Assembly: GCA_017404505.1 (NCBI GenBank)
Contig: JAFRCE010000013.1
Coordinates: 62,001 to 126,000, forward strand
Origin: Solobacterium sp.
Lineage (GTDB): Bacteria; Bacillota_I; Bacilli_A; Erysipelotrichales; Erysipelotrichaceae
Direction of reading: 5' to 3'
DNA length: 64,000 nucleotides
In this document: positions 1-64,000 of the stretch, in pieces
Position numbering within the stretch: position 1 is the first letter of the stretch
How the letters are laid out: every line of letters starts with the position of its first letter
The notes under the pieces: generated by a model
What the model saw: only the letters and a program-made list of their open reading frames with translations
Told to the model about the DNA's origin: nothing
Databases searched by the model: none
Program-made: the position numbers and the translations under genes

Positions 1-793
1 TGCTGACCTGATAGACACCGCCGCCATACTGACCGACCGGGTCCTGATCGCCGGCGATATTGTAGATCGGCAGATCGACAGGAACTTTCTTCGCCCATTC
101 CACACTGCTGATTTCTTCCATCATCTGCATAAAATACAGCCAGGAACGGTTCAGACATGGCTTCGTAAAGGCATCAAACGGATCTTCCGCATGATCTTTC
201 TGCACATACGGATCATCACAGATCCACTCATTGCCGAGCGTCACGCCTTCCGGACAGCGGGCAAACATCCAGCCCATCAGCGCGCCGCCGAGTTCCGGAT
301 CGGATTCTGTTCCTTTCCCTTCATCGACCAGTTTCTGAACTCTTGCGATGTTGTCCTTCAGATTCGGCCACTCACCGGTTGTTCCGCAGAATGTGACACC
401 GGTCAGATCATCGCCATAGCGGGCAGCATACATTCTGGCAATGAACGAACCCATACTGTGACCGAACATGAAGTAAGGAACGTCCGGATATTTTTCCGCG
501 ACCAGATCATGGAGTTTCTTTTCATCCTCCACCATGGTCGTGTAGCCCTTTGTGCCCCAGTCGCCCCAGCTGTCATTTTCAATGGCTGTCTTGCCATGGC
601 CGACATGGTCGTCCGCCGCGACGATATAGCCGGCTTCCATGAAACTGGTGATCATGTGAAGGTACCTGCGGGAATGTTCGCCGAAGCCATGGATCAGCTG
701 GATGACGCCGACCGGCCGGCAGGCTGGTACATAGATCCATCCGTGAACCTGATCATGTTCGTTGAATGACAAAAATTTTACTTCATGCAGCAT
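1..793 (-). CDS. alpha/beta hydrolase, lysophospholipase/monoacylglycerol lipase-like (C-terminus beyond left edge)
   Basis: Reading leftward from ATG at 793, about 264 codons are open to the window edge. The protein shows an oxyanion HGFGEH segment near residue 30, the nucleophile elbow GHSMG near residue 110, and GDQDPVG near residue 247, which holds the catalytic Asp in this family. The catalytic His should lie just outside the window. This pattern fits the serine hydrolases of the lysophospholipase (PldB/COG2267) group, which cleave acyl esters; the real substrate cannot be read from sequence. No signal peptide is seen, so it is probably cytosolic. The start is set by AAGGAAAA about ten bases upstream. 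It is followed on its right by a co-directional acyl-CoA ligase, so a link to lipid or fatty acid turnover is possible but only inferred. Confidence 0.85.
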   Translation of the reverse strand, partial: MLHEVKFLSFNEHDQVHGWIYVPACRPVGVIQLIHGFGEHSRRYLHMITSFMEAGYIVAADDHVGHGKTAIENDSWGDWGTKGYTTMVEDEKKLHDLVAEKYPDVPYFMFGHSMGSFIARMYAARYGDDLTGVTFCGTTGEWPNLKDNIARVQKLVDEGKGTESDPELGGALMGWMFARCPEGVTLGNEWICDDPYVQKDHAEDPFDAFTKPCLNRSWLYFMQMMEEISSVEWAKKVPVDLPIYNIAGDQDPVGQYGGGVYQVS

Positions 794-869
794 AATGATA
801 TTTTTCCTTCCGGGAGTATCAGAACTCCATCTTATGTCTTTATCGTATCATGAGAACTCCCTGGCGTCA

Positions 870-897
870 GAAAAAAGGAACTGATTATTCAGTTCCT
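870..897 (-). terminator. intrinsic terminator of the acyl-CoA ligase gene
   Basis: GGAACTGA (877-884) pairs with TCAGTTCC (889-896) across a four-base loop, and the minus strand continues into six T. The gene's stop codon lies in the loop. Confidence 0.85.
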
Positions 898-2630
898 TCT
901 GTGTCCGATTGTTTCTTTGTGTTGATTTTCGCCATTTCCTCTTCCTCAAGCTGGCGGTAAGCAACCTTGCCGACCAGTGTCTTGGGCAGTTCCTGACGGA
1001 ATTCAATATCCTTCGGCATCGCGTATCTGGCGATATGCGCACGGCAGTAGGCCATCAGTTCCTGTTTTGTTTCTTCACTGGCAGGGACGCCCGGCTTCAG
1101 CATGACGAAGGCTTTGACCGCCTGTATGCGGTAAGGATCCGGAACGCCGATAATGCAGCTCATCTGCACCTTTTCATTGGCGTCAAGAATGTTCTCCAGC
1201 TGAGCCGGATAGACATTATAGCCGGAGGAGATGATCATGCGCTTGGCGCGGCCGCGGAAATAGATGAATCCTTCGTCGTCCATCACGCCGAGGTCACCGG
1301 TATAGACCCATGTTAGTCCGTCCGCATGGGTGCGAAGTGTCGCCGCCGTCTCTTCCGGATTGTTCATATAGCCCTTCATGACGGTCGGACCGGCCAGCAG
1401 GATCTCACCTTCTTCGCCGTACGGAACTTCCTCGTCAGTACCCGGTTTGACGATCTTGATATAGGTATCCGGGAACGGCAGACCGATACTGCCTTCCTTG
1501 TAGCGGTCACGCGGTGTCAGGCAGCAGGCCGTGACGGTTTCCGTCGTGCCGTAGCCCTCCCGGACCTGAATCGCCGCTTTATGATCAGCCAGGAATTTGT
1601 CAAACTTCTTTTTCAGTTCGATCGACAGTGAATCACCGCCGGAGAAGACACCTTTCAGGCTGCTGAGATCGGCATTGTCCATGGACGGCAGACGCAGCAG
1701 AGCTTCATACAGCGTCGGCACGCCGGCAATAAAATTGCATTTGTATTTGGTGATCAGTTTGGCATAGCTCTTGGCTGTGAAGCGCGGCACAAGAATGCAC
1801 CGGCCGCCCTGTGACAGCATGGTATGAATGCATACACCAAGACCGAAGCCGTGGAAAAGCGGCATGGCTGCCAGCATTTTGTCACCCGGACGGAACATCG
1901 GATTGGCCGCCACCACCTGCTGGCCGAGGGCGTTGAAGTTTTTATTCGTCAGCATAATGCCCTTGGTCGTTCCGGTCGTGCCGCCGGAGTAAAGAACGAC
2001 CGCCGTGTCGTCTGCGCCGGTTTTGACCTTGTAGTTATAGAAACAGTACTTTCCGAGATTCATGAACTCCTGCCAGCGGATGACCGGTGCGTCAGATGGA
2101 ATCTTTTGGATCTTTCTGCCCTCCGTTAACATATAGCCGGTACGCAGCGGCTGGGAAAGCTCATCCTTGACGGAAGCGATGATAATATTGACGATCTTCG
2201 TATTGGCTCTGATCTTCTCAAATTTGTGATAGAACTGATCGAGGGTAATCGCCGTCACGCTTTCCGAAGCGTTCAGATAAAACTCAATTTCTTTCTCAGC
2301 GGAAAGCGGATGGATCATATTCGCCACCGCGCCGATCAGATTGACCGCATAGAACATGAAGATAGCCTGCGGGCAGTTCGGCATCGCAATTGTCACTCTG
2401 TCGCCCTGGCGCACACCGATCGTGCGCAGTGATTTCGCGCAGCGGTTGATCTCGCCGATCATCCGCTTATATGTCGTGGAACGTCCCATAAAGTCAAATG
2501 CGACCTGATTCGGATATTGTTCAGCGATCTTTTCGACCGCTTCATACATGGATCCGTCAAAATACTCCAGATGGGCTGGAACATCACCCAGATGGCTGAT
2601 CCATGGTGTTTTTACTTTTGTCTGGGTCAT
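885..2630 (-). CDS. AMP-dependent acyl-CoA synthetase (long-chain fatty acid-CoA ligase-like)
   Basis: A 581-residue member of the ANL adenylating superfamily. It carries the P-loop-like motif YSGGTTGTTKG near residue 215, the YGTTET adenine motif near 365, YTGDLG near 445 and a late lysine in the KTLVGKVAYR segment near 560 that normally makes the adenylate. The family activates a carboxylic acid with ATP and transfers it to CoA. Length and motif spacing match fatty-acyl-CoA ligases rather than acetyl-CoA synthetase, but chain length is not predictable. It is cytosolic or membrane-associated with no signal peptide. GGAGG lies seven bases before the ATG. It is transcribed divergently from the GT4 gene at 2720; the two share a 90-base promoter region. 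A plausible role is activation of exogenous fatty acids for lipid synthesis. Confidence 0.9.
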   Translation of the reverse strand: MTQTKVKTPWISHLGDVPAHLEYFDGSMYEAVEKIAEQYPNQVAFDFMGRSTTYKRMIGEINRCAKSLRTIGVRQGDRVTIAMPNCPQAIFMFYAVNLIGAVANMIHPLSAEKEIEFYLNASESVTAITLDQFYHKFEKIRANTKIVNIIIASVKDELSQPLRTGYMLTEGRKIQKIPSDAPVIRWQEFMNLGKYCFYNYKVKTGADDTAVVLYSGGTTGTTKGIMLTNKNFNALGQQVVAANPMFRPGDKMLAAMPLFHGFGLGVCIHTMLSQGGRCILVPRFTAKSYAKLITKYKCNFIAGVPTLYEALLRLPSMDNADLSSLKGVFSGGDSLSIELKKKFDKFLADHKAAIQVREGYGTTETVTACCLTPRDRYKEGSIGLPFPDTYIKIVKPGTDEEVPYGEEGEILLAGPTVMKGYMNNPEETAATLRTHADGLTWVYTGDLGVMDDEGFIYFRGRAKRMIISSGYNVYPAQLENILDANEKVQMSCIIGVPDPYRIQAVKAFVMLKPGVPASEETKQELMAYCRAHIARYAMPKDIEFRQELPKTLVGKVAYRQLEEEEMAKINTKKQSDTEGTE

Positions 2631-2662
2631 CAGAAACCTCCATTGTCGAAAACAACAGTTTC

Positions 2663-2713
2663 ATTATACGACTTTCTCGTACGGATTGAACCGGAAAAGA
2701 AAAGCGATAGAAT
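2663..2713. promoter_or_regulatory. overlapping divergent promoters for the acyl-CoA ligase and GT4 genes
   Basis: Minus strand: -10 TATAAT at 2663-2668 with a poor -35 (TTCAAT) 16 bases away, and an mRNA leader of about 25 bases. Plus strand: -35 TTGAAC at 2686-2691, 16-base spacer, -10 TAGAAT at 2708-2713. The plus start point would fall at about 2719-2721, on the ATG of the GT4 gene. The two -35 regions overlap. Assigned by eye, no transcript data. Confidence 0.5.
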
Positions 2714-2719
2714 AAAAGA

Positions 2720-4177
2720 ATGAAGACAAAAACAAACATCTGTCTGCTTAACGATTCCTTCCCGCCCGTCATTGACGGCGTCGCCAATGCTGTTCTGAAC
2801 TACGCCCGGATTCTTTCCGGACGGGAAGACACCGATGTTTCTGTCGGCACACCATATTACCCGGATACGAACTACAGTTCCTATCCTTTTCCAGTATATG
2901 CCTATCCCAGTCTAGATACTTCCCTTCTGACCGGTGGCTACCGGGCCGGCTATCCGCTGCCTGTCAAGGAAATCGCTCTGATGGCGAAAAACAAACCGGA
3001 CATCATCCACACCCACTGTCCGATCAATTCCCTGTTCGTCGCCCGCTCGCTGCGTGATCTCAGCAGCGCTCCCATCGTACTGACCTACCATACAAAGTAT
3101 GACATCGATATCCGCCGTCTGATTGCCGTCCCCATCCTGCAGGAAGAAAGCATCAGGGCTCTGGTTCATAATATTTCTTCCTGTGATGAGATATGGGCAG
3201 TCAGCCATGGTGCCGGTGAAAACCTGCAGTCGCTTGGTTATGAAGGAACATTCAAAGTCATGCCGAACGGTGTCGACTTTCCGAAAGGCAGAGTTTCGCC
3301 GCAGGCTGTTGAAGAAGCTGCTTCCGGATATGATCTGCCGGACGGTGTTCCCGTCTTTCTGTTTGTCGGCCGCATGGTGAATTACAAAGGACTGCCGCTG
3401 CTGGTCGATGCACTGCATCAGCTCGGTACCGAGCAGGATTACCGGATGGTCATGATCGGTCAGGGAGACGACCTGTCCGCGCTGCAGGAAAAGATCAGCA
3501 GTCTGCAGATCCCCTATGACGTAAAAACCGAAAGCGGTGAAATCATATCCCGGCCCGGTATCACGAAGGGAAAGTTCATCTTTACCGGTGCCGTCACGGA
3601 CCGTGACGTTCTCAAAGCCTGGAACGGCCGGGCTGACCTGTTTGTCTTTCCGTCGACTTTTGATACCAACGGCCTGGTCGTAAGAGAAGCTGCCGCCGGC
3701 GGACTGGCCAGTCTGCTGATCCGGAACTCCTGCGCGGCGGAAGGCATCGAAGACGGCCAAAACGGTTATCTCTGCGATGAAAATGCTGACAGTATTGCTG
3801 CTTTTCTGAAATGGGCATGCGGCCACCTGAACGAACTTCATATAGCCGGTGAGCATGCCATGCAGGAAATCTATCTGTCCTGGCAGGATGCCGTAAATCT
3901 GGCTGTGAACGGTTATTATGATCTGCTCGAGCGCAAACAGAGCGGTAAGCTGAAGGCAAAAAAACAGCTGGGTGATGATCCCCTGTATACCATGGCAGCC
4001 GACGCGGCCATTCTGTATGAACGCTACAATGCCATGTCACCGCCGGATTACGAAGGCATGCTGGATAACTTTATCAGCCAGCGGGAAGAAAGAAGGAAGA
4101 AACTTCTGGAAGACCTGCAGAATAAAAAAACAGAACTGCAGGATTTTCTCCTGCAGCGTCTGAACCGGAATGAATAA
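2720..4177 (+). CDS. glycosyltransferase family 4 (GT-B), diacylglycerol glucosyltransferase-like
   Basis: A 485-residue GT-B protein. The N-terminal Rossmann half begins CLLNDSFPPVIDGVA, a typical opening for glycolipid and teichoic-acid-anchor glucosyltransferases. The C-terminal nucleotide-sugar half carries FVGRMVNYKG near 215 and the retaining-enzyme E-x7-E region around TFDTNGLVVREAAAGG near 313-328; the first Glu of the usual pair is replaced by Thr/Asn context while the second (in REAA) is kept. Residues from about 400 form a long charged helical tail, suited to membrane surface binding. The likely reaction is transfer of a hexose from UDP-sugar to a lipid acceptor. There is no recognisable ribosome site; a promoter -10 ends seven bases before the ATG, so the mRNA may be leaderless. 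A bidirectional terminator follows. Confidence 0.85.
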   Translation: MKTKTNICLLNDSFPPVIDGVANAVLNYARILSGREDTDVSVGTPYYPDTNYSSYPFPVYAYPSLDTSLLTGGYRAGYPLPVKEIALMAKNKPDIIHTHCPINSLFVARSLRDLSSAPIVLTYHTKYDIDIRRLIAVPILQEESIRALVHNISSCDEIWAVSHGAGENLQSLGYEGTFKVMPNGVDFPKGRVSPQAVEEAASGYDLPDGVPVFLFVGRMVNYKGLPLLVDALHQLGTEQDYRMVMIGQGDDLSALQEKISSLQIPYDVKTESGEIISRPGITKGKFIFTGAVTDRDVLKAWNGRADLFVFPSTFDTNGLVVREAAAGGLASLLIRNSCAAEGIEDGQNGYLCDENADSIAAFLKWACGHLNELHIAGEHAMQEIYLSWQDAVNLAVNGYYDLLERKQSGKLKAKKQLGDDPLYTMAADAAILYERYNAMSPPDYEGMLDNFISQREERRKKLLEDLQNKKTELQDFLLQRLNRNE

Positions 4178-4178
4178 A

Positions 4179-4202
4179 GCTCTCAGGCTTGTGCCTGTGA
4201 GT
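4179..4202. terminator. bidirectional intrinsic terminator between convergent genes
   Basis: Ten-base arms 4179-4188 and 4193-4202 pair around TTGT with one T-T mismatch, followed by TTTTATTT on the plus strand. It serves the GT4 gene and the convergent maturase. Confidence 0.75.
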
Positions 4203-4204
4203 TT

Positions 4205-5350
4205 TTATTTCTGCCGGAAATATTTCATGATTTCACTCTGTGAGCGGCCCTGGGTACTGAATTCCATGGCTTTGCGCAGTTTGGGAACAGCGTCTTCGTA
4301 ATACATTTTCAAACCTTCACAGAGATAATACTGACCAATGCCGTCCTCACGGATCACGAATCTGTCCTTGGGACAGCAGCCATGGCATAAAGACAGCCAC
4401 GGACACTTCTGACATTCCTGTGTCAGGTTCTTTTTTGCCTGGCCGAATTCTGTCTGAAAAGAAGACGCCGCCATTTCCCGCAAAGGTGTTTCCAGCAGAT
4501 TTCCCAGCCGGTGATCACGGTCGACGAAATGGTCGCAGGCAAACACTGAACCGTCTTTTTCCACGATCAGAATATTGCCGCAGGTCTCGGAAAGCCAGCA
4601 GACATTGCTTGTTTTGCCGCTCAGCAGCAATGCGGTTTCAGCAAACAGCTGGACGTTCATTTTACCAAGATCATGCGTGATCCATTCCTGAAAGACCGAC
4701 TTCAGGAAACGGCCGTAAGCCTGTGGTGTCACGGAATCCACCGTCACGCTGCCCTCCGCATCGCGGCGGACAATGGGAATAAACTGGATCCAGCCGGTAT
4801 GATAGTTTCGCAGTGTCTGATAGACGCTGCGGCCGGAAGCGGCTGTTTCCGCTGTTACCGTGCACAGCAGATCGGGACGGATGCCGTGTTTTTCAAAACA
4901 GTACAGGGCCGAGCGGACCCGGTTATAGGTGTCGCTGCCGCCGGCATCGTTCCGGTAAAGATCATGGATCATGCGGGTGCCGTCAATGCTCAGACCGATT
5001 TCAAACCGGTTGTTTTTCAAAAACCGGCACCAGTCGTCGTCAATGAGCAGGCCGTTGGTCTGGATGGCATTGACACAGTATCTGCCTTCCGGAAGGTATT
5101 TCTTCTGCAGGGAAAGAGCTTTTTCGAAAAAGGGAATGCCGGCCAGGGTCGGTTCCCCGCCGTGCCACGTAAAAGAAATCTCCTTTTCCGAAGACGCTTC
5201 CATATAGGAACGGATATAAGCTTCCAGCACTTCATCGGACATCCGCAGGGTATGCATGTCCTGACCGCTGTCCGCATGCAGATAATAACAGTAGGAACAG
5301 CTCATATTGCAGTAAGAACCTACCGGTTTCGCCATTGTCGCAAATCGCAT
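4205..5350 (-). CDS. anaerobic sulfatase-maturating enzyme (radical SAM/SPASM)
   Basis: A 381-residue radical SAM enzyme. Cys14, Cys18 and Cys21 (CNMSCSYC) bind the SAM-cleaving 4Fe-4S cluster; TWHGGEPTLAG and LSIDGT are the SAM-binding GGEP and barrel motifs. The C-terminal SPASM region supplies the auxiliary cluster cysteines (including CPWLSLCHGCCPKD). The family oxidises a Cys or Ser in target sulfatases to formylglycine. I chose ATG 5350, not the longer start at 5374, because AGGAGAG sits six bases before 5350, while the upstream ATG lies inside a terminator hairpin. No sulfatase gene is visible in the window, so its partner must be elsewhere or the substrate differs. It is co-directional with the dienelactone hydrolase but separated by a terminator. 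Confidence 0.85.
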   Translation of the reverse strand: MRFATMAKPVGSYCNMSCSYCYYLHADSGQDMHTLRMSDEVLEAYIRSYMEASSEKEISFTWHGGEPTLAGIPFFEKALSLQKKYLPEGRYCVNAIQTNGLLIDDDWCRFLKNNRFEIGLSIDGTRMIHDLYRNDAGGSDTYNRVRSALYCFEKHGIRPDLLCTVTAETAASGRSVYQTLRNYHTGWIQFIPIVRRDAEGSVTVDSVTPQAYGRFLKSVFQEWITHDLGKMNVQLFAETALLLSGKTSNVCWLSETCGNILIVEKDGSVFACDHFVDRDHRLGNLLETPLREMAASSFQTEFGQAKKNLTQECQKCPWLSLCHGCCPKDRFVIREDGIGQYYLCEGLKMYYEDAVPKLRKAMEFSTQGRSQSEIMKYFRQK

Positions 5351-5364
5351 AATCTCTCCTGAAG

Positions 5365-5388
5365 AAAGCCGCATGCGCGGCTTTTTTT
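5365..5388 (-). terminator. intrinsic terminator of the dienelactone hydrolase gene
   Basis: AAAGCCGC (5365-5372) pairs with GCGGCTTT (5377-5384) around a four-base loop. The minus strand ends in TTTCTTC, which makes it a moderate terminator in that direction; the plus-strand T run is longer. Confidence 0.65.
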
Positions 5389-6163
5389 ACTCGTCCGTTC
5401 CGGTTTTCAGGTGGGTATCGAAGAAAGCCAGCACCTTATTGAAGGAATCCATTGCCTGCTCCTGCCGGTACATCGGTTTGTCATAGTACCAGATACCGTG
5501 GCCGGCGCCGTCATAGCGATAGAACGTATAGTCCTTCCCGGCCTTTTTCAGGCGCTCTTCCAGTTCGTCCACTTCCGCCGGTGTCGGAAATTTGTCATCG
5601 TTGCCGAAGATGCCGAGCAGCGGAATCTCCAGCTGTTCGGTAAAATCGATTGGTGCTTTCGGCCGGGCCTCGGAAAGCTGTTCCGGTTTCATGGAGACCT
5701 GTCCGCCCCAGCAGTCGACAGCACAGTCAAAACCATCCACCGTGCAGGCTGCCAGGAAAGCGTGCCGGCCGCCTGAGCACATGCCGATGACACCGGTGCG
5801 GCCATTGCTGTTTTCCTGCACTTTCAGGAAATCCAGACAGCCTTTCGCGTCCTCCATGACACTTGCGTCGGTTGCCCCGCCCTGCTCTCTGGCCATGGCG
5901 GAAACCTCCGTCGGTGTGCCGTCACCGAACTGCCGGTAAATATCCGGGCACAGCACGGCATAGCCATGCTGGGTAAAACGTCTGGCTGTTTCCCGGCACC
6001 ATTCATCCCAGCCCGGCATATGCGGTATGAGAACGATGGAACCGATATTCTTTGCGTAAAGCGGACGTGAATAATACGCACGGATCGAACCGTCCCCATG
6101 CGGGATCCGGATCGTTTCCGCGATCATGCCTTCACAGGCGTCTGTTCGAAGATCATTCCACAT
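5387..6163 (-). CDS. dienelactone hydrolase family protein
   Basis: A 258-residue cytosolic alpha/beta hydrolase. The nucleophile elbow is GMCSGG near residue 129, with Cys in place of Ser as is usual for dienelactone hydrolases. The acid residue lies in GNDDKFPTP near 190 and the His in DGAGHGIWY near 228, completing a Cys-Asp-His triad. The family opens lactones or cleaves small esters; in gut Firmicutes substrates are mostly unknown. The start at 6163 has GGGAG eight bases upstream. It is transcribed leftward, divergent from the DUF2828 gene, with a 343-base region between them that holds a structured leader for the other gene. It may share the sulfatase maturase's direction but has its own terminator. 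Confidence 0.85.
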   Translation of the reverse strand: MWNDLRTDACEGMIAETIRIPHGDGSIRAYYSRPLYAKNIGSIVLIPHMPGWDEWCRETARRFTQHGYAVLCPDIYRQFGDGTPTEVSAMAREQGGATDASVMEDAKGCLDFLKVQENSNGRTGVIGMCSGGRHAFLAACTVDGFDCAVDCWGGQVSMKPEQLSEARPKAPIDFTEQLEIPLLGIFGNDDKFPTPAEVDELEERLKKAGKDYTFYRYDGAGHGIWYYDKPMYRQEQAMDSFNKVLAFFDTHLKTGTDE

Positions 6164-6245
6164 AATATTACTCCCGTTTCTTTCTTTCAGTATATCGTAA
6201 GCAAACCTGTTCCTGACAAGGAAATGCCTTTAAACCACCCGTTTA

Positions 6246-6274
6246 ATGACGTGCTGTCACAGTGTAGCTATACT
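6246..6274 (+). promoter_or_regulatory. candidate promoter of the DUF2828/vWA gene
   Basis: ATGACG (6246-6251, four of six consensus bases), a 17-base spacer and TATACT (6269-6274). The start point would be near 6281, exactly where the first hairpin of the leader begins, giving a leader of about 225 bases. Confidence 0.45.
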
Positions 6275-6280
6275 GAAAGC

Positions 6281-6482
6281 GTTCCTTCCGGAACCGGGAG
6301 ATTCCCGCAAGTCGGCACATACAGCAAACCTTTATGTAAAGAGAATAATGATGGATCATATGACGGCCTGACAGCCTGCCGGAACTCCAGCGGCGTCGGC
6401 AAAAAATGACTGGTCAAGAAAACGCGTTCCGTCCGGACAAGCAGAGTGCCGCGTATCGATGCTTCGGAACCGGGACGCGTTT
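6281..6482 (+). other. structured RNA leader upstream of the Ro60-like gene
   Basis: Two back-to-back five-base-pair hairpins lie at 6281-6294 (GTTCC/GGAAC) and 6295-6307 (CGGGA/TCCCG). Further on, AAACGCGTTCCG (6420-6431) pairs with CGGGACGCGTTT (6471-6482): twelve pairs with one G-U, closing a 39-base loop that ends ten bases before the AGGAGGT ribosome site. Parts are repeated: GCGTTCCnTCCGGA occurs at 6279 and 6423, CGGAACCGGGA at 6289 and 6464. I do not recognise a known riboswitch. The rest of this 343-base intergenic stretch shows nothing gene-like. Confidence 0.5.
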
Positions 6483-6506
6483 CCTGTGAAAAAGGAGGTG
6501 GTCAGG

Positions 6507-7973
6507 ATGACTTTCACAAATGCCATGAAATATCAGCAGAACTTCACATATACCGAAAACGGCGCCCTGGCACTCCGTTCCAGCGGCAGTGCCCTTCTCG
6601 ATCTGTTTTCAACGGCCGGCGCATTGCGCGGCTGGATGGAACAGGATATCGTCCTGGCTTTTCAGAAAGCGCTGATCGAAGACAGAAACCTTGCCATGCG
6701 CCTTGCTTTCTGGTGCCGTGACATCCGCGAAGGACTGGGAGAAAGATCAGCCGGCCGCATCCTGCTGAAAGTGCTGGCTGTTCAGGAAAGCGAATCCCTC
6801 AGACAGTATCTGGATCTGCTTCCCGAATACGGTCGCTGGGACGATCTGCTCAGCCTGCTCGACACACCTTTGAAAGAAGACGTCCTGCAGCTGATCCGGA
6901 ATCAGCTGGCTTCTGATGTCTGCAGCATGCGGGAAGGAAAAACGGTCAGCCTGCTCGGCAAATGGCTGCCCGGCATCAATGCTTCTTCCTACCGGACCAG
7001 AAAACGGGCGAAAGAAATCATCACGTCTCTGCGGATGAGCGAGAAGGATTACCGGCATACGCTTGCCGCTCTACGTTCTTATCTGAACATCACGGAAAAG
7101 AATCTCAGCATGAAAGCATACGGCAGACTGTGCTATCCGGCCGTACCTTCCTACGCCATGCACCGCTGCCGTAAGGCTTTCATGCGCCATGACAGGGAAC
7201 GTTTCGCGGACTATCTGCAGGCGGTCGAAGAAGGCCGCAAAGCGATCCGCAGTTCCGTGCTCTATCCCTATGACATTGTCGAGAAATATCTGTATACGCT
7301 CAGTATTTCCGATCCGGTCCTGGAAGCACAATGGAAAGCCCTGCCGGATTTCACCGGCCAGGAAAACCGCATCCTCGTCATGGCGGATGTTTCCGGCTCC
7401 ATGTTCGGCCGTCCCATGGCATCCGCCGTCGGTCTCGCCATCTATTTCGCCGAACGCGCAAAAGGTCCTTTTCACAATCACTTCATGACGTTCTCCTACC
7501 GGCCACAACTGGTGGAGATCCAGGGTGCTTCCCTGTTTGACAGAGTCAATTCCGTCCGTAACGCGGACTGGGAAATGAATACCGATCTGGAAGCCGCTTT
7601 CATGCTGATACTGAAAACGGCCGTGCAGGCGAATCTTCCCCAGGAAGAACTGCCGGAAAGACTTGTCATCATTTCCGACATGCAGTTTGATTCCTGCGTC
7701 TGTGGCCAGCGCGCACTGCTCACGGACGAAATGAAAAAACGCTTTGCCCGGTACGGCTATACCCTGCCGAAACTTGTGTTCTGGAATGTCAACAGCCGGC
7801 GCAGCACCTACTTCGCAAACCAGGACAGTGAGAATATCATTCTTGCCAGCGGTCAGTCCGCTTCCGTCTTTTCTTCCCTGTGCAGGTCCGATGCCCTGAC
7901 ACCGTATGAATATATGTGTTCCGTGCTGAACAGCGAACGATATCAGAATATTTCCATTAAACCAGCAGTTTAA
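6507..7973 (+). CDS. DUF2828-like protein: helical N-terminus plus vWA domain (Ro60/TROVE-like architecture)
   Basis: A 488-residue protein. The first ~280 residues are helical and repeat-like, with LAFWCRDIREGLGER and LPEYGRWDDL, both typical of the DUF2828/TROVE superfamily. The C-terminal part is a von Willebrand A domain with a complete metal-ion adhesion site: D294-x-S296-x-S298 (ADVSGSM), a Thr in the NTDLEAAF segment near 358 and Asp in ISDMQFDS near 391. Related Ro60 proteins bind structured Y RNAs and misfolded RNA; DUF2828 members are uncharacterised, so RNA binding here is inference. ATG 6507 is chosen because AGGAGGT lies seven bases upstream; the longer frame from 6459 has none. 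The gene stands alone between a structured leader and a strong terminator. Confidence 0.8.
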   Translation: MTFTNAMKYQQNFTYTENGALALRSSGSALLDLFSTAGALRGWMEQDIVLAFQKALIEDRNLAMRLAFWCRDIREGLGERSAGRILLKVLAVQESESLRQYLDLLPEYGRWDDLLSLLDTPLKEDVLQLIRNQLASDVCSMREGKTVSLLGKWLPGINASSYRTRKRAKEIITSLRMSEKDYRHTLAALRSYLNITEKNLSMKAYGRLCYPAVPSYAMHRCRKAFMRHDRERFADYLQAVEEGRKAIRSSVLYPYDIVEKYLYTLSISDPVLEAQWKALPDFTGQENRILVMADVSGSMFGRPMASAVGLAIYFAERAKGPFHNHFMTFSYRPQLVEIQGASLFDRVNSVRNADWEMNTDLEAAFMLILKTAVQANLPQEELPERLVIISDMQFDSCVCGQRALLTDEMKKRFARYGYTLPKLVFWNVNSRRSTYFANQDSENIILASGQSASVFSSLCRSDALTPYEYMCSVLNSERYQNISIKPAV

Positions 7974-7991
7974 TGGAAATATTGTTTTTTT
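7947..7991 (+). terminator. strong intrinsic terminator of the DUF2828 gene
   Basis: A perfect 15-base-pair stem, 7947-7961 with 7969-7983, seven-base loop, then GTTTTTTT. The gene's stop codon (7971-7973) is within the second arm. Confidence 0.9.
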
Positions 7992-8108
7992 GTGATATAT
8001 TGTTTCTGCAGTACAAAAGTATCCCGATGTACTCCGTGTAGAAATGAAAGAATCCGAACGTGGTTTTTTCTATTGTCAGCAGATCTTAATTATTGGAGGA
8101 GGTACATG

Positions 8109-8504
8109 ATGAACGGATACATCTGCCCTGTCATCGACGTAAAAAAGACAGGAAAAAGAATTCAGGAACTGCGTGAGCAGAACGGCATGTCAGTCAGAAC
8201 CCTGCAGGAGATTCTCGGATTCTCCTCGCCGCAGGCCATCTACAAATGGCAATGGGGTCAGGCCCTGCCGGACATCGCAAACCTGATATTTCTGGCCAGG
8301 CTCTGGCACGTAAACGTAGAAAACATCCTTGTTCTTGCGAACGAGGATGTTTTTCTTTTTCTCTGTTACTTTTTTCTGAGATACGCATACAGCCAGCGGA
8401 AGTCAGGCTGGCCGGGATGTTCGTTGCCGAAGATGCCGGTCCTAACTGTTTCCAGTTCCGGAAATCGTTCCAGCAGGGCAGCAAATCTGTCTTCCGTCAT
8501 GTAG
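8109..8504 (+). CDS. small XRE-type helix-turn-helix regulator whose frame runs through its terminator
   Basis: The first ~70 residues form a helix-turn-helix domain: KKTGKRIQELREQNGMS, then recognition-helix region FSSPQAIYKWQWG and LARLWHVNVENIL. Homologs of this Firmicutes family normally stop just after that last helix. Here the frame has no stop; it passes through the intrinsic terminator at 8320-8360 and 150 bases into the convergent methyltransferase gene before ending at 8504. The added 50 residues have no domain and are antisense to a real gene. So either the mRNA ends without a stop codon, or the stop was lost. GGAGGAGG lies upstream; ATG 8109 gives six-base spacing, ATG 8106 is the alternative. 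The DNA target is unknown. Confidence 0.7.
   Translation: MNGYICPVIDVKKTGKRIQELREQNGMSVRTLQEILGFSSPQAIYKWQWGQALPDIANLIFLARLWHVNVENILVLANEDVFLFLCYFFLRYAYSQRKSGWPGCSLPKMPVLTVSSSGNRSSRAANLSSVM
8320..8360. terminator. intrinsic terminator lying inside the XRE reading frame
   Basis: A 15-base-pair stem (8320-8334 with 8339-8353, one G-U) around TTGC is followed by TTCTTTTT on the plus strand. It lies between the convergent XRE and methyltransferase genes and before any stop codon of the XRE frame. Confidence 0.9.
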
Positions 8505-8953
8505 GTGTAATACCGTTTGCCGAGGTAGCCGTCCTGATCGCCGTATTTGAAATTGGCATACAGCACGGCACCGGGCTTCATGGCTCTGATCATCTTCGGG
8601 AATACTTCCAGCAATCTGTCATATTCCAGATGCATGATCGATGCTGATGCATAGATGCCGTCATACAACGCATCGGCGTCCAGCTCGTTGAATTCCATGC
8701 ATGTCACCGGTGTTCCCAGATACCGGGAGGCAAGCCGGCACATTTCCGACGAACCGTCCGTCGGATCGACAAGGAAGCCTTTTTCACGGAAATAGGCAGT
8801 GTCTCTTCCCGAGCCGCAGCCGAAATCGAGAATTCTGTCTCCTTCTTTCAGAAAGGAAAGAAAGGTATCCTGATTGGTGCGCTCGGTAATCGTGAAGGCG
8901 TCCTGGAAGCACTTCTCGGCTTTTTCGTTAAAATACTCAATCGTTGTGTTCAT
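8366..8953 (-). CDS. class I SAM-dependent methyltransferase
   Basis: A 195-residue protein with a Rossmann methyltransferase core. Motif I is ILDFGCGSGRDTAYF near residues 38-52, followed by the acidic Asp of DPTDGSSEM near 61 and post-motif YDGIYASASIMHL near 103-115. These bind S-adenosylmethionine; the acceptor is not predictable. Members of this UbiE/Tam-like group methylate small molecules or proteins. The start at 8953 has only a weak purine-rich site, and it lies 18 bases after the stop of the upstream aldo/keto reductase, so it is probably translated from the same mRNA. The 3' end abuts a bidirectional terminator shared with the XRE gene. Confidence 0.85.
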   Translation of the reverse strand: MNTTIEYFNEKAEKCFQDAFTITERTNQDTFLSFLKEGDRILDFGCGSGRDTAYFREKGFLVDPTDGSSEMCRLASRYLGTPVTCMEFNELDADALYDGIYASASIMHLEYDRLLEVFPKMIRAMKPGAVLYANFKYGDQDGYLGKRYYTYMTEDRFAALLERFPELETVRTGIFGNEHPGQPDFRWLYAYLRKK

Positions 8954-8971
8954 CTGTTTCTTTTTTAAAAA

Positions 8972-10108
8972 TCAATGTTCATAATGGGCAGCGACGTCCT
9001 TCAGGAAGTCAATGATCGTCAGATGCTGGGGGCAGACACCTTCGCACTGTCCGCAGCCGATGCAGTCGGAAGCTTTTCCGTGTGTCTTGGAAAGGATCTC
9101 ATAATTGGTGAAATTGATCGTCCATCCCTTCTTGGAAAGATCTTCCCGCATGTCTTCGTTGTAAATCGAGAAATACTCGGGGATGCAGATCTGCATCGGG
9201 CATCCTTCCGTGCAGTAGTGGCAGGATGTGCAGGGGATCGTGATCTGGCTGTTGATGATTTCTGCCGCCTTGAAGCAGAGCTGCTGCTCTTCTGCGCTCA
9301 GCGGTTTGAAGTCCTGCATATAAGAGGTGTTGTTGTCCATCTGTTCCAGATTGCTCATACCGGAAAGAACGACCATGACATTCGGCTGGCTGGCGGCGAA
9401 ACGGATCGCCCAGCTGGGCACGGACATTTCCGGGTCATGTTCCCTGAACAGTTTTTCTGCTTCTTCCGGCAGATTTGCCAGGGTTCCGCCCTTTACAGGC
9501 TCCATGACGATGACCGGTTTGCCATGTTTTTCGGCAACCTTATAGCAGGCTTCCGACTGGATCCATCTGCTCTTCCAGTCGAGGTAGTTGAGCTGCAGCT
9601 GCACGAATTCCATCTCCGGATGCTTTGTCAGAATTTCATCCAGAAGTTCCGGTGTGTCATGGAAGGAGAAACCACAGTGTCTGACCAGTCCCTGCGCTTT
9701 CTTGTCCAGCAGCCAGTTGAAGCAGTCGAATTCTTCGTACTTATCGATCATGCTCTGTTCGATACCGTGCAGCAGATAGTAATCGAAATACCCTGCTCCT
9801 GTTTTTCTCAACTGTTCATTGAACACCTTGTCCCTGTCTTCCAGGGAATTGAAGAAGCCGGCATGAAGCTTTGTCGCAAGCGTATAACTATCCCGCGGAT
9901 ATCTGTCCGTCAGCGCTTCCTTCGCGACGTTCTCACTGGCAAAGCCGTTGTACATCCAGGCGGTGTCAAAATACGTGAAGCCTCTTTCCATGAACAGGTC
10001 GACCATTTTCTTGACCTGTTCCACATCTACGTCCGCGGCATTGTCCGGATTGTTCCGGGGCAGACGCATCAGACCAAAACCAAGTTTCTTTTCAGGTTTG
10101 AATTCCAT
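8972..10108 (-). CDS. aldo/keto reductase with C-terminal ferredoxin domain
   Basis: A 378-residue two-domain oxidoreductase. Residues 1-280 form the aldo/keto reductase barrel, with DTAWMYNG near 49-56 (catalytic Asp and Tyr), the barrel Lys in TKLHAG near 79, and LLHGIEQ near 113. Residues ~290-378 hold two iron-sulfur motifs, CTSCHYCTEGCP and CIGCGQCEGVCP, for two 4Fe-4S clusters. This architecture is common in anaerobic Firmicutes and suggests electron transfer between ferredoxin-like clusters and a carbonyl substrate. The substrate is unknown. GAGGAG sits eight bases before the ATG. It heads a two-gene unit with the methyltransferase. Confidence 0.9.
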   Translation of the reverse strand: MEFKPEKKLGFGLMRLPRNNPDNAADVDVEQVKKMVDLFMERGFTYFDTAWMYNGFASENVAKEALTDRYPRDSYTLATKLHAGFFNSLEDRDKVFNEQLRKTGAGYFDYYLLHGIEQSMIDKYEEFDCFNWLLDKKAQGLVRHCGFSFHDTPELLDEILTKHPEMEFVQLQLNYLDWKSRWIQSEACYKVAEKHGKPVIVMEPVKGGTLANLPEEAEKLFREHDPEMSVPSWAIRFAASQPNVMVVLSGMSNLEQMDNNTSYMQDFKPLSAEEQQLCFKAAEIINSQITIPCTSCHYCTEGCPMQICIPEYFSIYNEDMREDLSKKGWTINFTNYEILSKTHGKASDCIGCGQCEGVCPQHLTIIDFLKDVAAHYEH

Positions 10109-10199
10109 CTCATCACACTCCTCTTCTAAGTTTATTCTAGCAACTGCTGTTTCCTGTATCCAATACCCTCTGGCTATAACCGGTTATAGCGGAAAAACA

Positions 10200-10228
10200 T
10201 AGAAAGGCCGCATTCAGAGAATACAGCC
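10200..10228 (-). terminator. intrinsic terminator of the first ROK kinase gene
   Basis: GGCCGCATTC (10206-10215) pairs with GAATACAGCC (10219-10228) around AGA with two G-U pairs; the minus strand continues TTTCT. Confidence 0.75.
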
Positions 10229-10239
10229 TCATTACGGAA

Positions 10240-11193
10240 TTATCCTTCCTGATGGAGCAGCCAGTTGTATACGGCACCCACCATGTTGGCATCTGCGCTG
10301 AACGTGCAGATGTCCAGTTCTGTCTCCGGCATGCCAAAAGCATCCATCAGCGGCCTGAACTTGTTGTACTCCGCCTTCACATCTTTCAGCAGACGCGGAT
10401 TGCGGGACACCCCGCCGCCCAGCACGATCTTCACCGGATCGATGACCATCTTCAGATTGATGATCACCTGGGTCAGATTGCCAAGCCATTTCTCATAGAC
10501 CGCGCAGGTTACCGGATCACCCTCTTCGATCCACTGAAAGACATCTTTACCGGTATAGATCGGCAGATTCGGGTCAGGTTCCCCCTGTGCCATGAAGCGG
10601 GATACTTCAAACTGGGCCGGACTCATTCCCTTGGCATGCGCCACCATCACCAGAAGCGCGCTGGTCGAACCGCCGCCGGCTGCCAGATTGTCCATGCCGT
10701 AAGAACCCGGATGGGCAAGCAGACCGCTGATTTCACCGGAAGCGAAGTGGGCGCCTTTGCGCAGTTTGCCGTCCATGATCACACCGCCGCCCAGGCCGCT
10801 GCCGATGATGATTGCCGCAGCGTCGCTGACACCCTGCAGGGAACCTTTCCATGCTTCGGCAAGAATTGCCGACTTGGCATCGTTTTCCACCGCGACCGGC
10901 ACGTCGACCTTGTCTTTCAGCAGTTCAAAAAGATTCTTTCCGCCCATCGCCTGTGTATAGGCACCGCCGGAATAAAGATATCCGGTATCACTGTCAATCA
11001 CACCCGGCATGGAGATGGCAATACCGCCAACCGTACCGCGGTACTGATCATACAGATCCGCTATGACCTGGATAAAATCATCACTGCTTTTCAGCGGCGC
11101 GGGTATTTCACCGCGGTCGGTGATGCGGGCGTCATCGTCCATCACGCAGTGTTTGACAAAGGTGCCGCCAAAATCCATCGCAAGATATTTCAT
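10240..11193 (-). CDS. ROK family sugar kinase
   Basis: A 317-residue member of the ROK (repressor/ORF/kinase) family, without a DNA-binding domain. The N-terminal phosphate loop is MDFGGTFVK at residues 6-14; the second ATP motif GSGLGGG is near 141, with the catalytic Asp in VENDAKSAI near 112 and adenosine motif LGGGVSRN near 268. ROK kinases phosphorylate glucose, fructose, N-acetyl amino sugars or related substrates. The usual zinc motif CxCGxxGCxE is absent; the corresponding stretch reads HPGSYGMDNLAAGG. This loss is seen in a subset of ROK enzymes and blurs substrate prediction. GGAGGAA lies upstream of the ATG. It stands alone between two terminators. Confidence 0.85.
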   Translation of the reverse strand: MKYLAMDFGGTFVKHCVMDDDARITDRGEIPAPLKSSDDFIQVIADLYDQYRGTVGGIAISMPGVIDSDTGYLYSGGAYTQAMGGKNLFELLKDKVDVPVAVENDAKSAILAEAWKGSLQGVSDAAAIIIGSGLGGGVIMDGKLRKGAHFASGEISGLLAHPGSYGMDNLAAGGGSTSALLVMVAHAKGMSPAQFEVSRFMAQGEPDPNLPIYTGKDVFQWIEEGDPVTCAVYEKWLGNLTQVIINLKMVIDPVKIVLGGGVSRNPRLLKDVKAEYNKFRPLMDAFGMPETELDICTFSADANMVGAVYNWLLHQEG

Positions 11194-11291
11194 AATTATG
11201 ATTCCTCCGTCCTGTCTCTGTTTTTATTATATAAAGTTTTCAACTATATTTCGCCTGCATACTGCATGGATTTGGTGCAGGGCGGAAGGAA

Positions 11292-11318
11292 AAGCACTGC
11301 AGATCATCTGCAGTGCTT
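11292..11318 (-). terminator. intrinsic terminator of the GH31-amidohydrolase operon
   Basis: A perfect 12-base-pair stem, 11292-11303 with 11307-11318, three-base loop; on the minus strand it continues TTTTCCTTCC. Confidence 0.75.
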
Positions 11319-11342
11319 CATACGATAAATGGTTTGCCGTCT

Positions 11343-12611
11343 TTACAGATCTTCACTTTTTTCCGTCGGATAGGATATGCCGTCTTTCATGACAAAGGCA
11401 CAATCGAGAAGTGCTTTGGAATCATGCAGCAGATCTCTGCCCCAGGCAGAAATGTCGGCGTTCTTGCCGGCTTCGATCGTGCCGGTAAACGCGTCGATGC
11501 CAAGGATCTCGGCATTGATCTTCGTGGCGGCCTGCAGCGTCCGGAAAGGATCCATGCCACTGCGCAGCCAGGCGTCATATTCCCAGCCGCTGTCATAGTT
11601 CTGATGGTTAGCGACAAAGTCCGTGCCGTAGCCGAGTTTGATCTTACTGCCGACAATGACCTTGCGGCCGGCGATCAGACGGTCTTTGTACAGTTCCAGC
11701 TTGGCGCGGAATTCCGGCTGTTTGTCCTTCAGTTTTTCCGGATCGTAATGCACCGCTTCGTCATACGGGCAGAAAGTCGGCACAAGATAAGCACCTTTTT
11801 CAACAAACAGTTCCGCTGTCTCCTCATCCATCAGAGAGCCGTGCTCACAGCCGTCAATGCCCATCTCCAGCATGGTCCGCATCATATCCGGCGCATAGAC
11901 GTGAGCCGTCACAGTGGTGCCGAGTTCATGGGCGGTCCGGATCACCGCCTCGAGTTCTTCGTCGTTCATCTGTTTCTGCAAAGGCGTGTCATTGGGTGTG
12001 AAGAAGCCGCCGGTCGCCATGATCTTGATAAAGTCAGCCCCGTATTTGACCTGTTCCCGGACGGCGTTTGTAAAGAAGTCCCTGCCGGTGCCGCATACCG
12101 GCTTCATGCTCTGCAGAAGCGCGGCTGCCCGGGGATTGCCGGCATAGCTCTGAGACGCATCGCCGTGCGAACCCGGCGCGCAGAGACTCAGAGGTGCCGC
12201 GATGATCCTGGCCCCATGAAACAGACCTTTGTCGATGGCATTGCGGACATCCACGATACCATAACCGACACCGTTAATGTTGCCCATGTGACGGACACTG
12301 GTAAAGCCGCGGGCCAGCGCTTTCTGAGCGCAGCGCAGTATCGCCAGTGTCTTCATTTCTTCCGACGTCTCATAAACTTCCGCCCGGATCCGGCGCCAGT
12401 CCAGATAATCCATATGCATATGGGCGTCGATCATGCCCGGCGTCACGGTCAGATGGCTGAGATCGATCTCTTCCGCCGTTTCCGGCATTTCCGTGTTTTC
12501 ACTGACTTCCAGGATCTTTCCGTTCTGAATCAGGATCCTTTTGTTTTCCTGCAGTTCGGCATGGATGCCATCATACAGTTTTCCGCAGATAATTACTTTC
12601 AGGTCACGCAT
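11343..12611 (-). CDS. metal-dependent amidohydrolase (imidazolonepropionase/prolidase-like)
   Basis: A 422-residue member of the amidohydrolase superfamily. The HxH metal motif is in DAHMHMDY near residue 59; a bridging Lys is likely in ADFIKIMATGG near 187, metal His residues in VTAHVYAP near 221 and CEHGSLMDE near 243, and the catalytic Asp in GYGTDFVANH near 323. It should hydrolyse an amide, peptide or cyclic bond; members near prolidases and imidazolonepropionases look most alike. I chose ATG 12611 because GGAG lies nine bases upstream and it overlaps the stop of the preceding gene by eight bases, a sign of coupled translation. A TTG 24 bases earlier has no ribosome site. It is the last gene of a three-gene operon with GH31. 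Confidence 0.85.
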   Translation of the reverse strand: MRDLKVIICGKLYDGIHAELQENKRILIQNGKILEVSENTEMPETAEEIDLSHLTVTPGMIDAHMHMDYLDWRRIRAEVYETSEEMKTLAILRCAQKALARGFTSVRHMGNINGVGYGIVDVRNAIDKGLFHGARIIAAPLSLCAPGSHGDASQSYAGNPRAAALLQSMKPVCGTGRDFFTNAVREQVKYGADFIKIMATGGFFTPNDTPLQKQMNDEELEAVIRTAHELGTTVTAHVYAPDMMRTMLEMGIDGCEHGSLMDEETAELFVEKGAYLVPTFCPYDEAVHYDPEKLKDKQPEFRAKLELYKDRLIAGRKVIVGSKIKLGYGTDFVANHQNYDSGWEYDAWLRSGMDPFRTLQAATKINAEILGIDAFTGTIEAGKNADISAWGRDLLHDSKALLDCAFVMKDGISYPTEKSEDL

Positions 12612-13059
12612 TGTTTTCTTCTCCGTTATGTTCAAGACAGTACCGTTTCAGATGTTCCTTCAGATACAGATACCGTTCTTCTTTTTCTTTCCTCTGGAAG
12701 TGTTCTTTCCGGCTCTGCAAACAGCAGTTTTCATAGTCCAATGTTTCGCTGAACTGCTCGCTTGTCAGATCGAACAGGTGTTCTGCGACTTTGTTGAAAC
12801 AGTGAAAGCCGCCCTCCGGCAAAGGAATTCCATATACTTCCCCGCCGAAGATATCCTGTGCCAGGAAGGCTGTAATCGCACAGGCGCCGAGGGTTTTATG
12901 CGATTTGTCATAATCCTTTCTGAGTCTTGGCGTGCAGGTGTATTCACACCAGACATTCCCGAGGGCATCGTAGAGGTCCTGCGGGGTGTGAATGCCGGGA
13001 TACTCTGTCTGTTCTATTCTTACACCGGTATCCTCACTGCCGTAATAACCGCGTACCAT
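12604..13059 (-). CDS. YunG-like conserved protein
   Basis: A 151-residue soluble protein. It shows a conserved Cys in LGACAITAFLAQD near residue 60, FGGEVYG, a His in GGFHCFNKV near 85, and FDLTSEQF. The Cys-then-His layout recalls the YunG family of Firmicutes and NlpC/transglutaminase-like folds, but the enzymatic role is not established. The C-terminal 40 residues are very charged and probably helical (RKEHFQRKEKEERYLYLKE). The ATG is two bases after the stop of the GH31 gene and lacks a good ribosome site, so translation probably depends on the upstream gene. It overlaps the amidohydrolase start. Its place between a glycosidase and an amidohydrolase suggests a shared substrate, but that is inference. 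Confidence 0.7.
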   Translation of the reverse strand: MVRGYYGSEDTGVRIEQTEYPGIHTPQDLYDALGNVWCEYTCTPRLRKDYDKSHKTLGACAITAFLAQDIFGGEVYGIPLPEGGFHCFNKVAEHLFDLTSEQFSETLDYENCCLQSRKEHFQRKEKEERYLYLKEHLKRYCLEHNGEENNA

Positions 13060-13061
13060 GA

Positions 13062-15056
13062 TCAGTTACCCGCCGCTTTCCGGAAAACCGGAATGGATTC
13101 CAGCGGTGCCTCGGCAAGAACCGTCCGGCCGCCTTCATATTCTTTTCCGTCTCTGATATCGATCCATTTTCCTTCCGGGAGATAAACTTCTCTTGCGAAG
13201 GTGTTCAGACTCAGGATGGGCGCTACAAGATATTCACTGCCGAACATGTACTGATCATAGACGTTCCAGCATTTCTCATCCTCCGGGAATTCATAGAACA
13301 TCGCTCTCAGCAGCGGTGAGCCATCTTCATGGGCTTCCCGGAAAATCGTTTTCAGATAGTCCTTCATACCAAGCCGGATCTCCAGCTGGTCTCTCATAAT
13401 ACGGTAATTCGCTTCACCGTAGCTCCACATCTCGTTGGCATGACCGGTGTGCAGATAGCCGCCGCCCCAGTCACGGTCATCGAGCGGTTCGATGTCGATC
13501 GGTCCTCTTTCGCCATGCAGGCGGAGAACGGAAGTATACACCGCGAATTCGAACCAGCGGATCAGCAGCTGCTGGAAATCAGGATCCTGCCAGTCTGCCG
13601 TCATGAAGCCGCCGATATCCGTGGTCCACCAGGGAATGCCGGCCAGACCCATATTGATACCGCACTGCAGCTGATCGCGCAGTGATTCGAAGGTGCTAGG
13701 CACATCGCCGCTCCAGACGACATTGCCGTATTTCTGGGAACCCGCCCAGCAGGATCTGAGCAGATTGACCGGGGTTTTCACACCGTCTTTGATCTGACTG
13801 TCATAGATCGCCCGGCTGTAAAACTGCGGATAAATATTTGAACAGGCAAGTGCCGGTCCGATGTAATAACGGTAATGGTCAAAGTCATATTTGACATAAT
13901 CCGGTTCGGCATTGTCCAGCCAGACCATATCTATACCGTAATCAAGATAATTCTTCTTTACCTTTTCATAGAGGTACGCTCTGGCTTCCGGATTCGTGCA
14001 GTCGATTTCCACACAGTCACCCTGATAGTCATAGGTCTGCGCGCCGCCCCGTTCGGTGCGGATCAGAAGTCCGCGCTCCCACATTTCGGCAAAGTTTTCA
14101 CTCTTTTTATCAACGGAAGGCCATACCGACACGCATACCTTGATTCCCATTTCATGCAGTTCATCTACCATGGCCTGCGGATCCGGCCAGTAAGTCTGAT
14201 CAAAGCGCCAGTCGCCCTGATACGGCCAGTGGAAGAAATCGATCACGATGGCATCGAGAGGAATATTGCGTTTTTTGTATTCTCTTGCGACGGAAAGGAC
14301 TTCTTCCTGGCTGCGGTAGCGCAGTTTGCACTGCCAGAGACCCATCAGGTCTTCCGGGAATTCCGAGGCTCTGCCGCTGACATCCGTATAATTCTTCAGA
14401 AGCTGTTTCGGCGTATCAGCGACCGTGACCCAGTAGTCCAGTTCCTTTACGGCCTCGACTCTGAATTCCGTGATATTCATACCGAAGGAAACACGGCCGA
14501 CCGCCGGTGTATTCAGCAGCAGACCGTAGCCTTTGCTGGAAATCATAAACGGCACACTGACCTGGGAGTTTCTCTGTTCCAGATCAAGAATGCAGCCCTT
14601 GAGATCCGTATTGGCCTGTTGGTACTGTCCCATGCCGAAGATCTTCTCGTGCGGGTCGGAATCGAATTTCTGCACGATCCGGTAATCACCGCCGACATAC
14701 TGCGTGTATTCACGGTTGATATATTTCAGACAGCGGCTCTCATTGACCAGTGTTCCTTCATAGTTGCGGAAGTATTCCTGGAAAATCACCTTCCCGTCCT
14801 TAAGCACCTTCATCACACTCTGGGCATTGACGACGATACGGATGCGTCCGTTTCTGATTTCCGCCGTACTGCCGTCTTCACTGACTGATATTTCAGCCGG
14901 ATAATTTGTCACTTTTTCACTCAGCGCCCAGTTTTCCCCGCTGAAACGCGGATACATGGTGGCGCGGATCCGCAGCGAATCCTTTCCCCACGGTTCGATC
15001 CGCAGAGTCTCACCCTGGTGCCTGACAAACAAAGTTCTCTCTTCACATATGAACAT
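13062..15056 (-). CDS. glycoside hydrolase family 31 (alpha-xylosidase/alpha-glucosidase-like)
   Basis: A 664-residue intracellular GH31 enzyme. An N-terminal beta-sandwich (about 1-230) precedes the catalytic barrel, with DAIVIDFFHWPYQGDW near 258, the catalytic nucleophile Asp in MVWLDNAEPD near 360 (the WxDxxEP motif), the acid/base Asp in WSGDVPS near 430, and GIPWWTTDIGGF near 460. These retaining enzymes release alpha-linked xylose or glucose from oligosaccharide ends. The YQGDW and WPDP features are more common in alpha-xylosidases, but substrate is not certain. No signal peptide, so it would act on imported oligosaccharides. AGGAGA lies nine bases before ATG 15056. It heads a three-gene operon and is divergent from the XRE gene at 15231. 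Confidence 0.9.
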   Translation of the reverse strand: MFICEERTLFVRHQGETLRIEPWGKDSLRIRATMYPRFSGENWALSEKVTNYPAEISVSEDGSTAEIRNGRIRIVVNAQSVMKVLKDGKVIFQEYFRNYEGTLVNESRCLKYINREYTQYVGGDYRIVQKFDSDPHEKIFGMGQYQQANTDLKGCILDLEQRNSQVSVPFMISSKGYGLLLNTPAVGRVSFGMNITEFRVEAVKELDYWVTVADTPKQLLKNYTDVSGRASEFPEDLMGLWQCKLRYRSQEEVLSVAREYKKRNIPLDAIVIDFFHWPYQGDWRFDQTYWPDPQAMVDELHEMGIKVCVSVWPSVDKKSENFAEMWERGLLIRTERGGAQTYDYQGDCVEIDCTNPEARAYLYEKVKKNYLDYGIDMVWLDNAEPDYVKYDFDHYRYYIGPALACSNIYPQFYSRAIYDSQIKDGVKTPVNLLRSCWAGSQKYGNVVWSGDVPSTFESLRDQLQCGINMGLAGIPWWTTDIGGFMTADWQDPDFQQLLIRWFEFAVYTSVLRLHGERGPIDIEPLDDRDWGGGYLHTGHANEMWSYGEANYRIMRDQLEIRLGMKDYLKTIFREAHEDGSPLLRAMFYEFPEDEKCWNVYDQYMFGSEYLVAPILSLNTFAREVYLPEGKWIDIRDGKEYEGGRTVLAEAPLESIPVFRKAAGN

Positions 15057-15230
15057 ATGATTCTGTCTCCTGTCTTTTTTCCCCTTATTACCAGTATAAA
15101 ACCGAACAGACGGTTTTTTCTGACAAGAATACGCCGGATGTAAACTGCCGTGTTACATTTCGAACATGCTGTTTTCTTGAGAAGCGGTTTTCGGACCAAT
15201 ACAATAAAAGCAGAAAGGAAGCAACGTATC

Positions 15231-15680
15231 ATGAATGAACTGGGAAATAAAATAGCCCTGAAGCGAAAGAATCTGGGCATGACACAAATGGAATTTGCCG
15301 AACAGCTTTCCGTTACCCGCCAGACGGTCAGCCGCTGGGAAGCGGGCACCGTCATGCCGGATATCGATAAGATTCCGGATATCGCCCGTATCCTCGGTGT
15401 CAGCTGCGACTATCTGCTGAAAGACGAAGCGGAAGATGAAGAGCAGACGGTATCCGGGAACCATCTGAGCCGCCTGCTGAAAAACGCGGAAGGAAAGACC
15501 GTTCGTCTGAACTTCTTTGAGGAAGCGGCAGATGCGGACCTTTTCAATATCCCGTGCACGATCCTCGCCTTTGAAGGCAACTGGATGAAAGTATCCGCCA
15601 CGACCAAGAAAGGTCCGATTGAAAAACTGATCTCCCTGGCATCCATTCTGTCTGTCGAACTGATGGAGGAGAAACAATAA
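15231..15680 (+). CDS. XRE family transcriptional regulator
   Basis: A 149-residue regulator. Residues 1-65 form a canonical helix-turn-helix: LGNKIALKRKNLGMTQMEFAEQ... with recognition helix SVTRQTVSRWEAG near 28-40 and IPDIARILGVS. The remaining 80 residues hold a small beta-rich domain (GKTVRLNFFEEAAD...). The ATG at 15231 is chosen over a longer frame from 15150 because AAAGGAAG lies about nine bases upstream and the domain starts there. The next gene begins in the stop codon (TAATG), so the two are translated together; regulator-membrane-protein pairs like this often sense the membrane or a ligand. The target DNA is unknown, but the divergent GH31 operon 175 bases away is a candidate. 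Confidence 0.85.
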   Translation: MNELGNKIALKRKNLGMTQMEFAEQLSVTRQTVSRWEAGTVMPDIDKIPDIARILGVSCDYLLKDEAEDEEQTVSGNHLSRLLKNAEGKTVRLNFFEEAADADLFNIPCTILAFEGNWMKVSATTKKGPIEKLISLASILSVELMEEKQ

Positions 15681-16066
15681 TGCAGTATATCGCCTTTGTA
15701 TTTGGCATCTTCGGCTTTATGGCATATTTGCAGCAGTCATCCCTGCAGAAAAGAGTTGCGGAGCTGGAAAGAGAACTGACGAAAATGAAAGGAACTTCCT
15801 ATTCCAACAGCCGGGAAGAACTGATCAGGGCAGCCAGATCCTATATCGGTCAGAATGTCAGGCTGACACTGAAAGAGGATTATACGGATGCGGACATTCT
15901 GATGTACGGCAACACAAAACACGGTTCCAATACGATTCTGGACGTCGACCGTGACTGGCTGCTGGTACATATCGAAAGTCCGAAAACAAATAAGGACAAA
16001 CTGATCCGGCTGGAAGCACTGACGGGTATCAGCGCAGTTAATGATGAACAAAAGAAAACCGCCTGA
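15680..16066 (+). CDS. small membrane-anchored protein coupled to the XRE regulator
   Basis: A 128-residue protein. Residues 2-17 form one hydrophobic helix (YIAFVFGIFGFMAYL), followed by a short coiled coil (LQKRVAELERELTKMK) and a soluble domain of about 90 residues starting ARSYIGQNVRLTLKED and containing LDVDRDWLLVHIE. The order suggests an N-terminal membrane anchor with a cytosolic domain. I do not recognise a named function; the C-terminal part has the look of a small beta-barrel seen in regulator-linked Firmicutes proteins. Its start overlaps the regulator's stop by one base. It may tether or modulate the regulator. The stop codon lies in a terminator loop. Confidence 0.7.
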   Translation: MQYIAFVFGIFGFMAYLQQSSLQKRVAELERELTKMKGTSYSNSREELIRAARSYIGQNVRLTLKEDYTDADILMYGNTKHGSNTILDVDRDWLLVHIESPKTNKDKLIRLEALTGISAVNDEQKKTA

Positions 16067-16076
16067 GCGGTTTTTC
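16055..16076. terminator. bidirectional intrinsic terminator
   Basis: AAAACCGC (16055-16062) pairs with GCGGTTTT (16067-16074) around CTGA, followed by TTCTTATTT on the plus strand. It separates the XRE pair from the convergent PAS gene. Confidence 0.85.
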
Positions 16077-16472
16077 TTATTTCGCACCTGCGCGTCTGCG
16101 CAGCCAGTAATCGCCGATGGGGACTTCCGGATGTTCATCGTCCCACGGCACTTCATGCCGTTCGAAATAACCGATCACGGTTCCCGAACTGTCCTTGACC
16201 GGTGTGAAGAATTCCCTTTCACCTGTCTTGCCGTTATAAACCTCAAACATCTCATCTTCACCGGCATCTGCTCTTGCAAGGAAAGCTTCGATCTTCGGTT
16301 TCGTGCTCTCATTATGGCAGTTGAACAGACTGTTGCCGATGAAGACTCTTCCTTCATATCGTTTTTTTGCGGTTTTATTCATGTAACGGACGGTATGGGT
16401 TCTGTCCACGAACACGATTTCATAGGGATACGCGTCCAGAATAGCAGAAAGAACAGCTTCGTTGATTTCCAT
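16077..16472 (-). CDS. stand-alone PAS domain protein
   Basis: A 131-residue single PAS fold. It opens with AILDAYPYEIVFVDRTHTV, the typical first strands, followed by GNSLFNCHNESTKP near 45-58 and REFFTPVKDSSGTVIGYFE near 85-105. The NCH segment resembles the His-bearing helix of the PAS domains in DUF438 proteins, where a haem or other cofactor is suspected. No output domain is attached, so it would act as a separate sensor. It lies 24 bases after the ATC-hydrolase-like gene, with which it forms a likely two-gene operon; a purine-rich GAGG site precedes the ATG. The ligand and partner are unknown. Confidence 0.75.
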   Translation of the reverse strand: MEINEAVLSAILDAYPYEIVFVDRTHTVRYMNKTAKKRYEGRVFIGNSLFNCHNESTKPKIEAFLARADAGEDEMFEVYNGKTGEREFFTPVKDSSGTVIGYFERHEVPWDDEHPEVPIGDYWLRRRAGAK

Positions 16473-16496
16473 AAGAGCCTCCAGAAAGCAAACAGT

Positions 16497-17129
16497 TCAG
16501 GCCTTTTTCTGATAGCCGCAGTCACAGTACGGACCGCCTTCTGCCAGCGTGTGTTCTCTGACAAACACCGACACGCCGCCGGCTTCGCTCATCGTGTAAT
16601 CCAGCCGGCACATGGCCGGAATGGCCTCCGCCATGTTCAGCTCCCGCAGCAATGTGCAGATACCGCACTTCGTAAACCTCGCCTCATAGCCGGCCCGTTC
16701 CTTATACGGATAGAAGTCCATGTTCCAGGAATAGGGATTGCGATCGGCCGCTTTCAAAGCAGCTGTTTTTTTCATACCTTCGATATCCGCGGCGCTGAAT
16801 TTCTGACGGGCGGACATACGGCAGAACTGTTTCATTACCGGATTCATCATACCCTGTTTATAGAATTCTGTCGCTTCATTCACATCCGGTCTTGGATCCA
16901 TCTGCAGATAGAAAGCCGCGAACATGGCTGCTGAAACGATGTTCACCTTGAATCTGTCACCTTTTTCAAATTCTGGCAGACCGGATATGATTTCCCGGTA
17001 TCTGTTCTTTGCGGCTCTGGTAATGGATACAGCCTTCTTGCGGTCATATTTCAAAACGTTCGACAAAGCATCCCGGAACGATCCGACAAAAAGAAGCCAC
17101 ATGGCGGCCGGCATTCCCTGATATCTCAT
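16497..17129 (-). CDS. L-2-amino-thiazoline-4-carboxylate hydrolase-like protein
   Basis: A 210-residue protein of the ATC hydrolase family. The diagnostic C-terminal elements are all present: KCGICTLLRELN near 152, PAMCRLDYTMSE near 170 and REHTLAEGGPYCDCGY near 190-205. The reference enzyme opens the thiazoline ring of L-2-amino-thiazoline-4-carboxylate to give S- or N-carbamoyl-cysteine on the way to L-cysteine. In anaerobes, family members with this cysteine set often work with corrinoid or redox partners, and their substrates are mostly unproved. The start has GGAGGT seven bases upstream. A 14-base palindrome at 17144-17157 sits just before the ribosome site and may be an operator. The PAS gene follows, suggesting redox or ligand control of this activity. 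Confidence 0.8.
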   Translation of the reverse strand: MRYQGMPAAMWLLFVGSFRDALSNVLKYDRKKAVSITRAAKNRYREIISGLPEFEKGDRFKVNIVSAAMFAAFYLQMDPRPDVNEATEFYKQGMMNPVMKQFCRMSARQKFSAADIEGMKKTAALKAADRNPYSWNMDFYPYKERAGYEARFTKCGICTLLRELNMAEAIPAMCRLDYTMSEAGGVSVFVREHTLAEGGPYCDCGYQKKA

Positions 17130-17143
17130 CTCTGCACCTCCAG

Positions 17144-17157
17144 TTAGTTATTACTAA
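17144..17157. promoter_or_regulatory. candidate operator palindrome
   Basis: TTAGT and ACTAA flank a four-base centre (TTAGTTATTACTAA), immediately upstream of the ATC-hydrolase-like gene's ribosome site. The form is like MarR-family operators. No dedicated regulator is adjacent. Confidence 0.35.
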
Positions 17158-17245
17158 TTATTATAGTTCCCTCTTTGTTTTGCGGCAATGCGCTATAATG
17201 CAGTCAGAAGATGTCTTTCTATCAATCATCATGGAGGTTTTGCAT

Positions 17246-18631
17246 ATGATCGTCAAAGCTGTTATGGTACCGCATCCGCCGCTGGCTGTTTCCGAAGTCG
17301 GCCGCGGTGACGAAAAGAAAATACAGAAAACCCTGGATGCCTATCATCAGGCGGCCCGGGAAATTGCCGAAACAAAACCGGAGACCGTCATCATCATTTC
17401 TCCTCATGCCCTGATGTACCGCGATTATTTCAACATATCCAGAGGAAAGGAAGCTTATGGTGATCTGGGCCGGTTCAGAGCCGGCATGGTTGCTTTTGAA
17501 AAAGAATACGACGAGGAATTCACCCATGCCCTTACGGAACTTTTATACGCGGAGGGCTTCCCCGGCGGAACGGAATACGACAATGATCCGCAGCTGGATC
17601 ACGGCACCATGGTTCCCCTCTATTTCCTGAGTCAATATCTCCCGGAAGTCAGGATCGTCAGGATTGGCCTGAGCGGCCTTCCCCTTGCCATGCATTACCG
17701 GCTTGGTATGTACATTGCCGAAACAGCGGAAAAACTGAACCGGCGGATCGCTGTCATCGGCAGCGGTGATCTGGCCCACTGTCAGAAAGAAGACGGTCCT
17801 TACGGATACAAGCCGGAAGGTCCAGAGTATGACGAAAAGATCATGAAGACCATGGGCAGCGGTGATTTCGGCGAGCTGTTCGCCTATCCGGAAAGTTTCC
17901 TGAACGCGGCAATGGAATGCGGTCATCGGGCCTTTGTCATCATGGCCGGTATTCTCGACGGTCTTTCCGTCACACCGCATGTCCTCTCCCACGAAGCCAC
18001 TTTCGGAGTCGGCTACGGAATCATTACGTATGACATCAGCGGTTCCGATAATAACCGTCATTTCCTTGCCAGCTACAGCAATAAAGAAAAGAACCGGCTG
18101 CAGGACAAAATGCAGAGCAGTGACGCCTGGGTCAGACTGGCCAGGGCATCTCTGGAATCATATATCCTGCATGGCCGCGTTCTGAAAGTGCCGGATGGCC
18201 TGCCGGAAGAACTGTATAAAGAAAAAGCCGGCTGTTTCGTGTCGATTCACGAACACGGCGAACTGCGCGGCTGTATCGGTACGATTGCCGCGACCAAACC
18301 GTCACTGGCCAAAGAAATCATCGACAACGCGATCAGTGCCGCCTGCCGGGATCCCCGCTTCTCACCCATCGGAGAAGATGAACTGGAATGGCTGGAAATC
18401 AACGTCGACGTGCTGGGCAAACCGCAGCCGGTCACGGATATTTCCGAACTGGACGTGAAGAAATACGGTGTGATCTGTTCTTCGCGGGGCAGAAGAGGTC
18501 TGCTGCTGCCGGATCTCGAAGGTGTCGATACGGTTGAACAGCAGCTGGATATCGCCTGTTCCAAAGGCGGCTTTGACCGCTATGCGGATGATCTGGAAAT
18601 CGAGCGCTTCGAGGTGATCCGCCATGTCTGA
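17246..18631 (+). CDS. AmmeMemoRadiSam system protein: MEMO domain fused to AMMECR1 domain
   Basis: A 461-residue fusion. Residues 1-275 are a MEMO-type domain related to class III extradiol dioxygenases, with metal-ligand-like His in VPHPPL (near 9), ISPHALMYRD (near 53), LDHGTMVPL (near 117) and GDLAHCQ (near 176). Residues ~290-461 are an AMMECR1 domain with its signature LRGCIGTI near 337 and RDPRFSPIGEDEL near 370. In many prokaryotes these are separate genes; here proteins A and B are one chain. The radical SAM partner starts eight bases before this stop. The function of the system is not settled. ATG 17246 is chosen for GGAGG eight bases upstream. Cytosolic. Confidence 0.88.
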   Translation: MIVKAVMVPHPPLAVSEVGRGDEKKIQKTLDAYHQAAREIAETKPETVIIISPHALMYRDYFNISRGKEAYGDLGRFRAGMVAFEKEYDEEFTHALTELLYAEGFPGGTEYDNDPQLDHGTMVPLYFLSQYLPEVRIVRIGLSGLPLAMHYRLGMYIAETAEKLNRRIAVIGSGDLAHCQKEDGPYGYKPEGPEYDEKIMKTMGSGDFGELFAYPESFLNAAMECGHRAFVIMAGILDGLSVTPHVLSHEATFGVGYGIITYDISGSDNNRHFLASYSNKEKNRLQDKMQSSDAWVRLARASLESYILHGRVLKVPDGLPEELYKEKAGCFVSIHEHGELRGCIGTIAATKPSLAKEIIDNAISAACRDPRFSPIGEDELEWLEINVDVLGKPQPVTDISELDVKKYGVICSSRGRRGLLLPDLEGVDTVEQQLDIACSKGGFDRYADDLEIERFEVIRHV

Positions 18632-19439
18632 AATCGTATGTGATGTCTGTTTCCATCACTGCCGTCTGGCGGAGGGAAAAACCGGTTTCTGCAAAGCCCG
18701 CCGCAACGAAAACGGTCAGAACGTCTGCCTTAATTACGGAAAACTGACTTCAATTGCTCTGGACCCGATCGAAAAAAAGCCGCTGTATGGCTTTTATCCC
18801 GGATCCATGATCCTTTCCTGCGGTAGTTTCGGCTGTAATCTCGCCTGTCCGTTCTGTCAGAACCATGAGATTTCCCAGCATGACGATCTGCCGGTATACA
18901 CACTGATGCCGGAAGAATTATGCGCGCTTGCCCTGCGGCATCCGGAAAGCATCGGTGTCGCCTTCACATACAATGAACCGTCGATCAGCTGGGAATATGT
19001 CTGTGACTGCTTCCGTCTGCTGAAACAGCATGACCAGAAGACGGTTCTGGTAACAAACGGCAGTATGTCAGCCACTGTGCTGGAAAAGCTTCTGCCGTAC
19101 ACCGACGCCATGAATATCGATCTGAAAGGCGATGCGGAATTCTACCGCGAACTGGCCGGGGATTATGATACGGTACGCCGCAACATTGCCGCCTGTATCG
19201 GCCGCACCCATCTGGAAGTGACGATGCTGATCGTTCCCGGCAAGAATGACTCGGAAGAATTCATGCGCAGCCAAAGCCGCTGGCTCGCTTCCCTTGATCC
19301 TGACACGATCCTCCACATCACCCGTTATTTTCCGCGCTATAAATATCAGATTCCCAAGACGGATGTCGGTGTGATGCGCCAATTAAAAAACATTGCCGAA
19401 GAATCCCTGCATCATGTCTTCCTCGGCAATGTGTTCTGA
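18624..19439 (+). CDS. AmmeMemoRadiSam system radical SAM enzyme
   Basis: A 271-residue radical SAM protein. The cluster motif is Cys71, Cys75, Cys78 (CNLACPFC). An N-terminal group of cysteines (C6, C9, C13, C23) may bind a second metal or cluster, as in pyruvate-formate-lyase-activase-like relatives. FTYNEPSISWEY near 115 and TNGSMS near 145 are core barrel motifs of the AmmeMemoRadiSam subgroup. The gene overlaps the MEMO-AMMECR1 gene by eight bases, so both are made together. The reaction is unknown; such activases abstract hydrogen from a protein or small substrate. The last 17 codons also encode, on the opposite strand, the terminator of the convergent ROK gene. Confidence 0.88.
   Translation: MSEIVCDVCFHHCRLAEGKTGFCKARRNENGQNVCLNYGKLTSIALDPIEKKPLYGFYPGSMILSCGSFGCNLACPFCQNHEISQHDDLPVYTLMPEELCALALRHPESIGVAFTYNEPSISWEYVCDCFRLLKQHDQKTVLVTNGSMSATVLEKLLPYTDAMNIDLKGDAEFYRELAGDYDTVRRNIAACIGRTHLEVTMLIVPGKNDSEEFMRSQSRWLASLDPDTILHITRYFPRYKYQIPKTDVGVMRQLKNIAEESLHHVFLGNVF
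19383..19431 (-). terminator. intrinsic terminator of the second ROK gene, inside the convergent coding region
   Basis: On the minus strand CATTGCCGAGGAA (19419-19431) pairs with TTCTTCGGCAATG (19391-19403), one G-U, followed by TTTTTTAATT. It lies wholly within the end of the radical SAM gene. Confidence 0.75.
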
Positions 19440-19446
19440 ATCTGAA

Positions 19447-20319
19447 TTATTTGACGAGCAGAGCTGCACCAACCAGTCCGGCATCATCGTCATACTTTGC
19501 CGGAACGATCAGAATGTCATCGGCGGTGATATATTCCATCGCCTTTTTCTTTACGACATCCATATACCACGGATGATGAATGGCCACTGAACCGCCGAAA
19601 ACATAAACGTCCGGGTCGATGGTATAGAAGATATTTGCGACACCGCGGGCCAGTGCTTCGGATGTTTCCTCCAGGATCTTCTTGGCTGTTTCATCACCTT
19701 TATAGAATTCCTCAAACAGTTCTTTCGGTGTCATTTCCCGGCCAAAACGTTCGGTCGCAAGTCTCTGCATGGCTGTGCCGCTGGCGGTCTCGTTCAGCGA
19801 TCCGGGATTGGCTCCTTTATGGCAGTATTTGTCATCGTTGACGATCATGTTGTAGAATTCCGCCCCGCAGGAATGCGCACCGTGGATCAGTTCGCCTTTG
19901 TATACGTAGGCACCGCCCAGACCGGTTGAAATCCCGATGAAAGCAACGGATTCGTAACCGACGCCGGCCCCGCGCAGCGCTTCTGCCAGCCCGGCCACGT
20001 TGGCATCGTTGTCCAGCCATGTCTTCAGACCGGTTTTCTGTTCCATGTATCTGACGATTTCGAAGCCATCCCAGCCGATCAGGTTCGGCGGATTGACGAC
20101 GACACCCCTCTTCAGATCCAGCGGGCCGGGACTGCCGATGCCGATTCCCTGCAGCGGTTCGTCGACTGATTTGATATAGCGGATGATACGGTCCATGTTC
20201 GCGGCTCCGCTCAATGATCTGTCATTGATCGTTTTAAAGGAATCAATGATATTCATATCATCGTCAAGCAATGCTGCCCTGAGCTGGGTACCGCCGATAT
20301 CAATACCTATCCTGTACAT
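19447..20319 (-). CDS. ROK family sugar kinase
   Basis: A 290-residue ROK kinase. The phosphate loop is IDIGGTQLR at residues 6-14, the catalytic Asp is in LDNDANVAGLAE near 103, the second phosphate motif ISTGLGGA near 129 and adenosine motif VFGGSVA near 242. The sugar-binding E/H region reads HGAHSCGAEFY near 146; the zinc cluster CxCGxxGC is missing, with HKGANPGSLNE in its place. The family phosphorylates glucose or N-acetylated hexosamines. AGGAAGG precedes the ATG by about eight bases. It is downstream of and co-directional with the HPr-lactate dehydrogenase gene, but a strong terminator separates them. It shares only modest resemblance with the other ROK gene at 10240. Confidence 0.85.
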   Translation of the reverse strand: MYRIGIDIGGTQLRAALLDDDMNIIDSFKTINDRSLSGAANMDRIIRYIKSVDEPLQGIGIGSPGPLDLKRGVVVNPPNLIGWDGFEIVRYMEQKTGLKTWLDNDANVAGLAEALRGAGVGYESVAFIGISTGLGGAYVYKGELIHGAHSCGAEFYNMIVNDDKYCHKGANPGSLNETASGTAMQRLATERFGREMTPKELFEEFYKGDETAKKILEETSEALARGVANIFYTIDPDVYVFGGSVAIHHPWYMDVVKKKAMEYITADDILIVPAKYDDDAGLVGAALLVK

Positions 20320-20339
20320 AAAACACCTTCCTCTCTGTC

Positions 20340-20369
20340 AAAAAAAAGCTTCCGGCAATGCCGAAAGCT
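20340..20369 (-). terminator. intrinsic terminator of the HPr-lactate dehydrogenase gene
   Basis: Ten-base arms 20347-20356 and 20360-20369 with one mismatch and a three-base loop; seven T follow on the minus strand. Confidence 0.85.
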
Positions 20370-20389
20370 CTTTTCATACCGCAAATGGA

Positions 20390-21688
20390 TTATTTGCACT
20401 CAGCTGCGCCAAGGTCAACACCCTGGTTGAAGTTACGTGCGTTTTCAAGCGTAACAGCAGCGATTGCCTGCAGAGCTTCTCTTGTGAAGAATGCCTGGTG
20501 AGATGTCAGAACGACGTTCGGGAACATCTGCAGTCTTGCTGTAATATCGTTTACCAGGTAATCATCGGAGTGGTCTGTGTAAACGTTGGCATCTTCGCCT
20601 TCATATACGTCGAGACCGACAGCGTGGAACTTGCCCTGCTTCAGAGCGTCGATCAGAGCTTCTGTATCGATCAGGCCGCCGCGGGCTGTGTTGACGAGGA
20701 TCGCTGTGTCCTTCATCTTGGAAATCGCATCAGCGTCGATCATATGATATGTGCCGGTCGGGCCCATGATCAGCGGTGCGTGCAGAGAAATCAGATCTGC
20801 CTTCTGGAGGAGTTCGTCTTTGTCGACATATGTCAGCAGGCCTTCGTCAACGAGGCTCTGGTTCGGGAAAGCGTCCCAGCCGATAACTGTCATGCCGAAG
20901 CCTTTGCAGATACGGGCCATGCACTGACCGATCTTACCTGTGCCCATGATACCGGCAACCTTGTTGTGGAGGTCGACACCCAGCAGTCCGCTCAGCGCGA
21001 AGTTGTTGTCCTTAACCTTGTTGACAGCCTTATGCATACGACGGTTGCAGGTCATAACCAGTGTCATTGCATGTTCAGCAACTGCGTAAGGAGAATATGC
21101 CGGAACACGGGCAACCTTGATGCCGCATTCTTTCGCAGCCTGCAGGTCAACGTTGTTGAAGCCGGCGCAGCGCAGCAGAATGAGTTTGACACCGCAGTCA
21201 TGCAGTTTTTCAACAGCGCTTCTCGGGCACTCGTCATTAACGAAAATACATACAGCGTCAAAGCCCTTGGCAAGACCTGCTGTTTCAGGAGTCAGACGGG
21301 CATTGAAGTATTTGATGTCGCAGTTGTATGCGCCTTCACCGACATCGCTTGCAAGTTCGCTGAAGAAAATACGGTCATAGTCTTTGGCACCGAAGAAGGC
21401 GATCTTGAGAACAGGAACTTCCTCATATCTCTTCAGTCTGTGATCCAGTTCTTCCTTGATGACTGCCAGAGCGTGATCTTCATCGCCGCCTTCAGCACTG
21501 ATTTCAAGAACGGAACCCTGCTGAGCATTCAGCGCCAGGATCTGCAGGACGTTGTCGCCATTGGCAACCTTGCCTTCGCATTTAATTGTGATCTGGGAAG
21601 GCAGGGCTACGCATGCCTGCGCGACGAAAGCAGCCGGACGTGCATGCATTCCGAGGGGGTTAGTGATTTCGTACGTAATCTGTTTCAT
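20390..21688 (-). CDS. HPr domain fused to D-lactate dehydrogenase
   Basis: A 432-residue two-domain protein. Residues 1-88 are an HPr-like PTS phosphocarrier domain with the phospho-accepting His15 in MHARPAA and Arg17, both at their standard positions. Gap-free comparison with the Bacillus HPr pattern puts Asn46 where HPr has the regulatory Ser46. Residues 93-432 are a complete D-2-hydroxyacid dehydrogenase of the fermentative D-lactate type, opening KIAFFGAKDYDR, with NAD motif GTGKIGQ near 247, the catalytic Arg in NTARGG near 331, Glu in DVYEGE near 360 and His in TSHQAFF near 394. It should reduce pyruvate to D-lactate. No internal start with a ribosome site is seen at the junction; AAGGAGAG precedes ATG 21688. 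The fusion suggests PTS-dependent control or localisation of lactate fermentation (inference). Confidence 0.9.
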   Translation of the reverse strand: MKQITYEITNPLGMHARPAAFVAQACVALPSQITIKCEGKVANGDNVLQILALNAQQGSVLEISAEGGDEDHALAVIKEELDHRLKRYEEVPVLKIAFFGAKDYDRIFFSELASDVGEGAYNCDIKYFNARLTPETAGLAKGFDAVCIFVNDECPRSAVEKLHDCGVKLILLRCAGFNNVDLQAAKECGIKVARVPAYSPYAVAEHAMTLVMTCNRRMHKAVNKVKDNNFALSGLLGVDLHNKVAGIMGTGKIGQCMARICKGFGMTVIGWDAFPNQSLVDEGLLTYVDKDELLQKADLISLHAPLIMGPTGTYHMIDADAISKMKDTAILVNTARGGLIDTEALIDALKQGKFHAVGLDVYEGEDANVYTDHSDDYLVNDITARLQMFPNVVLTSHQAFFTREALQAIAAVTLENARNFNQGVDLGAAECK

Positions 21689-21807
21689 TTTTTCTCTCCT
21701 TAGTAATTACCTACTTAATTATGAAAACTTTGATTCCTACTAAAATGATACTACATTTGAACGCTCAAAAGAAATAAAACCACAGTTGTTTTTTTCCGCT
21801 TTGCCAT

Positions 21808-21846
21808 AAAAAAACAGTCCGGTCACGGACAATGACCGAAACTGTT
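21808..21846 (-). terminator. intrinsic terminator of the M20 peptidase gene
   Basis: AACAGTCCGGTCA (21813-21825) pairs with TGACCGAAACTGTT (21833-21846) with one bulge, and seven T follow on the minus strand. Confidence 0.85.
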
Positions 21847-21863
21847 CAAAATCTGTTTCCTGC

Positions 21864-23111
21864 TCAGGCAATCACACTGTCTGTCTGAGGGGTGCCGGCG
21901 CACATCAGCGCCAGCAGGAAAGCGCTCTGCGGACCTTTGAAGGCGCCTTCTTCTTTAAACTGCTCTTCCAGCGTATGGCATTTGGAATCATAATCGGAGC
22001 CGCCGCCCAGGCATACTGCCGGCAGATGTGCTTCCAGCGCCCGGGAACAGTTCGTCGCACCGCCTTCATCCAGACCTACCTCTTCACAGCCAAGATACCG
22101 GGCGGCCGCGACAGCTGCCTGCACGATCGGCACATCATTTGCCTGATAACCGGCATTGATATCACACAGATGACGGAAGTCATAGGTAATTGTATCTTTG
22201 CCCCAGCGGTCTGTCTCTTCCCGGCAGGCTTCCTCAACGCAGCGGAAGATCTCAGCCCGCAGTTTTTCCAGTTCTTCCTGACTGTTGGAACGGAAATTCA
22301 GAAGAATCGTCGCCTTATTGACAATGGCGTGGATCGAAGGATAGGAACCGGCGAATGCCGCCGTTACCGCGAAGGTCGTCCGCGGGTATTCGGGAACCTG
22401 CAGATCAGATATTCTGGCAATGGCCCGGCCAGCTGCCGCCAGCGGATTAGCAACCTTACCAAACGCACCGGCCGCGTGTCCGCCAATGCCGTAGAAATTG
22501 AATTCATAGGACTGAATACCGGTTGCCTGATACGTAACCGCTTCATAACCGGGACCGTCAATGGAAATGCTGGCATCCAGTTCCGGATGGTGATTGACAT
22601 AATACTGCATGCCCTTGAGGGCACCCATGCCTTCCTCCTGGACGGTACCGACGAAATGAATATCACCGGCTGTCTGAATATCCGCCGCGTTCAGGGCCCT
22701 GAGTACAGAAAGAACAGAGGCACAGCCACGGGTGTCGTCAACGATGCCGGGACAGTAGATCCAGCCGTTTTCTCTTCTGATCTTCAGCTCGGTTTCCAGC
22801 GGGAAGACAGTATCCATATGACCTTCGAGCAGAACCGTTTTACCGGTGCCGGTACCTTTGCGAATACCGACCGCGTTGCCGTACGGATCAATATGACAGT
22901 CGGTGAGACCTTCCTCTTCAAACATTTCCAAAAGCCGCTTTGCCTTCTTTTCCTCATGGCCGGTCGGCGCCGGAATCAGTGTCAGTTCGATCTGTTTCTG
23001 AATGATGTTTTCCTGATCTTCCTCGATGAATTTCAGTGCTTTCTGCACTTTTTCTTCACTGGTCAGTTTCTCTAATACTGCCGCGATGCTTTCTGATACC
23101 TGATAAGCCAT
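21864..23111 (-). CDS. M20 family metallopeptidase (ArgE/DapE/PepT-like)
   Basis: A 415-residue di-zinc hydrolase. Metal and catalytic residues are visible in LEGHMDTVFP (first His and Asp, near 94), VDDTRGCASVLS (bridging Asp, near 126), GTVQEEGMGALKG (general-base Glu pair, near 160) and GGGSDYDSKCHTL (near 385, last His). The dimerisation lid contains FYGIGGHAAGAFGK near 210. The family cleaves N-acyl amino acids, dipeptides or tripeptides; the exact substrate is not clear. ATG 23111 is chosen because AAGGGG lies eight bases upstream and the 25 extra codons of the longer frame have no family resemblance. A -10 (TATAAT at 23142-23147) sits between this gene and the glutathione peroxidase terminator. 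Confidence 0.85.
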   Translation of the reverse strand: MAYQVSESIAAVLEKLTSEEKVQKALKFIEEDQENIIQKQIELTLIPAPTGHEEKKAKRLLEMFEEEGLTDCHIDPYGNAVGIRKGTGTGKTVLLEGHMDTVFPLETELKIRRENGWIYCPGIVDDTRGCASVLSVLRALNAADIQTAGDIHFVGTVQEEGMGALKGMQYYVNHHPELDASISIDGPGYEAVTYQATGIQSYEFNFYGIGGHAAGAFGKVANPLAAAGRAIARISDLQVPEYPRTTFAVTAAFAGSYPSIHAIVNKATILLNFRSNSQEELEKLRAEIFRCVEEACREETDRWGKDTITYDFRHLCDINAGYQANDVPIVQAAVAAARYLGCEEVGLDEGGATNCSRALEAHLPAVCLGGGSDYDSKCHTLEEQFKEEGAFKGPQSAFLLALMCAGTPQTDSVIA

Positions 23112-23141
23112 AGATTTTCCCCTTTTGTATATATTGCATCC

Positions 23142-23172
23142 ATTATAGCAGAAGAAAAACCCGGAACCGGGT
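23142..23172 (-). terminator. intrinsic terminator of glutathione peroxidase, abutting the next promoter -10
   Basis: ACCCG (23159-23163) and CGGGT (23168-23172) close a four-base loop, followed by TTTTTCTTC on the minus strand. The -10 TATAAT (23142-23147) for the M20 gene lies directly beyond. Confidence 0.6.
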
Positions 23173-23222
23173 ATGGATGATTCCATAGATCCGGATCCAG
23201 GCTGTAATGATTCAGATATTTT

Positions 23223-23774
23223 TTACTTTTTCAGTTCGGCTGCCACGGCTGCTCTGACATCTTCCATATCCGTCGTAGGTTCAAATCTGGCGACGACCTT
23301 CCCTTCACGGTCGATGAGGAACTTCGTGAAATTCCATTTGATATATGCTTTGTCACCGAAAGCTTTGTTGTTCATTTCCGCGAACTTGTTCAGCGCCGCG
23401 TTCTTCAGGCCTTTGCCGAAACCGGCGAAAGGCTTCTCCGTCGCAAGATAGGCAAACAGAGGCTCGGCATCTTCACCGTTTACATTGATCTTGGCAAACT
23501 GCGGAAATTCCGTGCCGAATTTAACGGTGCAAAATTCATGGATCTCATCTTCTGTGCCAGGTGCCTGATTGGCAAACTGGTTGCACGGGAAGTCAAGGAT
23601 CTCAAATCCTTCTTCACGGAATTCTTTATACATCGCTTCCAGCGGATCATAGTGCGGTGTGAAGCCGCAGCCGGTTGCTGTATTGACGATCAGAAGAACC
23701 TTGCCCTGATAATCTTTCAGGCTGACATCATTGCCTTTTCTGTCTCTTACTGTGAAATCATAAACTGTTGTCAT
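23223..23774 (-). CDS. glutathione peroxidase family thiol peroxidase (BsaA-like)
   Basis: A 183-residue thioredoxin-fold peroxidase. The peroxidatic Cys is in TATGCGFTPHY near residue 36, in place of selenocysteine; FPCNQFANQAPG near 64-75 gives the catalytic Gln and IKWNFTKF near 152 the Trp. These define the glutathione peroxidase family, whose bacterial members usually use thioredoxin to reduce hydrogen or lipid peroxides. The residue after FTP is His where most relatives have Gln. It is probably cytosolic and part of oxygen tolerance in an anaerobe. It has its own strong promoter (23814-23841) and a ribosome site AAGGAGA. Transcribed alone. Confidence 0.9.
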   Translation of the reverse strand: MTTVYDFTVRDRKGNDVSLKDYQGKVLLIVNTATGCGFTPHYDPLEAMYKEFREEGFEILDFPCNQFANQAPGTEDEIHEFCTVKFGTEFPQFAKINVNGEDAEPLFAYLATEKPFAGFGKGLKNAALNKFAEMNNKAFGDKAYIKWNFTKFLIDREGKVVARFEPTTDMEDVRAAVAAELKK

Positions 23775-23813
23775 TTTATATCTCCTTTCACCCGATATAT
23801 TTTTTACAACTGT

Positions 23814-23841
23814 ATTTTATCAAATATAAATAACGTGTCAA
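23814..23841 (-). promoter_or_regulatory. strong sigma-A-type promoter of glutathione peroxidase
   Basis: Perfect -35 TTGACA (23836-23841), 16-base spacer and -10 TAAAAT (23814-23819) on the minus strand, with an AT-rich leader of about 30 bases to the ATG at 23774. Confidence 0.75.
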
Positions 23842-23850
23842 GACATTTTG

Positions 23851-23886
23851 TAAATAAAAATACCGGCATGCATGAGATACCGGTAT
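23851..23886 (-). terminator. intrinsic terminator of the rhodanese lipoprotein gene
   Basis: ATACCGG (23880-23886 strand side) pairs with CCGGTAT (23860-23866 side) around a 13-base loop; TTTTATTT follows on the minus strand. Confidence 0.65.
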
Positions 23887-23927
23887 GCTGTATCAGTCAT
23901 TAACAGAATTCTGTGATTCTGTATTGC

Positions 23928-24680
23928 CTATTCGGTATAAACCAGACGGAACTCTGCCATGATTCCTTCCTTGCCGAGACGGTAACGGTCCGGATACAGA
24001 TCGCCAAGCTGACTGAGATCCGCCGTCAGCTGAATGCTTTCTCCGTCTGCCAGTTCGTATGCCTCCATCGTCCACATCATCTCCCGGCTCTTTTCCGTTT
24101 CCTTCCATTCCCCGTTGTCATTCATTTCCAGCACAAAAGCGCTGCCGTAGGTAAACGGTTTGCCGCTCTGATTGCTCAACACCACTTTCATCAGAGGATA
24201 GGCAAATTCCTCCAGCCTCAGCGTGACACCGTCCTTTTCGCCGTCTTTGTGTGTATCCATGATCAGATCAGTTTTGACAAACGCATTCTGCATCTCTTCA
24301 CCTTCTTCTATTCTCCCCGGCCAGGTCATAATGCCGCCGATTTCCACAACGTTCGTATATCCCATGGCGGCCAGTTTTTCCGCCGCCTGCTTACTGCGGT
24401 TGCCGCTGCGGCAGTAGACAAAGATCAGCTGATTCAGATCAGGCAGTTCGGATGGCTGACTGCCGGCAATCGTCTCGTTTGGTACATTCACAGCCTCCGG
24501 CAGATGCGTTTCGGCATATTCGTCGGGCCGCCGCACGTCAAGAATGATATAGTCTTTCTCACTTGCCATCATGGCCAGAGCTTCTTCCTGAGAAATCGAA
24601 CGGTAAGTATTCTCTTTTTCTGTGCCGCATCCGGCGAGTGTAAACACAGCCAGTACCGCCGCGGCGATTCTTTTGAACAT
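23928..24680 (-). CDS. rhodanese-domain lipoprotein with C-terminal Ig-like domain
   Basis: A 250-residue predicted lipoprotein. The N-terminus has a lipoprotein signal with lipobox LAGC at residues 15-18, so the protein is anchored outside the membrane. Residues ~30-125 form a rhodanese domain with the active Cys in VYCRSGNRS near 93 and DVRRPDEY near 49. Residues ~140-250 form an immunoglobulin-like beta domain (LSNQSGKPFTYGS, then ADGESIQLTADL), similar to bacterial Ig-like domains on surface lipoproteins. The rhodanese may transfer sulfur or act on thiols at the cell surface. ATG 24680 is chosen for AGGAG eight bases upstream and the signal peptide; the frame is open further upstream but that part is antisense to the next gene. 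Confidence 0.85.
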   Translation of the reverse strand: MFKRIAAAVLAVFTLAGCGTEKENTYRSISQEEALAMMASEKDYIILDVRRPDEYAETHLPEAVNVPNETIAGSQPSELPDLNQLIFVYCRSGNRSKQAAEKLAAMGYTNVVEIGGIMTWPGRIEEGEEMQNAFVKTDLIMDTHKDGEKDGVTLRLEEFAYPLMKVVLSNQSGKPFTYGSAFVLEMNDNGEWKETEKSREMMWTMEAYELADGESIQLTADLSQLGDLYPDRYRLGKEGIMAEFRLVYTE

Positions 24681-24806
24681 AACTGTCACTCCTCCGCCCT
24701 TTTTATCATACATTGTCCGGCTGACAGCCGCAATTTTCCATCTCGTCAGATCATCCTGTCCGCGGATGCGCGAAACAGGATATACAATGAATACGGAGGT
24801 CTGATT

Positions 24807-25793
24807 ATGGATCAAAACAGAAATACTGTCCGTTACGGAATCCTTTCGACCGCTTCGATCGTTCCCCGTTTCTGCAAAGGCATGGAACAGACGGGAAACG
24901 GAAGCGTCTCCGCCATTTCCTCGCGTGATCTTAAAAAAGCCGAACAGTTTGCCGCAAATCTGTCCATTCCCAAAGCATATGATGATTACCAATCGATTCT
25001 GTCGGATCCGGAAATCGACGCTGTCTACATACCGCTGGTCAACAGTCTTCACTATCCTTATGCCCGAGAAGCGCTTCTTTGCGGCAAACATGTCGTCATG
25101 GAAAAACCGTTCGTTCTCCATGGTGAAGAAGCAGAAGAACTTTTCGCCCTCGCAGCCGAACGAAAACTGTTCCTCACGGAAGCCGTGAAAGCGCCGCATC
25201 TGCCCATCTATCAGGAGATCCTCAAAATCATCGACCGCAATTCACTCGGAAAGATCTGTTATATGGACTTTCGTCAGTCCTACAACAGCGGTCCGTATAT
25301 TCAGGGCTGGAACAGAGAAAAAGACATGGGCGGCGGTGTGCTTTACGGCAACGAAGCATATTTCTTCCATATGGCAGAATTTCTGAACGGACCGATCGAG
25401 TCCTGTTACGGAAACGCGTCATTTTTTGCCGGCGGCGCAGAACAGCAATGCTGCATCAGTGTCCGCTTTTGCAACAACACCATGGCCAGCCTTGCCGTAT
25501 CGAATCTGGTTCTCTTTGAAAACGGTCTGACCATTTACTTCGAGCACGGCCGTATCTTCATACCGGATTACTGGAAAGCATCCAAAGCTCTGATCACCAC
25601 GGAAGACGGCAAAACGGAAACGATCGTCTGCCCCTGCGAATATGAGCTGCAGTACGAACTGAAGCATTACAATGAATGCATTCTCAACGGCATCCTGACG
25701 AGTCCGATTACACCGCCGGAAAAAACGATCCGCTATATCCGCTGGTGTGAAGAACTGCAGAAAACATGGGAAAATGAAAAGAAATCCAGCTAA
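24807..25793 (+). CDS. Gfo/Idh/MocA family NAD(P)-dependent oxidoreductase
   Basis: A 328-residue oxidoreductase. The N-terminal Rossmann domain begins VRYGILSTASIVPRF, with SSRDLKKAEQFA near 43-54 and the family EKPFVLHGEEAEE near 94-106, whose Lys is catalytic. The C-terminal alpha/beta domain carries GGGVLYGNEAYF near 175. Members oxidise or reduce sugars, inositols or glycosidic alcohols; this one resembles sugar dehydrogenases of the trans-1,2-dihydrobenzene-1,2-diol group, with substrate unknown. ATG 24807 is chosen because GGAGG lies eight bases upstream; the frame is open 900 bases further left, but only antisense to the lipoprotein. Its stop codon lies in a terminator loop. Confidence 0.88.
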   Translation: MDQNRNTVRYGILSTASIVPRFCKGMEQTGNGSVSAISSRDLKKAEQFAANLSIPKAYDDYQSILSDPEIDAVYIPLVNSLHYPYAREALLCGKHVVMEKPFVLHGEEAEELFALAAERKLFLTEAVKAPHLPIYQEILKIIDRNSLGKICYMDFRQSYNSGPYIQGWNREKDMGGGVLYGNEAYFFHMAEFLNGPIESCYGNASFFAGGAEQQCCISVRFCNNTMASLAVSNLVLFENGLTIYFEHGRIFIPDYWKASKALITTEDGKTETIVCPCEYELQYELKHYNECILNGILTSPITPPEKTIRYIRWCEELQKTWENEKKSS

Positions 25794-25813
25794 CCGGGTT
25801 TCTTCTTTTTTTA
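25779..25813. terminator. intrinsic terminator between Gfo/Idh/MocA and ktrA
   Basis: AAGAAATCC (25779-25787) pairs with GGGTTTCTT (25796-25804) around eight bases, followed by CTTTTTTT on the plus strand. Confidence 0.75.
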
Positions 25814-25820
25814 TCCGCAC

Positions 25821-26489
25821 TCAGTCAAGATTCAGAGAGGAGATACGGGACGCATCTGCCGCTACGACAAGATAGTCATTCTTTTCAAAAACCGTGTCTT
25901 TTGTCACGTTGGTACATACGTTCTTCTCGTTCTCCCGCCGGAAGCCAATGATATTGACACCGTAAATCTCACGGATATTCAGCGTGCCGACCGGACGGTT
26001 GCACCAGAGTTCCGGAACCTTGATCTCCATTACGGCATAGTCATTTGTCATCTGGTAAATATCAATGATCTTCGGGTTGATCAGTGAAATGGCAACTCTC
26101 TGCCCCATTTCATTCTCAGGCTGGATCACACTGTCAGCACCGATCCTCTGCAGGACATACTTATAACGCTCGTTGTTGGCTTTCGCTATGACGTTCTTGA
26201 TGCCGAGTTCTTTCAGATTCAGAATCGTAATGACACTGGATTCCAGATGGGAACCCATAGCCACGATGACGACATCGGCATCCTGCACACCGGCTTCCTT
26301 CAGCAGTTCGATATCACGGGAATCCGCACAGACTGCGTTGGGCACATAATCGGAAATTTCCTGCACAAGCAGCGGATCTTTGTCGATGGCAATGACGTCT
26401 TCTCCGGCATTGGCAATCGTTGTGGCGATGGCATTGCCGAAATTGCCGAGGCCGATAACTACATATAAATTGGAATTGGATTCAGACAT
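25821..26489 (-). CDS. ktrA: Ktr/Trk potassium uptake regulatory subunit (RCK protein)
   Basis: A 222-residue cytosolic RCK protein. The N-terminal domain (1-140) is a Rossmann fold with GLGNFGNAIA at residues 13-22 and AIDKDP near 34, binding ATP/ADP or NAD(H). The C-terminal RCK_C domain starts near 145 and includes VKVPELWCNRP-like and GVNIIGFRRE segments. Octameric rings of this protein gate the KtrB channel. It lies 12 bases after the membrane subunit and is the second gene of the pair. Symbol assigned by organisation; it could equally be called ktrC or trkA. A good GAGGAG ribosome site precedes the start. Confidence 0.88.
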   Translation of the reverse strand: MSESNSNLYVVIGLGNFGNAIATTIANAGEDVIAIDKDPLLVQEISDYVPNAVCADSRDIELLKEAGVQDADVVIVAMGSHLESSVITILNLKELGIKNVIAKANNERYKYVLQRIGADSVIQPENEMGQRVAISLINPKIIDIYQMTNDYAVMEIKVPELWCNRPVGTLNIREIYGVNIIGFRRENEKNVCTNVTKDTVFEKNDYLVVAADASRISSLNLD

Positions 26490-26501
26490 GATTCTCCTCC
26501 T

Positions 26502-27923
26502 TTAACCGATGATGATATTCGCATCGGGATATGCAACATGGCTGCTGATTTTCTGTTCAGCATGGAATGCCATGTACAGACTGAGCGGGCCGATTCTGCC
26601 GATGAACATCAGCAGCATGATAATGATCCTGCCAAGCACGGAAAGCAGCGGTGTCAGACCGGTCGACAGACCAACGGTGGCGATTGCCGAGAATGCTTCG
26701 AAAATAATCGAGATCAGTGACGCATTCGGCTCTGACATTGTCAGTATCAGGATCATGGTAAAAATAATCGAGAAATAAAGCGTAACGATCATAAAGGCAT
26801 GCTTCATGAGCGATGGGGAAATACGGCGGTGCCGTATAACAGCATCGCTGTGTTTCTGATTCAGCGTATTCAGAGCAGTCTTGAAAAGCACAGCTGCTGT
26901 CGTTGTCTTGATACCGCCGGCTGTACCGCCCGGAGATCCGCCGATCAGCATGTAAACGCACATAACCAGAAGCATCGGCCTGCGGCACTGACCGATCATA
27001 ATGGTTGAGAAACCGGCTGTACGCAGAGTGACCGACTGGAACAGACAGGCCAGGAATTTCTCGGCGCTGTCCAAATGGCCAAGCGTGCCGCTGTTGGTGG
27101 ATTCCATTAACGCCACCAGCACAGCCCCGGACAGCAGCAGGATCGCTGTCGTACGCAGAACCACGACCGCGTGTTCCGAAAGATAACGGTGCGGCTTATG
27201 AATGCCGTTGTGCCGGCGCAGTCTGTGAGCTGCCAGATCATACAGTTCAAACCAGACCATGAAGCCCAGACCGCCGGTGATGATCAGAAACATGATCGTC
27301 AGATTGACCAGCGGATCCGTCGCGAACATGAACAGACTGTCCGCTGCGAAGCAGTCAAAACCGGAATTGGTAAATGCCGAAACAGACAGGAACAGAGAAT
27401 TAAAGAGACCTTCCTGCAGTCCGAACTTGTCACAAAGCCGCAGTGCGAGAAGAACAAAACCGATCAGTTCGATGGTGACCGTGTACAGCATGATCTTTCG
27501 GATATAACTCGGCACATCATAGAGATTGCTTTTGCCGGATCCGACAGCGAACAGTTTCTTTTCCACGGTTGCCATCCGCCGCTTGTTTCTCTGCATGACG
27601 ACAGCAATAATGGTCATCGGGCCAAGACCGCCGATCTGCATCAGAAAAATCATAACGATCTTGCCTAGCAGATTATAATGTTCCGCAACCGTGATGGTCG
27701 TAAGGCCCGTCACACAGACCGCGCTCACCGATACAAACAGATTGTCCAGATAAGGCGCCGGTTTCTGTATGTTCGTGAACGGCATCGACAGAAGGACGGA
27801 GCCGAGGAAAATAATGAAAAGGAACGAAATCAGCAGAAGCTTCTCAGGTCTGTTGGATTTCGCCAGCCTTTCGATCAGAGTCGTCCGTTTCTTTAAAAAT
27901 GAAAAATCAAAATCCGGATTCAC
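26502..27923 (-). CDS. ktrB: Ktr/Trk potassium uptake membrane subunit
   Basis: A 473-residue integral membrane protein of the TrkH/KtrB superfamily with about ten hydrophobic segments, arranged as four M1-P-M2 repeats. Selectivity-filter-like loops are visible at VCVTGLTT near 92, FTNSGFDCF near 188, LRTAGFST near 295 and IATVGLSTG near 423; the conserved Gly in each coordinates K+. It works as a dimer with the KtrA ring and moves K+ with Na+ or down its potential. It starts with GTG at 27923 with AGGAAAA upstream, an unusual start for the window. The KtrA gene follows 12 bases after its stop. Confidence 0.9.
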   Translation of the reverse strand: MNPDFDFSFLKKRTTLIERLAKSNRPEKLLLISFLFIIFLGSVLLSMPFTNIQKPAPYLDNLFVSVSAVCVTGLTTITVAEHYNLLGKIVMIFLMQIGGLGPMTIIAVVMQRNKRRMATVEKKLFAVGSGKSNLYDVPSYIRKIMLYTVTIELIGFVLLALRLCDKFGLQEGLFNSLFLSVSAFTNSGFDCFAADSLFMFATDPLVNLTIMFLIITGGLGFMVWFELYDLAAHRLRRHNGIHKPHRYLSEHAVVVLRTTAILLLSGAVLVALMESTNSGTLGHLDSAEKFLACLFQSVTLRTAGFSTIMIGQCRRPMLLVMCVYMLIGGSPGGTAGGIKTTTAAVLFKTALNTLNQKHSDAVIRHRRISPSLMKHAFMIVTLYFSIIFTMILILTMSEPNASLISIIFEAFSAIATVGLSTGLTPLLSVLGRIIIMLLMFIGRIGPLSLYMAFHAEQKISSHVAYPDANIIIG

Positions 27924-28028
27924 GTTTCTTTTCCTGTCTCATCTATTATCATATTGTCTTTCCGGGAAATACGCAAAGAAACTCCTCTGTGACAAAGTGA
28001 AAAAACGCAATATTCTGTCAATGGACAG

Positions 28029-28055
28029 AAAAAAAAACGGACAGAATTATCCGTT
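28029..28055 (-). terminator. intrinsic terminator of the IIB-like gene
   Basis: AACGGA (28036-28041) and TCCGTT (28050-28055) pair around eight bases; the minus strand continues with eight T. Confidence 0.75.
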
Positions 28056-28064
28056 CGCGGATTC

Positions 28065-28502
28065 TCAGAGCGGATGCTTTTTGAAATCGGCCTTTTCGCC
28101 TTTCAGCCAGCGGCGGTGGGAAACGGTCCGCTGTACGGCAAGCGGCCGCGGTTCGTCAGGGAATGTTATCATGTTTTTTGCGCCCTGCTTCCACAGTTCG
28201 AGAAGATCCTCAGCGTCATCGATATAATCAAGGACCGGCATCAGTCCGTAAAGACGGGGCGGAATAACAGTGACGGGAATATGGTAATTGCCAGCCGCAC
28301 TGTCCTGTCTGACTCTGAACTCCATATGCGGACATACCATGGCGATATCGGCTTCGTCCTGCCGGCGTACCAGCTGGCCGATCGGGATAAAAACAAAGCT
28401 TACTTTCTCCTGCAGATTTTTCGCAGCGACTTCTCTTTCCAGATGGGCGGCCAGAGCTGAAGATGAAAATCCGCCGCCGCAGCAGATGGCTATTCTGATC
28501 AT
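28065..28502 (-). CDS. orphan PTS lactose/cellobiose IIB-like protein
   Basis: A 145-residue protein that opens IRIAICCGGGFSSSALA, matching the phosphocysteine loop of lactose/cellobiose-type EIIB proteins, with two adjacent cysteines (7 and 8) and a GGFSSS phosphate loop. The middle (VFIPIGQL, ADIAMVCPHMEF) matches the IIB Rossmann-like core. The last 45 residues (from about LLELWKQGAKN) are an extension without a known motif, ending in a basic tail. No IIA or IIC gene is adjacent, so it may serve a distant permease or act as a regulator. ATG 28502 is chosen because GGAG lies upstream and the core begins there. Confidence 0.7.
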   Translation of the reverse strand: MIRIAICCGGGFSSSALAAHLEREVAAKNLQEKVSFVFIPIGQLVRRQDEADIAMVCPHMEFRVRQDSAAGNYHIPVTVIPPRLYGLMPVLDYIDDAEDLLELWKQGAKNMITFPDEPRPLAVQRTVSHRRWLKGEKADFKKHPL

Positions 28503-28560
28503 AATATCTCCGTTTCTTTCTGTTATCTGAACTGACTTTACTATATCATTCCCGAAACAA

Positions 28561-28609
28561 AAAAAACGTTTTCTCTTCTCTGATATCACTCAGAAAAGAG
28601 AAACGTTTT
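28561..28609 (-). terminator. long intrinsic terminator of the HAD-carboxypeptidase operon
   Basis: An 18-base-pair stem (28564-28582 with 28591-28608, one bulge and one mismatch) followed by a long T run on the minus strand. Confidence 0.9.
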
Positions 28610-29458
28610 TTACATCCATCCCTTGGGTTTCAGATAATGATCCGCCAGATAATGGCCTACACCTTCCTCGAAACAGGGCAGGTCTGTCACATCATCGGCA
28701 CAGTCCTTGGTGCCCTGCGCGCCGTCCAGAAGACATACGCCCCAGCCGGCTCTGACAAGCATCGAGTTGTCATTTTCGTTGTCACCGAAGGTAATGATAT
28801 TCTTCATATCAATCTTGTTCTTTTCCGCATAACGGGCCAGACCGCTTCCCTTGTCGATGTCTTTCTGCATCATTTCCACGGTTCCCGGAAAAGTTCCGAC
28901 AGCCTGGAAACCATCACTCCAGCGTTCTTTGATACGCTGTCTGATCATCTGCTCCACATCCGGTGTCGTACGGAACAGGAACTTGTAGCAGGGCTTCTGA
29001 CAGAAACCGTCGATATCGCCGGTGTAATCGTCAAAGACCCAGCCGCGCCGCTTCATCGAGTCGAACAGCTCTCCTTTGATATACATGGCTGCGTGGTTTT
29101 CACCGCCTTCGACGTTGACGGACACCTCATACTTCTCAATGATCGGCATCATGTCTTTCAGGATCTCCTTCATGACATCTTCCTTAAGCAGATCCATGTT
29201 CCAGAAATTGCCGTTTGTTTTATCCCACAGCATGCCGCCGTTCATTCCGATCAGGAAATCAAACGGTCTGTCCATACCCCACTGTTTCCACTGGCTGTAC
29301 AGTCTGTCATTCAGTTCCCGGCCGGTTGCCAGACCGATCTGAACACCTTTGTCCTGCATGATACGGAATACCTGTTTTGTATATTCAGGCAGATCGCCGC
29401 CTTTGGCGGTCAGCGTCATGTCGATATCTGCAGCGATTGCTTTGATTTCATCAATCAT
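28610..29458 (-). CDS. Cof-type HAD hydrolase
   Basis: A 282-residue HAD superfamily phosphatase of the Cof (IIB cap) type. The nucleophile Asp is in AIAADIDMTLTA near residue 11; this class normally has DxDGT, here DIDMT, with the second Asp kept. Motif II is GLATGRE near 43, motif III Lys near 190-200, and motif IV GDNENDNSML near 228. Residues ~90-185 are the cap. The family dephosphorylates sugar phosphates, nucleotides or cofactors. Its ATG overlaps the stop of the upstream carboxypeptidase (ATGA), so translation is coupled. Cytosolic. Confidence 0.85.
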   Translation of the reverse strand: MIDEIKAIAADIDMTLTAKGGDLPEYTKQVFRIMQDKGVQIGLATGRELNDRLYSQWKQWGMDRPFDFLIGMNGGMLWDKTNGNFWNMDLLKEDVMKEILKDMMPIIEKYEVSVNVEGGENHAAMYIKGELFDSMKRRGWVFDDYTGDIDGFCQKPCYKFLFRTTPDVEQMIRQRIKERWSDGFQAVGTFPGTVEMMQKDIDKGSGLARYAEKNKIDMKNIITFGDNENDNSMLVRAGWGVCLLDGAQGTKDCADDVTDLPCFEEGVGHYLADHYLKPKGWM

Positions 29459-31179
29459 CCGTTGTTATCTTCCTTTTCTGTTTTGCCATCACCTGTCAGT
29501 CTGAGAGAAACAGACGCTTTGCCTGCTTTCTGGCTGACGGCTTCCAGAGTGACTTCCGTTCCCTCTTCACCGCGTACATACCAGGTGACTTTCTTACTGA
29601 CAGGATTCTTTTCCATATTCATCGGGCCGAAGAAAGAATACTCTCTCTTTACCGTTCCGTATCCTTCCAGCTGGCCGATCTTCTGGGTTGCTTTACCGTC
29701 GGCGATCTCTGCCCCTTTCAGGGTCACTTCAATATCCCGGGCCAGTTTCAGGGTATTGAACTCATTTGTACCGTTTGTCGGCATGAAACCGGTATTGCCG
29801 AGCACGGCTTCCACTTTATAGAGGCCTTCCGCCAGTTTTTCAGATTTCGTTCTGGCAAACAGCAGATGCGGCATCGCCTTGGCATGGCGCAGAATATAAC
29901 GGGTATGCTTTTCCACTTCCTGTTTCAGGAACTGCACCGGCGGATTCTGCAGCAGGAACTTTTTATCCGGACCGCCGATCTCAACTGTGCCAAGCTGTGG
30001 ATGTTCAAATTCCGTCCATTCCTTGTAGAAGGAATTCAGATTGTTTTTGTCGACCCACTTCAGCATCAGACGCTGGTTTTCCTCATCTTCTTCCGGTGTC
30101 AGTTTGATGGGCTTGGGATACTCCGGCTTCATGCCGCACTGATCAGCCAGGTTCCATGTTTCAACCGAATGAGAGAAAACACCGTTGGCATGATACAGAT
30201 AATCATCCAGCGAGCCGTTGGCCGGCGCGTCACTGTCGAGACCGAGGAAATCGTCTTTGATGCGCAGCTGATGATAGCCTGTTTCTTCCTTGGCGATCTT
30301 CATGAAGAACTTGAACATCTCCTGATCTTTCTGATCCGCCTGAGCTGCCGGAATACCCGCCGGCGGATACAGGTACATACCGCCGAAGGTATGGAAAATA
30401 ATCGTGCTGACAAGATTGCGGCGCTGAGCGATCCATTCGATCAGATTCCGTGATTCGCTTACCTGGCCGGGATATATACCGCCGCCCGGCTGTTTGTATT
30501 CCGGATTCCAGTTCATCGGATAATTACGGTTCAGATCAAGGCCGTATCTGGCCGGAGCCGGGCTGATCTTCACACCGTCGAAGTCATTGATCATACCTTC
30601 GCTGTATACATTGTAGTATTCACCGCCGACGTCGTCCGCCTGCCGCAGAACCAGAAGACGGCTGTCATCCGGATCCTTTTTCCAGCAGCCGAAAGGTGTC
30701 TTGATGATCATATTGCGGATCACACCGTCACCGTCGATATCCGTCGGCACCAGACCCGGCATGTCCGTTTCAAACGGATATGGCTGGTTGATACTGCGGA
30801 TCATGTCCGGATGTGTCAGATAATACTCTGAACCGTCCGCGACCGGCCGCGGCATGACATAGAATGTCGAATTCTTCAGAAGCGCACTGATTTCTTCCTC
30901 TTCCGTATTGTGCAGCAGCACATCGGCAAGATACATGGCGCACATACTGCCTGTCACTTCACCGGCATGCACGTGTCCGACTGCCATATAGCCCGGCTTT
31001 TCGTCAAAGTCACCGGCTTCACTGTCACTGATGGCAAGCACCCACATTTCTCTTCCTTCCGTTGTTTTGCCGATGGAAGAATGACGGGCAAACCGCGGAA
31101 ACTGTTCAGCATATTCCTGAAGAATATCTGTGATTTCCTGATAATTGTAATAATGATCATATGGATGAATGGTCTTCAT
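29455..31179 (-). CDS. M14 family zinc carboxypeptidase
   Basis: A 574-residue protein whose first ~330 residues form an M14 carboxypeptidase. Zinc ligands are His and Glu of GHVHAGEVTG near 68-77 and a later His in FHTFGGMYLYPP near 260; the catalytic Glu is in SHSVETWNL near 345. Substrate-binding Arg is in LDLNRNYPMNW near 215. A beta-rich C-terminal region (about 420-574) probably forms an extra domain. No signal peptide is visible, so it is likely cytosolic and acts on peptides, perhaps cell-wall peptides. It is followed by an overlapping HAD phosphatase gene. The ATG has AGGAGGA upstream. Confidence 0.85.
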   Translation of the reverse strand: MKTIHPYDHYYNYQEITDILQEYAEQFPRFARHSSIGKTTEGREMWVLAISDSEAGDFDEKPGYMAVGHVHAGEVTGSMCAMYLADVLLHNTEEEEISALLKNSTFYVMPRPVADGSEYYLTHPDMIRSINQPYPFETDMPGLVPTDIDGDGVIRNMIIKTPFGCWKKDPDDSRLLVLRQADDVGGEYYNVYSEGMINDFDGVKISPAPARYGLDLNRNYPMNWNPEYKQPGGGIYPGQVSESRNLIEWIAQRRNLVSTIIFHTFGGMYLYPPAGIPAAQADQKDQEMFKFFMKIAKEETGYHQLRIKDDFLGLDSDAPANGSLDDYLYHANGVFSHSVETWNLADQCGMKPEYPKPIKLTPEEDEENQRLMLKWVDKNNLNSFYKEWTEFEHPQLGTVEIGGPDKKFLLQNPPVQFLKQEVEKHTRYILRHAKAMPHLLFARTKSEKLAEGLYKVEAVLGNTGFMPTNGTNEFNTLKLARDIEVTLKGAEIADGKATQKIGQLEGYGTVKREYSFFGPMNMEKNPVSKKVTWYVRGEEGTEVTLEAVSQKAGKASVSLRLTGDGKTEKEDNNG

Positions 31180-31327
31180 AACGTAAAATCTCCTCCTGCT
31201 TTCTGATCATATAATTCATTTCCTGTTTTATTATATTCCGGATGACTCAGAACCATTACTGAGATGCCTGAAAGAACAGAACTTCTTGTATTATCTTAAC
31301 AAACCTGCCGGCTTACGGACAGCCGAA

Positions 31328-31355
31328 ACAAAAAAGTTCTGCGCAGGCAGAACTT
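31328..31355 (-). terminator. intrinsic terminator of the phosphatase operon
   Basis: AAGTTCTGC (31334-31342) pairs perfectly with GCAGAACTT (31347-31355) around GCAG; TTTTTTG follows on the minus strand. The stem includes the stop codon. Confidence 0.9.
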
Positions 31356-33387
31356 ATTTGTTTTGATTTGCATAGTATTTCGTCAGTTCCAGAATATTGG
31401 ACTGGTTCTCATAACGGTAATTGAGAACGTCCATGTTCTTCTTGACCAGATAGATTCCCAGACCGCCGACCGGACGTTCTTCCGCAGGCAGTGTGATATC
31501 CGGATCCTTTTTCTGCAGAGGATCATACGGAACACCCTGGTCTATGAAAGTCATACGGATGCCCTCCGGATCCTTCAGATCGTCTAGAATGAGTTTTACC
31601 TTTCCGGTGTTCGGTGCGTAAGCATAGCTGGCGATATTAATATAAATTTCCTCAACCGTGAGATTCAGCTGCATCCTGACTTTATGCGGACAGTCTGTTT
31701 CATCCAGGTGTCTGTTCACGAATTCAAGAACCCTATCCAGGTCTTCGCGTGTCGCTTCCAGTTCCATCGACACGGAAGCGGACTGGCCGGTTCCGTAAAA
31801 ATCAAAGCACATCATAGTAATATCATCCGCCTGCGGACTGCCGTCCATGTATGTTTCCACATCCCGGGTAACCTTCTGCAGGGTCTGCCGGGCGTCGCAT
31901 TCCGCATTCGTATTCAGGATGTCGAGCAGGCGCTGGGTGCCATACTGTTCGAGATCGGGATCGGTTGCCTCCGGCACACCGTCCGTATAGACAAACAGCC
32001 TGTCACCCGGCTCCATAACGAACGGATGTTCGCTGATCCGGACATCCTCGACGACACCGATAATGACAGAATGACGGTAAACGAGCAGTTCCCACTTGCC
32101 GTCTTTGCGTTTGAAAACAGGGTGCTCATGACCGGCATTTGCGGCCATTCCCTTACCGGTTGACAGTTCAATGATCGCGAACCACACCGTCACGAACATA
32201 CCGGCATCATTGCCTTCACACAGCTGTTTGTTTACATCGGAAAGAATCTCACCAGGCCCGCCGCCCATCATAGCGCGGTTTTTGATCAGGGTTTTGGCAA
32301 TGACCATGAACAGAGCAGCCGGAATACCCTTTCCCGAAACATCGGCAATGACAAGACCGAGATGATCGTCATCGATCATGAAGAAATCATAGAAGTCGCC
32401 ACCGACTTCACGGGCCGGATCCACGGTTGCGTAGATGTCAAAATCGCTTCTTTCCGGGAAAGCCGGGAAGATCTGCGGCATCATATCCATCTGGATCGAT
32501 TTGGCAACATTCAGTTCAGCGCCGATTTTTTCACGCTCTGCCGTTACTACGGACAGCTTGTTGATATAGTTTCTCAGATCGACCTGCATCTTTTTAAACG
32601 ATTCAGCCAGTTCCTGAACCTCATCACCGGTACGGATATCAAGCTCAGCCGTTTTCTTGCTGTCGAGTCCGCTGACCAGTTCGCGGGCTGCGTCGTTCAG
32701 CTGCAGCAGCGGATTTACCAGACCTTTCCGGACGAAGAAATACAGAACGGCACCTATGATCAGTGTCACGAACAGAACACTCTGGACGATCATGGCGACA
32801 AAATCACGCAGTCTGTCCTGAATACCCGGCATGGAAAGATCGACACCGACGACCGCAACCGGTTTATTGGCTGAATTGAAAACCGGATAATATGCGGAAA
32901 CGATATATCCGTATACTTCATCTTTTGCGACACTGAGTTCCTCAGGCGGATTCTGGCGGTATATCTTTTCAACCGCCTCCTTGCCGCCGATCATATAGCC
33001 TTCCGAGTCGCCCAGCTGGCTTATCGTGTACGGATTTTCCGCGTCCCAGAGATAGACAACCGTATCTTCATACGGAACGAATACATAATAGTATCTCATT
33101 TCCATATCCGTCATCGTATTATTGACGGTTCTCAGCGTCGTATTGAAATACTCCTGTATTTCGTCATAATACGCATCGGGTGTCAGAGTTCTGGCATATT
33201 CTTCCGCCTTGTCACCGTCGATCAGTTCGGCTGCTGTTTTGGCATAGGAAAAACTCAGCTGCCGCGATTCCTCCATCTTGACCTGGGAATAGAAATCGCG
33301 GACCAGAATACTGCTGAAAAGAATGAGAGCCATATCAAAAAGGACCAGAGCAGTCAGTACCTTGATGTGCAGTTTACTGTTCGACAT
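31354..33387 (-). CDS. membrane SpoIIE/RsbU-type PP2C phosphatase with sensor, HAMP and C-terminal HATPase domain
   Basis: A 677-residue signalling protein. A transmembrane helix (about 8-30), an extracellular sensor of the Cache type (31-195), a second helix (about 200-222) and a HAMP region lead to a PP2C/SpoIIE phosphatase (about 295-530): EVGGDFYDFF, IADVSGKGIPAALFM, NAGHEHP, DGVPEATDP give the metal-binding aspartates. From about 545 a histidine-kinase-like ATPase domain follows, with LTVEEIYINIASYAY (N-box) and GVPYDP...GGLGIYLVKK (G-boxes), as in RsbW/SpoIIAB anti-sigma factors. In partner-switching systems the phosphatase and the ATPase are separate proteins; here they are fused. It lies three bases after the acyltransferase-like gene and its AAGGAAAA site is inside that gene's end. 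Confidence 0.88.
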   Translation of the reverse strand: MSNSKLHIKVLTALVLFDMALILFSSILVRDFYSQVKMEESRQLSFSYAKTAAELIDGDKAEEYARTLTPDAYYDEIQEYFNTTLRTVNNTMTDMEMRYYYVFVPYEDTVVYLWDAENPYTISQLGDSEGYMIGGKEAVEKIYRQNPPEELSVAKDEVYGYIVSAYYPVFNSANKPVAVVGVDLSMPGIQDRLRDFVAMIVQSVLFVTLIIGAVLYFFVRKGLVNPLLQLNDAARELVSGLDSKKTAELDIRTGDEVQELAESFKKMQVDLRNYINKLSVVTAEREKIGAELNVAKSIQMDMMPQIFPAFPERSDFDIYATVDPAREVGGDFYDFFMIDDDHLGLVIADVSGKGIPAALFMVIAKTLIKNRAMMGGGPGEILSDVNKQLCEGNDAGMFVTVWFAIIELSTGKGMAANAGHEHPVFKRKDGKWELLVYRHSVIIGVVEDVRISEHPFVMEPGDRLFVYTDGVPEATDPDLEQYGTQRLLDILNTNAECDARQTLQKVTRDVETYMDGSPQADDITMMCFDFYGTGQSASVSMELEATREDLDRVLEFVNRHLDETDCPHKVRMQLNLTVEEIYINIASYAYAPNTGKVKLILDDLKDPEGIRMTFIDQGVPYDPLQKKDPDITLPAEERPVGGLGIYLVKKNMDVLNYRYENQSNILELTKYYANQNK

Positions 33388-33390
33388 CCG

Positions 33391-34503
33391 CTATTTTCCT
33401 TTCTTTCTGAAACCTTCTCTAATATAAATTATAACAGCAGTCATCACACTGATAACAAGCGAAAGCAGCAAAGAACCGGAAACCGGCAGTTCCTGGGTGC
33501 CGTTTTTGATATAAAGGAAAACATTTACCGAGAAGGAAATCAGAACCCAGTGGATACAGTAGAAGGCTGTAATGTTCCGGCTGATCGTTTCAAAAAACCG
33601 CATCAGCCACGCCGGTATGTACCTGAGCAGGAAATAATACACACTCAGCATTCCGGCGCTCAGACAGATATAGACCAGCAGTTCATAGGTCACAGCGTGA
33701 TAATACGCGTTTTCTCCGGGAAGAAACATGCCCGTGCCGTAATGAATGGCCAGCGGGAAGTAGATCAGCGGCACCAGCAGCACCGGCAGAAGCCGCCGAT
33801 AAAACTGTTTCTTGTCTTTGACACGCAGCAGATATTCTCCGAATATGTAGCCGCTGACCGGAATGATCAGCCAGTTCAGCAGCGGCCAGTCCGAAACCAG
33901 CAGACCGCCGGCCTGCTCAGTGCCGATAAAATAGCCCATGAAAATATTCAGCGCCGGATTTCCGAAATCGGTGCCATTGAGCATCCAGCCGGCAAGCGAC
34001 ATGGCAAGCGCTGTTGCGAACATTGTTTTTTTGGACATTTTCAGCCGAAAAAACACATCAATGGTCAGCAGAGCCAACGGTGCGAACTGCAGGATATCAA
34101 TGCCAAGCACCTTATACCACAAAGGATCGATGTACTGTTCCGTGTCTTTTGTCAATGCGAAACCGAGCAGAAAAGGTATCAGAAAACGGCAGATATTGAG
34201 AGCATATCCTGCGATCATAAGTTTCAGAAAGCGTCTGGCGGGACTGTGATTAACACGGACTGAAACGAAAGCAATACCGATTCCCATTGCGAACATGAAC
34301 ATCGGCGCGCTGAACGGACCGCCGATAATGCTGTCGAAAAGAAACGGTATGCCGTGCAGCAGACCTTCCTCCGGCGTACATTCAATTATGACGTGAACAA
34401 ACGGAAGACACAGAATTGGCAGCGCTTTGGCAACATCCAGTTCCGGCTGTCTTGTCGTATTGATTTTCACATCCGCAAACATTTCTTTTATCATGGTATT
34501 CAT
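33391..34503 (-). CDS. polytopic membrane protein, acyltransferase/DUF1624-like
   Basis: A 370-residue integral membrane protein with about ten hydrophobic segments. The first segment carries ELDVAKALPILCLPFVHVII, where Glu/Asp and His sit in the way seen in heparan-glucosaminide acetyltransferase (DUF1624) and acyltransferase-3 proteins. FMFAMGIGIAF near 72 and FYCIHW near 322 support the comparison. Such proteins move acetyl or acyl groups across the membrane onto sugars. The match is by pattern, not certain. The weak ribosome site and the three-base gap to the phosphatase gene suggest one operon. A membrane modification enzyme with a Cache-phosphatase points to an envelope-stress role (inference). 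Confidence 0.65.
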   Translation of the reverse strand: MNTMIKEMFADVKINTTRQPELDVAKALPILCLPFVHVIIECTPEEGLLHGIPFLFDSIIGGPFSAPMFMFAMGIGIAFVSVRVNHSPARRFLKLMIAGYALNICRFLIPFLLGFALTKDTEQYIDPLWYKVLGIDILQFAPLALLTIDVFFRLKMSKKTMFATALAMSLAGWMLNGTDFGNPALNIFMGYFIGTEQAGGLLVSDWPLLNWLIIPVSGYIFGEYLLRVKDKKQFYRRLLPVLLVPLIYFPLAIHYGTGMFLPGENAYYHAVTYELLVYICLSAGMLSVYYFLLRYIPAWLMRFFETISRNITAFYCIHWVLISFSVNVFLYIKNGTQELPVSGSLLLSLVISVMTAVIIYIREGFRKKGK

Positions 34504-34564
34504 TTTATCATCAGTAACTTTCCGGTAAAAACCGATTCATTGCAGTCTTTCTCTCGTTTGTCTT

Positions 34565-35077
34565 TTACAGATGTACTTTGCTGCTTTTTTCATAAGCCAG
34601 TCGTGGATCATTATCTTCTTCGACATAGATCGTGCCGCAGTGCACAAACCCGAGTTTTTTCAGCAGGTTCTGCATGACCGTATTGTCACCGTGGGTGTCA
34701 ATGCGCAGATGCCCGCACTGCTGATATGCCCAGCTGATACAGAACGATCCCGTTCCCTTTGCGGATCCGTCTGACGCGATGCGGTGGACAACGCCATAGG
34801 GACTTTCGTCAAGCCAGTGCCCTTCCGTGATGTTCTGATAGGTCGGTTCAATATCTTTTCCCTGAAGGAAGAAGAAAGTACCGATCACGTTTCCGTCTTC
34901 GTCAACACAGACATAACTGTGTCCGTTTCTGATATCACTGCGGATCAGTTCCTCAGGCGGCCAGTTGGTCGCACCCCACTGTTTCGGGTTGCCGTGTGTC
35001 CGCATAAACTCTCTGGCATGTTCATAAATTTCCATCATACGGGCAACATCCTGCACTTCTGATTTCCTGATTCGCAT
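34565..35077 (-). CDS. GNAT family N-acetyltransferase
   Basis: A 170-residue GCN5-related acetyltransferase. It opens MRIRKSEVQDVARMMEIYE (beta1-alpha1), with the acetyl-CoA site near GSAKGTGSFCISWAY at 105-119 (a changed R/Q-x-x-G-x-G/A loop) and the late pair LRIDTHGDNTVMQNLLKKLG near 124-143, common in GNATs that acetylate small molecules. GTFFFLQG near 66 is the beta4 strand. Substrate unknown. GGGAGG lies seven bases before the ATG. The gene is a single unit between the acyltransferase gene and the acidic membrane protein. Cytosolic. Confidence 0.85.
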   Translation of the reverse strand: MRIRKSEVQDVARMMEIYEHAREFMRTHGNPKQWGATNWPPEELIRSDIRNGHSYVCVDEDGNVIGTFFFLQGKDIEPTYQNITEGHWLDESPYGVVHRIASDGSAKGTGSFCISWAYQQCGHLRIDTHGDNTVMQNLLKKLGFVHCGTIYVEEDNDPRLAYEKSSKVHL

Positions 35078-35146
35078 AACGGCCTCCCTGTTCTGAGTAT
35101 TTTTATTATAAGCAATTCCGCCCTGCTCTTTACCATGAATGCATGA

Positions 35147-35173
35147 AAAAAGCCGTCAAATTTGACGGCTTTT
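35147..35173 (-). terminator. intrinsic terminator of the acidic protein gene
   Basis: AAAAGCCGTCAA (35148-35159 approx.) is nearly self-complementary with TTGACGGCTTTT; TTTTTTC follows on the minus strand. Confidence 0.85.
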
Positions 35174-35182
35174 GAAGTCTGA

Positions 35183-35500
35183 TCAGGCTTCGTCCTGTGA
35201 TTCAGCTTCTTCCACAGCTTCTTCTGCAGTCTCTGCGACAGCTTCTTCCACAGCCTCTTCCCCGGCTGTTTCTTCAACTGCCTCAGCAGCTTCCTCAACT
35301 GCTTCTTCTTCGGCAGCTGCTTCTTCAATGGCTTCTGCCGCTGTTTCGGTCACTTCATCTTCCGGCTTTTCGTTTTCCTTGTCTTTATCATCATAGATCT
35401 TTTCGATCTTCTCAGCGAGTTTGACAGAAGACAGAAGTGTGACGGCAGCGATTACGACTGCACCTGCTGCTGCGGCAGTAAATCTGAAGAATGTTTTCAT
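35183..35500 (-). CDS. small membrane-anchored acidic Glu/Ala-rich protein
   Basis: A 105-residue protein. Residues 3-22 (TFFRFTAAAAGAVVIAAVTL) form one hydrophobic helix, either a signal anchor or a cleaved signal. After a short basic/acidic linker (SVKLAEKIEKIYDDKDKENEKPEDE) the last 60 residues consist almost only of Glu, Ala, Val and Thr in loose EEAVEEA-like repeats, giving a strongly negative, helical or disordered tail. No known domain. Similar tails occur in Firmicutes cell-surface and envelope proteins, but function is unknown. ATG 35500 is chosen because AGGAGGT lies seven bases upstream. Most of the acidic part may vary in length between strains because of repeated GAAGCN codons. 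Confidence 0.7.
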   Translation of the reverse strand: MKTFFRFTAAAAGAVVIAAVTLLSSVKLAEKIEKIYDDKDKENEKPEDEVTETAAEAIEEAAAEEEAVEEAAEAVEETAGEEAVEEAVAETAEEAVEEAESQDEA

Positions 35501-35612
35501 GTTATACCTCCTGCGATTTGACCATCGGTCAGTTCTCGAACATATTATATATAATAGTTTCCGGATTGTGAAGTATTTCCGTATTTTTTGCATGCCGGAA
35601 AAGGCAAAGCCG

Positions 35613-35930
35613 TCAGTCTTTCTTTTCCCACTCTGAGATCAGTGAAAGGATCTTCACCATCTGCACCCTGATTTCTCTGGTGTCTGTGATCAGATCGTAC
35701 ACCGCGTCTTCGGAAAGAACTCCGCGCTTCAGATCAGCCGGTAGTATGCCTGACGTATCCGCATCAAGGTCTTTCCGCCACAGAGTGCTTCCGTAATAGT
35801 CGGTCAGTTTCAGGTAATTCTCCAGGTTATCTTCATATACTTCCAGTGCTTCCTGCAGTTTTTCGGCAGCCTGAATACTGCTGTCGAGATATTGTTCCAT
35901 CTCGGTGATCCGGTCCGTCTGTTTTGTCAT
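35613..35930 (-). CDS. DUF4298 family protein
   Basis: A 105-residue helical protein. It has the family features ITEMEQYLDSSIQAAEKL, the central DNLENYLKLTDYYGS with Trp in LWRKDLDAD, and the ending VLSEDAVYDLITDTRE. DUF4298 proteins are small, cytosolic and of unknown function, found in Firmicutes often near cell-wall or stress genes. AAGGAGG precedes the ATG by about eleven bases. It is a single gene, 100 bases downstream of the FemAB-like gene's terminator. Confidence 0.8.
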   Translation of the reverse strand: MTKQTDRITEMEQYLDSSIQAAEKLQEALEVYEDNLENYLKLTDYYGSTLWRKDLDADTSGILPADLKRGVLSEDAVYDLITDTREIRVQMVKILSLISEWEKKD

Positions 35931-36067
35931 CGTTCAGATCCCTCCTTTTGTATTGTCATGAAGTACGTGCGTATGCAGGTCTGATCTCTGTGATCCTTTT
36001 CCTGATTTCATTATCGGAGAACCGGGTGAAAAAGAACAGTCTCATTTTGCCGGATCATAAAGAAAAG

Positions 36068-36087
36068 AACACAGCGTTCACTGTGCC
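36068..36087 (-). terminator. weak intrinsic terminator of the FemAB-like gene
   Basis: CACAG (36070-36074) pairs with CTGTG (36081-36085); on the minus strand TTCTTTTCTTT follows. Moderate quality. Confidence 0.5.
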
Positions 36088-36109
36088 CTTCTGAGATCTG
36101 TTTCTGCAG

Positions 36110-37321
36110 TTACATCTGTCTCTGCAGGTATTTATCGATAATGGTGTTGAGCAGCGGTTTGAAAACATAGGAGAACTCGCCGATAAATTCTTCGACAATG
36201 ATCGGGAAGTTGGATTTGAACCGGCTCAGGTGGTCGTCGAGTGTTCCGTCGACACCGCCGAACGAGCAGTATTCAATTCCCTTCTCAATGCACATTTTCA
36301 GACATTCATGATACATCAGATAGCTGGCCCGGATGCGCAGATAATCGGTATTGTTTCCCTGGTACATCAGTTCCATCTGTTTTCCATGAATCAGGGCAAA
36401 CTGGCCGCCGAGAATGACCGTGTCTTTCTGTTCCTTCTCATAGTCCTGCTGCAGCTGCACAAGTTCGTCATTGGCATTCTTCAGATTGACTTCCTGGATA
36501 TGCCGGTTCTGCTTGGACAGCTGGCCAGCCAGCTTTTCCTCAATTTCCTGAATTTCTTTCTTAACCTGTTCGATCTGTTCCGGGAAATTGATATATGTGA
36601 TCATGACAATGGCATTGTCTCCGTATACTTCCGTGAATTTCCGGAAGTATTCTTTGTCACGAAGCTTGATATTCTGCTTTTCTTCCGTCTTGGAAATAGC
36701 TTCCATGAATTCATCGAGGTATTCATGGCCGATCTTGACTTTGGCGCCTTTGCGGATGGCACCGCGGATACTCTGTTTGGTTTTGCGCGTCAGGCCTTCC
36801 AGACAGTCCGGCGTGATTTCCATACCGACTTCAAAGCGCGGCTGAATCGTTTCACTGACGCCCGTTGTGAAGCCTTTGTGCTTCAGTTTCAGATTCTCCA
36901 GAGTCGTAATGATATCCGTGTTTTCGCGCTTTGGCGCTTCTTCCTTCGCGGCAAACGGATAACGTCTGACAAAAATACGGGGATCGCATTTAAAGACGAC
37001 AGCCCGCTGCTTCTTCGCAAATGCCAGCAGATTGTCAAACAGGAACGTCACCAGTTCCTGATTCCGGTAATCGACGATCGGTCCGCGCGGGCAGTATGCA
37101 TAGGTAAAACCGAGCGGAAGTTTCCGAAACAGGCACATGGCAGCCGCCACGATGCCGTCCTTTTCGTCAGTCACAATAAAATAATGATGATCCCAGAAAT
37201 ACTTGATATCCGCCCAGGATGTATTCTGAAACATACTGTGCTGTTCTGACGCATCGGTAAAGGCATTGAATCTGCCGATATCCGATTCACTTTTGATTTC
37301 TGTAAAACGATACTTGCTCAT
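36110..37321 (-). CDS. FemAB/MurM-type peptidoglycan interpeptide bridge transferase
   Basis: A 403-residue member of the FemABX family. Two GNAT-like domains are seen: an N-terminal one with NTSWADIKYFW near 33 and YAYCPRGPIVDY near 76, and a C-terminal one with GGQFALIHGKQMEL near 300, MYQGNNTDYLRIRASYLM near 318 and YCSFGGVDGTLDDHLSRFK near 350. A long coiled coil (about 245-295, EQVKKEIQEIEEKLAGQL...) lies in between, the tRNA-binding arm of Fem proteins. They add amino acids from aminoacyl-tRNA to lipid II. The gene has a strong AAAGGAGGA site 39 bases before the ATG, separated from it by a small hairpin. Cytosolic face of the membrane. Confidence 0.85.
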   Translation of the reverse strand: MSKYRFTEIKSESDIGRFNAFTDASEQHSMFQNTSWADIKYFWDHHYFIVTDEKDGIVAAAMCLFRKLPLGFTYAYCPRGPIVDYRNQELVTFLFDNLLAFAKKQRAVVFKCDPRIFVRRYPFAAKEEAPKRENTDIITTLENLKLKHKGFTTGVSETIQPRFEVGMEITPDCLEGLTRKTKQSIRGAIRKGAKVKIGHEYLDEFMEAISKTEEKQNIKLRDKEYFRKFTEVYGDNAIVMITYINFPEQIEQVKKEIQEIEEKLAGQLSKQNRHIQEVNLKNANDELVQLQQDYEKEQKDTVILGGQFALIHGKQMELMYQGNNTDYLRIRASYLMYHECLKMCIEKGIEYCSFGGVDGTLDDHLSRFKSNFPIIVEEFIGEFSYVFKPLLNTIIDKYLQRQM

Positions 37322-37334
37322 ATGATTTATCGAC

Positions 37335-37369
37335 CGTCAGGTACTGTCTGACGATCCGATTCCTCCTTT
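37335..37369 (-). promoter_or_regulatory. hairpin between a strong ribosome site and the FemAB-like start
   Basis: Minus strand: AAAGGAGGA (37361-37369), then CGTCAG/CTGACG (37348-37353 with 37335-37340) around a seven-base loop, then 13 bases to ATG 37321. The hairpin would bring the ribosome site closer to the start, or control access to it. Confidence 0.4.
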
Positions 37370-37469
37370 GACAGCTGTGCCGGTATAAAAAAAGAATTTT
37401 TACCTGCCGCAGCATCCTGCAAATTTTAACACATTTCCGTATGTTTCACTACCTGATTTCCCCATGGAA

Positions 37470-37503
37470 AAAGGCCCGTTTCCCGTCGCCGGGAAACAGG
37501 CCC
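37470..37503 (-). terminator. strong intrinsic terminator of the kinase-phosphorylase operon
   Basis: GGCCCGTTTCCC (37473-37484) pairs with GGGAAACAGGCCC (37491-37503) with one bulge; TTTTTCC follows on the minus strand. Confidence 0.85.
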
Positions 37504-37527
37504 GCTGTTTCCTGTCAGAGATTGCCA

Positions 37528-39195
37528 TCAGGCAAGATCGATCCGGATGTCAAAGATCTCCTTTTCGAAATCAAGCTGCAGTTCTGCTTTACCGCATGTA
37601 TTGGTCCATACAATACGCATTTCCGGTCCGTTCAGTTCGGATGTGATCTTCGCATCTTCCGTGAAAACAGGACATGTGTTTCTCAGTCTGAGCATCTCCA
37701 GCTGTTTCTGCACGACATCCTTTTTCAGCGCCTCCTCGATCTGTTCAGCGGTCAGATTAGTGCGGTTGATTTCCTTGTGGCCGCCCGCCCCGGCTCTGCG
37801 CATGCCTTCATAGTCGTTCTTTCCGGCAAACAGATCCAGATACCAGACCTGCGGCTTGCCCGGCATGAACAGCTGCAGTGCTCTTGCCATCAGCATCCGC
37901 TGATCGCTTTCGCCCAGGGCACTGTAATAGGTGGCGTTTACCTGATAATAAACGTTCTTCGCGCCATGCAGGTCTTTGACATAGCCGCCGCGCTTCACAG
38001 TCGTCTGAATCAGATTCTGAATGCTTTCTTCCGGCAGAAGTCCCTGCAGATCGAGCAGCGGAATGCCGTCATGGCATCCCAGCATGTTCACGGTCTGAAT
38101 CTTCTTTTCCGTGATCTCGTCCATCCACTTCTTCAGATAGGATCCGTTCTTTCTTTCAAAGGCGTCAATGACGAGTCCCGGCAGGAAGAAGTCATATACC
38201 ATATAACCCTTCCGGGCCAGCGTTTCATAGATCTTTTCGCCATAGGATGCGTGGATTTCCGGCAGCAGGCTGAGATGATGTGTCTCAGCGATCGCATGGA
38301 TCTTTTCCAGCAGGTCCCAGGTGCCCGGATCGTTCAGGAAATTGCGTTCGCCCGGCTCCTTCGGAGCATAGGCGAAAGCGTCCAGACGGACGATCGAAGC
38401 ACCGTAGCCGGCAAGTTTGGCCAATGTGTCACGATAGTAATCCCATACCAGATCGGATTTGATGTTCAGATCCATCTGGCCAAGATACGTACGCCGGTTA
38501 TCAGCATAGGCCAGTACCTGTTCGCGGTATTTGTCCCAGCGGCCGAAATGAAGCGTCTTCAGATCACGGTCTGACCGGTTGAACAGATCGGCGATTTCCT
38601 GCGCCGCGGCATACTGCAGATGCAGATCGCGGACGAGATCGTAGGCATTGAGATCGGGATAGTTGACTTCCTGATAGAACGTATTCCAGTACGGCACATC
38701 ACGGCCGTCCGGGAAACGAACCATCAGGATCGGCAGACCCGGTTTGCGGAAGAACATTTTGTTCAGATATTTTTCATCTGGCTGGATATAGCCCGCCTCG
38801 CTCATTTCGCCGCAGCCTTCCCAGAAGCGGTTCCAGTCAATGAAGAAATCACGGTATTCCGATGCGTCGCCGTTTTTCAGAATGTCCTGAAACTGTTCGG
38901 AAAGAACGGAAATATGATTGAGGACAAAATCCATCAGCAGACGGATATTCATCTTCTTCAGTTCTTCAATGTCATTTTCCGAAGCATATGCTTCATTCAG
39001 GTCGTAATTAATGACGGAGAAACCGCGGTCCAGATCGGTGTTGAAGATACTCGGCAGAATATAAAATGATTCAAATGCGTTTTCGAATTCTTTCTTTTTG
39101 AGAACCTGTACGATATCCGCCAGCTGACCGCCCATGGAATCCACATAGGCATTCAGCAGGGTTCCTGTCTTTGTTCTGTCCGGTTTCATTTTCAC
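37528..39195 (-). CDS. GH13 subfamily 18 glycosidase, sucrose-phosphorylase-like
   Basis: A 555-residue (beta/alpha)8 enzyme of GH13_18, the sucrose/glucosylglycerate phosphorylase group. Catalytic residues are visible: nucleophile Asp in IVRLDAFAYAPKE near 266, acid/base Glu in LLPEIHASYGEK near 312 and the third Asp in MLGCHDGIP near 360. GLFAGKND-like LDLFAGKNDYEG near 450 and QVNATYYSALG near 421 are subgroup motifs. The enzyme should cleave an alpha-glucoside with phosphate to give glucose-1-phosphate. Acceptor specificity (fructose, fructose-6-phosphate, glycerate, glycerol) cannot be read. Its ATG overlaps the stop of the P-loop kinase by four bases, so the two are made together. Confidence 0.85.
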   Translation of the reverse strand: MKMKPDRTKTGTLLNAYVDSMGGQLADIVQVLKKKEFENAFESFYILPSIFNTDLDRGFSVINYDLNEAYASENDIEELKKMNIRLLMDFVLNHISVLSEQFQDILKNGDASEYRDFFIDWNRFWEGCGEMSEAGYIQPDEKYLNKMFFRKPGLPILMVRFPDGRDVPYWNTFYQEVNYPDLNAYDLVRDLHLQYAAAQEIADLFNRSDRDLKTLHFGRWDKYREQVLAYADNRRTYLGQMDLNIKSDLVWDYYRDTLAKLAGYGASIVRLDAFAYAPKEPGERNFLNDPGTWDLLEKIHAIAETHHLSLLPEIHASYGEKIYETLARKGYMVYDFFLPGLVIDAFERKNGSYLKKWMDEITEKKIQTVNMLGCHDGIPLLDLQGLLPEESIQNLIQTTVKRGGYVKDLHGAKNVYYQVNATYYSALGESDQRMLMARALQLFMPGKPQVWYLDLFAGKNDYEGMRRAGAGGHKEINRTNLTAEQIEEALKKDVVQKQLEMLRLRNTCPVFTEDAKITSELNGPEMRIVWTNTCGKAELQLDFEKEIFDIRIDLA

Positions 39196-40106
39196 GGCCT
39201 CAGCACAGTGCCATCCTTGGCAATAATGATATCCGCGTTGCTTTCCATCCGGGCATCCAGCTTCGCCTGTTCAATTTCCAGAACCATGGTGACAAATGCG
39301 GAATCCGCTTTGCCGTCTCTGGCTCTGAACAGACGATAGGCCTTTGTCTCTTCCGGTGTGGAACGCAGACATACGGCAATATCCACACCCTGTACTTTTT
39401 CCGAACCGCTGTGGGTCCATTCCAGAAGCAGAACGTTGGTACCGCTGAAATCCACTTCGTCATACCATCTGGCATCTTCGCTTCTGCCCATGCGCTTCAT
39501 CCAGATTTTTTCCTGGCCGCTCTTGAACGCGGAAAGAACCCAGTTGACCTGCGCATAGTCCTGTTCCTTGTCTTCCCCCAGATAGCCTTCCAGACCTTTT
39601 CTGCCGTACTTCTGATAAATACTCAGCCACGGATATGTTTCCGCTTCGGCAGGATCGGAGTCGGTCTCCTTCTTCCACAGTTCCGAAAGAACCGCCTGTA
39701 CTTCCGTACTGTATGCCTGTTCCTTCAGAAGACCTTTGAGACCTTCCGAGCGGAAAATGGAAACACGTTCAGCGTCGTTGTATTCGGGAATGCGGCGCGG
39801 GTAATTGTCACCTGACATCGCATAGGTGCGGATACCGGCCTGATTGAGATAGTACGTCAGCAGAGAGGTCGTGACACTCTTGCCGGATCCGGAACCGCCG
39901 AAGATGGAAACGACATATTTCTCATCTCCTTTTTCCTTCATCATCTGCACCAAAAGACGGAACAGTGTCTGCGCATGCGGAACCAGGGCTTCGGAAATGA
40001 TCACCTTGTCGCCGGGCATGTCACCATGCGGCATATCCTCGGCGATTTCCGGGAACTGCCATGTATCCAGATCGTTCATTATCGTTGTTAATTTTTCCTG
40101 CAGCAT
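39192..40106 (-). CDS. P-loop sugar/acid kinase (uridine kinase/phosphoribulokinase-like)
   Basis: A 304-residue kinase of the P-loop uridine kinase/phosphoribulokinase type. The Walker A motif is IFGGSGSGKSVTTS near 67-80; the remaining helical region includes the acidic MSGDNYPRRIP near 99 and VLLLEWTHSG near 225, a Walker B-like strand. In plants, glycerate kinase belongs to this superfamily; the acceptor here is unknown. It overlaps the GH13_18 phosphorylase gene, so it probably phosphorylates the other product of that reaction (inference). ATG 40106 is chosen over 40118, because GGAGG lies five bases upstream of it and overlaps the earlier ATG. Controlled by a palindromic operator at 40141. 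Confidence 0.75.
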   Translation of the reverse strand: MLQEKLTTIMNDLDTWQFPEIAEDMPHGDMPGDKVIISEALVPHAQTLFRLLVQMMKEKGDEKYVVSIFGGSGSGKSVTTSLLTYYLNQAGIRTYAMSGDNYPRRIPEYNDAERVSIFRSEGLKGLLKEQAYSTEVQAVLSELWKKETDSDPAEAETYPWLSIYQKYGRKGLEGYLGEDKEQDYAQVNWVLSAFKSGQEKIWMKRMGRSEDARWYDEVDFSGTNVLLLEWTHSGSEKVQGVDIAVCLRSTPEETKAYRLFRARDGKADSAFVTMVLEIEQAKLDARMESNADIIIAKDGTVLRP

Positions 40107-40129
40107 ATAAGCCTCCATTTGTCACTTTT

Positions 40130-40166
40130 ATTCTAGCAAAGTTGTACTTGCGTGTGCATATACAAC
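40130..40166 (-). promoter_or_regulatory. promoter with overlapping palindromic operator for the kinase-phosphorylase operon
   Basis: A 26-base inverted repeat at 40141-40166 has 11-base arms (GTTGTACTTGC and GCATATACAAC) with two mismatches around GTGT. It covers the expected -35 region of a minus-strand promoter whose -10 is TAGAAT at 40130-40135. The position fits a repressor site. No regulator gene is next to it. Confidence 0.55.
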
Positions 40167-40248
40167 GGTGCGTTCGTGTCATTTGCACATTTTTTTCATC
40201 TCCATTGCGGCAAATGCCCTCTGAACAGAAAACGTGCGGTATCGAATA

Positions 40249-41109
40249 TTACATATTTATATAGTGATCCAGCAGTTTATAGATCCAGTCGCTCAGATCG
40301 GAGAAATGATAGCCGAGTTTCTCTGCCTTTTCCGTATTGTATGACTCGTTGTCCGGCATGCCGTTGAACGGAGCCTTTTCACCGTCGTCACTCAGAATGG
40401 CTTTCCGGCCGGTTTTTTCCTCCACATATCCGATGATCTGCCGGGGTGTGATCCAGCCGGCGGAACTGCCGTTGACGGCACCGCTGAATGCGTGGTCCGC
40501 CAGGAAAGCGATAAACTCACCGGCCTGCCGTTCATGAATAAAGGCAATGCCGTAATCCATCGGATCGACATACATCGGTATACCGTCACGGATATGATCC
40601 ACATAGAATTTCAACCGGCCAGTATAATCGTTTTCCCCCAGGACGACGGGATATCTGACAAAGACACAGGCGGATGCGTCCATGAATTCCAGGGCCGCCC
40701 TTTCCGCCAGCCGCTTCCCTGCCGCGTAGTCCTCATTCCTTGACTGCCACACGAGCGGATAAGTAACCGGATCAAATTCCTCTTCTTTTGTATTGTCCTT
40801 TTCCTGCGCGTAAACAGAACCGGAAGACATCTGGATATACCTCCGGCAGCAGGCATTTTCCAGCAGTGCCTTCACATCATTGGAACTGTACGCGACTTTG
40901 TCAATGATCAGATCGTAGTTCAGGTTTGCCAGCGCCTCTTTGACCTGGCGGGGATCGGTCCGGTCCATGATGATCTGCTTCGTTCTGTCCGCGAACGGAT
41001 TCGCCGCCCGTCCTCTTGTCGCAATCGTGACATCATGGCCTTCGGAAAGCAGCTTCCCGATCATGGGAATGCCAAAAAACCTTGTGCCCCCTACTACCAG
41101 TATTTTCAT
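40249..41109 (-). CDS. NAD-dependent epimerase/dehydratase (extended SDR)
   Basis: A 286-residue extended SDR protein. It opens KILVVGGTRFFGIPMI with the GGTRFFG nucleotide loop at 7-13; the catalytic region holds SSGSVYAQEKD near 97-107 (Ser and Tyr) and GKRLAERA near 132-139 (Lys). The family acts on nucleotide sugars or related compounds; the GGTRFFG variant is common among plant-like CSP41 and reductase-type members. Substrate unknown. ATG 41109 is chosen because GGAGGT lies seven bases upstream; a longer frame has no ribosome site. It is a single gene between two terminator regions. Cytosolic. Confidence 0.8.
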   Translation of the reverse strand: MKILVVGGTRFFGIPMIGKLLSEGHDVTIATRGRAANPFADRTKQIIMDRTDPRQVKEALANLNYDLIIDKVAYSSNDVKALLENACCRRYIQMSSGSVYAQEKDNTKEEEFDPVTYPLVWQSRNEDYAAGKRLAERAALEFMDASACVFVRYPVVLGENDYTGRLKFYVDHIRDGIPMYVDPMDYGIAFIHERQAGEFIAFLADHAFSGAVNGSSAGWITPRQIIGYVEEKTGRKAILSDDGEKAPFNGMPDNESYNTEKAEKLGYHFSDLSDWIYKLLDHYINM

Positions 41110-41175
41110 CTGTACCTCCGTTTCTTTTTCTGAATACTTCTGTAAGTTCAGTATAGTACGGATCACACAGCAAAT

Positions 41176-41206
41176 TAAAAAGGATATCACAGTTTGTGCG
41201 ATATCC
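41176..41206 (-). terminator. intrinsic terminator of the PadR-flavodoxin operon
   Basis: GGATATCAC (41182-41190) pairs with GTG-C-GATATCC (41196-41206) with one bulge; TTTTTAATTT follows on the minus strand. Confidence 0.75.
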
Positions 41207-41220
41207 GCTGCTCCGGAGTT

Positions 41221-41970
41221 TTACATCTCTTCTTCGTATTCTTTTTTCGCCAGCCAGCCGCGGAACAGACCGCCTTCAAAGAGCGAAATGATCACAAAGA
41301 AAATGTCCGCAAACAGGATGAAAATGAAGGATGGAATCATGATCCGGGTATACTTCTTTCCAAAGCATTCGCCTTTGCGGATGGCGGCACCCATGCCGGC
41401 CAGATAAAACAGCACGCCGGAGTTGAAGAACAGCAGCAACAATGCGTTCTCCGCGAAACTCCACCAGGCTTCTTTGGGAAACAGGCCGCCGCCGTTCATA
41501 AGACTGAGCGCAATATTCAGCAGCAGAATGCCGATTTCCACGACAAACAGGATCCTGCTTACATTCAGCATCACCCCGCCGCCGATCCCGACGCCGCCGC
41601 CCCAGACAAGATGAGCCCGCGCGCAGAAATTCTCGAACACCTGCATCAGCGGTTCGTTCTGCTTCCCTTCAATGAAACCGTTATTGGCGATGCAGTAAAC
41701 ATGGAGACTCAGACTGTTGTCCCGGCAGAAAACTTCCATCTTTTCAAGAAAACCGAGCACGTGGGATGGCACACCGTCAACGTAAAGCGGCAGACAGAAC
41801 ACGACCGCCTGCGCATCCCGCAGCTGTTCCAGGATCCGTTCGTGATCAGCCGGTGTGCGAAGCGTCTCGCTTACCTGTTCACCGCCGGCAAACAGGCGCT
41901 GCAGAAAGACAAAATAGGACGATGCACTGAATTTCTTTTTCGGACTGCCGTTGATAAATACCGTTTTCAT
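41221..41970 (-). CDS. flavodoxin-fold NAD(P)H oxidoreductase with a C-terminal membrane domain
   Basis: A 249-residue fusion. Residues 1-140 are a flavodoxin-like fold: VFINGSPKKKFSASS near 4-18 is the FMN-phosphate loop and VVFCLPLYVDGVPSHVLG near 56-73 the family motif of NADPH-dependent FMN reductases. Residues ~135-235 contain about three hydrophobic helices (ILFVVEIGILLLNIALSL, ALLLLFFNSGVLFYLAG, IMIPSFIFILFADIFFVII). So the flavin domain is tethered to the cytosolic membrane face. The two-part architecture is unusual for this family. Its start overlaps the stop of the preceding flavodoxin-like gene (ATGA). Expected to be induced under PadR control. Confidence 0.75.
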   Translation of the reverse strand: MKTVFINGSPKKKFSASSYFVFLQRLFAGGEQVSETLRTPADHERILEQLRDAQAVVFCLPLYVDGVPSHVLGFLEKMEVFCRDNSLSLHVYCIANNGFIEGKQNEPLMQVFENFCARAHLVWGGGVGIGGGVMLNVSRILFVVEIGILLLNIALSLMNGGGLFPKEAWWSFAENALLLLFFNSGVLFYLAGMGAAIRKGECFGKKYTRIMIPSFIFILFADIFFVIISLFEGGLFRGWLAKKEYEEEM

Positions 41971-42455
41971 ATCAATGCCTCCACTTCCTCACAGTTCGGA
42001 ACGAAGATCACCTCTGAACGGGCAAAACCGTCATTGACGGCATTGCGTCCGGCAAGATAACGGAAGGTTTCCTTCTCCGCCTCACTGGTTTCACCATAGA
42101 CGATGACTTTCCAGAGATCATGCCGGCCATAGCGCAGCGTATGGTGCATCTGGCCGCCGCGGTAGGTGCTGAACGGCGTGGATGTTCCAATGGAACGGTC
42201 CAGCACATTTTTTACAGCGGTGCTGTATCCGCCGTACAGATTCTTCGTGACGATCACCAGTTCGTCAGCCTGCCCGATCAGCCGGCAGATCTGTTTCAGT
42301 CTGTCTTTCATGAAGCATTCCGCCGGGTGCTTCGTCCAGCAGCCAAAGCAGCCCTGACATGGCGCGTATCTGCCGTCCGCCGCAAAAGCGCGGTCACAGC
42401 CGGCACGGATCATTTCATCATAACGGCTGTCCAGATCGTAAATGATTACTTTCAT
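41967..42455 (-). CDS. flavodoxin family protein with Cys-rich motif
   Basis: A 162-residue flavodoxin-fold protein (164 if it starts at 42461). It carries CQGCFGCWTKHPAEC near 33-47, a four-cysteine motif found in NAD(P)H-dependent FMN/iron-sulfur flavoprotein relatives, and YGGYSTAVKNVLDRS near 75, the FMN-binding core. The ISF-like cysteines may bind a 4Fe-4S cluster or form a redox disulfide. AGGAGA is best spaced for ATG 42455; ATG 42461 overlaps the PadR stop. It is the middle gene of the PadR operon and would be co-produced with the membrane flavoprotein, which suggests an electron-transfer pair. Confidence 0.75.
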   Translation of the reverse strand: MKVIIYDLDSRYDEMIRAGCDRAFAADGRYAPCQGCFGCWTKHPAECFMKDRLKQICRLIGQADELVIVTKNLYGGYSTAVKNVLDRSIGTSTPFSTYRGGQMHHTLRYGRHDLWKVIVYGETSEAEKETFRYLAGRNAVNDGFARSEVIFVPNCEEVEALI

Positions 42456-42457
42456 TG

Positions 42458-43030
42458 TCATTTCTCCTGTGTATTATCCGCATTCTGCATCTGACGGAGT
42501 TTTTCGATTTCTTCAATGCAGTATTCACACCATTCCCGCTGCATTTTTTCATACATGCAGCCAAACGCGATCGTGAGTTTCCAGTAAACCGCCTTCTCAG
42601 GATCATTCACTGCCTGCCGGTACATTTCGGCACTGGCAGAGACCTGCTTTCCTTCATCCGGAAAGACAGACGCATCCTTGAAGGCTTTGAAAAAAGCGAT
42701 GTTCTCTTCCGCCGGCAGTTCACCCATGAAGAAGGTCTTCATCAGAAACGGGTTTTTGTAACCGGCCGGCAGATTGTCATCCCGCAGCCACCGCAGCAGT
42801 TCCGCATGTCCCGCCGGCGTAATGGAAAACACATTCTTGTCCGGTCTGCCGGTCTGAGCCACATGCGTCTGGCTGATCCATCCGGCTTTTTCCATCGTCT
42901 GCAGTTCCCGGTAAATCTGGCTGGTCTGGGCCGTCCAGAAATGATTCAGTGAATCCCGGAATACTGTCCGGATTTCATAGCCGGTCTTATCACCGTTGCT
43001 GATGAGGCCAAGAATACCATGTTTCAGCAT
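42458..43030 (-). CDS. PadR family transcriptional regulator
   Basis: A 190-residue PadR regulator. The winged helix-turn-helix covers residues 1-80: LKHGILGLISNGDKTGYEI, then FWTAQTSQIYRELQTMEKAGW and the wing SITPAGHAEL. The C-terminal ~100 residues are helical (PadR_C/Vir-like) for dimerisation and ligand sensing. PadR proteins repress detoxification or redox genes and are released by phenolic acids or other toxic compounds. ATG 43030 is chosen because AAGGAGC precedes it. Three repeats with 24-base period lie directly upstream, the first a perfect palindrome, so autoregulation is likely. It is followed by two overlapping flavoprotein genes. Confidence 0.85.
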   Translation of the reverse strand: MLKHGILGLISNGDKTGYEIRTVFRDSLNHFWTAQTSQIYRELQTMEKAGWISQTHVAQTGRPDKNVFSITPAGHAELLRWLRDDNLPAGYKNPFLMKTFFMGELPAEENIAFFKAFKDASVFPDEGKQVSASAEMYRQAVNDPEKAVYWKLTIAFGCMYEKMQREWCEYCIEEIEKLRQMQNADNTQEK

Positions 43031-43042
43031 AAACAGCTCCTT

Positions 43043-43104
43043 TATATTCCACTTATGGAATATATTATAGTTCCACTTGTTGAATATATCAACGTTCCAT
43101 TCAC
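43043..43104. repeat. three 24-bp tandem repeats with operator palindrome upstream of padR
   Basis: TATATTCCA-CTTA-TGGAATATA at 43043-43064 is a perfect inverted repeat. Its unit TTCCACTTnTTGAATATAT recurs at 43071 (one arm changed) and partly at 43095 (TTCCATTC), each 24 bases apart. They lie between the pckA terminator and the padR ribosome site and probably bind PadR. The spacing of over two helical turns would place dimers on one face. Confidence 0.6.
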
Positions 43105-43136
43105 AAAAAAAGATGTGCACATCTGTACACATCTTT
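43105..43136 (-). terminator. intrinsic terminator of pckA
   Basis: AAAGATGTG (43109-43117) pairs with CACATCTTT (43128-43136) around ten bases, and seven T follow on the minus strand. Confidence 0.8.
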
Positions 43137-43147
43137 GCGGGTTAATC

Positions 43148-44770
43148 TTACTCTTCGTCGAGTTTCGGACCGGCTGCGACAAGAGCCTTGCCAGCAGGAT
43201 TGGTTTCATACTTGTGGAAGTTCTTGATGAAACGTCCAGCCAGATCTTTTGCCTTGGCTTCCCATTCAGAAGCATCCGCATAGGTATCGCGCGGATCCAG
43301 AATACCGCTGTCAACACCCGGCAGTTCTGTCGGAACTTCGAAGTTGAAATACGGAATTCTCTTTGTCGGAGCCTTGTTGACGTCACCGTTCAGGATGGCG
43401 TCGATGATACCGCGGGTATCCTTGATGGAGATACGCTTGCCTGTACCGTTCCAGCCGGTATTGACAAGATATGCCTTGGCACCGCTCTGCTTCATTCTCT
43501 TGACCAGTTCCTCACCATACTTTGTCGGATGGAGTTCGAGGAAGGCCTGACCGAAGCAGGCACTGAATGTCGGTGTCGGTTCTGTGATGCCGCGTTCCGT
43601 ACCGGCCAGCTTGGCTGTGAAACCGGACAGGAAGTAGTACTGTGTCTGTTCCGGATCAAGAATGGAAACCGGCGGCAGTACTCCGAAGGCATCGGCAGAC
43701 AGGAAGATAACGTTCTCAGCTGCCGGGCCGGAAGATGTCGGGCGGATATTCTGAACGATCTTTTCGATATGATCGATCGGATAGGAAACACGTGTGTTTT
43801 CCGTTACGGTCTTGTCAGCGAAATCGATTTTGCCGTTTTCGTCAACGGTGACGTTTTCCAGCAGAGCGTCTCTGCGGATGGCGTTGTAGATATCCGGTTC
43901 GGATTCCTTGTCAAGGTTGATGACCTTGGCATAGCAGCCGCCTTCGAAGTTGAAGACGCCTTCGTCATCCCAGCCGTGCTCATCATCACCGATCAGCAGA
44001 CGCTTCGGGTCAGTGGACAGCGTTGTTTTGCCGGTTCCGGAAAGACCGAAGAAGATGGCAGTGTTCTTGCCTTCCATATCGGTGTTGGCGGAGCAGTGCA
44101 TTGCAGCGATGCCCTTGAGCGGCAGATAGTAGTTCATCATGGAGAACATACCCTTCTTCATTTCGCCGCCATACCATGTGTTGAGGATGACCTGCTCACG
44201 GCTTGTGATATTGAATGCGACAGCCGTTTCGGAGTTCAGTCCCATTTCCTTGTAGTTGTCAACCTTGGCCAGAGAAGCCGTGTAGACAATAAAGTCAGGT
44301 GTGAAGTTCGCAGCTTCCTCTTCGGTCGGCTTGATGAACATGTTTCTGACGAAATGAGCCTGCCATGCGACTTCCATAATGAAGCGTACAGCCATGCGGG
44401 TATCCTTGTTGGCGCCGCAGAAGGCATCAACGACAAACAGTCTCTTGTCAGACAGTTCCTTGACAGCGAGATCCTTCAGGATCGCCCAGTTTTCTTCTGA
44501 AAGCGGATGGTTGTCATTCGGATACTCCGGTGAGTTCCACCATACGGTGTCCTTGGAATTCTCATCCATGACAATGTACTTGTCCTTAGGAGAACGGCCG
44601 GTATAGATACCTGTCATAACGTTGACAGCGTCCAGTTCTGTCAGCTGGCCCTTCTCATAACCTGTCAGTTCCGGTTTCATTTCTTCATTGAACAGAACTT
44701 CGTAGGAAGGGTTGTATATGATGTCCTTGACACCGGTAATTCCATACTTCGTTAAATCGATCTGAGTCAT
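43148..44770 (-). CDS. pckA: ATP-dependent phosphoenolpyruvate carboxykinase
   Basis: A 540-residue enzyme, the normal length of the ATP-type PEPCK. The P-loop is [13 protein letters not shown] near 245-257 (kinase-1a), followed by [19 protein letters not shown] near 268 (kinase-2 and metal site) and the adenine-binding TRVSYPI region near 325. RSPKDKYIV near 65 is the substrate Arg motif. It interconverts oxaloacetate + ATP and PEP + ADP + CO2. In many anaerobes it runs toward oxaloacetate to fix CO2 and make ATP. The neighbouring oxaloacetate decarboxylase and BirA genes suit that. ATG 44770 is chosen for the GAGG site and known N-terminus ([11 protein letters not shown]). Promoter at 44838-44865. 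Confidence 0.95.
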
Positions 44771-44810
44771 GTTTAACCTCTTTCCTTTATTCTCCGAGTT
44801 TGTTAAATAT

Positions 44811-44865
44811 TTCCCAAACTCAAATAAATCATGTATGATTATATCACGGTGAAAACCATAAACAA
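44811..44865. promoter_or_regulatory. divergent overlapping promoters for pckA and birA
   Basis: Minus strand (pckA): -10 TATAAT at 44838-44843, 16-base spacer, weak -35 TTGTTT at 44860-44865. Plus strand (birA): -35 TTCCCA (44811-44816), 17-base spacer, -10 TATGAT (44834-44839). The two -10 boxes overlap, so the genes may compete for polymerase. Assigned by eye. Confidence 0.45.
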
Positions 44866-44873
44866 GATAAAAT

Positions 44874-45638
44874 ATGCCTTTAAAACTAACTGAAAACGCT
44901 ATCAGACAGCATCTCAAGACGTCATTGAATGATGTAATCGCTTACACAGTGACTGACTCGACCAATAGCCGGGCCAGAGAATTCCTGGCGGATGGAAAAC
45001 AGCCGCCTTTTCTGCTTGTCAGTGAACAGCAGACAGCCGGAAGAGGCCGCCGCGGCAATTCCTTTTTTTCGCCGGAAAGCGGTCTGTATTACACCCTGGT
45101 CATCCGGCCGGACGATACCCGACTGGCCATTGAGAAAACAACCCTGGCGGCTGCCGTCTCAGCCTGCGAGGCAATTGAGGAAACAGCCGGCATCACATGC
45201 GACATCAAGTGGGTCAACGACCTGTACCTGGATGGCCTTAAGGTCGCCGGCATTCTGTGCGAGGCGCCCCGCAGTCCGCAGAATGAAGTCATGGGAATCA
45301 TCATCGGCATCGGCATCAACGTCGCCGCCCGGGAATTCCCCAAAGAGCTGCGCAGTAAAGCAGGTTCCCTGAACCGGCCCGATCTGGACCGCAATCAGCT
45401 TGCGGCAGTCCTGACTGACCGTCTTATGCATTGGACCGGTAACCTATCGGATCCCGAACTGATCAGAGAATACCGCCGGCGTTCCTTCCTGATCGGCAAA
45501 AATGTTGCCTTTATCCTGAACGGTAAGGAAATACACGGCCGGGTAACAGGCATCAACGAGGAAGGCAATCTGATCATCGAAGCTGATCAGACCTACGTCC
45601 TCAGTTCCGGCGAAGTATCTCTGTCATCCTGGGAATAA
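44874..45638 (+). CDS. birA: biotin--[acetyl-CoA carboxylase] ligase (BirA type, no DNA-binding domain)
   Basis: A 254-residue biotin protein ligase. The biotin-binding loop [12 protein letters not shown] is at 56-67, the catalytic [16 protein letters not shown] near 110-125 (Lys and Asp contacts), and the C-terminal SH3-like domain from about 210. It activates biotin with ATP and attaches it to carrier lysines. The N-terminal helix-turn-helix seen in repressor-type BirA is absent; only ~25 residues precede the core, so it cannot repress. No clear ribosome site precedes the ATG. The gene sits between pckA and the oxaloacetate decarboxylase operon, whose carrier subunit it should biotinylate. 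Confidence 0.9.
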
Positions 45639-45644
45639 TGAAAA

Positions 45645-45675
45645 GATCGTGATCAGTGATCACGATCCTTTTGTT
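45645..45675. terminator. bidirectional intrinsic terminator between birA and the oad operon
   Basis: Perfect ten-base arms GATCGTGATC (45645-45654) and GATCACGATC (45658-45667) around AGT, followed by CTTTTGTTTT on the plus strand; four T follow on the minus strand. Confidence 0.85.
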
Positions 45676-46800
45676 TTAGAATGCGCCGAAGATCTTCAGC
45701 ATGAAGCCGGCTGCGACAGCCGAGCCGATGACACCGGCAACGTTCGGACCCATGGCATGCATGAGCAGATAGTTGCTCGGGTTGGCTTTCTGGCCTTCGA
45801 TCTGGCTGACACGGGCAGCCATCGGAACCGCCGATACACCGGCCGAACCGATCAGCGGGTTGACCTTGCCGCCAGTGACCTTGTACATGATCTTACCGAT
45901 CAGCAGACCGCCGATGGTCGAGAAGCAGAAGGCAATCAGACCGAGGACAATGATCTCGATCGTCCGGAATGTCAGGAAGGTCGGAGCGACTGCCTTGGCA
46001 CCTACCGAGAGGCCAAGGAAGATAATGACCATATTCGTCAGGGCATTCTGAGCTGTATCGCTCAGTCTGTCCGTCAGGCCTGTTTCTTTCAGCAGGTTGC
46101 CCATCATCAGCATGCCGACAAGCGGTGCTGTGTCAGGAATCAGCAGAACAACGAATGTCGTAACGGCAATCGGGAAGATAATGCGTTCCTTTTTGGAAAC
46201 GTTACGGGCCTGCTTCATAACTGTCTTACGCTCGGTTTCCGTTGTCACCAGACGCATCAGCGGCGGCTGGATCATCGGAATCAGAGCCATGTAGGAATAA
46301 GCAGCGATGGCAATCGCCGGCAGATAGTCCATGGCCAGCTTGGACGCGGTCAGGATGGCTGTCGGTCCGTCGGCACCGCCAATGACACCGATCGCCGCGG
46401 CAACCTTCGGTTCAAATCCCAGCAGCAATGCCATCAGGAAGGCTGTGAAGATACCGAACTGCGCGCCGGCTCCCATCAGTAATGAAGATGGATTGGCAAT
46501 CAGCGGTCCGAAATCCGTCATGGCTCCGGTGCCCAGGAAGACCAGGGACGGATAGATGCCATATTCCACACCGAGTGAAAGATAGTGGATCAGACCGTCG
46601 GTAATGCCTGTCCGCGGCAGATTTGCCAGCAGCACACCGAAGGCAATGGGAACCATCAGCAGCGGTTCGTATTTCTTATGAATGCCCAGGTACAGCAGTA
46701 CGAAGGCAACAATGATCATGACCAGATAACGCGGATCTTCAAATATACCGGCAAAACCTGATTCAGAGAAAATCTTTCCTAATATATCAAAAATATTCAT
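45676..46800 (-). CDS. oadB: sodium pump decarboxylase beta subunit
   Basis: A 374-residue integral membrane protein of the oxaloacetate decarboxylase beta-subunit family with about nine transmembrane segments. Conserved stretches include TAMTDFGPLIANPSSLL near 112, GVIGGADGPTAILTASKL near 158 and LIGSAGVSAVPMAARV near 320, which carry the Asp and other residues that bind carboxybiotin and Na+. It decarboxylates the carboxybiotin and exports Na+ ions. It is the last gene of the four-gene operon oadA-oadG-biotin carrier-oadB. AGGAG lies nine bases before the ATG. Confidence 0.93.
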   Translation of the reverse strand: MNIFDILGKIFSESGFAGIFEDPRYLVMIIVAFVLLYLGIHKKYEPLLMVPIAFGVLLANLPRTGITDGLIHYLSLGVEYGIYPSLVFLGTGAMTDFGPLIANPSSLLMGAGAQFGIFTAFLMALLLGFEPKVAAAIGVIGGADGPTAILTASKLAMDYLPAIAIAAYSYMALIPMIQPPLMRLVTTETERKTVMKQARNVSKKERIIFPIAVTTFVVLLIPDTAPLVGMLMMGNLLKETGLTDRLSDTAQNALTNMVIIFLGLSVGAKAVAPTFLTFRTIEIIVLGLIAFCFSTIGGLLIGKIMYKVTGGKVNPLIGSAGVSAVPMAARVSQIEGQKANPSNYLLMHAMGPNVAGVIGSAVAAGFMLKIFGAF

Positions 46801-46810
46801 CAGATCACTC

Positions 46811-47209
46811 CTACTGAATGGTCGCCACTGTCATCTCAGATGTTACGGACGCTCCTTTGGCAACAAGAACGGAAGTAACCGTGCCTGCTTTCGGGGCAAG
46901 AACCTCATTTTCCATCTTCATCGCTTCCAGGACGAACATGATGTCGCCTTCCTTGACAGCCTGACCGACGGAAACGCGGACGTCCAGAATCGTACCTGGC
47001 ATCGGTGCCTTGACCGGATCACCAAGTCCCTGCTCGGCAGCCGGTGCCGGAGCAGCGGCTGGTGCGGCGGCTGGCTGAGGCGCTGCTGCCGGTGCGGCCT
47101 GAACCTGTGGTGCCATAGGTTCCGCCTGACCCGCGTATACTGCTGTGGCCTGTCCTTTTTCGACTTCCACTTCGTATTTTTTACCATTTAACGCAATGAT
47201 GTATTTCAT
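46811..47209 (-). CDS. biotin carboxyl carrier subunit of the sodium-pump decarboxylase
   Basis: A 132-residue carrier. An N-terminal ~30-residue segment ([18 protein letters not shown]) is followed by a flexible Pro/Ala-rich linker (residues about 35-62, [13 protein letters not shown]) and a C-terminal biotinyl domain (65-132). The biotin Lys lies in [11 protein letters not shown] near 98, 35 residues from the end as expected. It carries carboxylate from the alpha subunit OadA to the membrane beta subunit. In many bacteria this domain is fused to OadA; here it is separate, as in the glutaconyl-CoA/methylmalonyl-CoA decarboxylase type. GAGGT precedes the ATG. Confidence 0.92.
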
Positions 47210-47226
47210 ATGTTATACCTCTTTCT

Positions 47227-47694
47227 TCAGTCCAGAGCCCGGATCGACTTGAAGACCAGCTCATTGAGCGGGATCTTGGTCTGATCACAGACAATCGCCA
47301 TAAGGCACGCAGCTGTCTTTTCATCGACATCGAAAAGGAGCAGCTCACCGGCATATCCATCCGGCTGTACCGGAGTGGCTGCTGTCGCAGCAGGTGCCGG
47401 TTTTGGCTCGGCCGGTTTCTTCGCGGCTGGAGTCTCATCTGGTTTCGGGGTGAAGATTCCGATTACTTTCTGAATCGGTCTGTCCCATGTTTCGTCTCTC
47501 ATCGCACCGAAAGCAAACTGTTTTGCCGGTTCAGATTCGACGACCTTCTGGTTTGTTTCCGAGACTCTTTCGAAGCTCTCGATGAAGGAAACCAGTTTGT
47601 CGATCAGTATCATGGCAAGCCAGAGAATGCAGAGCATCAGGAAGACGACTGAAACACCGGACACGGCGATAATCAGCGCATCTGTAAACGGCAT
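47227..47694 (-). CDS. oadG: OadG-family subunit of the sodium-pump decarboxylase
   Basis: A 155-residue protein. One transmembrane helix lies at residues 6-32 (DALIIAVSGVSVVFLMLC), typical of OadG/gamma subunits, followed by an acidic and Pro/Ala-rich linker, and a C-terminal domain with DEKTAACLMAIVCDQ near 122-136 and IPLNELVFKSIRAL. This C-terminal part is longer than in classical OadG (about 80 residues) and fits the Firmicutes delta-like type; it probably ties the alpha subunit and carrier to the beta subunit. GGAGG within the end of oadA precedes its ATG, one base after the oadA stop. Confidence 0.85.
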   Translation of the reverse strand: MPFTDALIIAVSGVSVVFLMLCILWLAMILIDKLVSFIESFERVSETNQKVVESEPAKQFAFGAMRDETWDRPIQKVIGIFTPKPDETPAAKKPAEPKPAPAATAATPVQPDGYAGELLLFDVDEKTAACLMAIVCDQTKIPLNELVFKSIRALD

Positions 47695-47695
47695 A

Positions 47696-49081
47696 TTACT
47701 CAGCCTCCGTTATCGTGTAGCTGACTTTCAGGGCTTTCTTTTCATCACGGCTGCGGAAGTATGCTTCAGCCTGCTGCGGGAAGGCAACATAGCTCAGCAC
47801 GTCTTCTTCACTCTCAGCCATCTTTCCGAGATATTCACGGGCAGCCGGAATTTCCGGTTCGATCGTATCGTCGTAACGGCCTTCGTACGGCTTCTCGTCA
47901 CCAAGTGCCAGTTTCATCAGTTCTTCGGAAATCGGTGCCGGTGAATGACCGTACTCACCGCGGCAGTATGCCTTGACTTCTTTCGAAATGGACTTGTAGC
48001 GCTGGCCGGTCAGAACGTTGGAAACAGCCTGGGCACCGACCATCTGGCTCATCGGAGTAACAAGCGGCGGATAACCCATGTCCTTACGGACAAGCGGTGT
48101 TTCCTTCAGTACCGCGTCCAGCTGATCCAGTTTGTTGACAGCAGTCAGCTGGGAAATCAGGTTCGACAGCATGCCGCCCGGAATCTGATAGTTCAGAGCG
48201 TCGATCTTCGTTGTCAGAACCGACGGGTTCAGTCCGCCCTCCTTCAGGAAGCGGGCCTGCACCGGTTTGAAATGGTCGTTGATCTTCTGGCAGACCTTGA
48301 GATCCACACCGGTGTCATAATCCATCTCATGCAGAGTATAGACAAGTGACTCGGTTGACGGATGGGAAGTGCCGCCGGAGAAAATCGAGATGGCTGTATC
48401 CACACCGTCCGCACCGGCTTCAATGGCTTTCAGCAGTGTCATGGAAGCCAGACCGGTCGTGGAATGGGAATGTACATATACAGGAATCTTAACGTCTTTC
48501 TTCAGTTCCTTGACCAGGTCATAGCAGACCTGCGGGCTCATGATGCCGGCCATGTCCTTGATGCACAGGGAATGGCAGCCCATGGATTCCAGTTTCATGC
48601 CCAGTTTGACATAGCTTTCAAATGTGTGGATCGGGCTGATCGTATAGCAGATCGTTCCCTGGGCATGGCCGCCGGCTTTCAGACATTCGTCAATTGCCGT
48701 TTCCATGTTCAGCGGGTCATTCAGGGCATCGAAGATACGGATGATATCAATTCCGTTTTCCACGGATTTGCGTACGAAAGCGCGTACGGTATCATCGGAA
48801 TAATGTCTGTAGCCGAGAATGTTCTGACCGCGCAGAAGCATCTGAAGCTTTGTGTTCTTGACTTTCGAACGAATAAAGCGAAGTCTTTCCCATGGATATT
48901 CATCCAGATAGCGCAGGCAGGAATCAAACGTCGCACCGCCCCATACTTCCAGGGAGTAGTATCCGGCCTGATCCATCGTTTCGAGAATATCTTCAAAATC
49001 CGATCTTGGCATACGTGTGGCGATCTGTGACTGGTTGGCGTCACGGAGTACCACTTCGGTTATGTTAACTTTTCTTTTCAT
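47696..49081 (-). CDS. oadA: oxaloacetate decarboxylase alpha subunit (carboxyltransferase)
   Basis: A 461-residue carboxyltransferase. It opens VNITEVVLRDANQSQIATRM with the metal-binding Asp in LRDANQ; the TIM barrel ends near 285 and includes CIKDMAGIMSP near 170 (reactive Lys) and VYVHSHSTTGLASM near 197 (metal His pair). The C-terminal PYC_OADA part follows to about 440. It moves carboxylate from oxaloacetate to biotin. No biotinyl domain is attached; that is the separate carrier at 46811. ATG 49081 is chosen since GGAG precedes it; a longer frame lacks one. First gene of the operon, with its own promoter at 49115-49144. Confidence 0.93.
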   Translation of the reverse strand: MKRKVNITEVVLRDANQSQIATRMPRSDFEDILETMDQAGYYSLEVWGGATFDSCLRYLDEYPWERLRFIRSKVKNTKLQMLLRGQNILGYRHYSDDTVRAFVRKSVENGIDIIRIFDALNDPLNMETAIDECLKAGGHAQGTICYTISPIHTFESYVKLGMKLESMGCHSLCIKDMAGIMSPQVCYDLVKELKKDVKIPVYVHSHSTTGLASMTLLKAIEAGADGVDTAISIFSGGTSHPSTESLVYTLHEMDYDTGVDLKVCQKINDHFKPVQARFLKEGGLNPSVLTTKIDALNYQIPGGMLSNLISQLTAVNKLDQLDAVLKETPLVRKDMGYPPLVTPMSQMVGAQAVSNVLTGQRYKSISKEVKAYCRGEYGHSPAPISEELMKLALGDEKPYEGRYDDTIEPEIPAAREYLGKMAESEEDVLSYVAFPQQAEAYFRSRDEKKALKVSYTITEAE

Positions 49082-49114
49082 TTCTTTCTTCTCCTGAAAA
49101 AACAAATCCACTCT

Positions 49115-49144
49115 ATAATAATAGATTTTTCATTTTTTTGTTAA
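49115..49144 (-). promoter_or_regulatory. promoter of the oxaloacetate decarboxylase operon
   Basis: -35 TTAACA (49139-49144), 18-base spacer, -10 TATTAT (49115-49120) on the minus strand, leader of about 30 bases to ATG 49081. The region around it is AT-rich. Confidence 0.55.
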
Positions 49145-49192
49145 GGAAATTATATTTTTCCCTTATTTATTGCCTTATTTTGGCTTTTTTTA

Positions 49193-49220
49193 CAAAAAAA
49201 AGCGCTCTCATAAGGAGCGC
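49193..49220 (-). terminator. intrinsic terminator of the PRTase-like gene
   Basis: GCGCTC (49202-49207) and GAGCGC (49215-49220) pair with a wobble extension; eight T follow on the minus strand. Confidence 0.8.
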
Positions 49221-49233
49221 CTGCCGGATGTGA

Positions 49234-49878
49234 TTACTTAAAGAAGGATATACCGTGCGTGTTGACGATGGCGTCCACCTTCTTGCCTTTCTTGCAGAGC
49301 GGGCATTCCAGTGAAGTCTTGCTCATATAGTCATCGAGAATTCCTTCCGGAGTGAATACGGAATATACCGGATAGCCGAAGCATTCTTTGACCTTCGAGA
49401 AGATCGCGCATACACCGGCAACCGAACCGCCGTAATACTGGATCGCTTCAATGCCGCCGGCCACAGTGTAACCGGTCGTTACCGATGCGGCCAGGATCAG
49501 TATGTGCTTATCCCGGATCATCGGCTGGATATTGTCGCGGAACAGCAGCTGACTTCCGGTCGTGTGTTCGGGAGTCACGACATAGATCGTTTTGTGATCA
49601 TTCACACTGGAGAAACCATGCCTGGTCAGTTCACTTGCCATGCATGCACCTACCACCTCGGTGCCGTCCAGACACAGGATCGTGTCAATGATCGTCGTAT
49701 TGCTGAGATTTTCAGCCAGAATTCTGGCGGCTTCCTTCGCTTCGGAAAGACGATGCTTCGTATAAGTCAGGTCAACATAATAATTGACATGGCTGTGGCT
49801 TGTCGCGAAATGGCCTTTCACGACCCGCAGCTTCAGTGATCCTTTCGGATTTGGATATTCCATCATTTTCAATGCCAT
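49234..49878 (-). CDS. orotate-phosphoribosyltransferase-like protein with altered PRPP loop
   Basis: A 214-residue protein of the PRTase fold, closest by pattern to OPRTase-like regulators. The hood and core are seen in FATSHSHVNYYVDLTYTK near 25 and TILCLDGTEVVGACMASEL near 67. The PRPP-binding loop reads HILILAASVTTGYTVAGG near 130-147: the two acidic residues of the usual (V/I)DDVxTTGGT are both Ala, while the TTG turn is kept. This makes a normal transferase reaction doubtful. A C-terminal Cys pair (ECPLCKKGKK near 192-201) may bind a metal. ATG 49878 has GGAGGG five bases upstream. The gene is alone. It may sense PRPP or a nucleotide, as PurR-type proteins do (inference). Confidence 0.75.
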   Translation of the reverse strand: MALKMMEYPNPKGSLKLRVVKGHFATSHSHVNYYVDLTYTKHRLSEAKEAARILAENLSNTTIIDTILCLDGTEVVGACMASELTRHGFSSVNDHKTIYVVTPEHTTGSQLLFRDNIQPMIRDKHILILAASVTTGYTVAGGIEAIQYYGGSVAGVCAIFSKVKECFGYPVYSVFTPEGILDDYMSKTSLECPLCKKGKKVDAIVNTHGISFFK

Positions 49879-49951
49879 AGAACCCTCCATATGAATTAAT
49901 GTCTGTCAATATTGTAACAGAATCAGTCAAGTTGGCTACAGGCCTGCGGAA

Positions 49952-49982
49952 GAAAAAAACAGAGTCCGCTGAAGAACTCTGT
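49952..49982 (-). terminator. intrinsic terminator of the PHP gene
   Basis: ACAGAGT (49959-49965) pairs with ACTCTGT (49976-49982) around ten bases; seven T follow on the minus strand. Confidence 0.75.
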
Positions 49983-50836
49983 CAGGATTCCTCATAGTCC
50001 GCGCATGCCCGCATGCTTTCGTAGAATTCATATGGAACGAACAGACTGCCGCGGCCGGTGCCCAGTTCAATGTCCGGTTTGGTCTTGCCGTGATAGTCCG
50101 AACCGCCGCTCTGCTTCAGGCCGTATTTTTCCGCCAGCCGGACAGCGGTATTTGTCATTTCCTCATCAAATTCGGTGTATCTCGTTTCAATCGCGTCCAG
50201 ACCCGCTTTCTTGGCTTCCGGCAGAAATTCCTCCATTTCCTCCGGTGTCAGATTCAGCAGCGGATGCGCAATGATGGCGGTTGCCTTATAAGTCTTGATA
50301 AAGCGGATAGCCGCGAAGGAAGTGATCCGCCTGGCCGGGACATAAAAGCCGTGCTCGGGCTTCAGCAGAGTATCAAATGCTTCGGCAACGCTTTTCACGT
50401 ACCCTTTTTTCATCAGGATACGGGCAATATGGGCACGGTTGATATCACCGTCGGTCAGTGCCGCGCATTCGTCATACGTGATATCGTAGCCGGCTTTATT
50501 CAGGTTTTTGATCAGAATGTTGTTACTGTTGATCTTGGCGATATGTGTCAGTTCAAGAAAGTCTTCGATTTCCTGCCAGTACTCCCGGCGGAAGAAAAGA
50601 CCGACAATATGTATTTCTTTTTCATGCCACTCCGTCGTGAATTCACAGCCCGGTATCGTAATGACCTCACTGTTTTTTCCCGCTTCCATGAAATCCTTCA
50701 GGCCCTGCGATGTGTTGTGATCGGTCAGTGCCAACGCCGAAAGTCCCTGCTTTTCAGCAAGGCGGACAAGTTCTTCCGGTGTCGCGGTTCCGTCCGAAAA
50801 CAGCGAATGACTGTGCAGATCACATCTTTTTTCCAT
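49982..50836 (-). CDS. PHP domain phosphoesterase (RNase AM/3',5'-bisphosphate nucleosidase type)
   Basis: A 284-residue PHP-fold metal phosphoesterase. Metal ligands are seen in CDLHSHSLFSDGT near 5-17 (His-x-His), ALTDHNTSQG near 41 (Asp, His), the Glu of GCEFTTEWHEKEIHIVGL near 64-80, and SGGSDYHGKTKP near 252-263 (Asp, His). This matches the trimetal PHP proteins such as RNase AM/nucleoside bisphosphate phosphatases. The substrate may be a 3'-phosphonucleotide. The chosen ATG 50836 begins at the conserved core; a frame open 39 bases further upstream has no ribosome site. It is divergent from the LamG-like gene at 51023. Confidence 0.85.
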   Translation of the reverse strand: MEKRCDLHSHSLFSDGTATPEELVRLAEKQGLSALALTDHNTSQGLKDFMEAGKNSEVITIPGCEFTTEWHEKEIHIVGLFFRREYWQEIEDFLELTHIAKINSNNILIKNLNKAGYDITYDECAALTDGDINRAHIARILMKKGYVKSVAEAFDTLLKPEHGFYVPARRITSFAAIRFIKTYKATAIIAHPLLNLTPEEMEEFLPEAKKAGLDAIETRYTEFDEEMTNTAVRLAEKYGLKQSGGSDYHGKTKPDIELGTGRGSLFVPYEFYESMRACADYEES

Positions 50837-50967
50837 ATATAACACTTTATCACAATTGCCGGAAAAGAGCGCCATGTACCATCAGTTCAATATTCCGCAC
50901 AGCAAACCCATAGCCGTTCTCACGGTTTCAGCAGGTTTGCATATGCGGTATGCCGGCATAATAGTAA

Positions 50968-50985
50968 TTTCGCCTGACGGCGAAA
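50968..50985. other. small hairpin in the intergenic region before the SirTM operon
   Basis: TTTCGCC (50968-50974) and GGCGAAA (50979-50985) pair perfectly around TGAC, just upstream of a TAAAAT box at 50992-50997. It could be a regulatory hairpin or operator; no other feature is seen in this 186-base gap. Confidence 0.3.
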
Positions 50986-51022
50986 AAGCATGTAAAATAA
51001 TGGCAGAAAATGGAGAATGACA

Positions 51023-51640
51023 ATGAAAAGAATACCGACTTACACAGAGTTTTTTACCAGCACCCACACGGAAATGCAGGATGTGATGATGGACGGAGAG
51101 CCGGCGATCCGTGTCACCAAAAAAGACAAGCTGATGCAGTTTGACGAAAACACGATCGTTACTGTCAAAGATCTGGATTTTCACAACGGAACGATCAGCG
51201 TGAAAATGCTCAGCCGGCTTCTGCCGGACGCGCCTGACTTTGCCAGAGGCTTTATCGGCATTGTCTTCCGGGTCAGTCCGGACACCAGTGAATTTGAATC
51301 ATTCTATATCCGGCCGACAAACGGCATGACAGACGACCCCATCCGCAAAGCGCACGGCTGCCAGTATTTTTCCTACCCGGGATATACATTCGCTTATTTC
51401 CGGGAATTCGGAATCACCGGATATGAAGCGCCGATGAATTACGGTCTTGATGAATGGGTAACTCTGAAAGCAGTCATTCAGGATGAAAAAGCATCATTCT
51501 ACCTGAATGACGAACCGGAGCCCGTTCTGACCGTCGACCCTATGAAACACGGCAAAGACGCGCACGGCGGTGTCGGCTTCTTCTCTGAGATCGGCACCGA
51601 GGCATTCTTCAAAGACCTGAAGATCGAAATTCAGGATTAA
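51023..51640 (+). CDS. LamG/concanavalin-A-like (DUF1080-like) cytosolic protein
   Basis: A 205-residue beta-rich protein without signal peptide. Segments such as TVKDLDFHNGTISVKMLSRL, ARGFIGIVFRVSPD, ESFYIRPTNG, WVTLKAVIQDEKASFYLND and GGVGFFSEIGTEAFFKDLKI have the strand order of LamG/3-keto-disaccharide-hydrolase-like jelly rolls, but without obvious catalytic residues. It may bind a carbohydrate or ADP-ribose-like ligand. ATG 51023 has GGAG seven bases upstream; ATG 51017 is an alternative. Its stop overlaps the start of the macrodomain gene (TAATG), so it is translated together with the macrodomain and SirTM genes; this partner is not part of the described SirTM operons I know. Confidence 0.7.
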   Translation: MKRIPTYTEFFTSTHTEMQDVMMDGEPAIRVTKKDKLMQFDENTIVTVKDLDFHNGTISVKMLSRLLPDAPDFARGFIGIVFRVSPDTSEFESFYIRPTNGMTDDPIRKAHGCQYFSYPGYTFAYFREFGITGYEAPMNYGLDEWVTLKAVIQDEKASFYLNDEPEPVLTVDPMKHGKDAHGGVGFFSEIGTEAFFKDLKIEIQD

Positions 51641-52443
51641 TGCCGCAAAGGTCTGACAAAATGGAACAGAACGAAAGAAGACAGTATCTGATCCGTTATC
51701 TTCTGAACGAACAGGAAAGTTATCGGGATATACAGATTCCTGCGGAAGCAGTTGAGCAGAAACAGCTTTTGAGAGCTTTGATGAATGTCCGCCCACCGCG
51801 CGACATCAGCGAAGAATTTCTGGCCGTGCAGAACGATTATCTTACGGAAGCCACCCGGCAGAAAGGCATCATTGATTATCAAAGCCTCTCCCCTGTCAAA
51901 GACGGTATCTATCTCTGGCAGGGAGACATAACGACCCTGAAATGCGATGCCATCGTCAATGCGGCAAACAGCGGCATGACCGGCTGTTATGTGCCGTGCC
52001 ACAACTGTATCGACAACTGCATCCATACCTATGCGGGAATCCAGCTGCGCAGCAGATGCGCGGAAATCATGAACGTCCAGGGTCATGCGGAGGAAACCGG
52101 CAAGGCGAAAATCACCCCGGCTTACAACCTTCCCTGCTCTTACGTCATTCATACTGTCGGTCCGATCATCTATGACACAGTCAGAGCGGCAGACGAAATA
52201 ATGCTTTCCTCCTGTTACCGTTCGTGTCTTGAAACAGCTTCGCAGAACGGCCTCCGCAGCATTGCCTTCTGCTGCATTTCGACCGGAGAATTCCGTTTTC
52301 CGAACCGGCGGGCCGCTGAAATCGCCATCCAGACTGTTGATCAGTACCGGAAAGAAACAGATTCAGAAATCGAGGTGATCTTCAATGTTTTCAAGGATAA
52401 AGACTATGACATCTACACAGAATTACTCTGCCGGCATTCATAA
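51640..52443 (+). CDS. zinc-binding macrodomain protein (ADP-ribosyl hydrolase, SirTM-linked type)
   Basis: A 267-residue protein. The first ~80 residues are a helical extension (YLIRYLLNEQESYRDI...), followed by a macrodomain with GDITTLKCDAIVNAANS near 92-108, the Zn-type insertion TGCYVPCHNCIDNCIH near 111-126, and SYVIHTVGPI near 168-177, then FCCISTGEFRFPN near 206-218. The Zn-type macrodomains of SirTM operons remove mono-ADP-ribose from the modified carrier protein. The gene starts in the stop of the LamG-like gene and overlaps the sirtuin gene by up to 59 bases. ATG 51661 is the alternative start. Confidence 0.88.
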   Translation: MPQRSDKMEQNERRQYLIRYLLNEQESYRDIQIPAEAVEQKQLLRALMNVRPPRDISEEFLAVQNDYLTEATRQKGIIDYQSLSPVKDGIYLWQGDITTLKCDAIVNAANSGMTGCYVPCHNCIDNCIHTYAGIQLRSRCAEIMNVQGHAEETGKAKITPAYNLPCSYVIHTVGPIIYDTVRAADEIMLSSCYRSCLETASQNGLRSIAFCCISTGEFRFPNRRAAEIAIQTVDQYRKETDSEIEVIFNVFKDKDYDIYTELLCRHS

Positions 52444-53338
52444 GCTCGCTTCCGCTCTGCAGAACTGTGATTCAGTTGTCATCGGAGCCGGCGCCGGTCT
52501 TTCGACAGCAGCCGGTTTCATCTATACCGGCGAACGCTTTACAAAGTATTTCCCGGATTTTATTGCGAAATACCATTTCACGGATATGTACTCCGGCGGT
52601 TTCTACCCTTTTCCTTCGCAGAATGAATTCTGGGCTTACTGGTCCAGATACATTTACGTCAACCGTTATATGGACGCTCCCCTGCCGGTTTATGAAGAAC
52701 TGCTGAAACTGGTCAGGGATAAAGACTGTTTTGTCATTACGACAAATGTCGACCACTGTTTTCAGAAAGCCGGTTTTGACAAGAAAAGACTGTTCTATAC
52801 CCAGGGTGACTACGGCCTCTTCCAGTGCAGTGAGCCATGCCATAAAGAAACGTATGACAATCGGGAAATGATCGTCCGGATGGTCCTGGCCCAGGGTTTT
52901 GCAATCGATGAAGAAGGCAATCTGATCATCCCGGCCGGAAAACAGGTGACAATGGAAGTGCCGGATGATCTGTTTCCGGTATGTCCCGTCTGCGGCAGGC
53001 CGCTGACGATGAACCTGCGGTCTGATGACCGCTTTGTCGAAGACGAAGGCTGGCACGCAGCCGCGGAAAGATACCAGAATTTCCTGCGCACCCGGATCAC
53101 GGGAAAGATCCTGTTTCTGGAAATCGGTGTCGGCTATAATACACCCGTCATCATCAAATATCCTTTCTGGCAGATGACTGCCGGCCATCCGCAAGCCGTT
53201 TATGCCTGTCTGAGTTATGACAACGCCGCCTGCCCGAAAGAAATTGAAAAACAGTCCGTCTGCATCGAAGGCGATGCCGCGAAAACGCTGAAGGATCTCA
53301 CGGAAGCCATCGGGCAGATGAGGGGTGCAGGTTTATAA
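52385..53338 (+). CDS. SirTM-class protein ADP-ribosyltransferase sirtuin
   Basis: A 317-residue class M sirtuin. The NAD loop is VIGAGAGLSTAAGFIYTGERF-like (GAGAGLSTAAGF near 34-45), the catalytic TTNVDHCFQKAGF near 118-130 keeps Asn, Asp and His of the sirtuin core, with Cys after the His. Zinc cysteines are CSEPC near 148 and CPVCG near 200. SirTM proteins use NAD+ to ADP-ribosylate a lipoylated GcvH-like protein in oxidative-stress defence. Here no GcvH-like or lipoate ligase gene is in the same operon. Two possible starts, 52385 (GAGGT upstream) and 52406 (AAGGA upstream), both overlap the macrodomain gene. Confidence 0.88.
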   Translation: MFSRIKTMTSTQNYSAGIHKLASALQNCDSVVIGAGAGLSTAAGFIYTGERFTKYFPDFIAKYHFTDMYSGGFYPFPSQNEFWAYWSRYIYVNRYMDAPLPVYEELLKLVRDKDCFVITTNVDHCFQKAGFDKKRLFYTQGDYGLFQCSEPCHKETYDNREMIVRMVLAQGFAIDEEGNLIIPAGKQVTMEVPDDLFPVCPVCGRPLTMNLRSDDRFVEDEGWHAAAERYQNFLRTRITGKILFLEIGVGYNTPVIIKYPFWQMTAGHPQAVYACLSYDNAACPKEIEKQSVCIEGDAAKTLKDLTEAIGQMRGAGL

Positions 53339-53384
53339 TTCGATCCGGTCCTGTTAGAATGGCTGCAGAAAGGCTGAAACATCT

Positions 53385-54152
53385 ATGATCGTCAATTATC
53401 ACACCCATACCGCCCGCTGCGGACACGCCGACGGGGCTGACCGGGAATATGTGGAGACTGCCATCGGCCGGGGACTGAAAACGCTGGGCTTCTCCGACCA
53501 TGTGCCGATGCCCTTTCCGGACGGACACGAATCCGGCTTCCGCATTCCCATCCGAAAACTGGAAGATTATGTGCAGAGTGTCCTTTCTCTGCGGGAAGAA
53601 TTTCAAAATGACATCGAAATCCTGCTTGGCTTTGAGGCAGAATACTATCCCGATCTCTTTGCGGACCTGCAGGATCTTCTCTCACCTTATCCGGTGGATT
53701 ATCTGCTGCTTGGCCAGCACTTCAACGACAGCCGGGAAGCCATCTACAACAGCCGGCCGCAGTCAGATGCCAATGCTCTTACAGCCTACGTGGACCAGGT
53801 GATTGCCGGCATGGAAACCGGCTGTTTCACCTATGTCGCGCATCCGGACCTGTTCCGCTTCAAGGGACCTGACGCAATCTATGAGCAGGAAATGCGGCGC
53901 GTCTGCCGCAGCGCATACTCTATGAATATCCCGCTGGAGATCAATATCCTCGGTCTGCGGCAAGGCCGTAACTATCCGGACGACCGTTTCTGGACCATCG
54001 CCGCCCAGGAAAAATGCAAAGTCATTCTGGGCTGTGATGCTCATACACCGGAAGACGTCGCCCATCCGGATCAGCTGAGAAATGCCATGAATTACGCCGC
54101 CCGCTTCGGCCTGGTTCCCGAAACGGAAACGCGGCTCAGAAAGCCGTTCTGA
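53385..54152 (+). CDS. hisK: PHP-type histidinol-phosphatase
   Basis: A 255-residue PHP phosphoesterase of the HisK/HisJ type. It opens NYHTHTARCGHADG with the metal His pair; further ligands are SDHVPMPFPDGHESG near 37-51 (including the Asp/His), the Glu in LGFEAEYYPD near 84, YVAHPDLFR near 147 and GCDAHTPEDV near 220. It dephosphorylates L-histidinol phosphate in histidine synthesis. No other his gene is in the window, so another small phosphate could be the substrate. It lies 46 bases after the SirTM gene and may be part of the same operon. AAAGG precedes the ATG. Strong terminator after. Confidence 0.8.
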   Translation: MIVNYHTHTARCGHADGADREYVETAIGRGLKTLGFSDHVPMPFPDGHESGFRIPIRKLEDYVQSVLSLREEFQNDIEILLGFEAEYYPDLFADLQDLLSPYPVDYLLLGQHFNDSREAIYNSRPQSDANALTAYVDQVIAGMETGCFTYVAHPDLFRFKGPDAIYEQEMRRVCRSAYSMNIPLEINILGLRQGRNYPDDRFWTIAAQEKCKVILGCDAHTPEDVAHPDQLRNAMNYAARFGLVPETETRLRKPF

Positions 54153-54162
54153 AGCTCAGAAA

Positions 54163-54198
54163 AAAAGACCTCGTATCCCGGCGGATATGAGGTCTTTT
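54163..54198. terminator. bidirectional intrinsic terminator
   Basis: A 16-base-pair stem (54163-54178 with 54183-54198, one mismatch) around CGGC; four T in the stem on either side. It serves the histidinol-phosphatase gene and the convergent MFS gene. Confidence 0.85.
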
Positions 54199-54214
54199 CC
54201 GTCCATAACAGAGC

Positions 54215-55519
54215 TTATTCCGAATCCTTCCGGACAAACCAGACCGGGATGATGGCCGGTAATGCCGCAATAGCCGCCGCCAGGAACAAGGTATATGGCG
54301 GCACAAAATCCGCGCCGTTCATGCCCATGGCATCCAGACCGATCAAAAGAGAAATGACTGGTCCGACGATCATCGGAATCAGAACCATGAAACACATGCG
54401 CACACCCTGGAAACGTCCTTCCGTTCCCTCCGGAAGATAATCCTGGAAAGAGGACGTAAACGCGCCGGTCAGCGACAGAATACCGCCCATCATCAGCACA
54501 CCTCCGGCATACAGGATCACCGTCTTCAATACACCATCGGTAAACTGGATCGCCCAGAAAGAGAGAATGCCGAGTATCATGATGGCCAGCAGCGGATAGT
54601 AGAAATGTTTTCTGCCTTTTTTATCAAACAGAACACCCATCACAGCCGTAAACACAGCAGCCCCGACAATGATCACCGCCATGGGAATCACGAAGCTGTC
54701 TCCCAGTCCCAGCGTGACGATCAGGAAATTGATGAGATAGGAGAAGAATGTCTGCTGGGCAATGCCGACAATACAGGCAGCCGCCAGGCAGATATAAATC
54801 ATTTTATTATTTCTGATAACATCCCGGCGGAAGCCGTAGAATGTATCACTGAGATAATCCTTCCCTTCTGCTTTTTTCAGATCCGGTGCGTCCTCCAGAA
54901 TAAACAGTGCCAGAAGGCCGGCGATGATCGGTATGATGCCCAGGACGATGAAGAAGCGTGCGTTGCTTGGGTTGGCGGAATTGTACAGACTTCCCAGACC
55001 GACAAATACGATGACGACCGCGATGACCGGCAGGATGGCAAGAATGGCATTCAGTTTGCCACGGTTGGTTTTATCCGTCACGTCCGCCACCCAGGCATTG
55101 AATGCCGCGTCGTTGGATGTCGATCCGGCAAAGGTCATCAGACAGTCAAAAATGATCAGAAGCGCGGCGATCAGGCCGATTCCGGAGGCTTCCGCCTTCA
55201 TCGGCAGCAAGGCAAACAGCATGATTGTCAGTCCCCAGAAAATGTAGCCGAAGGCAATGAACGGCTTCCGTTTGCCGGCTCTGTCACTCAGACTGCCGGC
55301 GAAGATCGTCGTCGCCGTGGCGGCGATGGCAGAGAGAATCACCATCAGTGTCGTGACACCGTAGGACATGTCCGGCCGTCCGGAATTGGCGAAAATATCC
55401 TGGGCAAACGTTGCGAAATACATATTCTCGACGATCCACGCGATCTGGCCGACCAGGCCGAAAAAGACTGCGGAAAACCAGATCTTCGTGCCCAGCGGCG
55501 TTGATTTTTTCTCTTCCAT
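54215..55519 (-). CDS. MFS transporter (SLC45/GPH-like sugar permease type)
   Basis: A 434-residue membrane protein with 12 predicted transmembrane helices. Typical motif-A-like loops are SLSDRAGKRKPFIAFGY near 78-94 and DKKGRKHFYYP near 299-309; NDAAFNAWVADVTDKTNRGK near 137-156 resembles sugar/H+ symporters of the SLC45/GPH-like type. Substrate unknown, perhaps an oligosaccharide or glycoside. ATG 55519 is chosen for the AAGGGG seven bases upstream; ATG 55525 would be too close. It is a single gene with shared terminator. Confidence 0.8.
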   Translation of the reverse strand: MEEKKSTPLGTKIWFSAVFFGLVGQIAWIVENMYFATFAQDIFANSGRPDMSYGVTTLMVILSAIAATATTIFAGSLSDRAGKRKPFIAFGYIFWGLTIMLFALLPMKAEASGIGLIAALLIIFDCLMTFAGSTSNDAAFNAWVADVTDKTNRGKLNAILAILPVIAVVIVFVGLGSLYNSANPSNARFFIVLGIIPIIAGLLALFILEDAPDLKKAEGKDYLSDTFYGFRRDVIRNNKMIYICLAAACIVGIAQQTFFSYLINFLIVTLGLGDSFVIPMAVIIVGAAVFTAVMGVLFDKKGRKHFYYPLLAIMILGILSFWAIQFTDGVLKTVILYAGGVLMMGGILSLTGAFTSSFQDYLPEGTEGRFQGVRMCFMVLIPMIVGPVISLLIGLDAMGMNGADFVPPYTLFLAAAIAALPAIIPVWFVRKDSE

Positions 55520-55778
55520 GATCATTCCCCTTCTCAGTTTTTATTGAATACGAACAGGTATTTTTCTGTTTCTTCACATACTATTGTATGCCCGCCGTCG
55601 CTGAAAGCACAGATAATCAGAAACAGTTTTCACTCATTCTTTATGCAGAAAAAAACAGACGTGCTTCCAGACGTCTGCTGTTTCACCGGTGATTATCACG
55701 ATCTCCGCTCACAGAAGCCGCGTGATCTATGCCTGAAAAAAGTCGATCCGCTGTCCGACGGGTCCAACAGGCGATACG
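55520..55778. other. intergenic region between the MFS and small membrane protein genes
   Basis: No supported gene. It contains the terminator at 55649-55677 and AT-rich sequence upstream of the MFS gene. Plus-strand frames here have no ribosome site or family match. Confidence 0.4.
55649..55677 (-). terminator. intrinsic terminator downstream of the small membrane protein gene
   Basis: CAGACGT (55656-55662) pairs with ACGTCTG (55671-55677); seven T follow on the minus strand. It lies about 100 bases after the stop codon at 55779. Confidence 0.7.
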
Positions 55779-56168
55779 TCAGCCTGGCAGTCCCAGGTAT
55801 GTAATGATGCAGGCAATGACGCTGACAGCCACCGCCGCACCCGGCATCCATAGAATATCCGTTCTTTTATTTGCTAATACGGATATTCCGCCGATGATGC
55901 CAAATACAAATCCAATCAGAGAAAATGTAAAACCGAACAGCGACAGGACAACGAAGCCGCCGATTTCCAGCACAGCCTGACCAGTCAGATGTATCGAGCC
56001 GGCCGGATTGGCGATCATCAGCGGGCTCAGGATGCCGCAGACAAGCGCGAGAACGGCAAATATCAGGGCAATCGTCGACAGCACCTTTGACGTCCTTTTT
56101 TTCTTCTCGGCCTGAACAGGATCGTTTCCAATTTCTTTACGTTTCTGATTTGCGAAATGTTGTGTCAT
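55779..56168 (-). CDS. small membrane protein (DUF4190-like)
   Basis: A 129-residue protein with a charged N-terminus (about 1-30, AEKKKRTSK) and three hydrophobic segments: STIALIFAVLALVCGILSP (31-49), VLEIGGFVVLSLFGFTFSLIG (66-86) and MPGAAVAVSVIACIITYL (107-124). The pattern fits the loosely defined DUF4190 group of Firmicutes membrane proteins. Role unknown. AAAGG sits nine bases before the ATG. It has a 220-base region on its right shared with the next, divergent gene. Cell membrane. Confidence 0.6.
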   Translation of the reverse strand: MTQHFANQKRKEIGNDPVQAEKKKRTSKVLSTIALIFAVLALVCGILSPLMIANPAGSIHLTGQAVLEIGGFVVLSLFGFTFSLIGFVFGIIGGISVLANKRTDILWMPGAAVAVSVIACIITYLGLPG

Positions 56169-56330
56169 ATATAAAACCTTTCTGTCAATCTCTATTCTGA
56201 TTCCCTGAATTATATCTCAATACCGGTAAAAAAATGAAATCGATTATCTGATTATTCAGATCCCTGTTCTTTCTGCTATCGGCTGAACCGACATACTGTC
56301 ATGGTCATAAGAAAGAGTTTCCGGAAGCGG

Positions 56331-56359
56331 TGGAAGAAGTGTCCGGGAAAGTCTATAAT
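56331..56359 (+). promoter_or_regulatory. candidate promoter of the aluminium-resistance/PLP gene
   Basis: Perfect -10 TATAAT at 56354-56359, with a weak -35 (TGGAAG, 56331-56336) 17 bases upstream; the leader is about 25 bases. Confidence 0.45.
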
Positions 56360-56388
56360 GACCCTGTGAAAAATTACAGGAGTGAATG

Positions 56389-57645
56389 ATGATTACAGAT
56401 CAGATCGATAAAGAACTGCTGACTCTTGCAAAGCAGTCAGACATAGAACTGGATCCGGTATACCACCGGATCGATGCCGTATGCATGGCCAATTCCGACC
56501 GGATCCTTTCCGCGTTTATTGAAAACAACGTGTCCTATACCGACTTTGCGGATATCAACGGCTACGGTAACTACGATGCCGGAAGAGACAAACTGGAACG
56601 TATTTTCGCAGACGTTCTCGGCAGTGAAGACGCCCTGGTGCGGCCGCAGATCATGAGCGGCACGAATGCTCTCTACATTGCCTTTACCGGCCTTCTGAAA
56701 CACGGTGACACGATGATTTCTCTGACCGGCACACCATACGATTCCCTGCAGGAAATGATCGGCATCAGCGGCAGTTCTTCCCAGTCTCTGAAGGCCTATG
56801 GCGTCCGCTATGAACAGATCGATCTCGTCAATGACGAATTCGACGAAACCACAATCGTTAACCGGCTTGCCCGGAACGATGTTCGTCTCGTGGAGATCCA
56901 GCGTTCCCGCGGTTATTCATCGCGGCGTTCCCTCACCGTGGATCAGATCGGTCATATCATCATAAAGATCCGCGAGGTCAACAAAGATGTCGTCATCATG
57001 GTCGACAACTGCTATGGCGAACTGGCGGAAGAAAAGGAGCCCGGCCATGTCGGTGCCGATATCACCGTCGGTTCCCTAATGAAAAACCTCGGCGGCGGCA
57101 TCGCGCCGACCGGCGGATATATCGCCGGCCGCAAAGATCTGATCGGTGAGATCGCCGAACGTTTCTCGGCCCCCGGCCTCGGCAAGGAACAGGGCGCCAA
57201 TTTCAATCTCAACAATGCCTTCTTCAAAGGTCTGTTTCTGGCACCGGGTGCGGTCCGCAGTGCGATGAAGACAGCCGTCTTCGCGGCATGGATGCTGGAA
57301 AAACTCGGCTATGCGGGTGTGTCGCCGCGTTATGACGAATACCGCACGGATATCATTCAGACCGTGGAACTCGGCACAAAAGAGAATCTTGTCCGCTTCA
57401 CGCAGGGATTGCAGGAAGCTTCGCCGATCGATTCCTTCGTCAAGGTGATGCCGGCACCCATGCCCGGCTACCCGTTTGACGAAGTCATGGCATGCGGTGC
57501 GTTCACCCAGGGCAGCACGATCGAACTGAGCGCCGACGCGCCGGTCATTCCTCCCTACACTCTCTACATGCAGGGCGGTATGACACCGGAATACGGAAAA
57601 CTCAGCGTTCTTCTTGCCCTTTCCAAAATAAAAGAGAGCTGCTAG
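56389..57645 (+). CDS. aluminium-resistance / methionine gamma-lyase-like PLP enzyme
   Basis: A 418-residue PLP-dependent protein of the COG4100 group, annotated elsewhere as aluminium resistance protein or cystathionine beta-/methionine gamma-lyase family. The PLP lysine is in TVGSLMKNLGGGIAPTGGYI near 224-243, and the phosphate-binding loop is SGTNALYIAF near 88-97, with Asp in MVDNCYGELAEE near 201 stacking on the ring. A related role is cleavage of a C-S bond of methionine or cystathionine. The gene overlaps by four bases the convergent SDR gene. ATG 56389 is chosen since AGGAG lies six bases upstream; 56386 is the alternative. Confidence 0.83.
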   Translation: MITDQIDKELLTLAKQSDIELDPVYHRIDAVCMANSDRILSAFIENNVSYTDFADINGYGNYDAGRDKLERIFADVLGSEDALVRPQIMSGTNALYIAFTGLLKHGDTMISLTGTPYDSLQEMIGISGSSSQSLKAYGVRYEQIDLVNDEFDETTIVNRLARNDVRLVEIQRSRGYSSRRSLTVDQIGHIIIKIREVNKDVVIMVDNCYGELAEEKEPGHVGADITVGSLMKNLGGGIAPTGGYIAGRKDLIGEIAERFSAPGLGKEQGANFNLNNAFFKGLFLAPGAVRSAMKTAVFAAWMLEKLGYAGVSPRYDEYRTDIIQTVELGTKENLVRFTQGLQEASPIDSFVKVMPAPMPGYPFDEVMACGAFTQGSTIELSADAPVIPPYTLYMQGGMTPEYGKLSVLLALSKIKESC

Positions 57646-58388
57646 CAACTCCCCAATTGTCCTCCGTCGATCCGGATGATCGTATTGTTGATAAAATCCG
57701 CTTCGTCGGATACCAGAAAGCGCACCAGGGATGCGACTTCCTCCGGTTTTCCGTACCGCTGCACGAGAATCTTGTCCGTTTCCTGTTTCAGGAATTCCGC
57801 GTCATATCCGGCCAGTTCCTTCGGTGTTCCGATAAAACCAGGCGCGATGGCGTTGACATGAACGAACGGCGCGAACTGGACGGCCAGATCGTGCGTCAGG
57901 GCATTGAGCGCGGCTTTCGACGCGTCATAGTCAAAGCACATCGGATAATAGGTATTCATGCCGTTGGTGGAAGATATGTTGACGATCCGGCCGTATTCCT
58001 GTTCCTTCATATGCGGCCATACCCGCGAGGCGCAGTTGTATGCGCCGACGACGTTCACGTCAAGAATACGCCGGAACTGGTCCGCGTTCTTGCGGCTGAA
58101 CAGATCCGGCTGATCGATCCCGGCATTGTTGATCAGAATGTCAACGCCGCCGAATTCTTCTTCGATCTTTGTGATCATCGCATCCACGTCCGCTTCCTTT
58201 GCGACATCCGCCCGGACTGCCATACAGCGCACACCGAATTCCCCGCTGATCTTTGCCTGAAGGTCACGGGCTTTTTCTTCGGCCTGGTAATAACTGATCA
58301 CGACGTCGTATCCGGCTTTCGCCATCGCATGGACGATCGCACTGCCGATGCCGCCGGTGCCGCCGGTTACCAACACTGTTCTGCTCAT
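57642..58388 (-). CDS. 3-oxoacyl-ACP reductase-like short-chain dehydrogenase (FabG type)
   Basis: A 248-residue classical SDR. The NADPH loop is TGGTGGIGSAI near 8-18, NNAG near 87, catalytic Ser in VNISSTNG near 136-143, Tyr and Lys in YDASKAALNAL near 152. It resembles FabG-type reductases but may act on other ketones. It overlaps the convergent COG4100 gene by four bases. No ribosome site precedes the ATG; instead the T run of the efp terminator lies two bases upstream. Thus expression needs read-through, a leaderless mRNA or a non-standard start. Cytosolic. Confidence 0.82.
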   Translation of the reverse strand: MSRTVLVTGGTGGIGSAIVHAMAKAGYDVVISYYQAEEKARDLQAKISGEFGVRCMAVRADVAKEADVDAMITKIEEEFGGVDILINNAGIDQPDLFSRKNADQFRRILDVNVVGAYNCASRVWPHMKEQEYGRIVNISSTNGMNTYYPMCFDYDASKAALNALTHDLAVQFAPFVHVNAIAPGFIGTPKELAGYDAEFLKQETDKILVQRYGKPEEVASLVRFLVSDEADFINNTIIRIDGGQLGSC

Positions 58389-58390
58389 GG

Positions 58391-58416
58391 AAAAAAAGAG
58401 CCCTGATCAGGCTCTT
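58391..58416 (-). terminator. intrinsic terminator of efp
   Basis: AAGAGCC (58396-58402) pairs with GGCTCTT (58410-58416) around seven bases; seven T follow on the minus strand, ending two bases before the SDR ATG. The efp stop codon is in the loop. Confidence 0.8.
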
Positions 58417-58964
58417 CCCGAATACTTTCCGTCAGCGGTGCTGACTGCGATCGTCTCGCCCTGTTCGATGAACTGCGGAACACGGACAGTCAGACCTGTA
58501 TCAGTAACAGCATCCTTTGTCTGTGTGGACGGAGCGCCTTTGATGGCCGGTGTTGTCTGCTCAACGACCAGATCAACAGTTGCCGGTAAGGAAACGTTCA
58601 GAACGTTACCTTCAAAGATCATCAGGCTGACTTCCTGACCGTCTCTGATAAAGTACTTGTTGAAGCCGATCTGCTCTTCTGTCAACTCAAACATTTCGAA
58701 GGTTTCCATATCCATGAAGTTATAGACACCATCTGCCATATAAGAGAAATTAACGAGCTGCTTTGTGATCTGCGCTGCTTCAAATTTTGTGGACGCGTTG
58801 AAGTTTCTTTCCTGGGTGGATCCTGTCTTCAGATTGCGCATCTTTGTTCTCAGGATCGCAGCACCTTTTCCAGGCTTCACATGCATGAATTCAATAACCT
58901 GCCACGGATCGCCGTCTACGATGACGGTCAGACCTGTTCTAAAATCGCCAGCTTCAATTGCCAT
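58407..58964 (-). CDS. efp: translation elongation factor P
   Basis: A 185-residue three-domain EF-P. The modification loop VKPGKGAA at residues 29-36 has Lys33, the residue modified or left free in Firmicutes; KOW-like domain 1 is followed by OB domains ending VRVPQFIEQGETIAVST. EF-P rescues ribosomes stalled on Pro-Pro motifs. Length and sequence are typical of the family. AGGTGG precedes the ATG by eight bases. It is the first gene on the minus strand here and ends in a terminator hairpin containing its own stop. Confidence 0.97.
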   Translation of the reverse strand: MAIEAGDFRTGLTVIVDGDPWQVIEFMHVKPGKGAAILRTKMRNLKTGSTQERNFNASTKFEAAQITKQLVNFSYMADGVYNFMDMETFEMFELTEEQIGFNKYFIRDGQEVSLMIFEGNVLNVSLPATVDLVVEQTTPAIKGAPSTQTKDAVTDTGLTVRVPQFIEQGETIAVSTADGKYSGRA

Positions 58965-59378
58965 AGTATTACCACCTTATATAATTTACATCGATTATTC
59001 TATCAACTTATTCCCGTCATAGCAAACGCAAAGTATCCTTTCGGACCAATCCCGGGCAAAAAACAGGATCTTTTTTCATCTGACAAAAAGGCGCAGCCGC
59101 AGCTGCACCTTTCTGCTGAATTTACTTTTCTGTAAAGGCACCCGGGAACGCAAGGCTTGGCCTGGGTGTATGGAGCTGGTTTTCCCTGTCCAGGGAAAGC
59201 AGTCCGGACCGCATGGAATACTCGTACTGTTATAACTGGCAGATAATGAAGGAAATCTATCTGAAGTCATGAATATTTCTTCTTTGCTAAAGGTCCCTGA
59301 TATTATCACGCTGTCCGCTGATATAAAATGCTTCTGCCGCAGTTTGTTCTTTTCAGTCCTGTTAAGACTGAGCATATT
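58965..59378. other. 414-base intergenic region with a minus-strand terminator
   Basis: The stretch lacks a convincing gene. A minus-strand terminator lies at 59085-59112: AAAGGCGCAGC pairs with GCTGCACCTTT (one wobble, four-base loop), then TTTTTG. This ends either a long 3' untranslated region of the rhamnosidase or a separate small RNA. On the plus strand a short open stretch at 59213-59272 (MEYSYCYNWQ..., then a stop) looks like a gene tail but has no upstream body. Confidence 0.45.
59085..59112 (-). terminator. intrinsic terminator downstream of the rhamnosidase
   Basis: Eleven-base arms (59087-59097 and 59102-59112) with one G-U pair around CGCA; five T follow on the minus strand. It lies 266 bases after the rhamnosidase stop. 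Confidence 0.75.
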
Positions 59379-62141
59379 TTACCCGGCGATCTTTATGATC
59401 GTACGGTCCATTTCTTCAATGACGTTCTCACTCACACCGTATCTCTTTGCGAACTTGCGCAGGCTGACGGAAGCCATGGAAGCCAGCAGAACAGGTGTCG
59501 CGATACTGATGGCGTCGTGGATCATTTCCGGGATGCCGGGATATTTCATCAGATCACCGATCGGTGTGTCGACCGATAAGATTCCCATGATGGGTTCATT
59601 CAAAGTGTATATCGCGGAATAGGTGCCCGCAAACAGATGACAGATCCCGTCTCTGACATCCGCGAACAGCGGATTGCCCTCCTCCTTTTCACCATTCCAC
59701 AGCGGCAAAATCACTTCCGCTTCAGCCCCGAAAGGAACATGCAGGGAAATCTGCAGGTGTTTTCTGTCGACACTCTGCCAGCTGATGCGCCACAATCCGG
59801 CGGCGGAAGTATAATCCATCTCCAGATGATTCAGAGCGGCGTGCGGCAGCGGCGCAATGCGTACCTTGCGGAAACCTGGTTCCAGAGCTGTCAGTCCCGC
59901 GCAGCGTTCAAACATCCACTGCACGATGGCGCCATAGGAATAATGGTTGAGACTGTTCATGCCGGTGCTGGAAATATGACCGGTCTCATCCAGCGAATTC
60001 CATCTCTCCCAGATCGTTGTCGCGCCAAGATTCACTTCATAAAGCCAGCCGGGATACTCTTCATTCAGCAGAAGATCATAAGCCAGATCATCGCGGCCTG
60101 CTTTCGTGAGCGCGAAGCACAGTAACGGTGTGCCGACAAAGCCTGTCTTCAGCTTCCGGTTGTTGTTTTCCAGCAGTTTCGAAAGAACAGCCGCCGCTGA
60201 ATCCTTCGAGCCAAGGTTATTCATGATACTGAGAGTTTCACCGGTCTGCGTCATGATCGCACAACGGCCGCTCGGTGTATAGAACTCCTCATAAATGCCT
60301 TTTTCAATCTTTTCAGCCAGGCTTCTGTAGGTTTCAGCGTCTTCCGGATATCCGAGAAGTTCGGCAGTTTCTGCGACGATCAGCGCGCTCTTTCGGTAAT
60401 AGACGTCCGCGATGAAGCCTTCTTCCGTTCCGCCGAGTACAGCATCCGGCTTATCCGCTCCGTCCAGCGCCAGCCAGTCGCCAAAATGGAAGACATGACG
60501 CCAGTGATGGTCCTCACCGTCTACCTTTCTGATATATTCCACCCATGCTTTCATGGCCGGATAATGTTCCCTCAGAATGGCAAGATCGCCGCTGAACTGA
60601 TACTGGTTCCAGGGAATGATCGTTGTCGCATCTCCCCAGACAGTGGCCGTTGCGCCCATCGGGTTAGGATTGTCAGCCATACCGAAAGACGGAACGACCA
60701 TCGGCACAAGACCTTCATGCTTTTCCTGTTCTTTCGCCATATCATACATATACTTCCGGTAGAAGGCATACGTATCGGCGAAATACATCGCTGTCGCGGA
60801 GAATACCTGGGCGTCCCCGGTCCAGCCCATGCGCTCATCACGCTGCGGACAGTCCGTCGGCACATCGACGAAGTTGTCCTTCATACCCCAGCGGCTGTTG
60901 GAGATCAGCTGGTTCAGTTTCGCGTTTCCGGTTTTCAGTGTTCCTGTTTTTTCGATATCGGAATACAGAGCGATACCCTGAAGATCTTCTGCTTTCAGAT
61001 CATTGATTCCTTCAATTTTCAGATACCGGTATCCATAGAACGTGAATTTCGGCCGCAGGATGTGTTCGTTGCCGTCACTGACATAGACATATTCTGCTTT
61101 CGCAGTCCTGAGATTGTCACGGTAGAAGCAGCCATCCTGAAGAACCTCGCCAGCCTGCACACGGATGCGGGTGCCTGCCGGTTCATGAACACGCAGAGTA
61201 AACACACCGCTGATGATCTGCTTCATATCCGCCACCGTCTCAGAGGCTGGTGTCACAAGGATCTCAGGCTGAATCTTCTCATGCGCTTTCAGTGATACGC
61301 TGATCCGGTCTTCCGGCATCATGGTCTCATCACAGTAAACAGCTTTGACCGGTTCCGTTTCCGGCAGTGTGTCATCCCGGTGCTCCCCGTCATAGATATT
61401 GGAGAAGGTAATATTGGAGCGTTTCACCAGCCAGGAGTCATCTGTGCCGATGATTTCCTTTTCCCCGTTCTCATAAAACAGATGAACTTCCGCGATGAGC
61501 TTCCATTCTTTGCCATAGGTAAATGTCGCCTCATCAAAGCCGAATCTTCCTTTGTACCAGCCGTTGCCAAGTTCGACAGAAAGAGTTCCGCTTTCCTGAA
61601 GCTGTTCCGTGATATCGAACGTCTCCGCCTGCAGGAAATTGTGATAATTGTTGCAGTAAGGGGTCAGATATTCCTCGCCGACCTTCTTTCCGTTGAAATA
61701 CGCTTCATAAAGGCCAAGACCGCAGATATACAGACGGGCTTTCTTTACCGCGCTTTTCGGAGAGATTTCTTTATAAAAGGCCGGATGTCTTTCTTCCGTG
61801 CTGTCACAGGTGATCCATTTTCCCTGCCATGGCGTATCCATTTTTCCGGTTTCAAAGTGGTATTCTTCCGAAACCGCTTCTTCACCGGCATCGCTCTGAA
61901 CACTGACGGTCCAGAGATATTCCGTCATCGGCTCAGGTTCAAAATCCCCTTTTGTGCACAGCGAGTCAAGCTGTGACCAGCCGGTGTCCATAACTGTCTT
62001 ATCGTCTTTTCTGACAATCAGGCGTGAGCATTCCGCTTTCTTTCCCTGCGCGTCCTCCACGATCCAGGAAAACACCGGCGTGCCCAGTGCATATCCGATT
62101 GGATCGATAAGATGACATACTTTACCGTTTGTGATTTTCAT
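59379..62141 (-). CDS. GH78 alpha-L-rhamnosidase
   Basis: A 920-residue alpha-L-rhamnosidase. Beta-sandwich domains (about 1-380) carry the Bac_rhamnosid_N-type motifs, and the alpha6/alpha6 barrel (about 395-730) has the signature DCPQRDERMGWTGDAQ near 425-440 with the catalytic Asp/Glu residues and TTIWERWNSLDE near 703, followed by the C-terminal beta domain. The enzyme releases L-rhamnose from plant glycosides or polysaccharides by inversion. No signal peptide, so it acts in the cytosol. ATG 62141 is chosen because AAGGAAAA precedes it; the 81 extra codons of the longer frame overlap the isomerase gene and have no homology. It is the last gene of the rhamnose cluster. Confidence 0.92.
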   Translation of the reverse strand: MKITNGKVCHLIDPIGYALGTPVFSWIVEDAQGKKAECSRLIVRKDDKTVMDTGWSQLDSLCTKGDFEPEPMTEYLWTVSVQSDAGEEAVSEEYHFETGKMDTPWQGKWITCDSTEERHPAFYKEISPKSAVKKARLYICGLGLYEAYFNGKKVGEEYLTPYCNNYHNFLQAETFDITEQLQESGTLSVELGNGWYKGRFGFDEATFTYGKEWKLIAEVHLFYENGEKEIIGTDDSWLVKRSNITFSNIYDGEHRDDTLPETEPVKAVYCDETMMPEDRISVSLKAHEKIQPEILVTPASETVADMKQIISGVFTLRVHEPAGTRIRVQAGEVLQDGCFYRDNLRTAKAEYVYVSDGNEHILRPKFTFYGYRYLKIEGINDLKAEDLQGIALYSDIEKTGTLKTGNAKLNQLISNSRWGMKDNFVDVPTDCPQRDERMGWTGDAQVFSATAMYFADTYAFYRKYMYDMAKEQEKHEGLVPMVVPSFGMADNPNPMGATATVWGDATTIIPWNQYQFSGDLAILREHYPAMKAWVEYIRKVDGEDHHWRHVFHFGDWLALDGADKPDAVLGGTEEGFIADVYYRKSALIVAETAELLGYPEDAETYRSLAEKIEKGIYEEFYTPSGRCAIMTQTGETLSIMNNLGSKDSAAAVLSKLLENNNRKLKTGFVGTPLLCFALTKAGRDDLAYDLLLNEEYPGWLYEVNLGATTIWERWNSLDETGHISSTGMNSLNHYSYGAIVQWMFERCAGLTALEPGFRKVRIAPLPHAALNHLEMDYTSAAGLWRISWQSVDRKHLQISLHVPFGAEAEVILPLWNGEKEEGNPLFADVRDGICHLFAGTYSAIYTLNEPIMGILSVDTPIGDLMKYPGIPEMIHDAISIATPVLLASMASVSLRKFAKRYGVSENVIEEMDRTIIKIAG

Positions 62142-62269
62142 AATTGTTTTCCTTTTTTCTTTTGTTTTACTGCAGATCAGACCGGATATTCCTGCTTCAT
62201 ATCTCCGCGTTTTTTTCTTTCTGATTATCTGATTCTGAAGTTGTAAATATGGAAATGCGCTTTTGTTTT

Positions 62270-63691
62270 TTACCTGCAGATGACGTCTACCGGTACGTTG
62301 AAGATCTTTGCGACTTTGAGAATCGTGTCGATATGCCTGCCGACAGCCGCTGCCATGTGGTGCGTCGGACCGGCTTCTGACCATCTGTTCACGAATTCTC
62401 TCGCGCTGATGGAAAACTTGGTCCGCATGTTGGTATCACCGAACATGAAGATCGGCCCTTCCTGATTCTCGCCTTCTGCGACAACGAATTTGAAATGTCC
62501 GTCTCTGTCCTGGGTGATGCCGAGATACGTTACGGCACCTGTCGGCGGATAGAACTGGGTCAGATAACCGCCGCCTGTCTTGCCATGGAATACCGGAACG
62601 ATTTTCATGGTCGGCTTGTGGGCCTGTGAAATCGCCGCATCGCCGCTTCCGGAATGGCCGATGATGCAGATGTCTTCCGGGAAGTCGATGGAATACATTT
62701 CGGAAAGCTGGCCGGTACCGGCAATGGTCTTGAGGATGGACATAGCCATGGCAACCTTGATATCACCCTCAACCGCACAGGCTGTGCCCTGTTTGATGAG
62801 CATCGAGAAGGCAGGAATTAACATACTGTCGAGTTTGCCGGCAACCCCCTGGGCAAAACCGTCGTAATGAGAAGCGACAAAGCCAATCTGCTCGTCTTTG
62901 ACCCACTGTTCAAAGGCGACAACATACTTTGCCATATCCCAGACGGTTTCCACCGTGGCGCCGCCTTCGATCTCAAATGTATCGAGGATATCTTCCGCTT
63001 TTGTGCGGATCGCTTTTTCATCCGTAATGTTGTCAGCAATCGCCCACATCTTTTCCCAGTCGAACTGTTTAGTATAAACCCACATTCTGTGGTAGAGGTT
63101 TGTTTCATCGATATAGAGATCCATCATGCCCGGATACGGTCTGCCGATCTGGGCAAGATTGGTATCGCGGAATCTTCTTCTGACCTGGGCAGCCCGGCAC
63201 CATTCATCAATTTCCTTTGCGACATAAGGATCCCCGCCTTCGACAACGCCGGTAATGACAGCGTGACGCTTGCCGGCTCTTTCCAGATCGGCAACCATCT
63301 CGCCGACGGCACCGCAGGCATACAGTTCGCCGAGCCATTTGGCGTTGTCCGTATTGGCATAATCGGGAGCCTTCAGTTTCTGGACATTGACCAGAACGAC
63401 CGGGACATCCAGATCTCTGACCGCCGGTAACATGTTGTAACTTGTCGCATATGTCAGCAGCTGCATGATCACCAGATCGACATCCGCGGCACGGAACTTG
63501 TCGCCGGCTGCCTGGGAGAGTTCTTTTGTCGTAACTATGCCGCCGTCAATCAGATCAACGGTATCGGGGAGTGTTTTCTTGAATGCTTCATACTGGCTTT
63601 CAAATTCAGGAACCAGGGACGGAAACTGCGGTAAGTATGCACCTAAGGCAATGGCGAAGACGCCGACTCTTGCACGGGTATCAACTAACAT
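62270..63691 (-). CDS. L-fucose/L-arabinose isomerase family protein
   Basis: A 473-residue sugar isomerase of the AraA/FucI-like fold. Conserved elements include VQKLKAPDYANTDN near 107, NLAQIGRPYPGMMDLYIDET near 180 (substrate region), Glu in QIGFVASHYDGFAQG near 275 and Glu/His metal ligands such as IIGHSGSGDAAISQ near 335. It should convert an aldose to ketose. It lies 12 bases after a RhaD gene and before the rhamnosidase, so L-rhamnose to L-rhamnulose is the likely reaction, although the sequence is not of the usual RhaA family. AAGGAGAA lies upstream of ATG 63691. Confidence 0.8.
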   Translation of the reverse strand: MLVDTRARVGVFAIALGAYLPQFPSLVPEFESQYEAFKKTLPDTVDLIDGGIVTTKELSQAAGDKFRAADVDLVIMQLLTYATSYNMLPAVRDLDVPVVLVNVQKLKAPDYANTDNAKWLGELYACGAVGEMVADLERAGKRHAVITGVVEGGDPYVAKEIDEWCRAAQVRRRFRDTNLAQIGRPYPGMMDLYIDETNLYHRMWVYTKQFDWEKMWAIADNITDEKAIRTKAEDILDTFEIEGGATVETVWDMAKYVVAFEQWVKDEQIGFVASHYDGFAQGVAGKLDSMLIPAFSMLIKQGTACAVEGDIKVAMAMSILKTIAGTGQLSEMYSIDFPEDICIIGHSGSGDAAISQAHKPTMKIVPVFHGKTGGGYLTQFYPPTGAVTYLGITQDRDGHFKFVVAEGENQEGPIFMFGDTNMRTKFSISAREFVNRWSEAGPTHHMAAAVGRHIDTILKVAKIFNVPVDVICR

Positions 63692-63703
63692 CTTCTTTCT
63701 CCT

Positions 63704-64000
63704 TTATTTCTTTTCATATAAGAATTCTTCCGGCAGTGTGACATGGAAGTCTTTTGCCAGATCACGGAAATTCTGCGGCGTGATGGTCTGCAGCTTTGTC
63801 GGGGACATGCTTAATGTCTTGACCAGGATCTCCGCGCTCTTTTCAACGGTATGCATTAAGCCGAAGGTCAGATCGAAATCCGGACCGCTGGCGAACATGC
63901 CATGATGGGCCCAAATCGCTACGTCATATTTCTTCATCAGTTCGCTTGTCGCAACTGCGATTTCTCTTCCGCCGGGAACCATCCAGCCGACAACCCCGAC
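63704..64000 (-). CDS. rhaD: rhamnulose-1-phosphate aldolase (C-terminal part, continues past right edge)
   Basis: The C-terminal 98 residues of a class II aldolase. WMVPGGREIAVATSEL, DVAIWAHHGMFASG (Zn-binding His pair) and DLTFGLMHTVEKSAEILVK closely follow the RhaD pattern, including the GLxxTxEK signature that separates RhaD from FucA and AraD. It cleaves L-rhamnulose-1-phosphate to dihydroxyacetone phosphate and L-lactaldehyde. The gene continues to the right of the window. It is the first seen gene of a likely rhaD-isomerase-rhamnosidase operon; the kinase and transporter should lie further right. Twelve bases separate its stop from the isomerase start. Confidence 0.88.
   Translation of the reverse strand, partial: VGVVGWMVPGGREIAVATSELMKKYDVAIWAHHGMFASGPDFDLTFGLMHTVEKSAEILVKTLSMSPTKLQTITPQNFRDLAKDFHVTLPEEFLYEKK

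What the first reader, a model, noticed from the sequence alone, without database searches (positions are those of the whole stretch)
20390..21688. PTS phosphocarrier HPr fused to D-lactate dehydrogenase, keeping His15 but losing Ser46
One continuous gene joins a complete HPr domain (residues 1-88, MHARPAA with His15 and Arg17) to a complete fermentative D-lactate dehydrogenase (93-432, with NAD loop and Arg/Glu/His catalytic set). Gap-free comparison to Bacillus HPr puts Asn where the HPrK target Ser46 should be, the reverse of Crh, which keeps Ser46 but loses His15. So the domain could still accept phosphate from EI but not from HPrK/P. The fusion would let PTS flux directly set pyruvate reduction, or hold the dehydrogenase near the PTS. 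I know of no described enzyme of this form.
Basis: partly seen in the sequence, partly recalled or inferred. Interest (0 to 1): 0.82.

Follow-up and report, generated by a model that had tools for sequence, protein, structure and literature searches.

The report
HPr domain fused to D-lactate dehydrogenase
Gut and rumen Firmicutes carry a lactate-making enzyme permanently joined to the phosphate-accepting protein of their sugar-uptake system, a widely conserved pairing not described in the papers searched, which suggests that lactate production is set directly by sugar uptake.

Summary
Window 20390-21688, minus strand, is one 432-codon gene: HPr domain (1-82), linker (83-93) and allosteric-type D-lactate dehydrogenase (94-432). 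It is not an assembly error. The 80 best loci among 84,980 species genomes all carry the full fusion (66-99% identity), isolates included.

The HPr domain is kept under selection. In 56 diverse fusions G13-x-H15-A16-R17-P18 is invariant. Position 46 is Asn (52), Asp (3) or Glu (1), never Ser. All fusion HPr and LDH domains form single clades (100/100), so one fusion event fits. Host genomes also encode normal Ser46-HPr, Enzyme I and HPr kinase, so the fusion is an extra HPr, blind to HPr kinase. It tends to replace L-LDH (present in 7/35 fusion genomes versus 35/45 others).

Best explanation, inferred: a cis-acting PTS sensor. His15 is phosphorylated by Enzyme I; its state, via docking on the LDH, tunes pyruvate reduction. 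Tethering LDH to Enzyme I, where PTS pyruvate is made, is the main rival. No biochemistry or confident interdomain structure exists. No description was found in 5.39 million open papers.

The parts
20390..21688 (-). HPr-D-LDH fusion gene, 432 aa
   Evidence: single ORF; conserved full length in 80/80 best related loci
21443..21688 (-). HPr domain, residues 1-82
   Evidence: Pfam PTS-HPr; AF2 pLDDT 96.6, TM about 0.9 to solved HPrs
21644..21646 (-). His15, putative EI phosphorylation site
   Evidence: invariant in 56 diverse fusions, with G13, A16, R17, P18
21551..21553 (-). Asn46, at the HPr-kinase target position Ser46
   Evidence: N 52, D 3, E 1, S 0 in 56 fusions; gap-free alignments to solved HPrs
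21410..21442 (-). linker, residues 83-93, variable in sequence, near-constant in length
   Evidence: 50/56 have exactly the same spacing L81-K95; mean entropy 2.7 bits against 0.62 for LDH
20393..21409 (-). D-lactate dehydrogenase, residues 94-432
   Evidence: Pfam; PDB hits 5z21, 5z1z, 4cuj
21332..21346 (-). five-residue insertion 115-119 (DVGEG) in the LDH catalytic domain, found only in fusions
   Evidence: present in 56/56 fusions, absent (0-1 extra residue) in 12/12 unfused D-LDHs
20927..20944 (-). NAD-binding loop GTGKIG, residues 249-254
   Evidence: G249, T250, G251, I253, G254 invariant
20681..20683 (-). catalytic Arg336
   Evidence: invariant in 56
20594..20596 (-). catalytic Glu365
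   Evidence: invariant in 56
20498..20500 (-). catalytic His397
   Evidence: invariant in 56
21689..21701 (-). ribosome-binding site AAGGAGAG plus spacer
   Evidence: sequence; AGGAG-type sites also upstream of nearly all genus-level relatives shown
21745..21755 (-). probable extended -10 promoter element TGTAGTATCAT
   Evidence: conserved TGTAGTATgAT in most same-genus relatives; not reported by the sigma-70 scan
20340..20369 (-). probable intrinsic terminator (AGCTTTCGGC-ATT-GCCGGAAGCT followed by a T run)
   Evidence: read directly from the sequence; the scanner did not report it

Best explanation
The gene makes a D-lactate dehydrogenase with a built-in PTS sensor. The N-terminal HPr domain is phosphorylated on His15 by Enzyme I~P when PTS sugars are scarce and PEP/pyruvate is high, and gives the phosphate on (to EIIA or back to EI) when PTS sugar is being taken up. 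The two states dock differently on the LDH to which the domain is tethered by a fixed-length flexible linker, so pyruvate reduction is coupled to PTS sugar flux; most plausibly LDH is fully active with the HPr dephosphorylated. Asn46 makes the domain deaf to HPr kinase, so it reports PTS flux and not the energy/FBP signal read by ordinary HPr. Shown: architecture, conservation, intact sites, single-clade pattern, co-presence of EI, HPrK and normal HPr, tendency to replace L-LDH. Inferred: EI phosphorylation, docking, direction of the effect.
For: His15 loop invariant while the HPr domain as a whole is only about 53% identical between representatives; dN/dS 0.022 for residues 13-30 against 0.088 for the whole HPr domain (synonymous sites near saturation). 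The hydrophobic partner face is kept (V47, L48, L51, L53, Q24). HPr domain never lost: every hit above 60% identity carries it. EI present in all 80 related genomes, own genome included. The D-LDH class is intrinsically allosteric: FNLDH and ECLDH show cooperativity, and FBP and Mg activate FNLDH (PMC4230899). Stand-alone E. coli HPr is reported to regulate PykF, PfkB, NagB and Adk by direct contact (PMC10305011), and an E. coli HPr-glycogen phosphorylase complex is solved (9s8k). The fusion tends to stand in for L-LDH (7/35 vs 35/45 genomes, Fisher P 3e-7, not corrected for phylogeny), and FBP is the common activator of bacterial allosteric L-LDHs (PMC4230899). A five-residue insertion near the junction is found only in fusions. 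Monocistronic context with no conserved neighbours suggests a self-contained device.
Against: No phosphorylation or activity data. The linker is variable and the full-length model has pTM 0.77 with no usable interdomain error estimate, so no docking is shown. The HPr domain evolves faster than the LDH. The insertion could be mere ancestry, since all fusions are one clade.
Confidence: 0.52

Rival explanations
1. Tether or channelling: the HPr domain mainly brings the LDH to Enzyme I. EI releases one pyruvate per PTS sugar, so an LDH held there removes pyruvate and regenerates NAD+ on the spot, pulling PTS uptake forward. Phosphorylation is only the docking cycle, without allostery.
For: EI-facing residues conserved, fixed-length but sequence-free linker; no Ser46, so HPrK cannot switch docking off; EI always present; Sharpea, a fusion carrier, expresses PTS genes among its most highly expressed genes and its D-LDH gene highly in low-methane sheep (PMC5069950).
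Against: Free HPr would compete for EI; EI-HPr contacts are transient (general knowledge); a tether alone would not explain the conserved LDH insertion.
Confidence: 0.22
2. The HPr domain serves as one more phosphocarrier for some EIIA, and the LDH is a passenger or abundance partner: lactate-fermenting cells simply make HPr and LDH together.
For: Intact His15 site; several genomes carry multiple HPr paralogs; the sister clade is stand-alone HPr paralogs.
Against: A normal HPr gene is already present; the domain has never been separated again in any close homologue; no conserved PTS gene neighbourhood.
Confidence: 0.12
3. The HPr domain is a structural or solubility module that no longer works in phosphotransfer.
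For: Domain sequence diverges faster than the LDH; Ser46 lost.
Against: G13, H15, A16, R17, P18 invariant in 56 members; Crh shows that His15 is free to change when phosphorylation there is not needed.
Confidence: 0.08
4. Artefact: assembly or sequencing error joining ptsH and ldhD.
For: None found.
Against: Same fusion in isolates, a single-contig genome and dozens of genomes from several families.
Confidence: 0.01

Closest known systems
Allosteric tetrameric D-LDH (Fusobacterium nucleatum 5z21, E. coli LdhA 5z1z, P. aeruginosa 5z20)
   Same: 44-47% identity over residues 94-432, same catalytic residues and fold
   [quoted passage not shown]); they lack the HPr domain and, where compared, the insertion at 115-119
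Bacterial HPr (ptsH; Thermoanaerobacter 3le1, B. subtilis 2hid, E. coli 1poh)
   Same: Fold (TM about 0.9), His15, Arg17, hydrophobic partner face
   Different: Fused to an enzyme; Asn/Asp/Glu at 46; separate clade (100/100)
Crh (B. subtilis)
   Same: HPr-like protein with one of the two phosphosites missing
   Different: Crh lacks His15 and keeps Ser46, the reverse; Crh is a free protein
HPr-containing PTS fusions (FruB/FPr, DhaM; from general knowledge)
   Same: HPr domain in a multidomain protein
   Different: Their partners are other PTS phosphotransfer domains, not a metabolic dehydrogenase
Regulation of enzymes by free HPr (E. coli PykF, NagB, PfkB, Adk, glycogen phosphorylase)
   Same: HPr contacts and tunes central-metabolism enzymes (PMC10305011; PDB 9s8k)
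   Different: There HPr is a free, shared protein; here it is covalent and dedicated to one enzyme
LacS-type transporters with a fused EIIA-like domain (from general knowledge)
   Same: Non-PTS protein with a covalently attached PTS phosphorylation domain
   Different: EIIA domain on a transporter, phosphorylated by HPr; here an HPr domain on an enzyme, expected to be phosphorylated by EI
D-3-phosphoglycerate dehydrogenase with ACT/ASB domains
   Same: Same dehydrogenase superfamily with an added regulatory domain
   Different: The domain senses serine by ligand binding (PMC4230899), not a PTS phosphodomain

Membership tests
HPr (PTS phosphocarrier) | HPr fold (beta-alpha-beta-beta-alpha-beta-alpha) | tested here: met
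   AF2 pLDDT 96.6 and PDB HPr matches TM about 0.9; Pfam E 1e-20
HPr (PTS phosphocarrier) | His15 with Arg17 in the GxHARP loop | tested here: met
   invariant in 56 fusions
HPr (PTS phosphocarrier) | phosphorylated by EI, passes phosphate to EIIA | not testable with these tools
   needs biochemistry; EI gene is present
Firmicutes regulatory HPr (HPrK substrate, CcpA co-repressor) | Ser46 | tested here: not met
   N/D/E at 46 in 56/56; the genome's own stand-alone HPr has Ser46
Crh | Ser46 kept, His15 replaced | tested here: not met
   opposite pattern
Allosteric-type D-lactate dehydrogenase | D-2-hydroxyacid dehydrogenase fold, NAD loop, Arg/Glu/His set | tested here: met
Allosteric-type D-lactate dehydrogenase | pyruvate reduction to D-lactate, tetramer, cooperativity | not testable with these tools
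   needs enzyme assay; inferred from 44-47% identity
PTS multiphosphoryl fusion proteins (FPr, DhaM) | HPr fused to another PTS phosphotransfer domain | tested here: not met
   only PTS-HPr as a PTS domain, plus the dehydrogenase domains, in Pfam
Non-PTS proteins with a covalent PTS regulatory domain (LacS type) | PTS phosphodomain attached to a non-PTS protein | tested here: met
   architecture
Non-PTS proteins with a covalent PTS regulatory domain (LacS type) | phosphorylation changes the activity of the attached protein | not testable with these tools
   needs assay

The most novel reading that the evidence does not exclude
A new class of fermentation enzyme in which the PTS phosphorylation state, carried by a dedicated covalent HPr domain insulated from HPr kinase, directly gates pyruvate reduction, replacing FBP control of L-LDH. 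To my knowledge it would be the first D-LDH with a regulatory domain and the first HPr domain acting as an in-cis regulator of a central-metabolism enzyme.
Probability: 0.45. Interest if true: 0.82.

Novelty: new variant of a known kind. Interest (0 to 1): 0.68.

Why it matters
It hard-wires sugar uptake to lactate formation in bacteria that shape rumen and gut fermentation. Kamke et al. 2016 (PMC5069950) report that the D-LDH gene of Sharpea azabuensis, a species that carries this fusion, is highly expressed and up 12-fold in low-methane sheep. It makes the question 'how does PTS flux set fermentation output?' testable in one protein, and gives a ready-made sensor-enzyme design.

Tried and rejected
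Assembly artefact: rejected. Conserved operon or PTS neighbourhood giving functional context: none found; flanking genes differ between genera (16 of 80 loci were missed there because my simple ORF picker failed on them). Three-residue insertion at 307-309 as a fusion signature: rejected, some fusions lack it. First HPr and LDH trees were spoiled by wrong-frame ORFs picked by my script (L174, L180; L195, L197); rerun cleanly. A cre-site or Rex-site explanation of the promoter region: no conserved operator recognised by eye, only an extended -10 element. Plasmid spread: no full fusion on plasmids among the best hits listed, which are all under 60% identity and cover the LDH part. Structure: the full-length model gives no information on HPr-LDH docking, and the structural search with it tested the LDH part only, so the HPr domain was modelled and searched alone. 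Literature: eight of the ten full-text searches were aimed at this or a related fusion, its domain pairing or its hosts, and none turned up a description.

Full report
Observation. Window 20390-21688 on the minus strand is a single 432-codon ORF with a strong Shine-Dalgarno and no ATG, GTG or TTG start codon in the linker. Pfam assigns PTS-HPr to residues 3-79 and the two D-isomer 2-hydroxyacid dehydrogenase domains to 122-423 and 208-399. Against solved structures the first 85 residues match only HPr-family proteins (HPr, NPr, Crh; best Thermoanaerobacter HPr, E 1e-15), and 90-424 match allosteric-type D-LDHs of Fusobacterium, E. coli, Salmonella and Pseudomonas (E down to 1e-92). The predicted HPr domain is of high confidence (pLDDT 96.6) and superposes on many HPrs with TM about 0.9; the LDH part superposes on D-LDHs with Z about 33 (rmsd about 4 A over about 320 residues). 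G+C is the same in both halves (0.52).

Not an artefact. The same full-length architecture is found in all 80 best loci from 84,980 species genomes at 66-99% identity, with records labelled Erysipelotrichaceae, Lachnospiraceae, Oscillospiraceae, Oscillibacter, Clostridia and Selenomonas, mostly from rumen and gut, and in the isolates Sharpea azabuensis, S. porci, Floccifex porci, KH1T2 and NK3D112. Among 80 relatives 35 carry it (these overlap with the loci). In a 295-genome sample of the window's phylum it occurs only in this order, and in 3 of 398 sampled genomes of the phylum of KH1T2. In some searches every homologue listed above 60% identity carries the HPr domain; those at about 52% or below do not.

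Conservation. In 56 diverse fusions G13, H15, A16, R17, P18, Q24, C26 and L53 are invariant in the HPr domain; position 46 is N (52), D (3) or E (1), never S. Five of the eight zero-entropy HPr columns in a 50-representative set form the His15 loop. Per-domain dN/dS among 17 near relatives is 0.088 for HPr, 0.022 for residues 13-30 and 0.057 for LDH (synonymous sites near saturation, so rough). The linker is free in sequence but fixed in length in 50 of 56. LDH catalytic Arg336, Glu365, His397 and Asp272 at the NAD site are invariant. Asn, Asp and Ser are all good helix N-caps (general knowledge), so N46 can keep the helix while removing the kinase target.

Origin. HPr domains of all fusions form one clade against stand-alone HPrs (100/100), and so do the LDH domains against unfused D-LDHs (100/100). 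One fusion event followed by spread is the simplest reading. The sister clade of the fusion HPr is a set of stand-alone HPr paralogs, several without Ser46 (K, R, A or N), so Ser46 loss is not peculiar to the fusion. All 56 fusion LDHs carry a five-residue insertion (residues 115-119) close to the junction that 12 of 12 unfused D-LDHs lack; it may be a docking element or merely shared ancestry.

Genome setting. The window's genome has Enzyme I (C10), HPr kinase (C13) and an ordinary Ser46 HPr (C21) in addition, so the fusion is not the housekeeping HPr. It has no L-LDH-family gene detected (90.8% complete assembly). Across 80 relatives L-LDH is present in 7 of 35 fusion genomes and 35 of 45 others (Fisher P 3e-7, and P below 0.001 within each of the two families; not corrected for phylogeny). 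There is no conserved neighbourhood; the gene has its own likely extended -10 promoter and a visible terminator.

Mechanism. Free HPr is reported to tune E. coli PykF, PfkB, NagB and Adk (PMC10305011), and an E. coli HPr-glycogen phosphorylase complex is solved (9s8k). D-LDHs of this class are allosteric, with no known specific effector and no additional domain (PMC4230899). I therefore favour an in-cis PTS sensor: His15 phosphorylation by EI reports PTS flux to the LDH. Keeping His15 and dropping Ser46 would isolate lactate control from HPr kinase and from CcpA. The chief rival is tethering of LDH to EI, where PTS pyruvate is made. Both need EI to bind the domain, which is inferred, not shown. 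Neither the direction of regulation nor interdomain contact could be established: the full-length model has pTM 0.77 and gives no usable docking information.

Known or new. None of the ten full-text searches turned up a description of this fusion. HPr, Crh, FPr, DhaM and D-LDH are the nearest known families; each is met only in part (membership table). It is a new variant: known domains in a combination that implies a new regulatory link. In Sharpea azabuensis the D-LDH gene is reported highly expressed, 12-fold up in low-methane sheep (PMC5069950).

Noticed in passing
window 17180-19439 (+): A LigB/Memo-like plus AMMECR1 fused protein directly followed by a radical SAM protein: an AmmeMemoRadiSam-type cluster (Pfam).
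   Followed up: partly
window 20183-21703 (+): A 506-aa open frame runs antisense through the whole fusion gene because the gene contains no TTA, CTA or TCA codon; most likely mechanical.
   Followed up: partly
L149-L152, L171, L196 (C-terminal ends): Unfused D-LDHs of sister genomes end in a conserved Cys-rich tail (about NELCYRCGxIExCxKxRxxRCF) absent from the fusions; function unknown.
   Followed up: no
L154, L157, L158, L166, L168: Second stand-alone HPr paralogs in Erysipelotrichales with Lys46 and a DxKKLL helix, His15 kept: apparently HPrK-blind free HPrs.
   Followed up: partly
G163, G144, G278 and others: Small genomes of family f5 (about 1 Mb) have unfused D-LDH homologues with in-frame TGA codons, as expected if TGA is read as Trp.
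   Followed up: no
window 25824-27923 (-): TrkA-like and TrkH potassium-uptake genes side by side.
   Followed up: no
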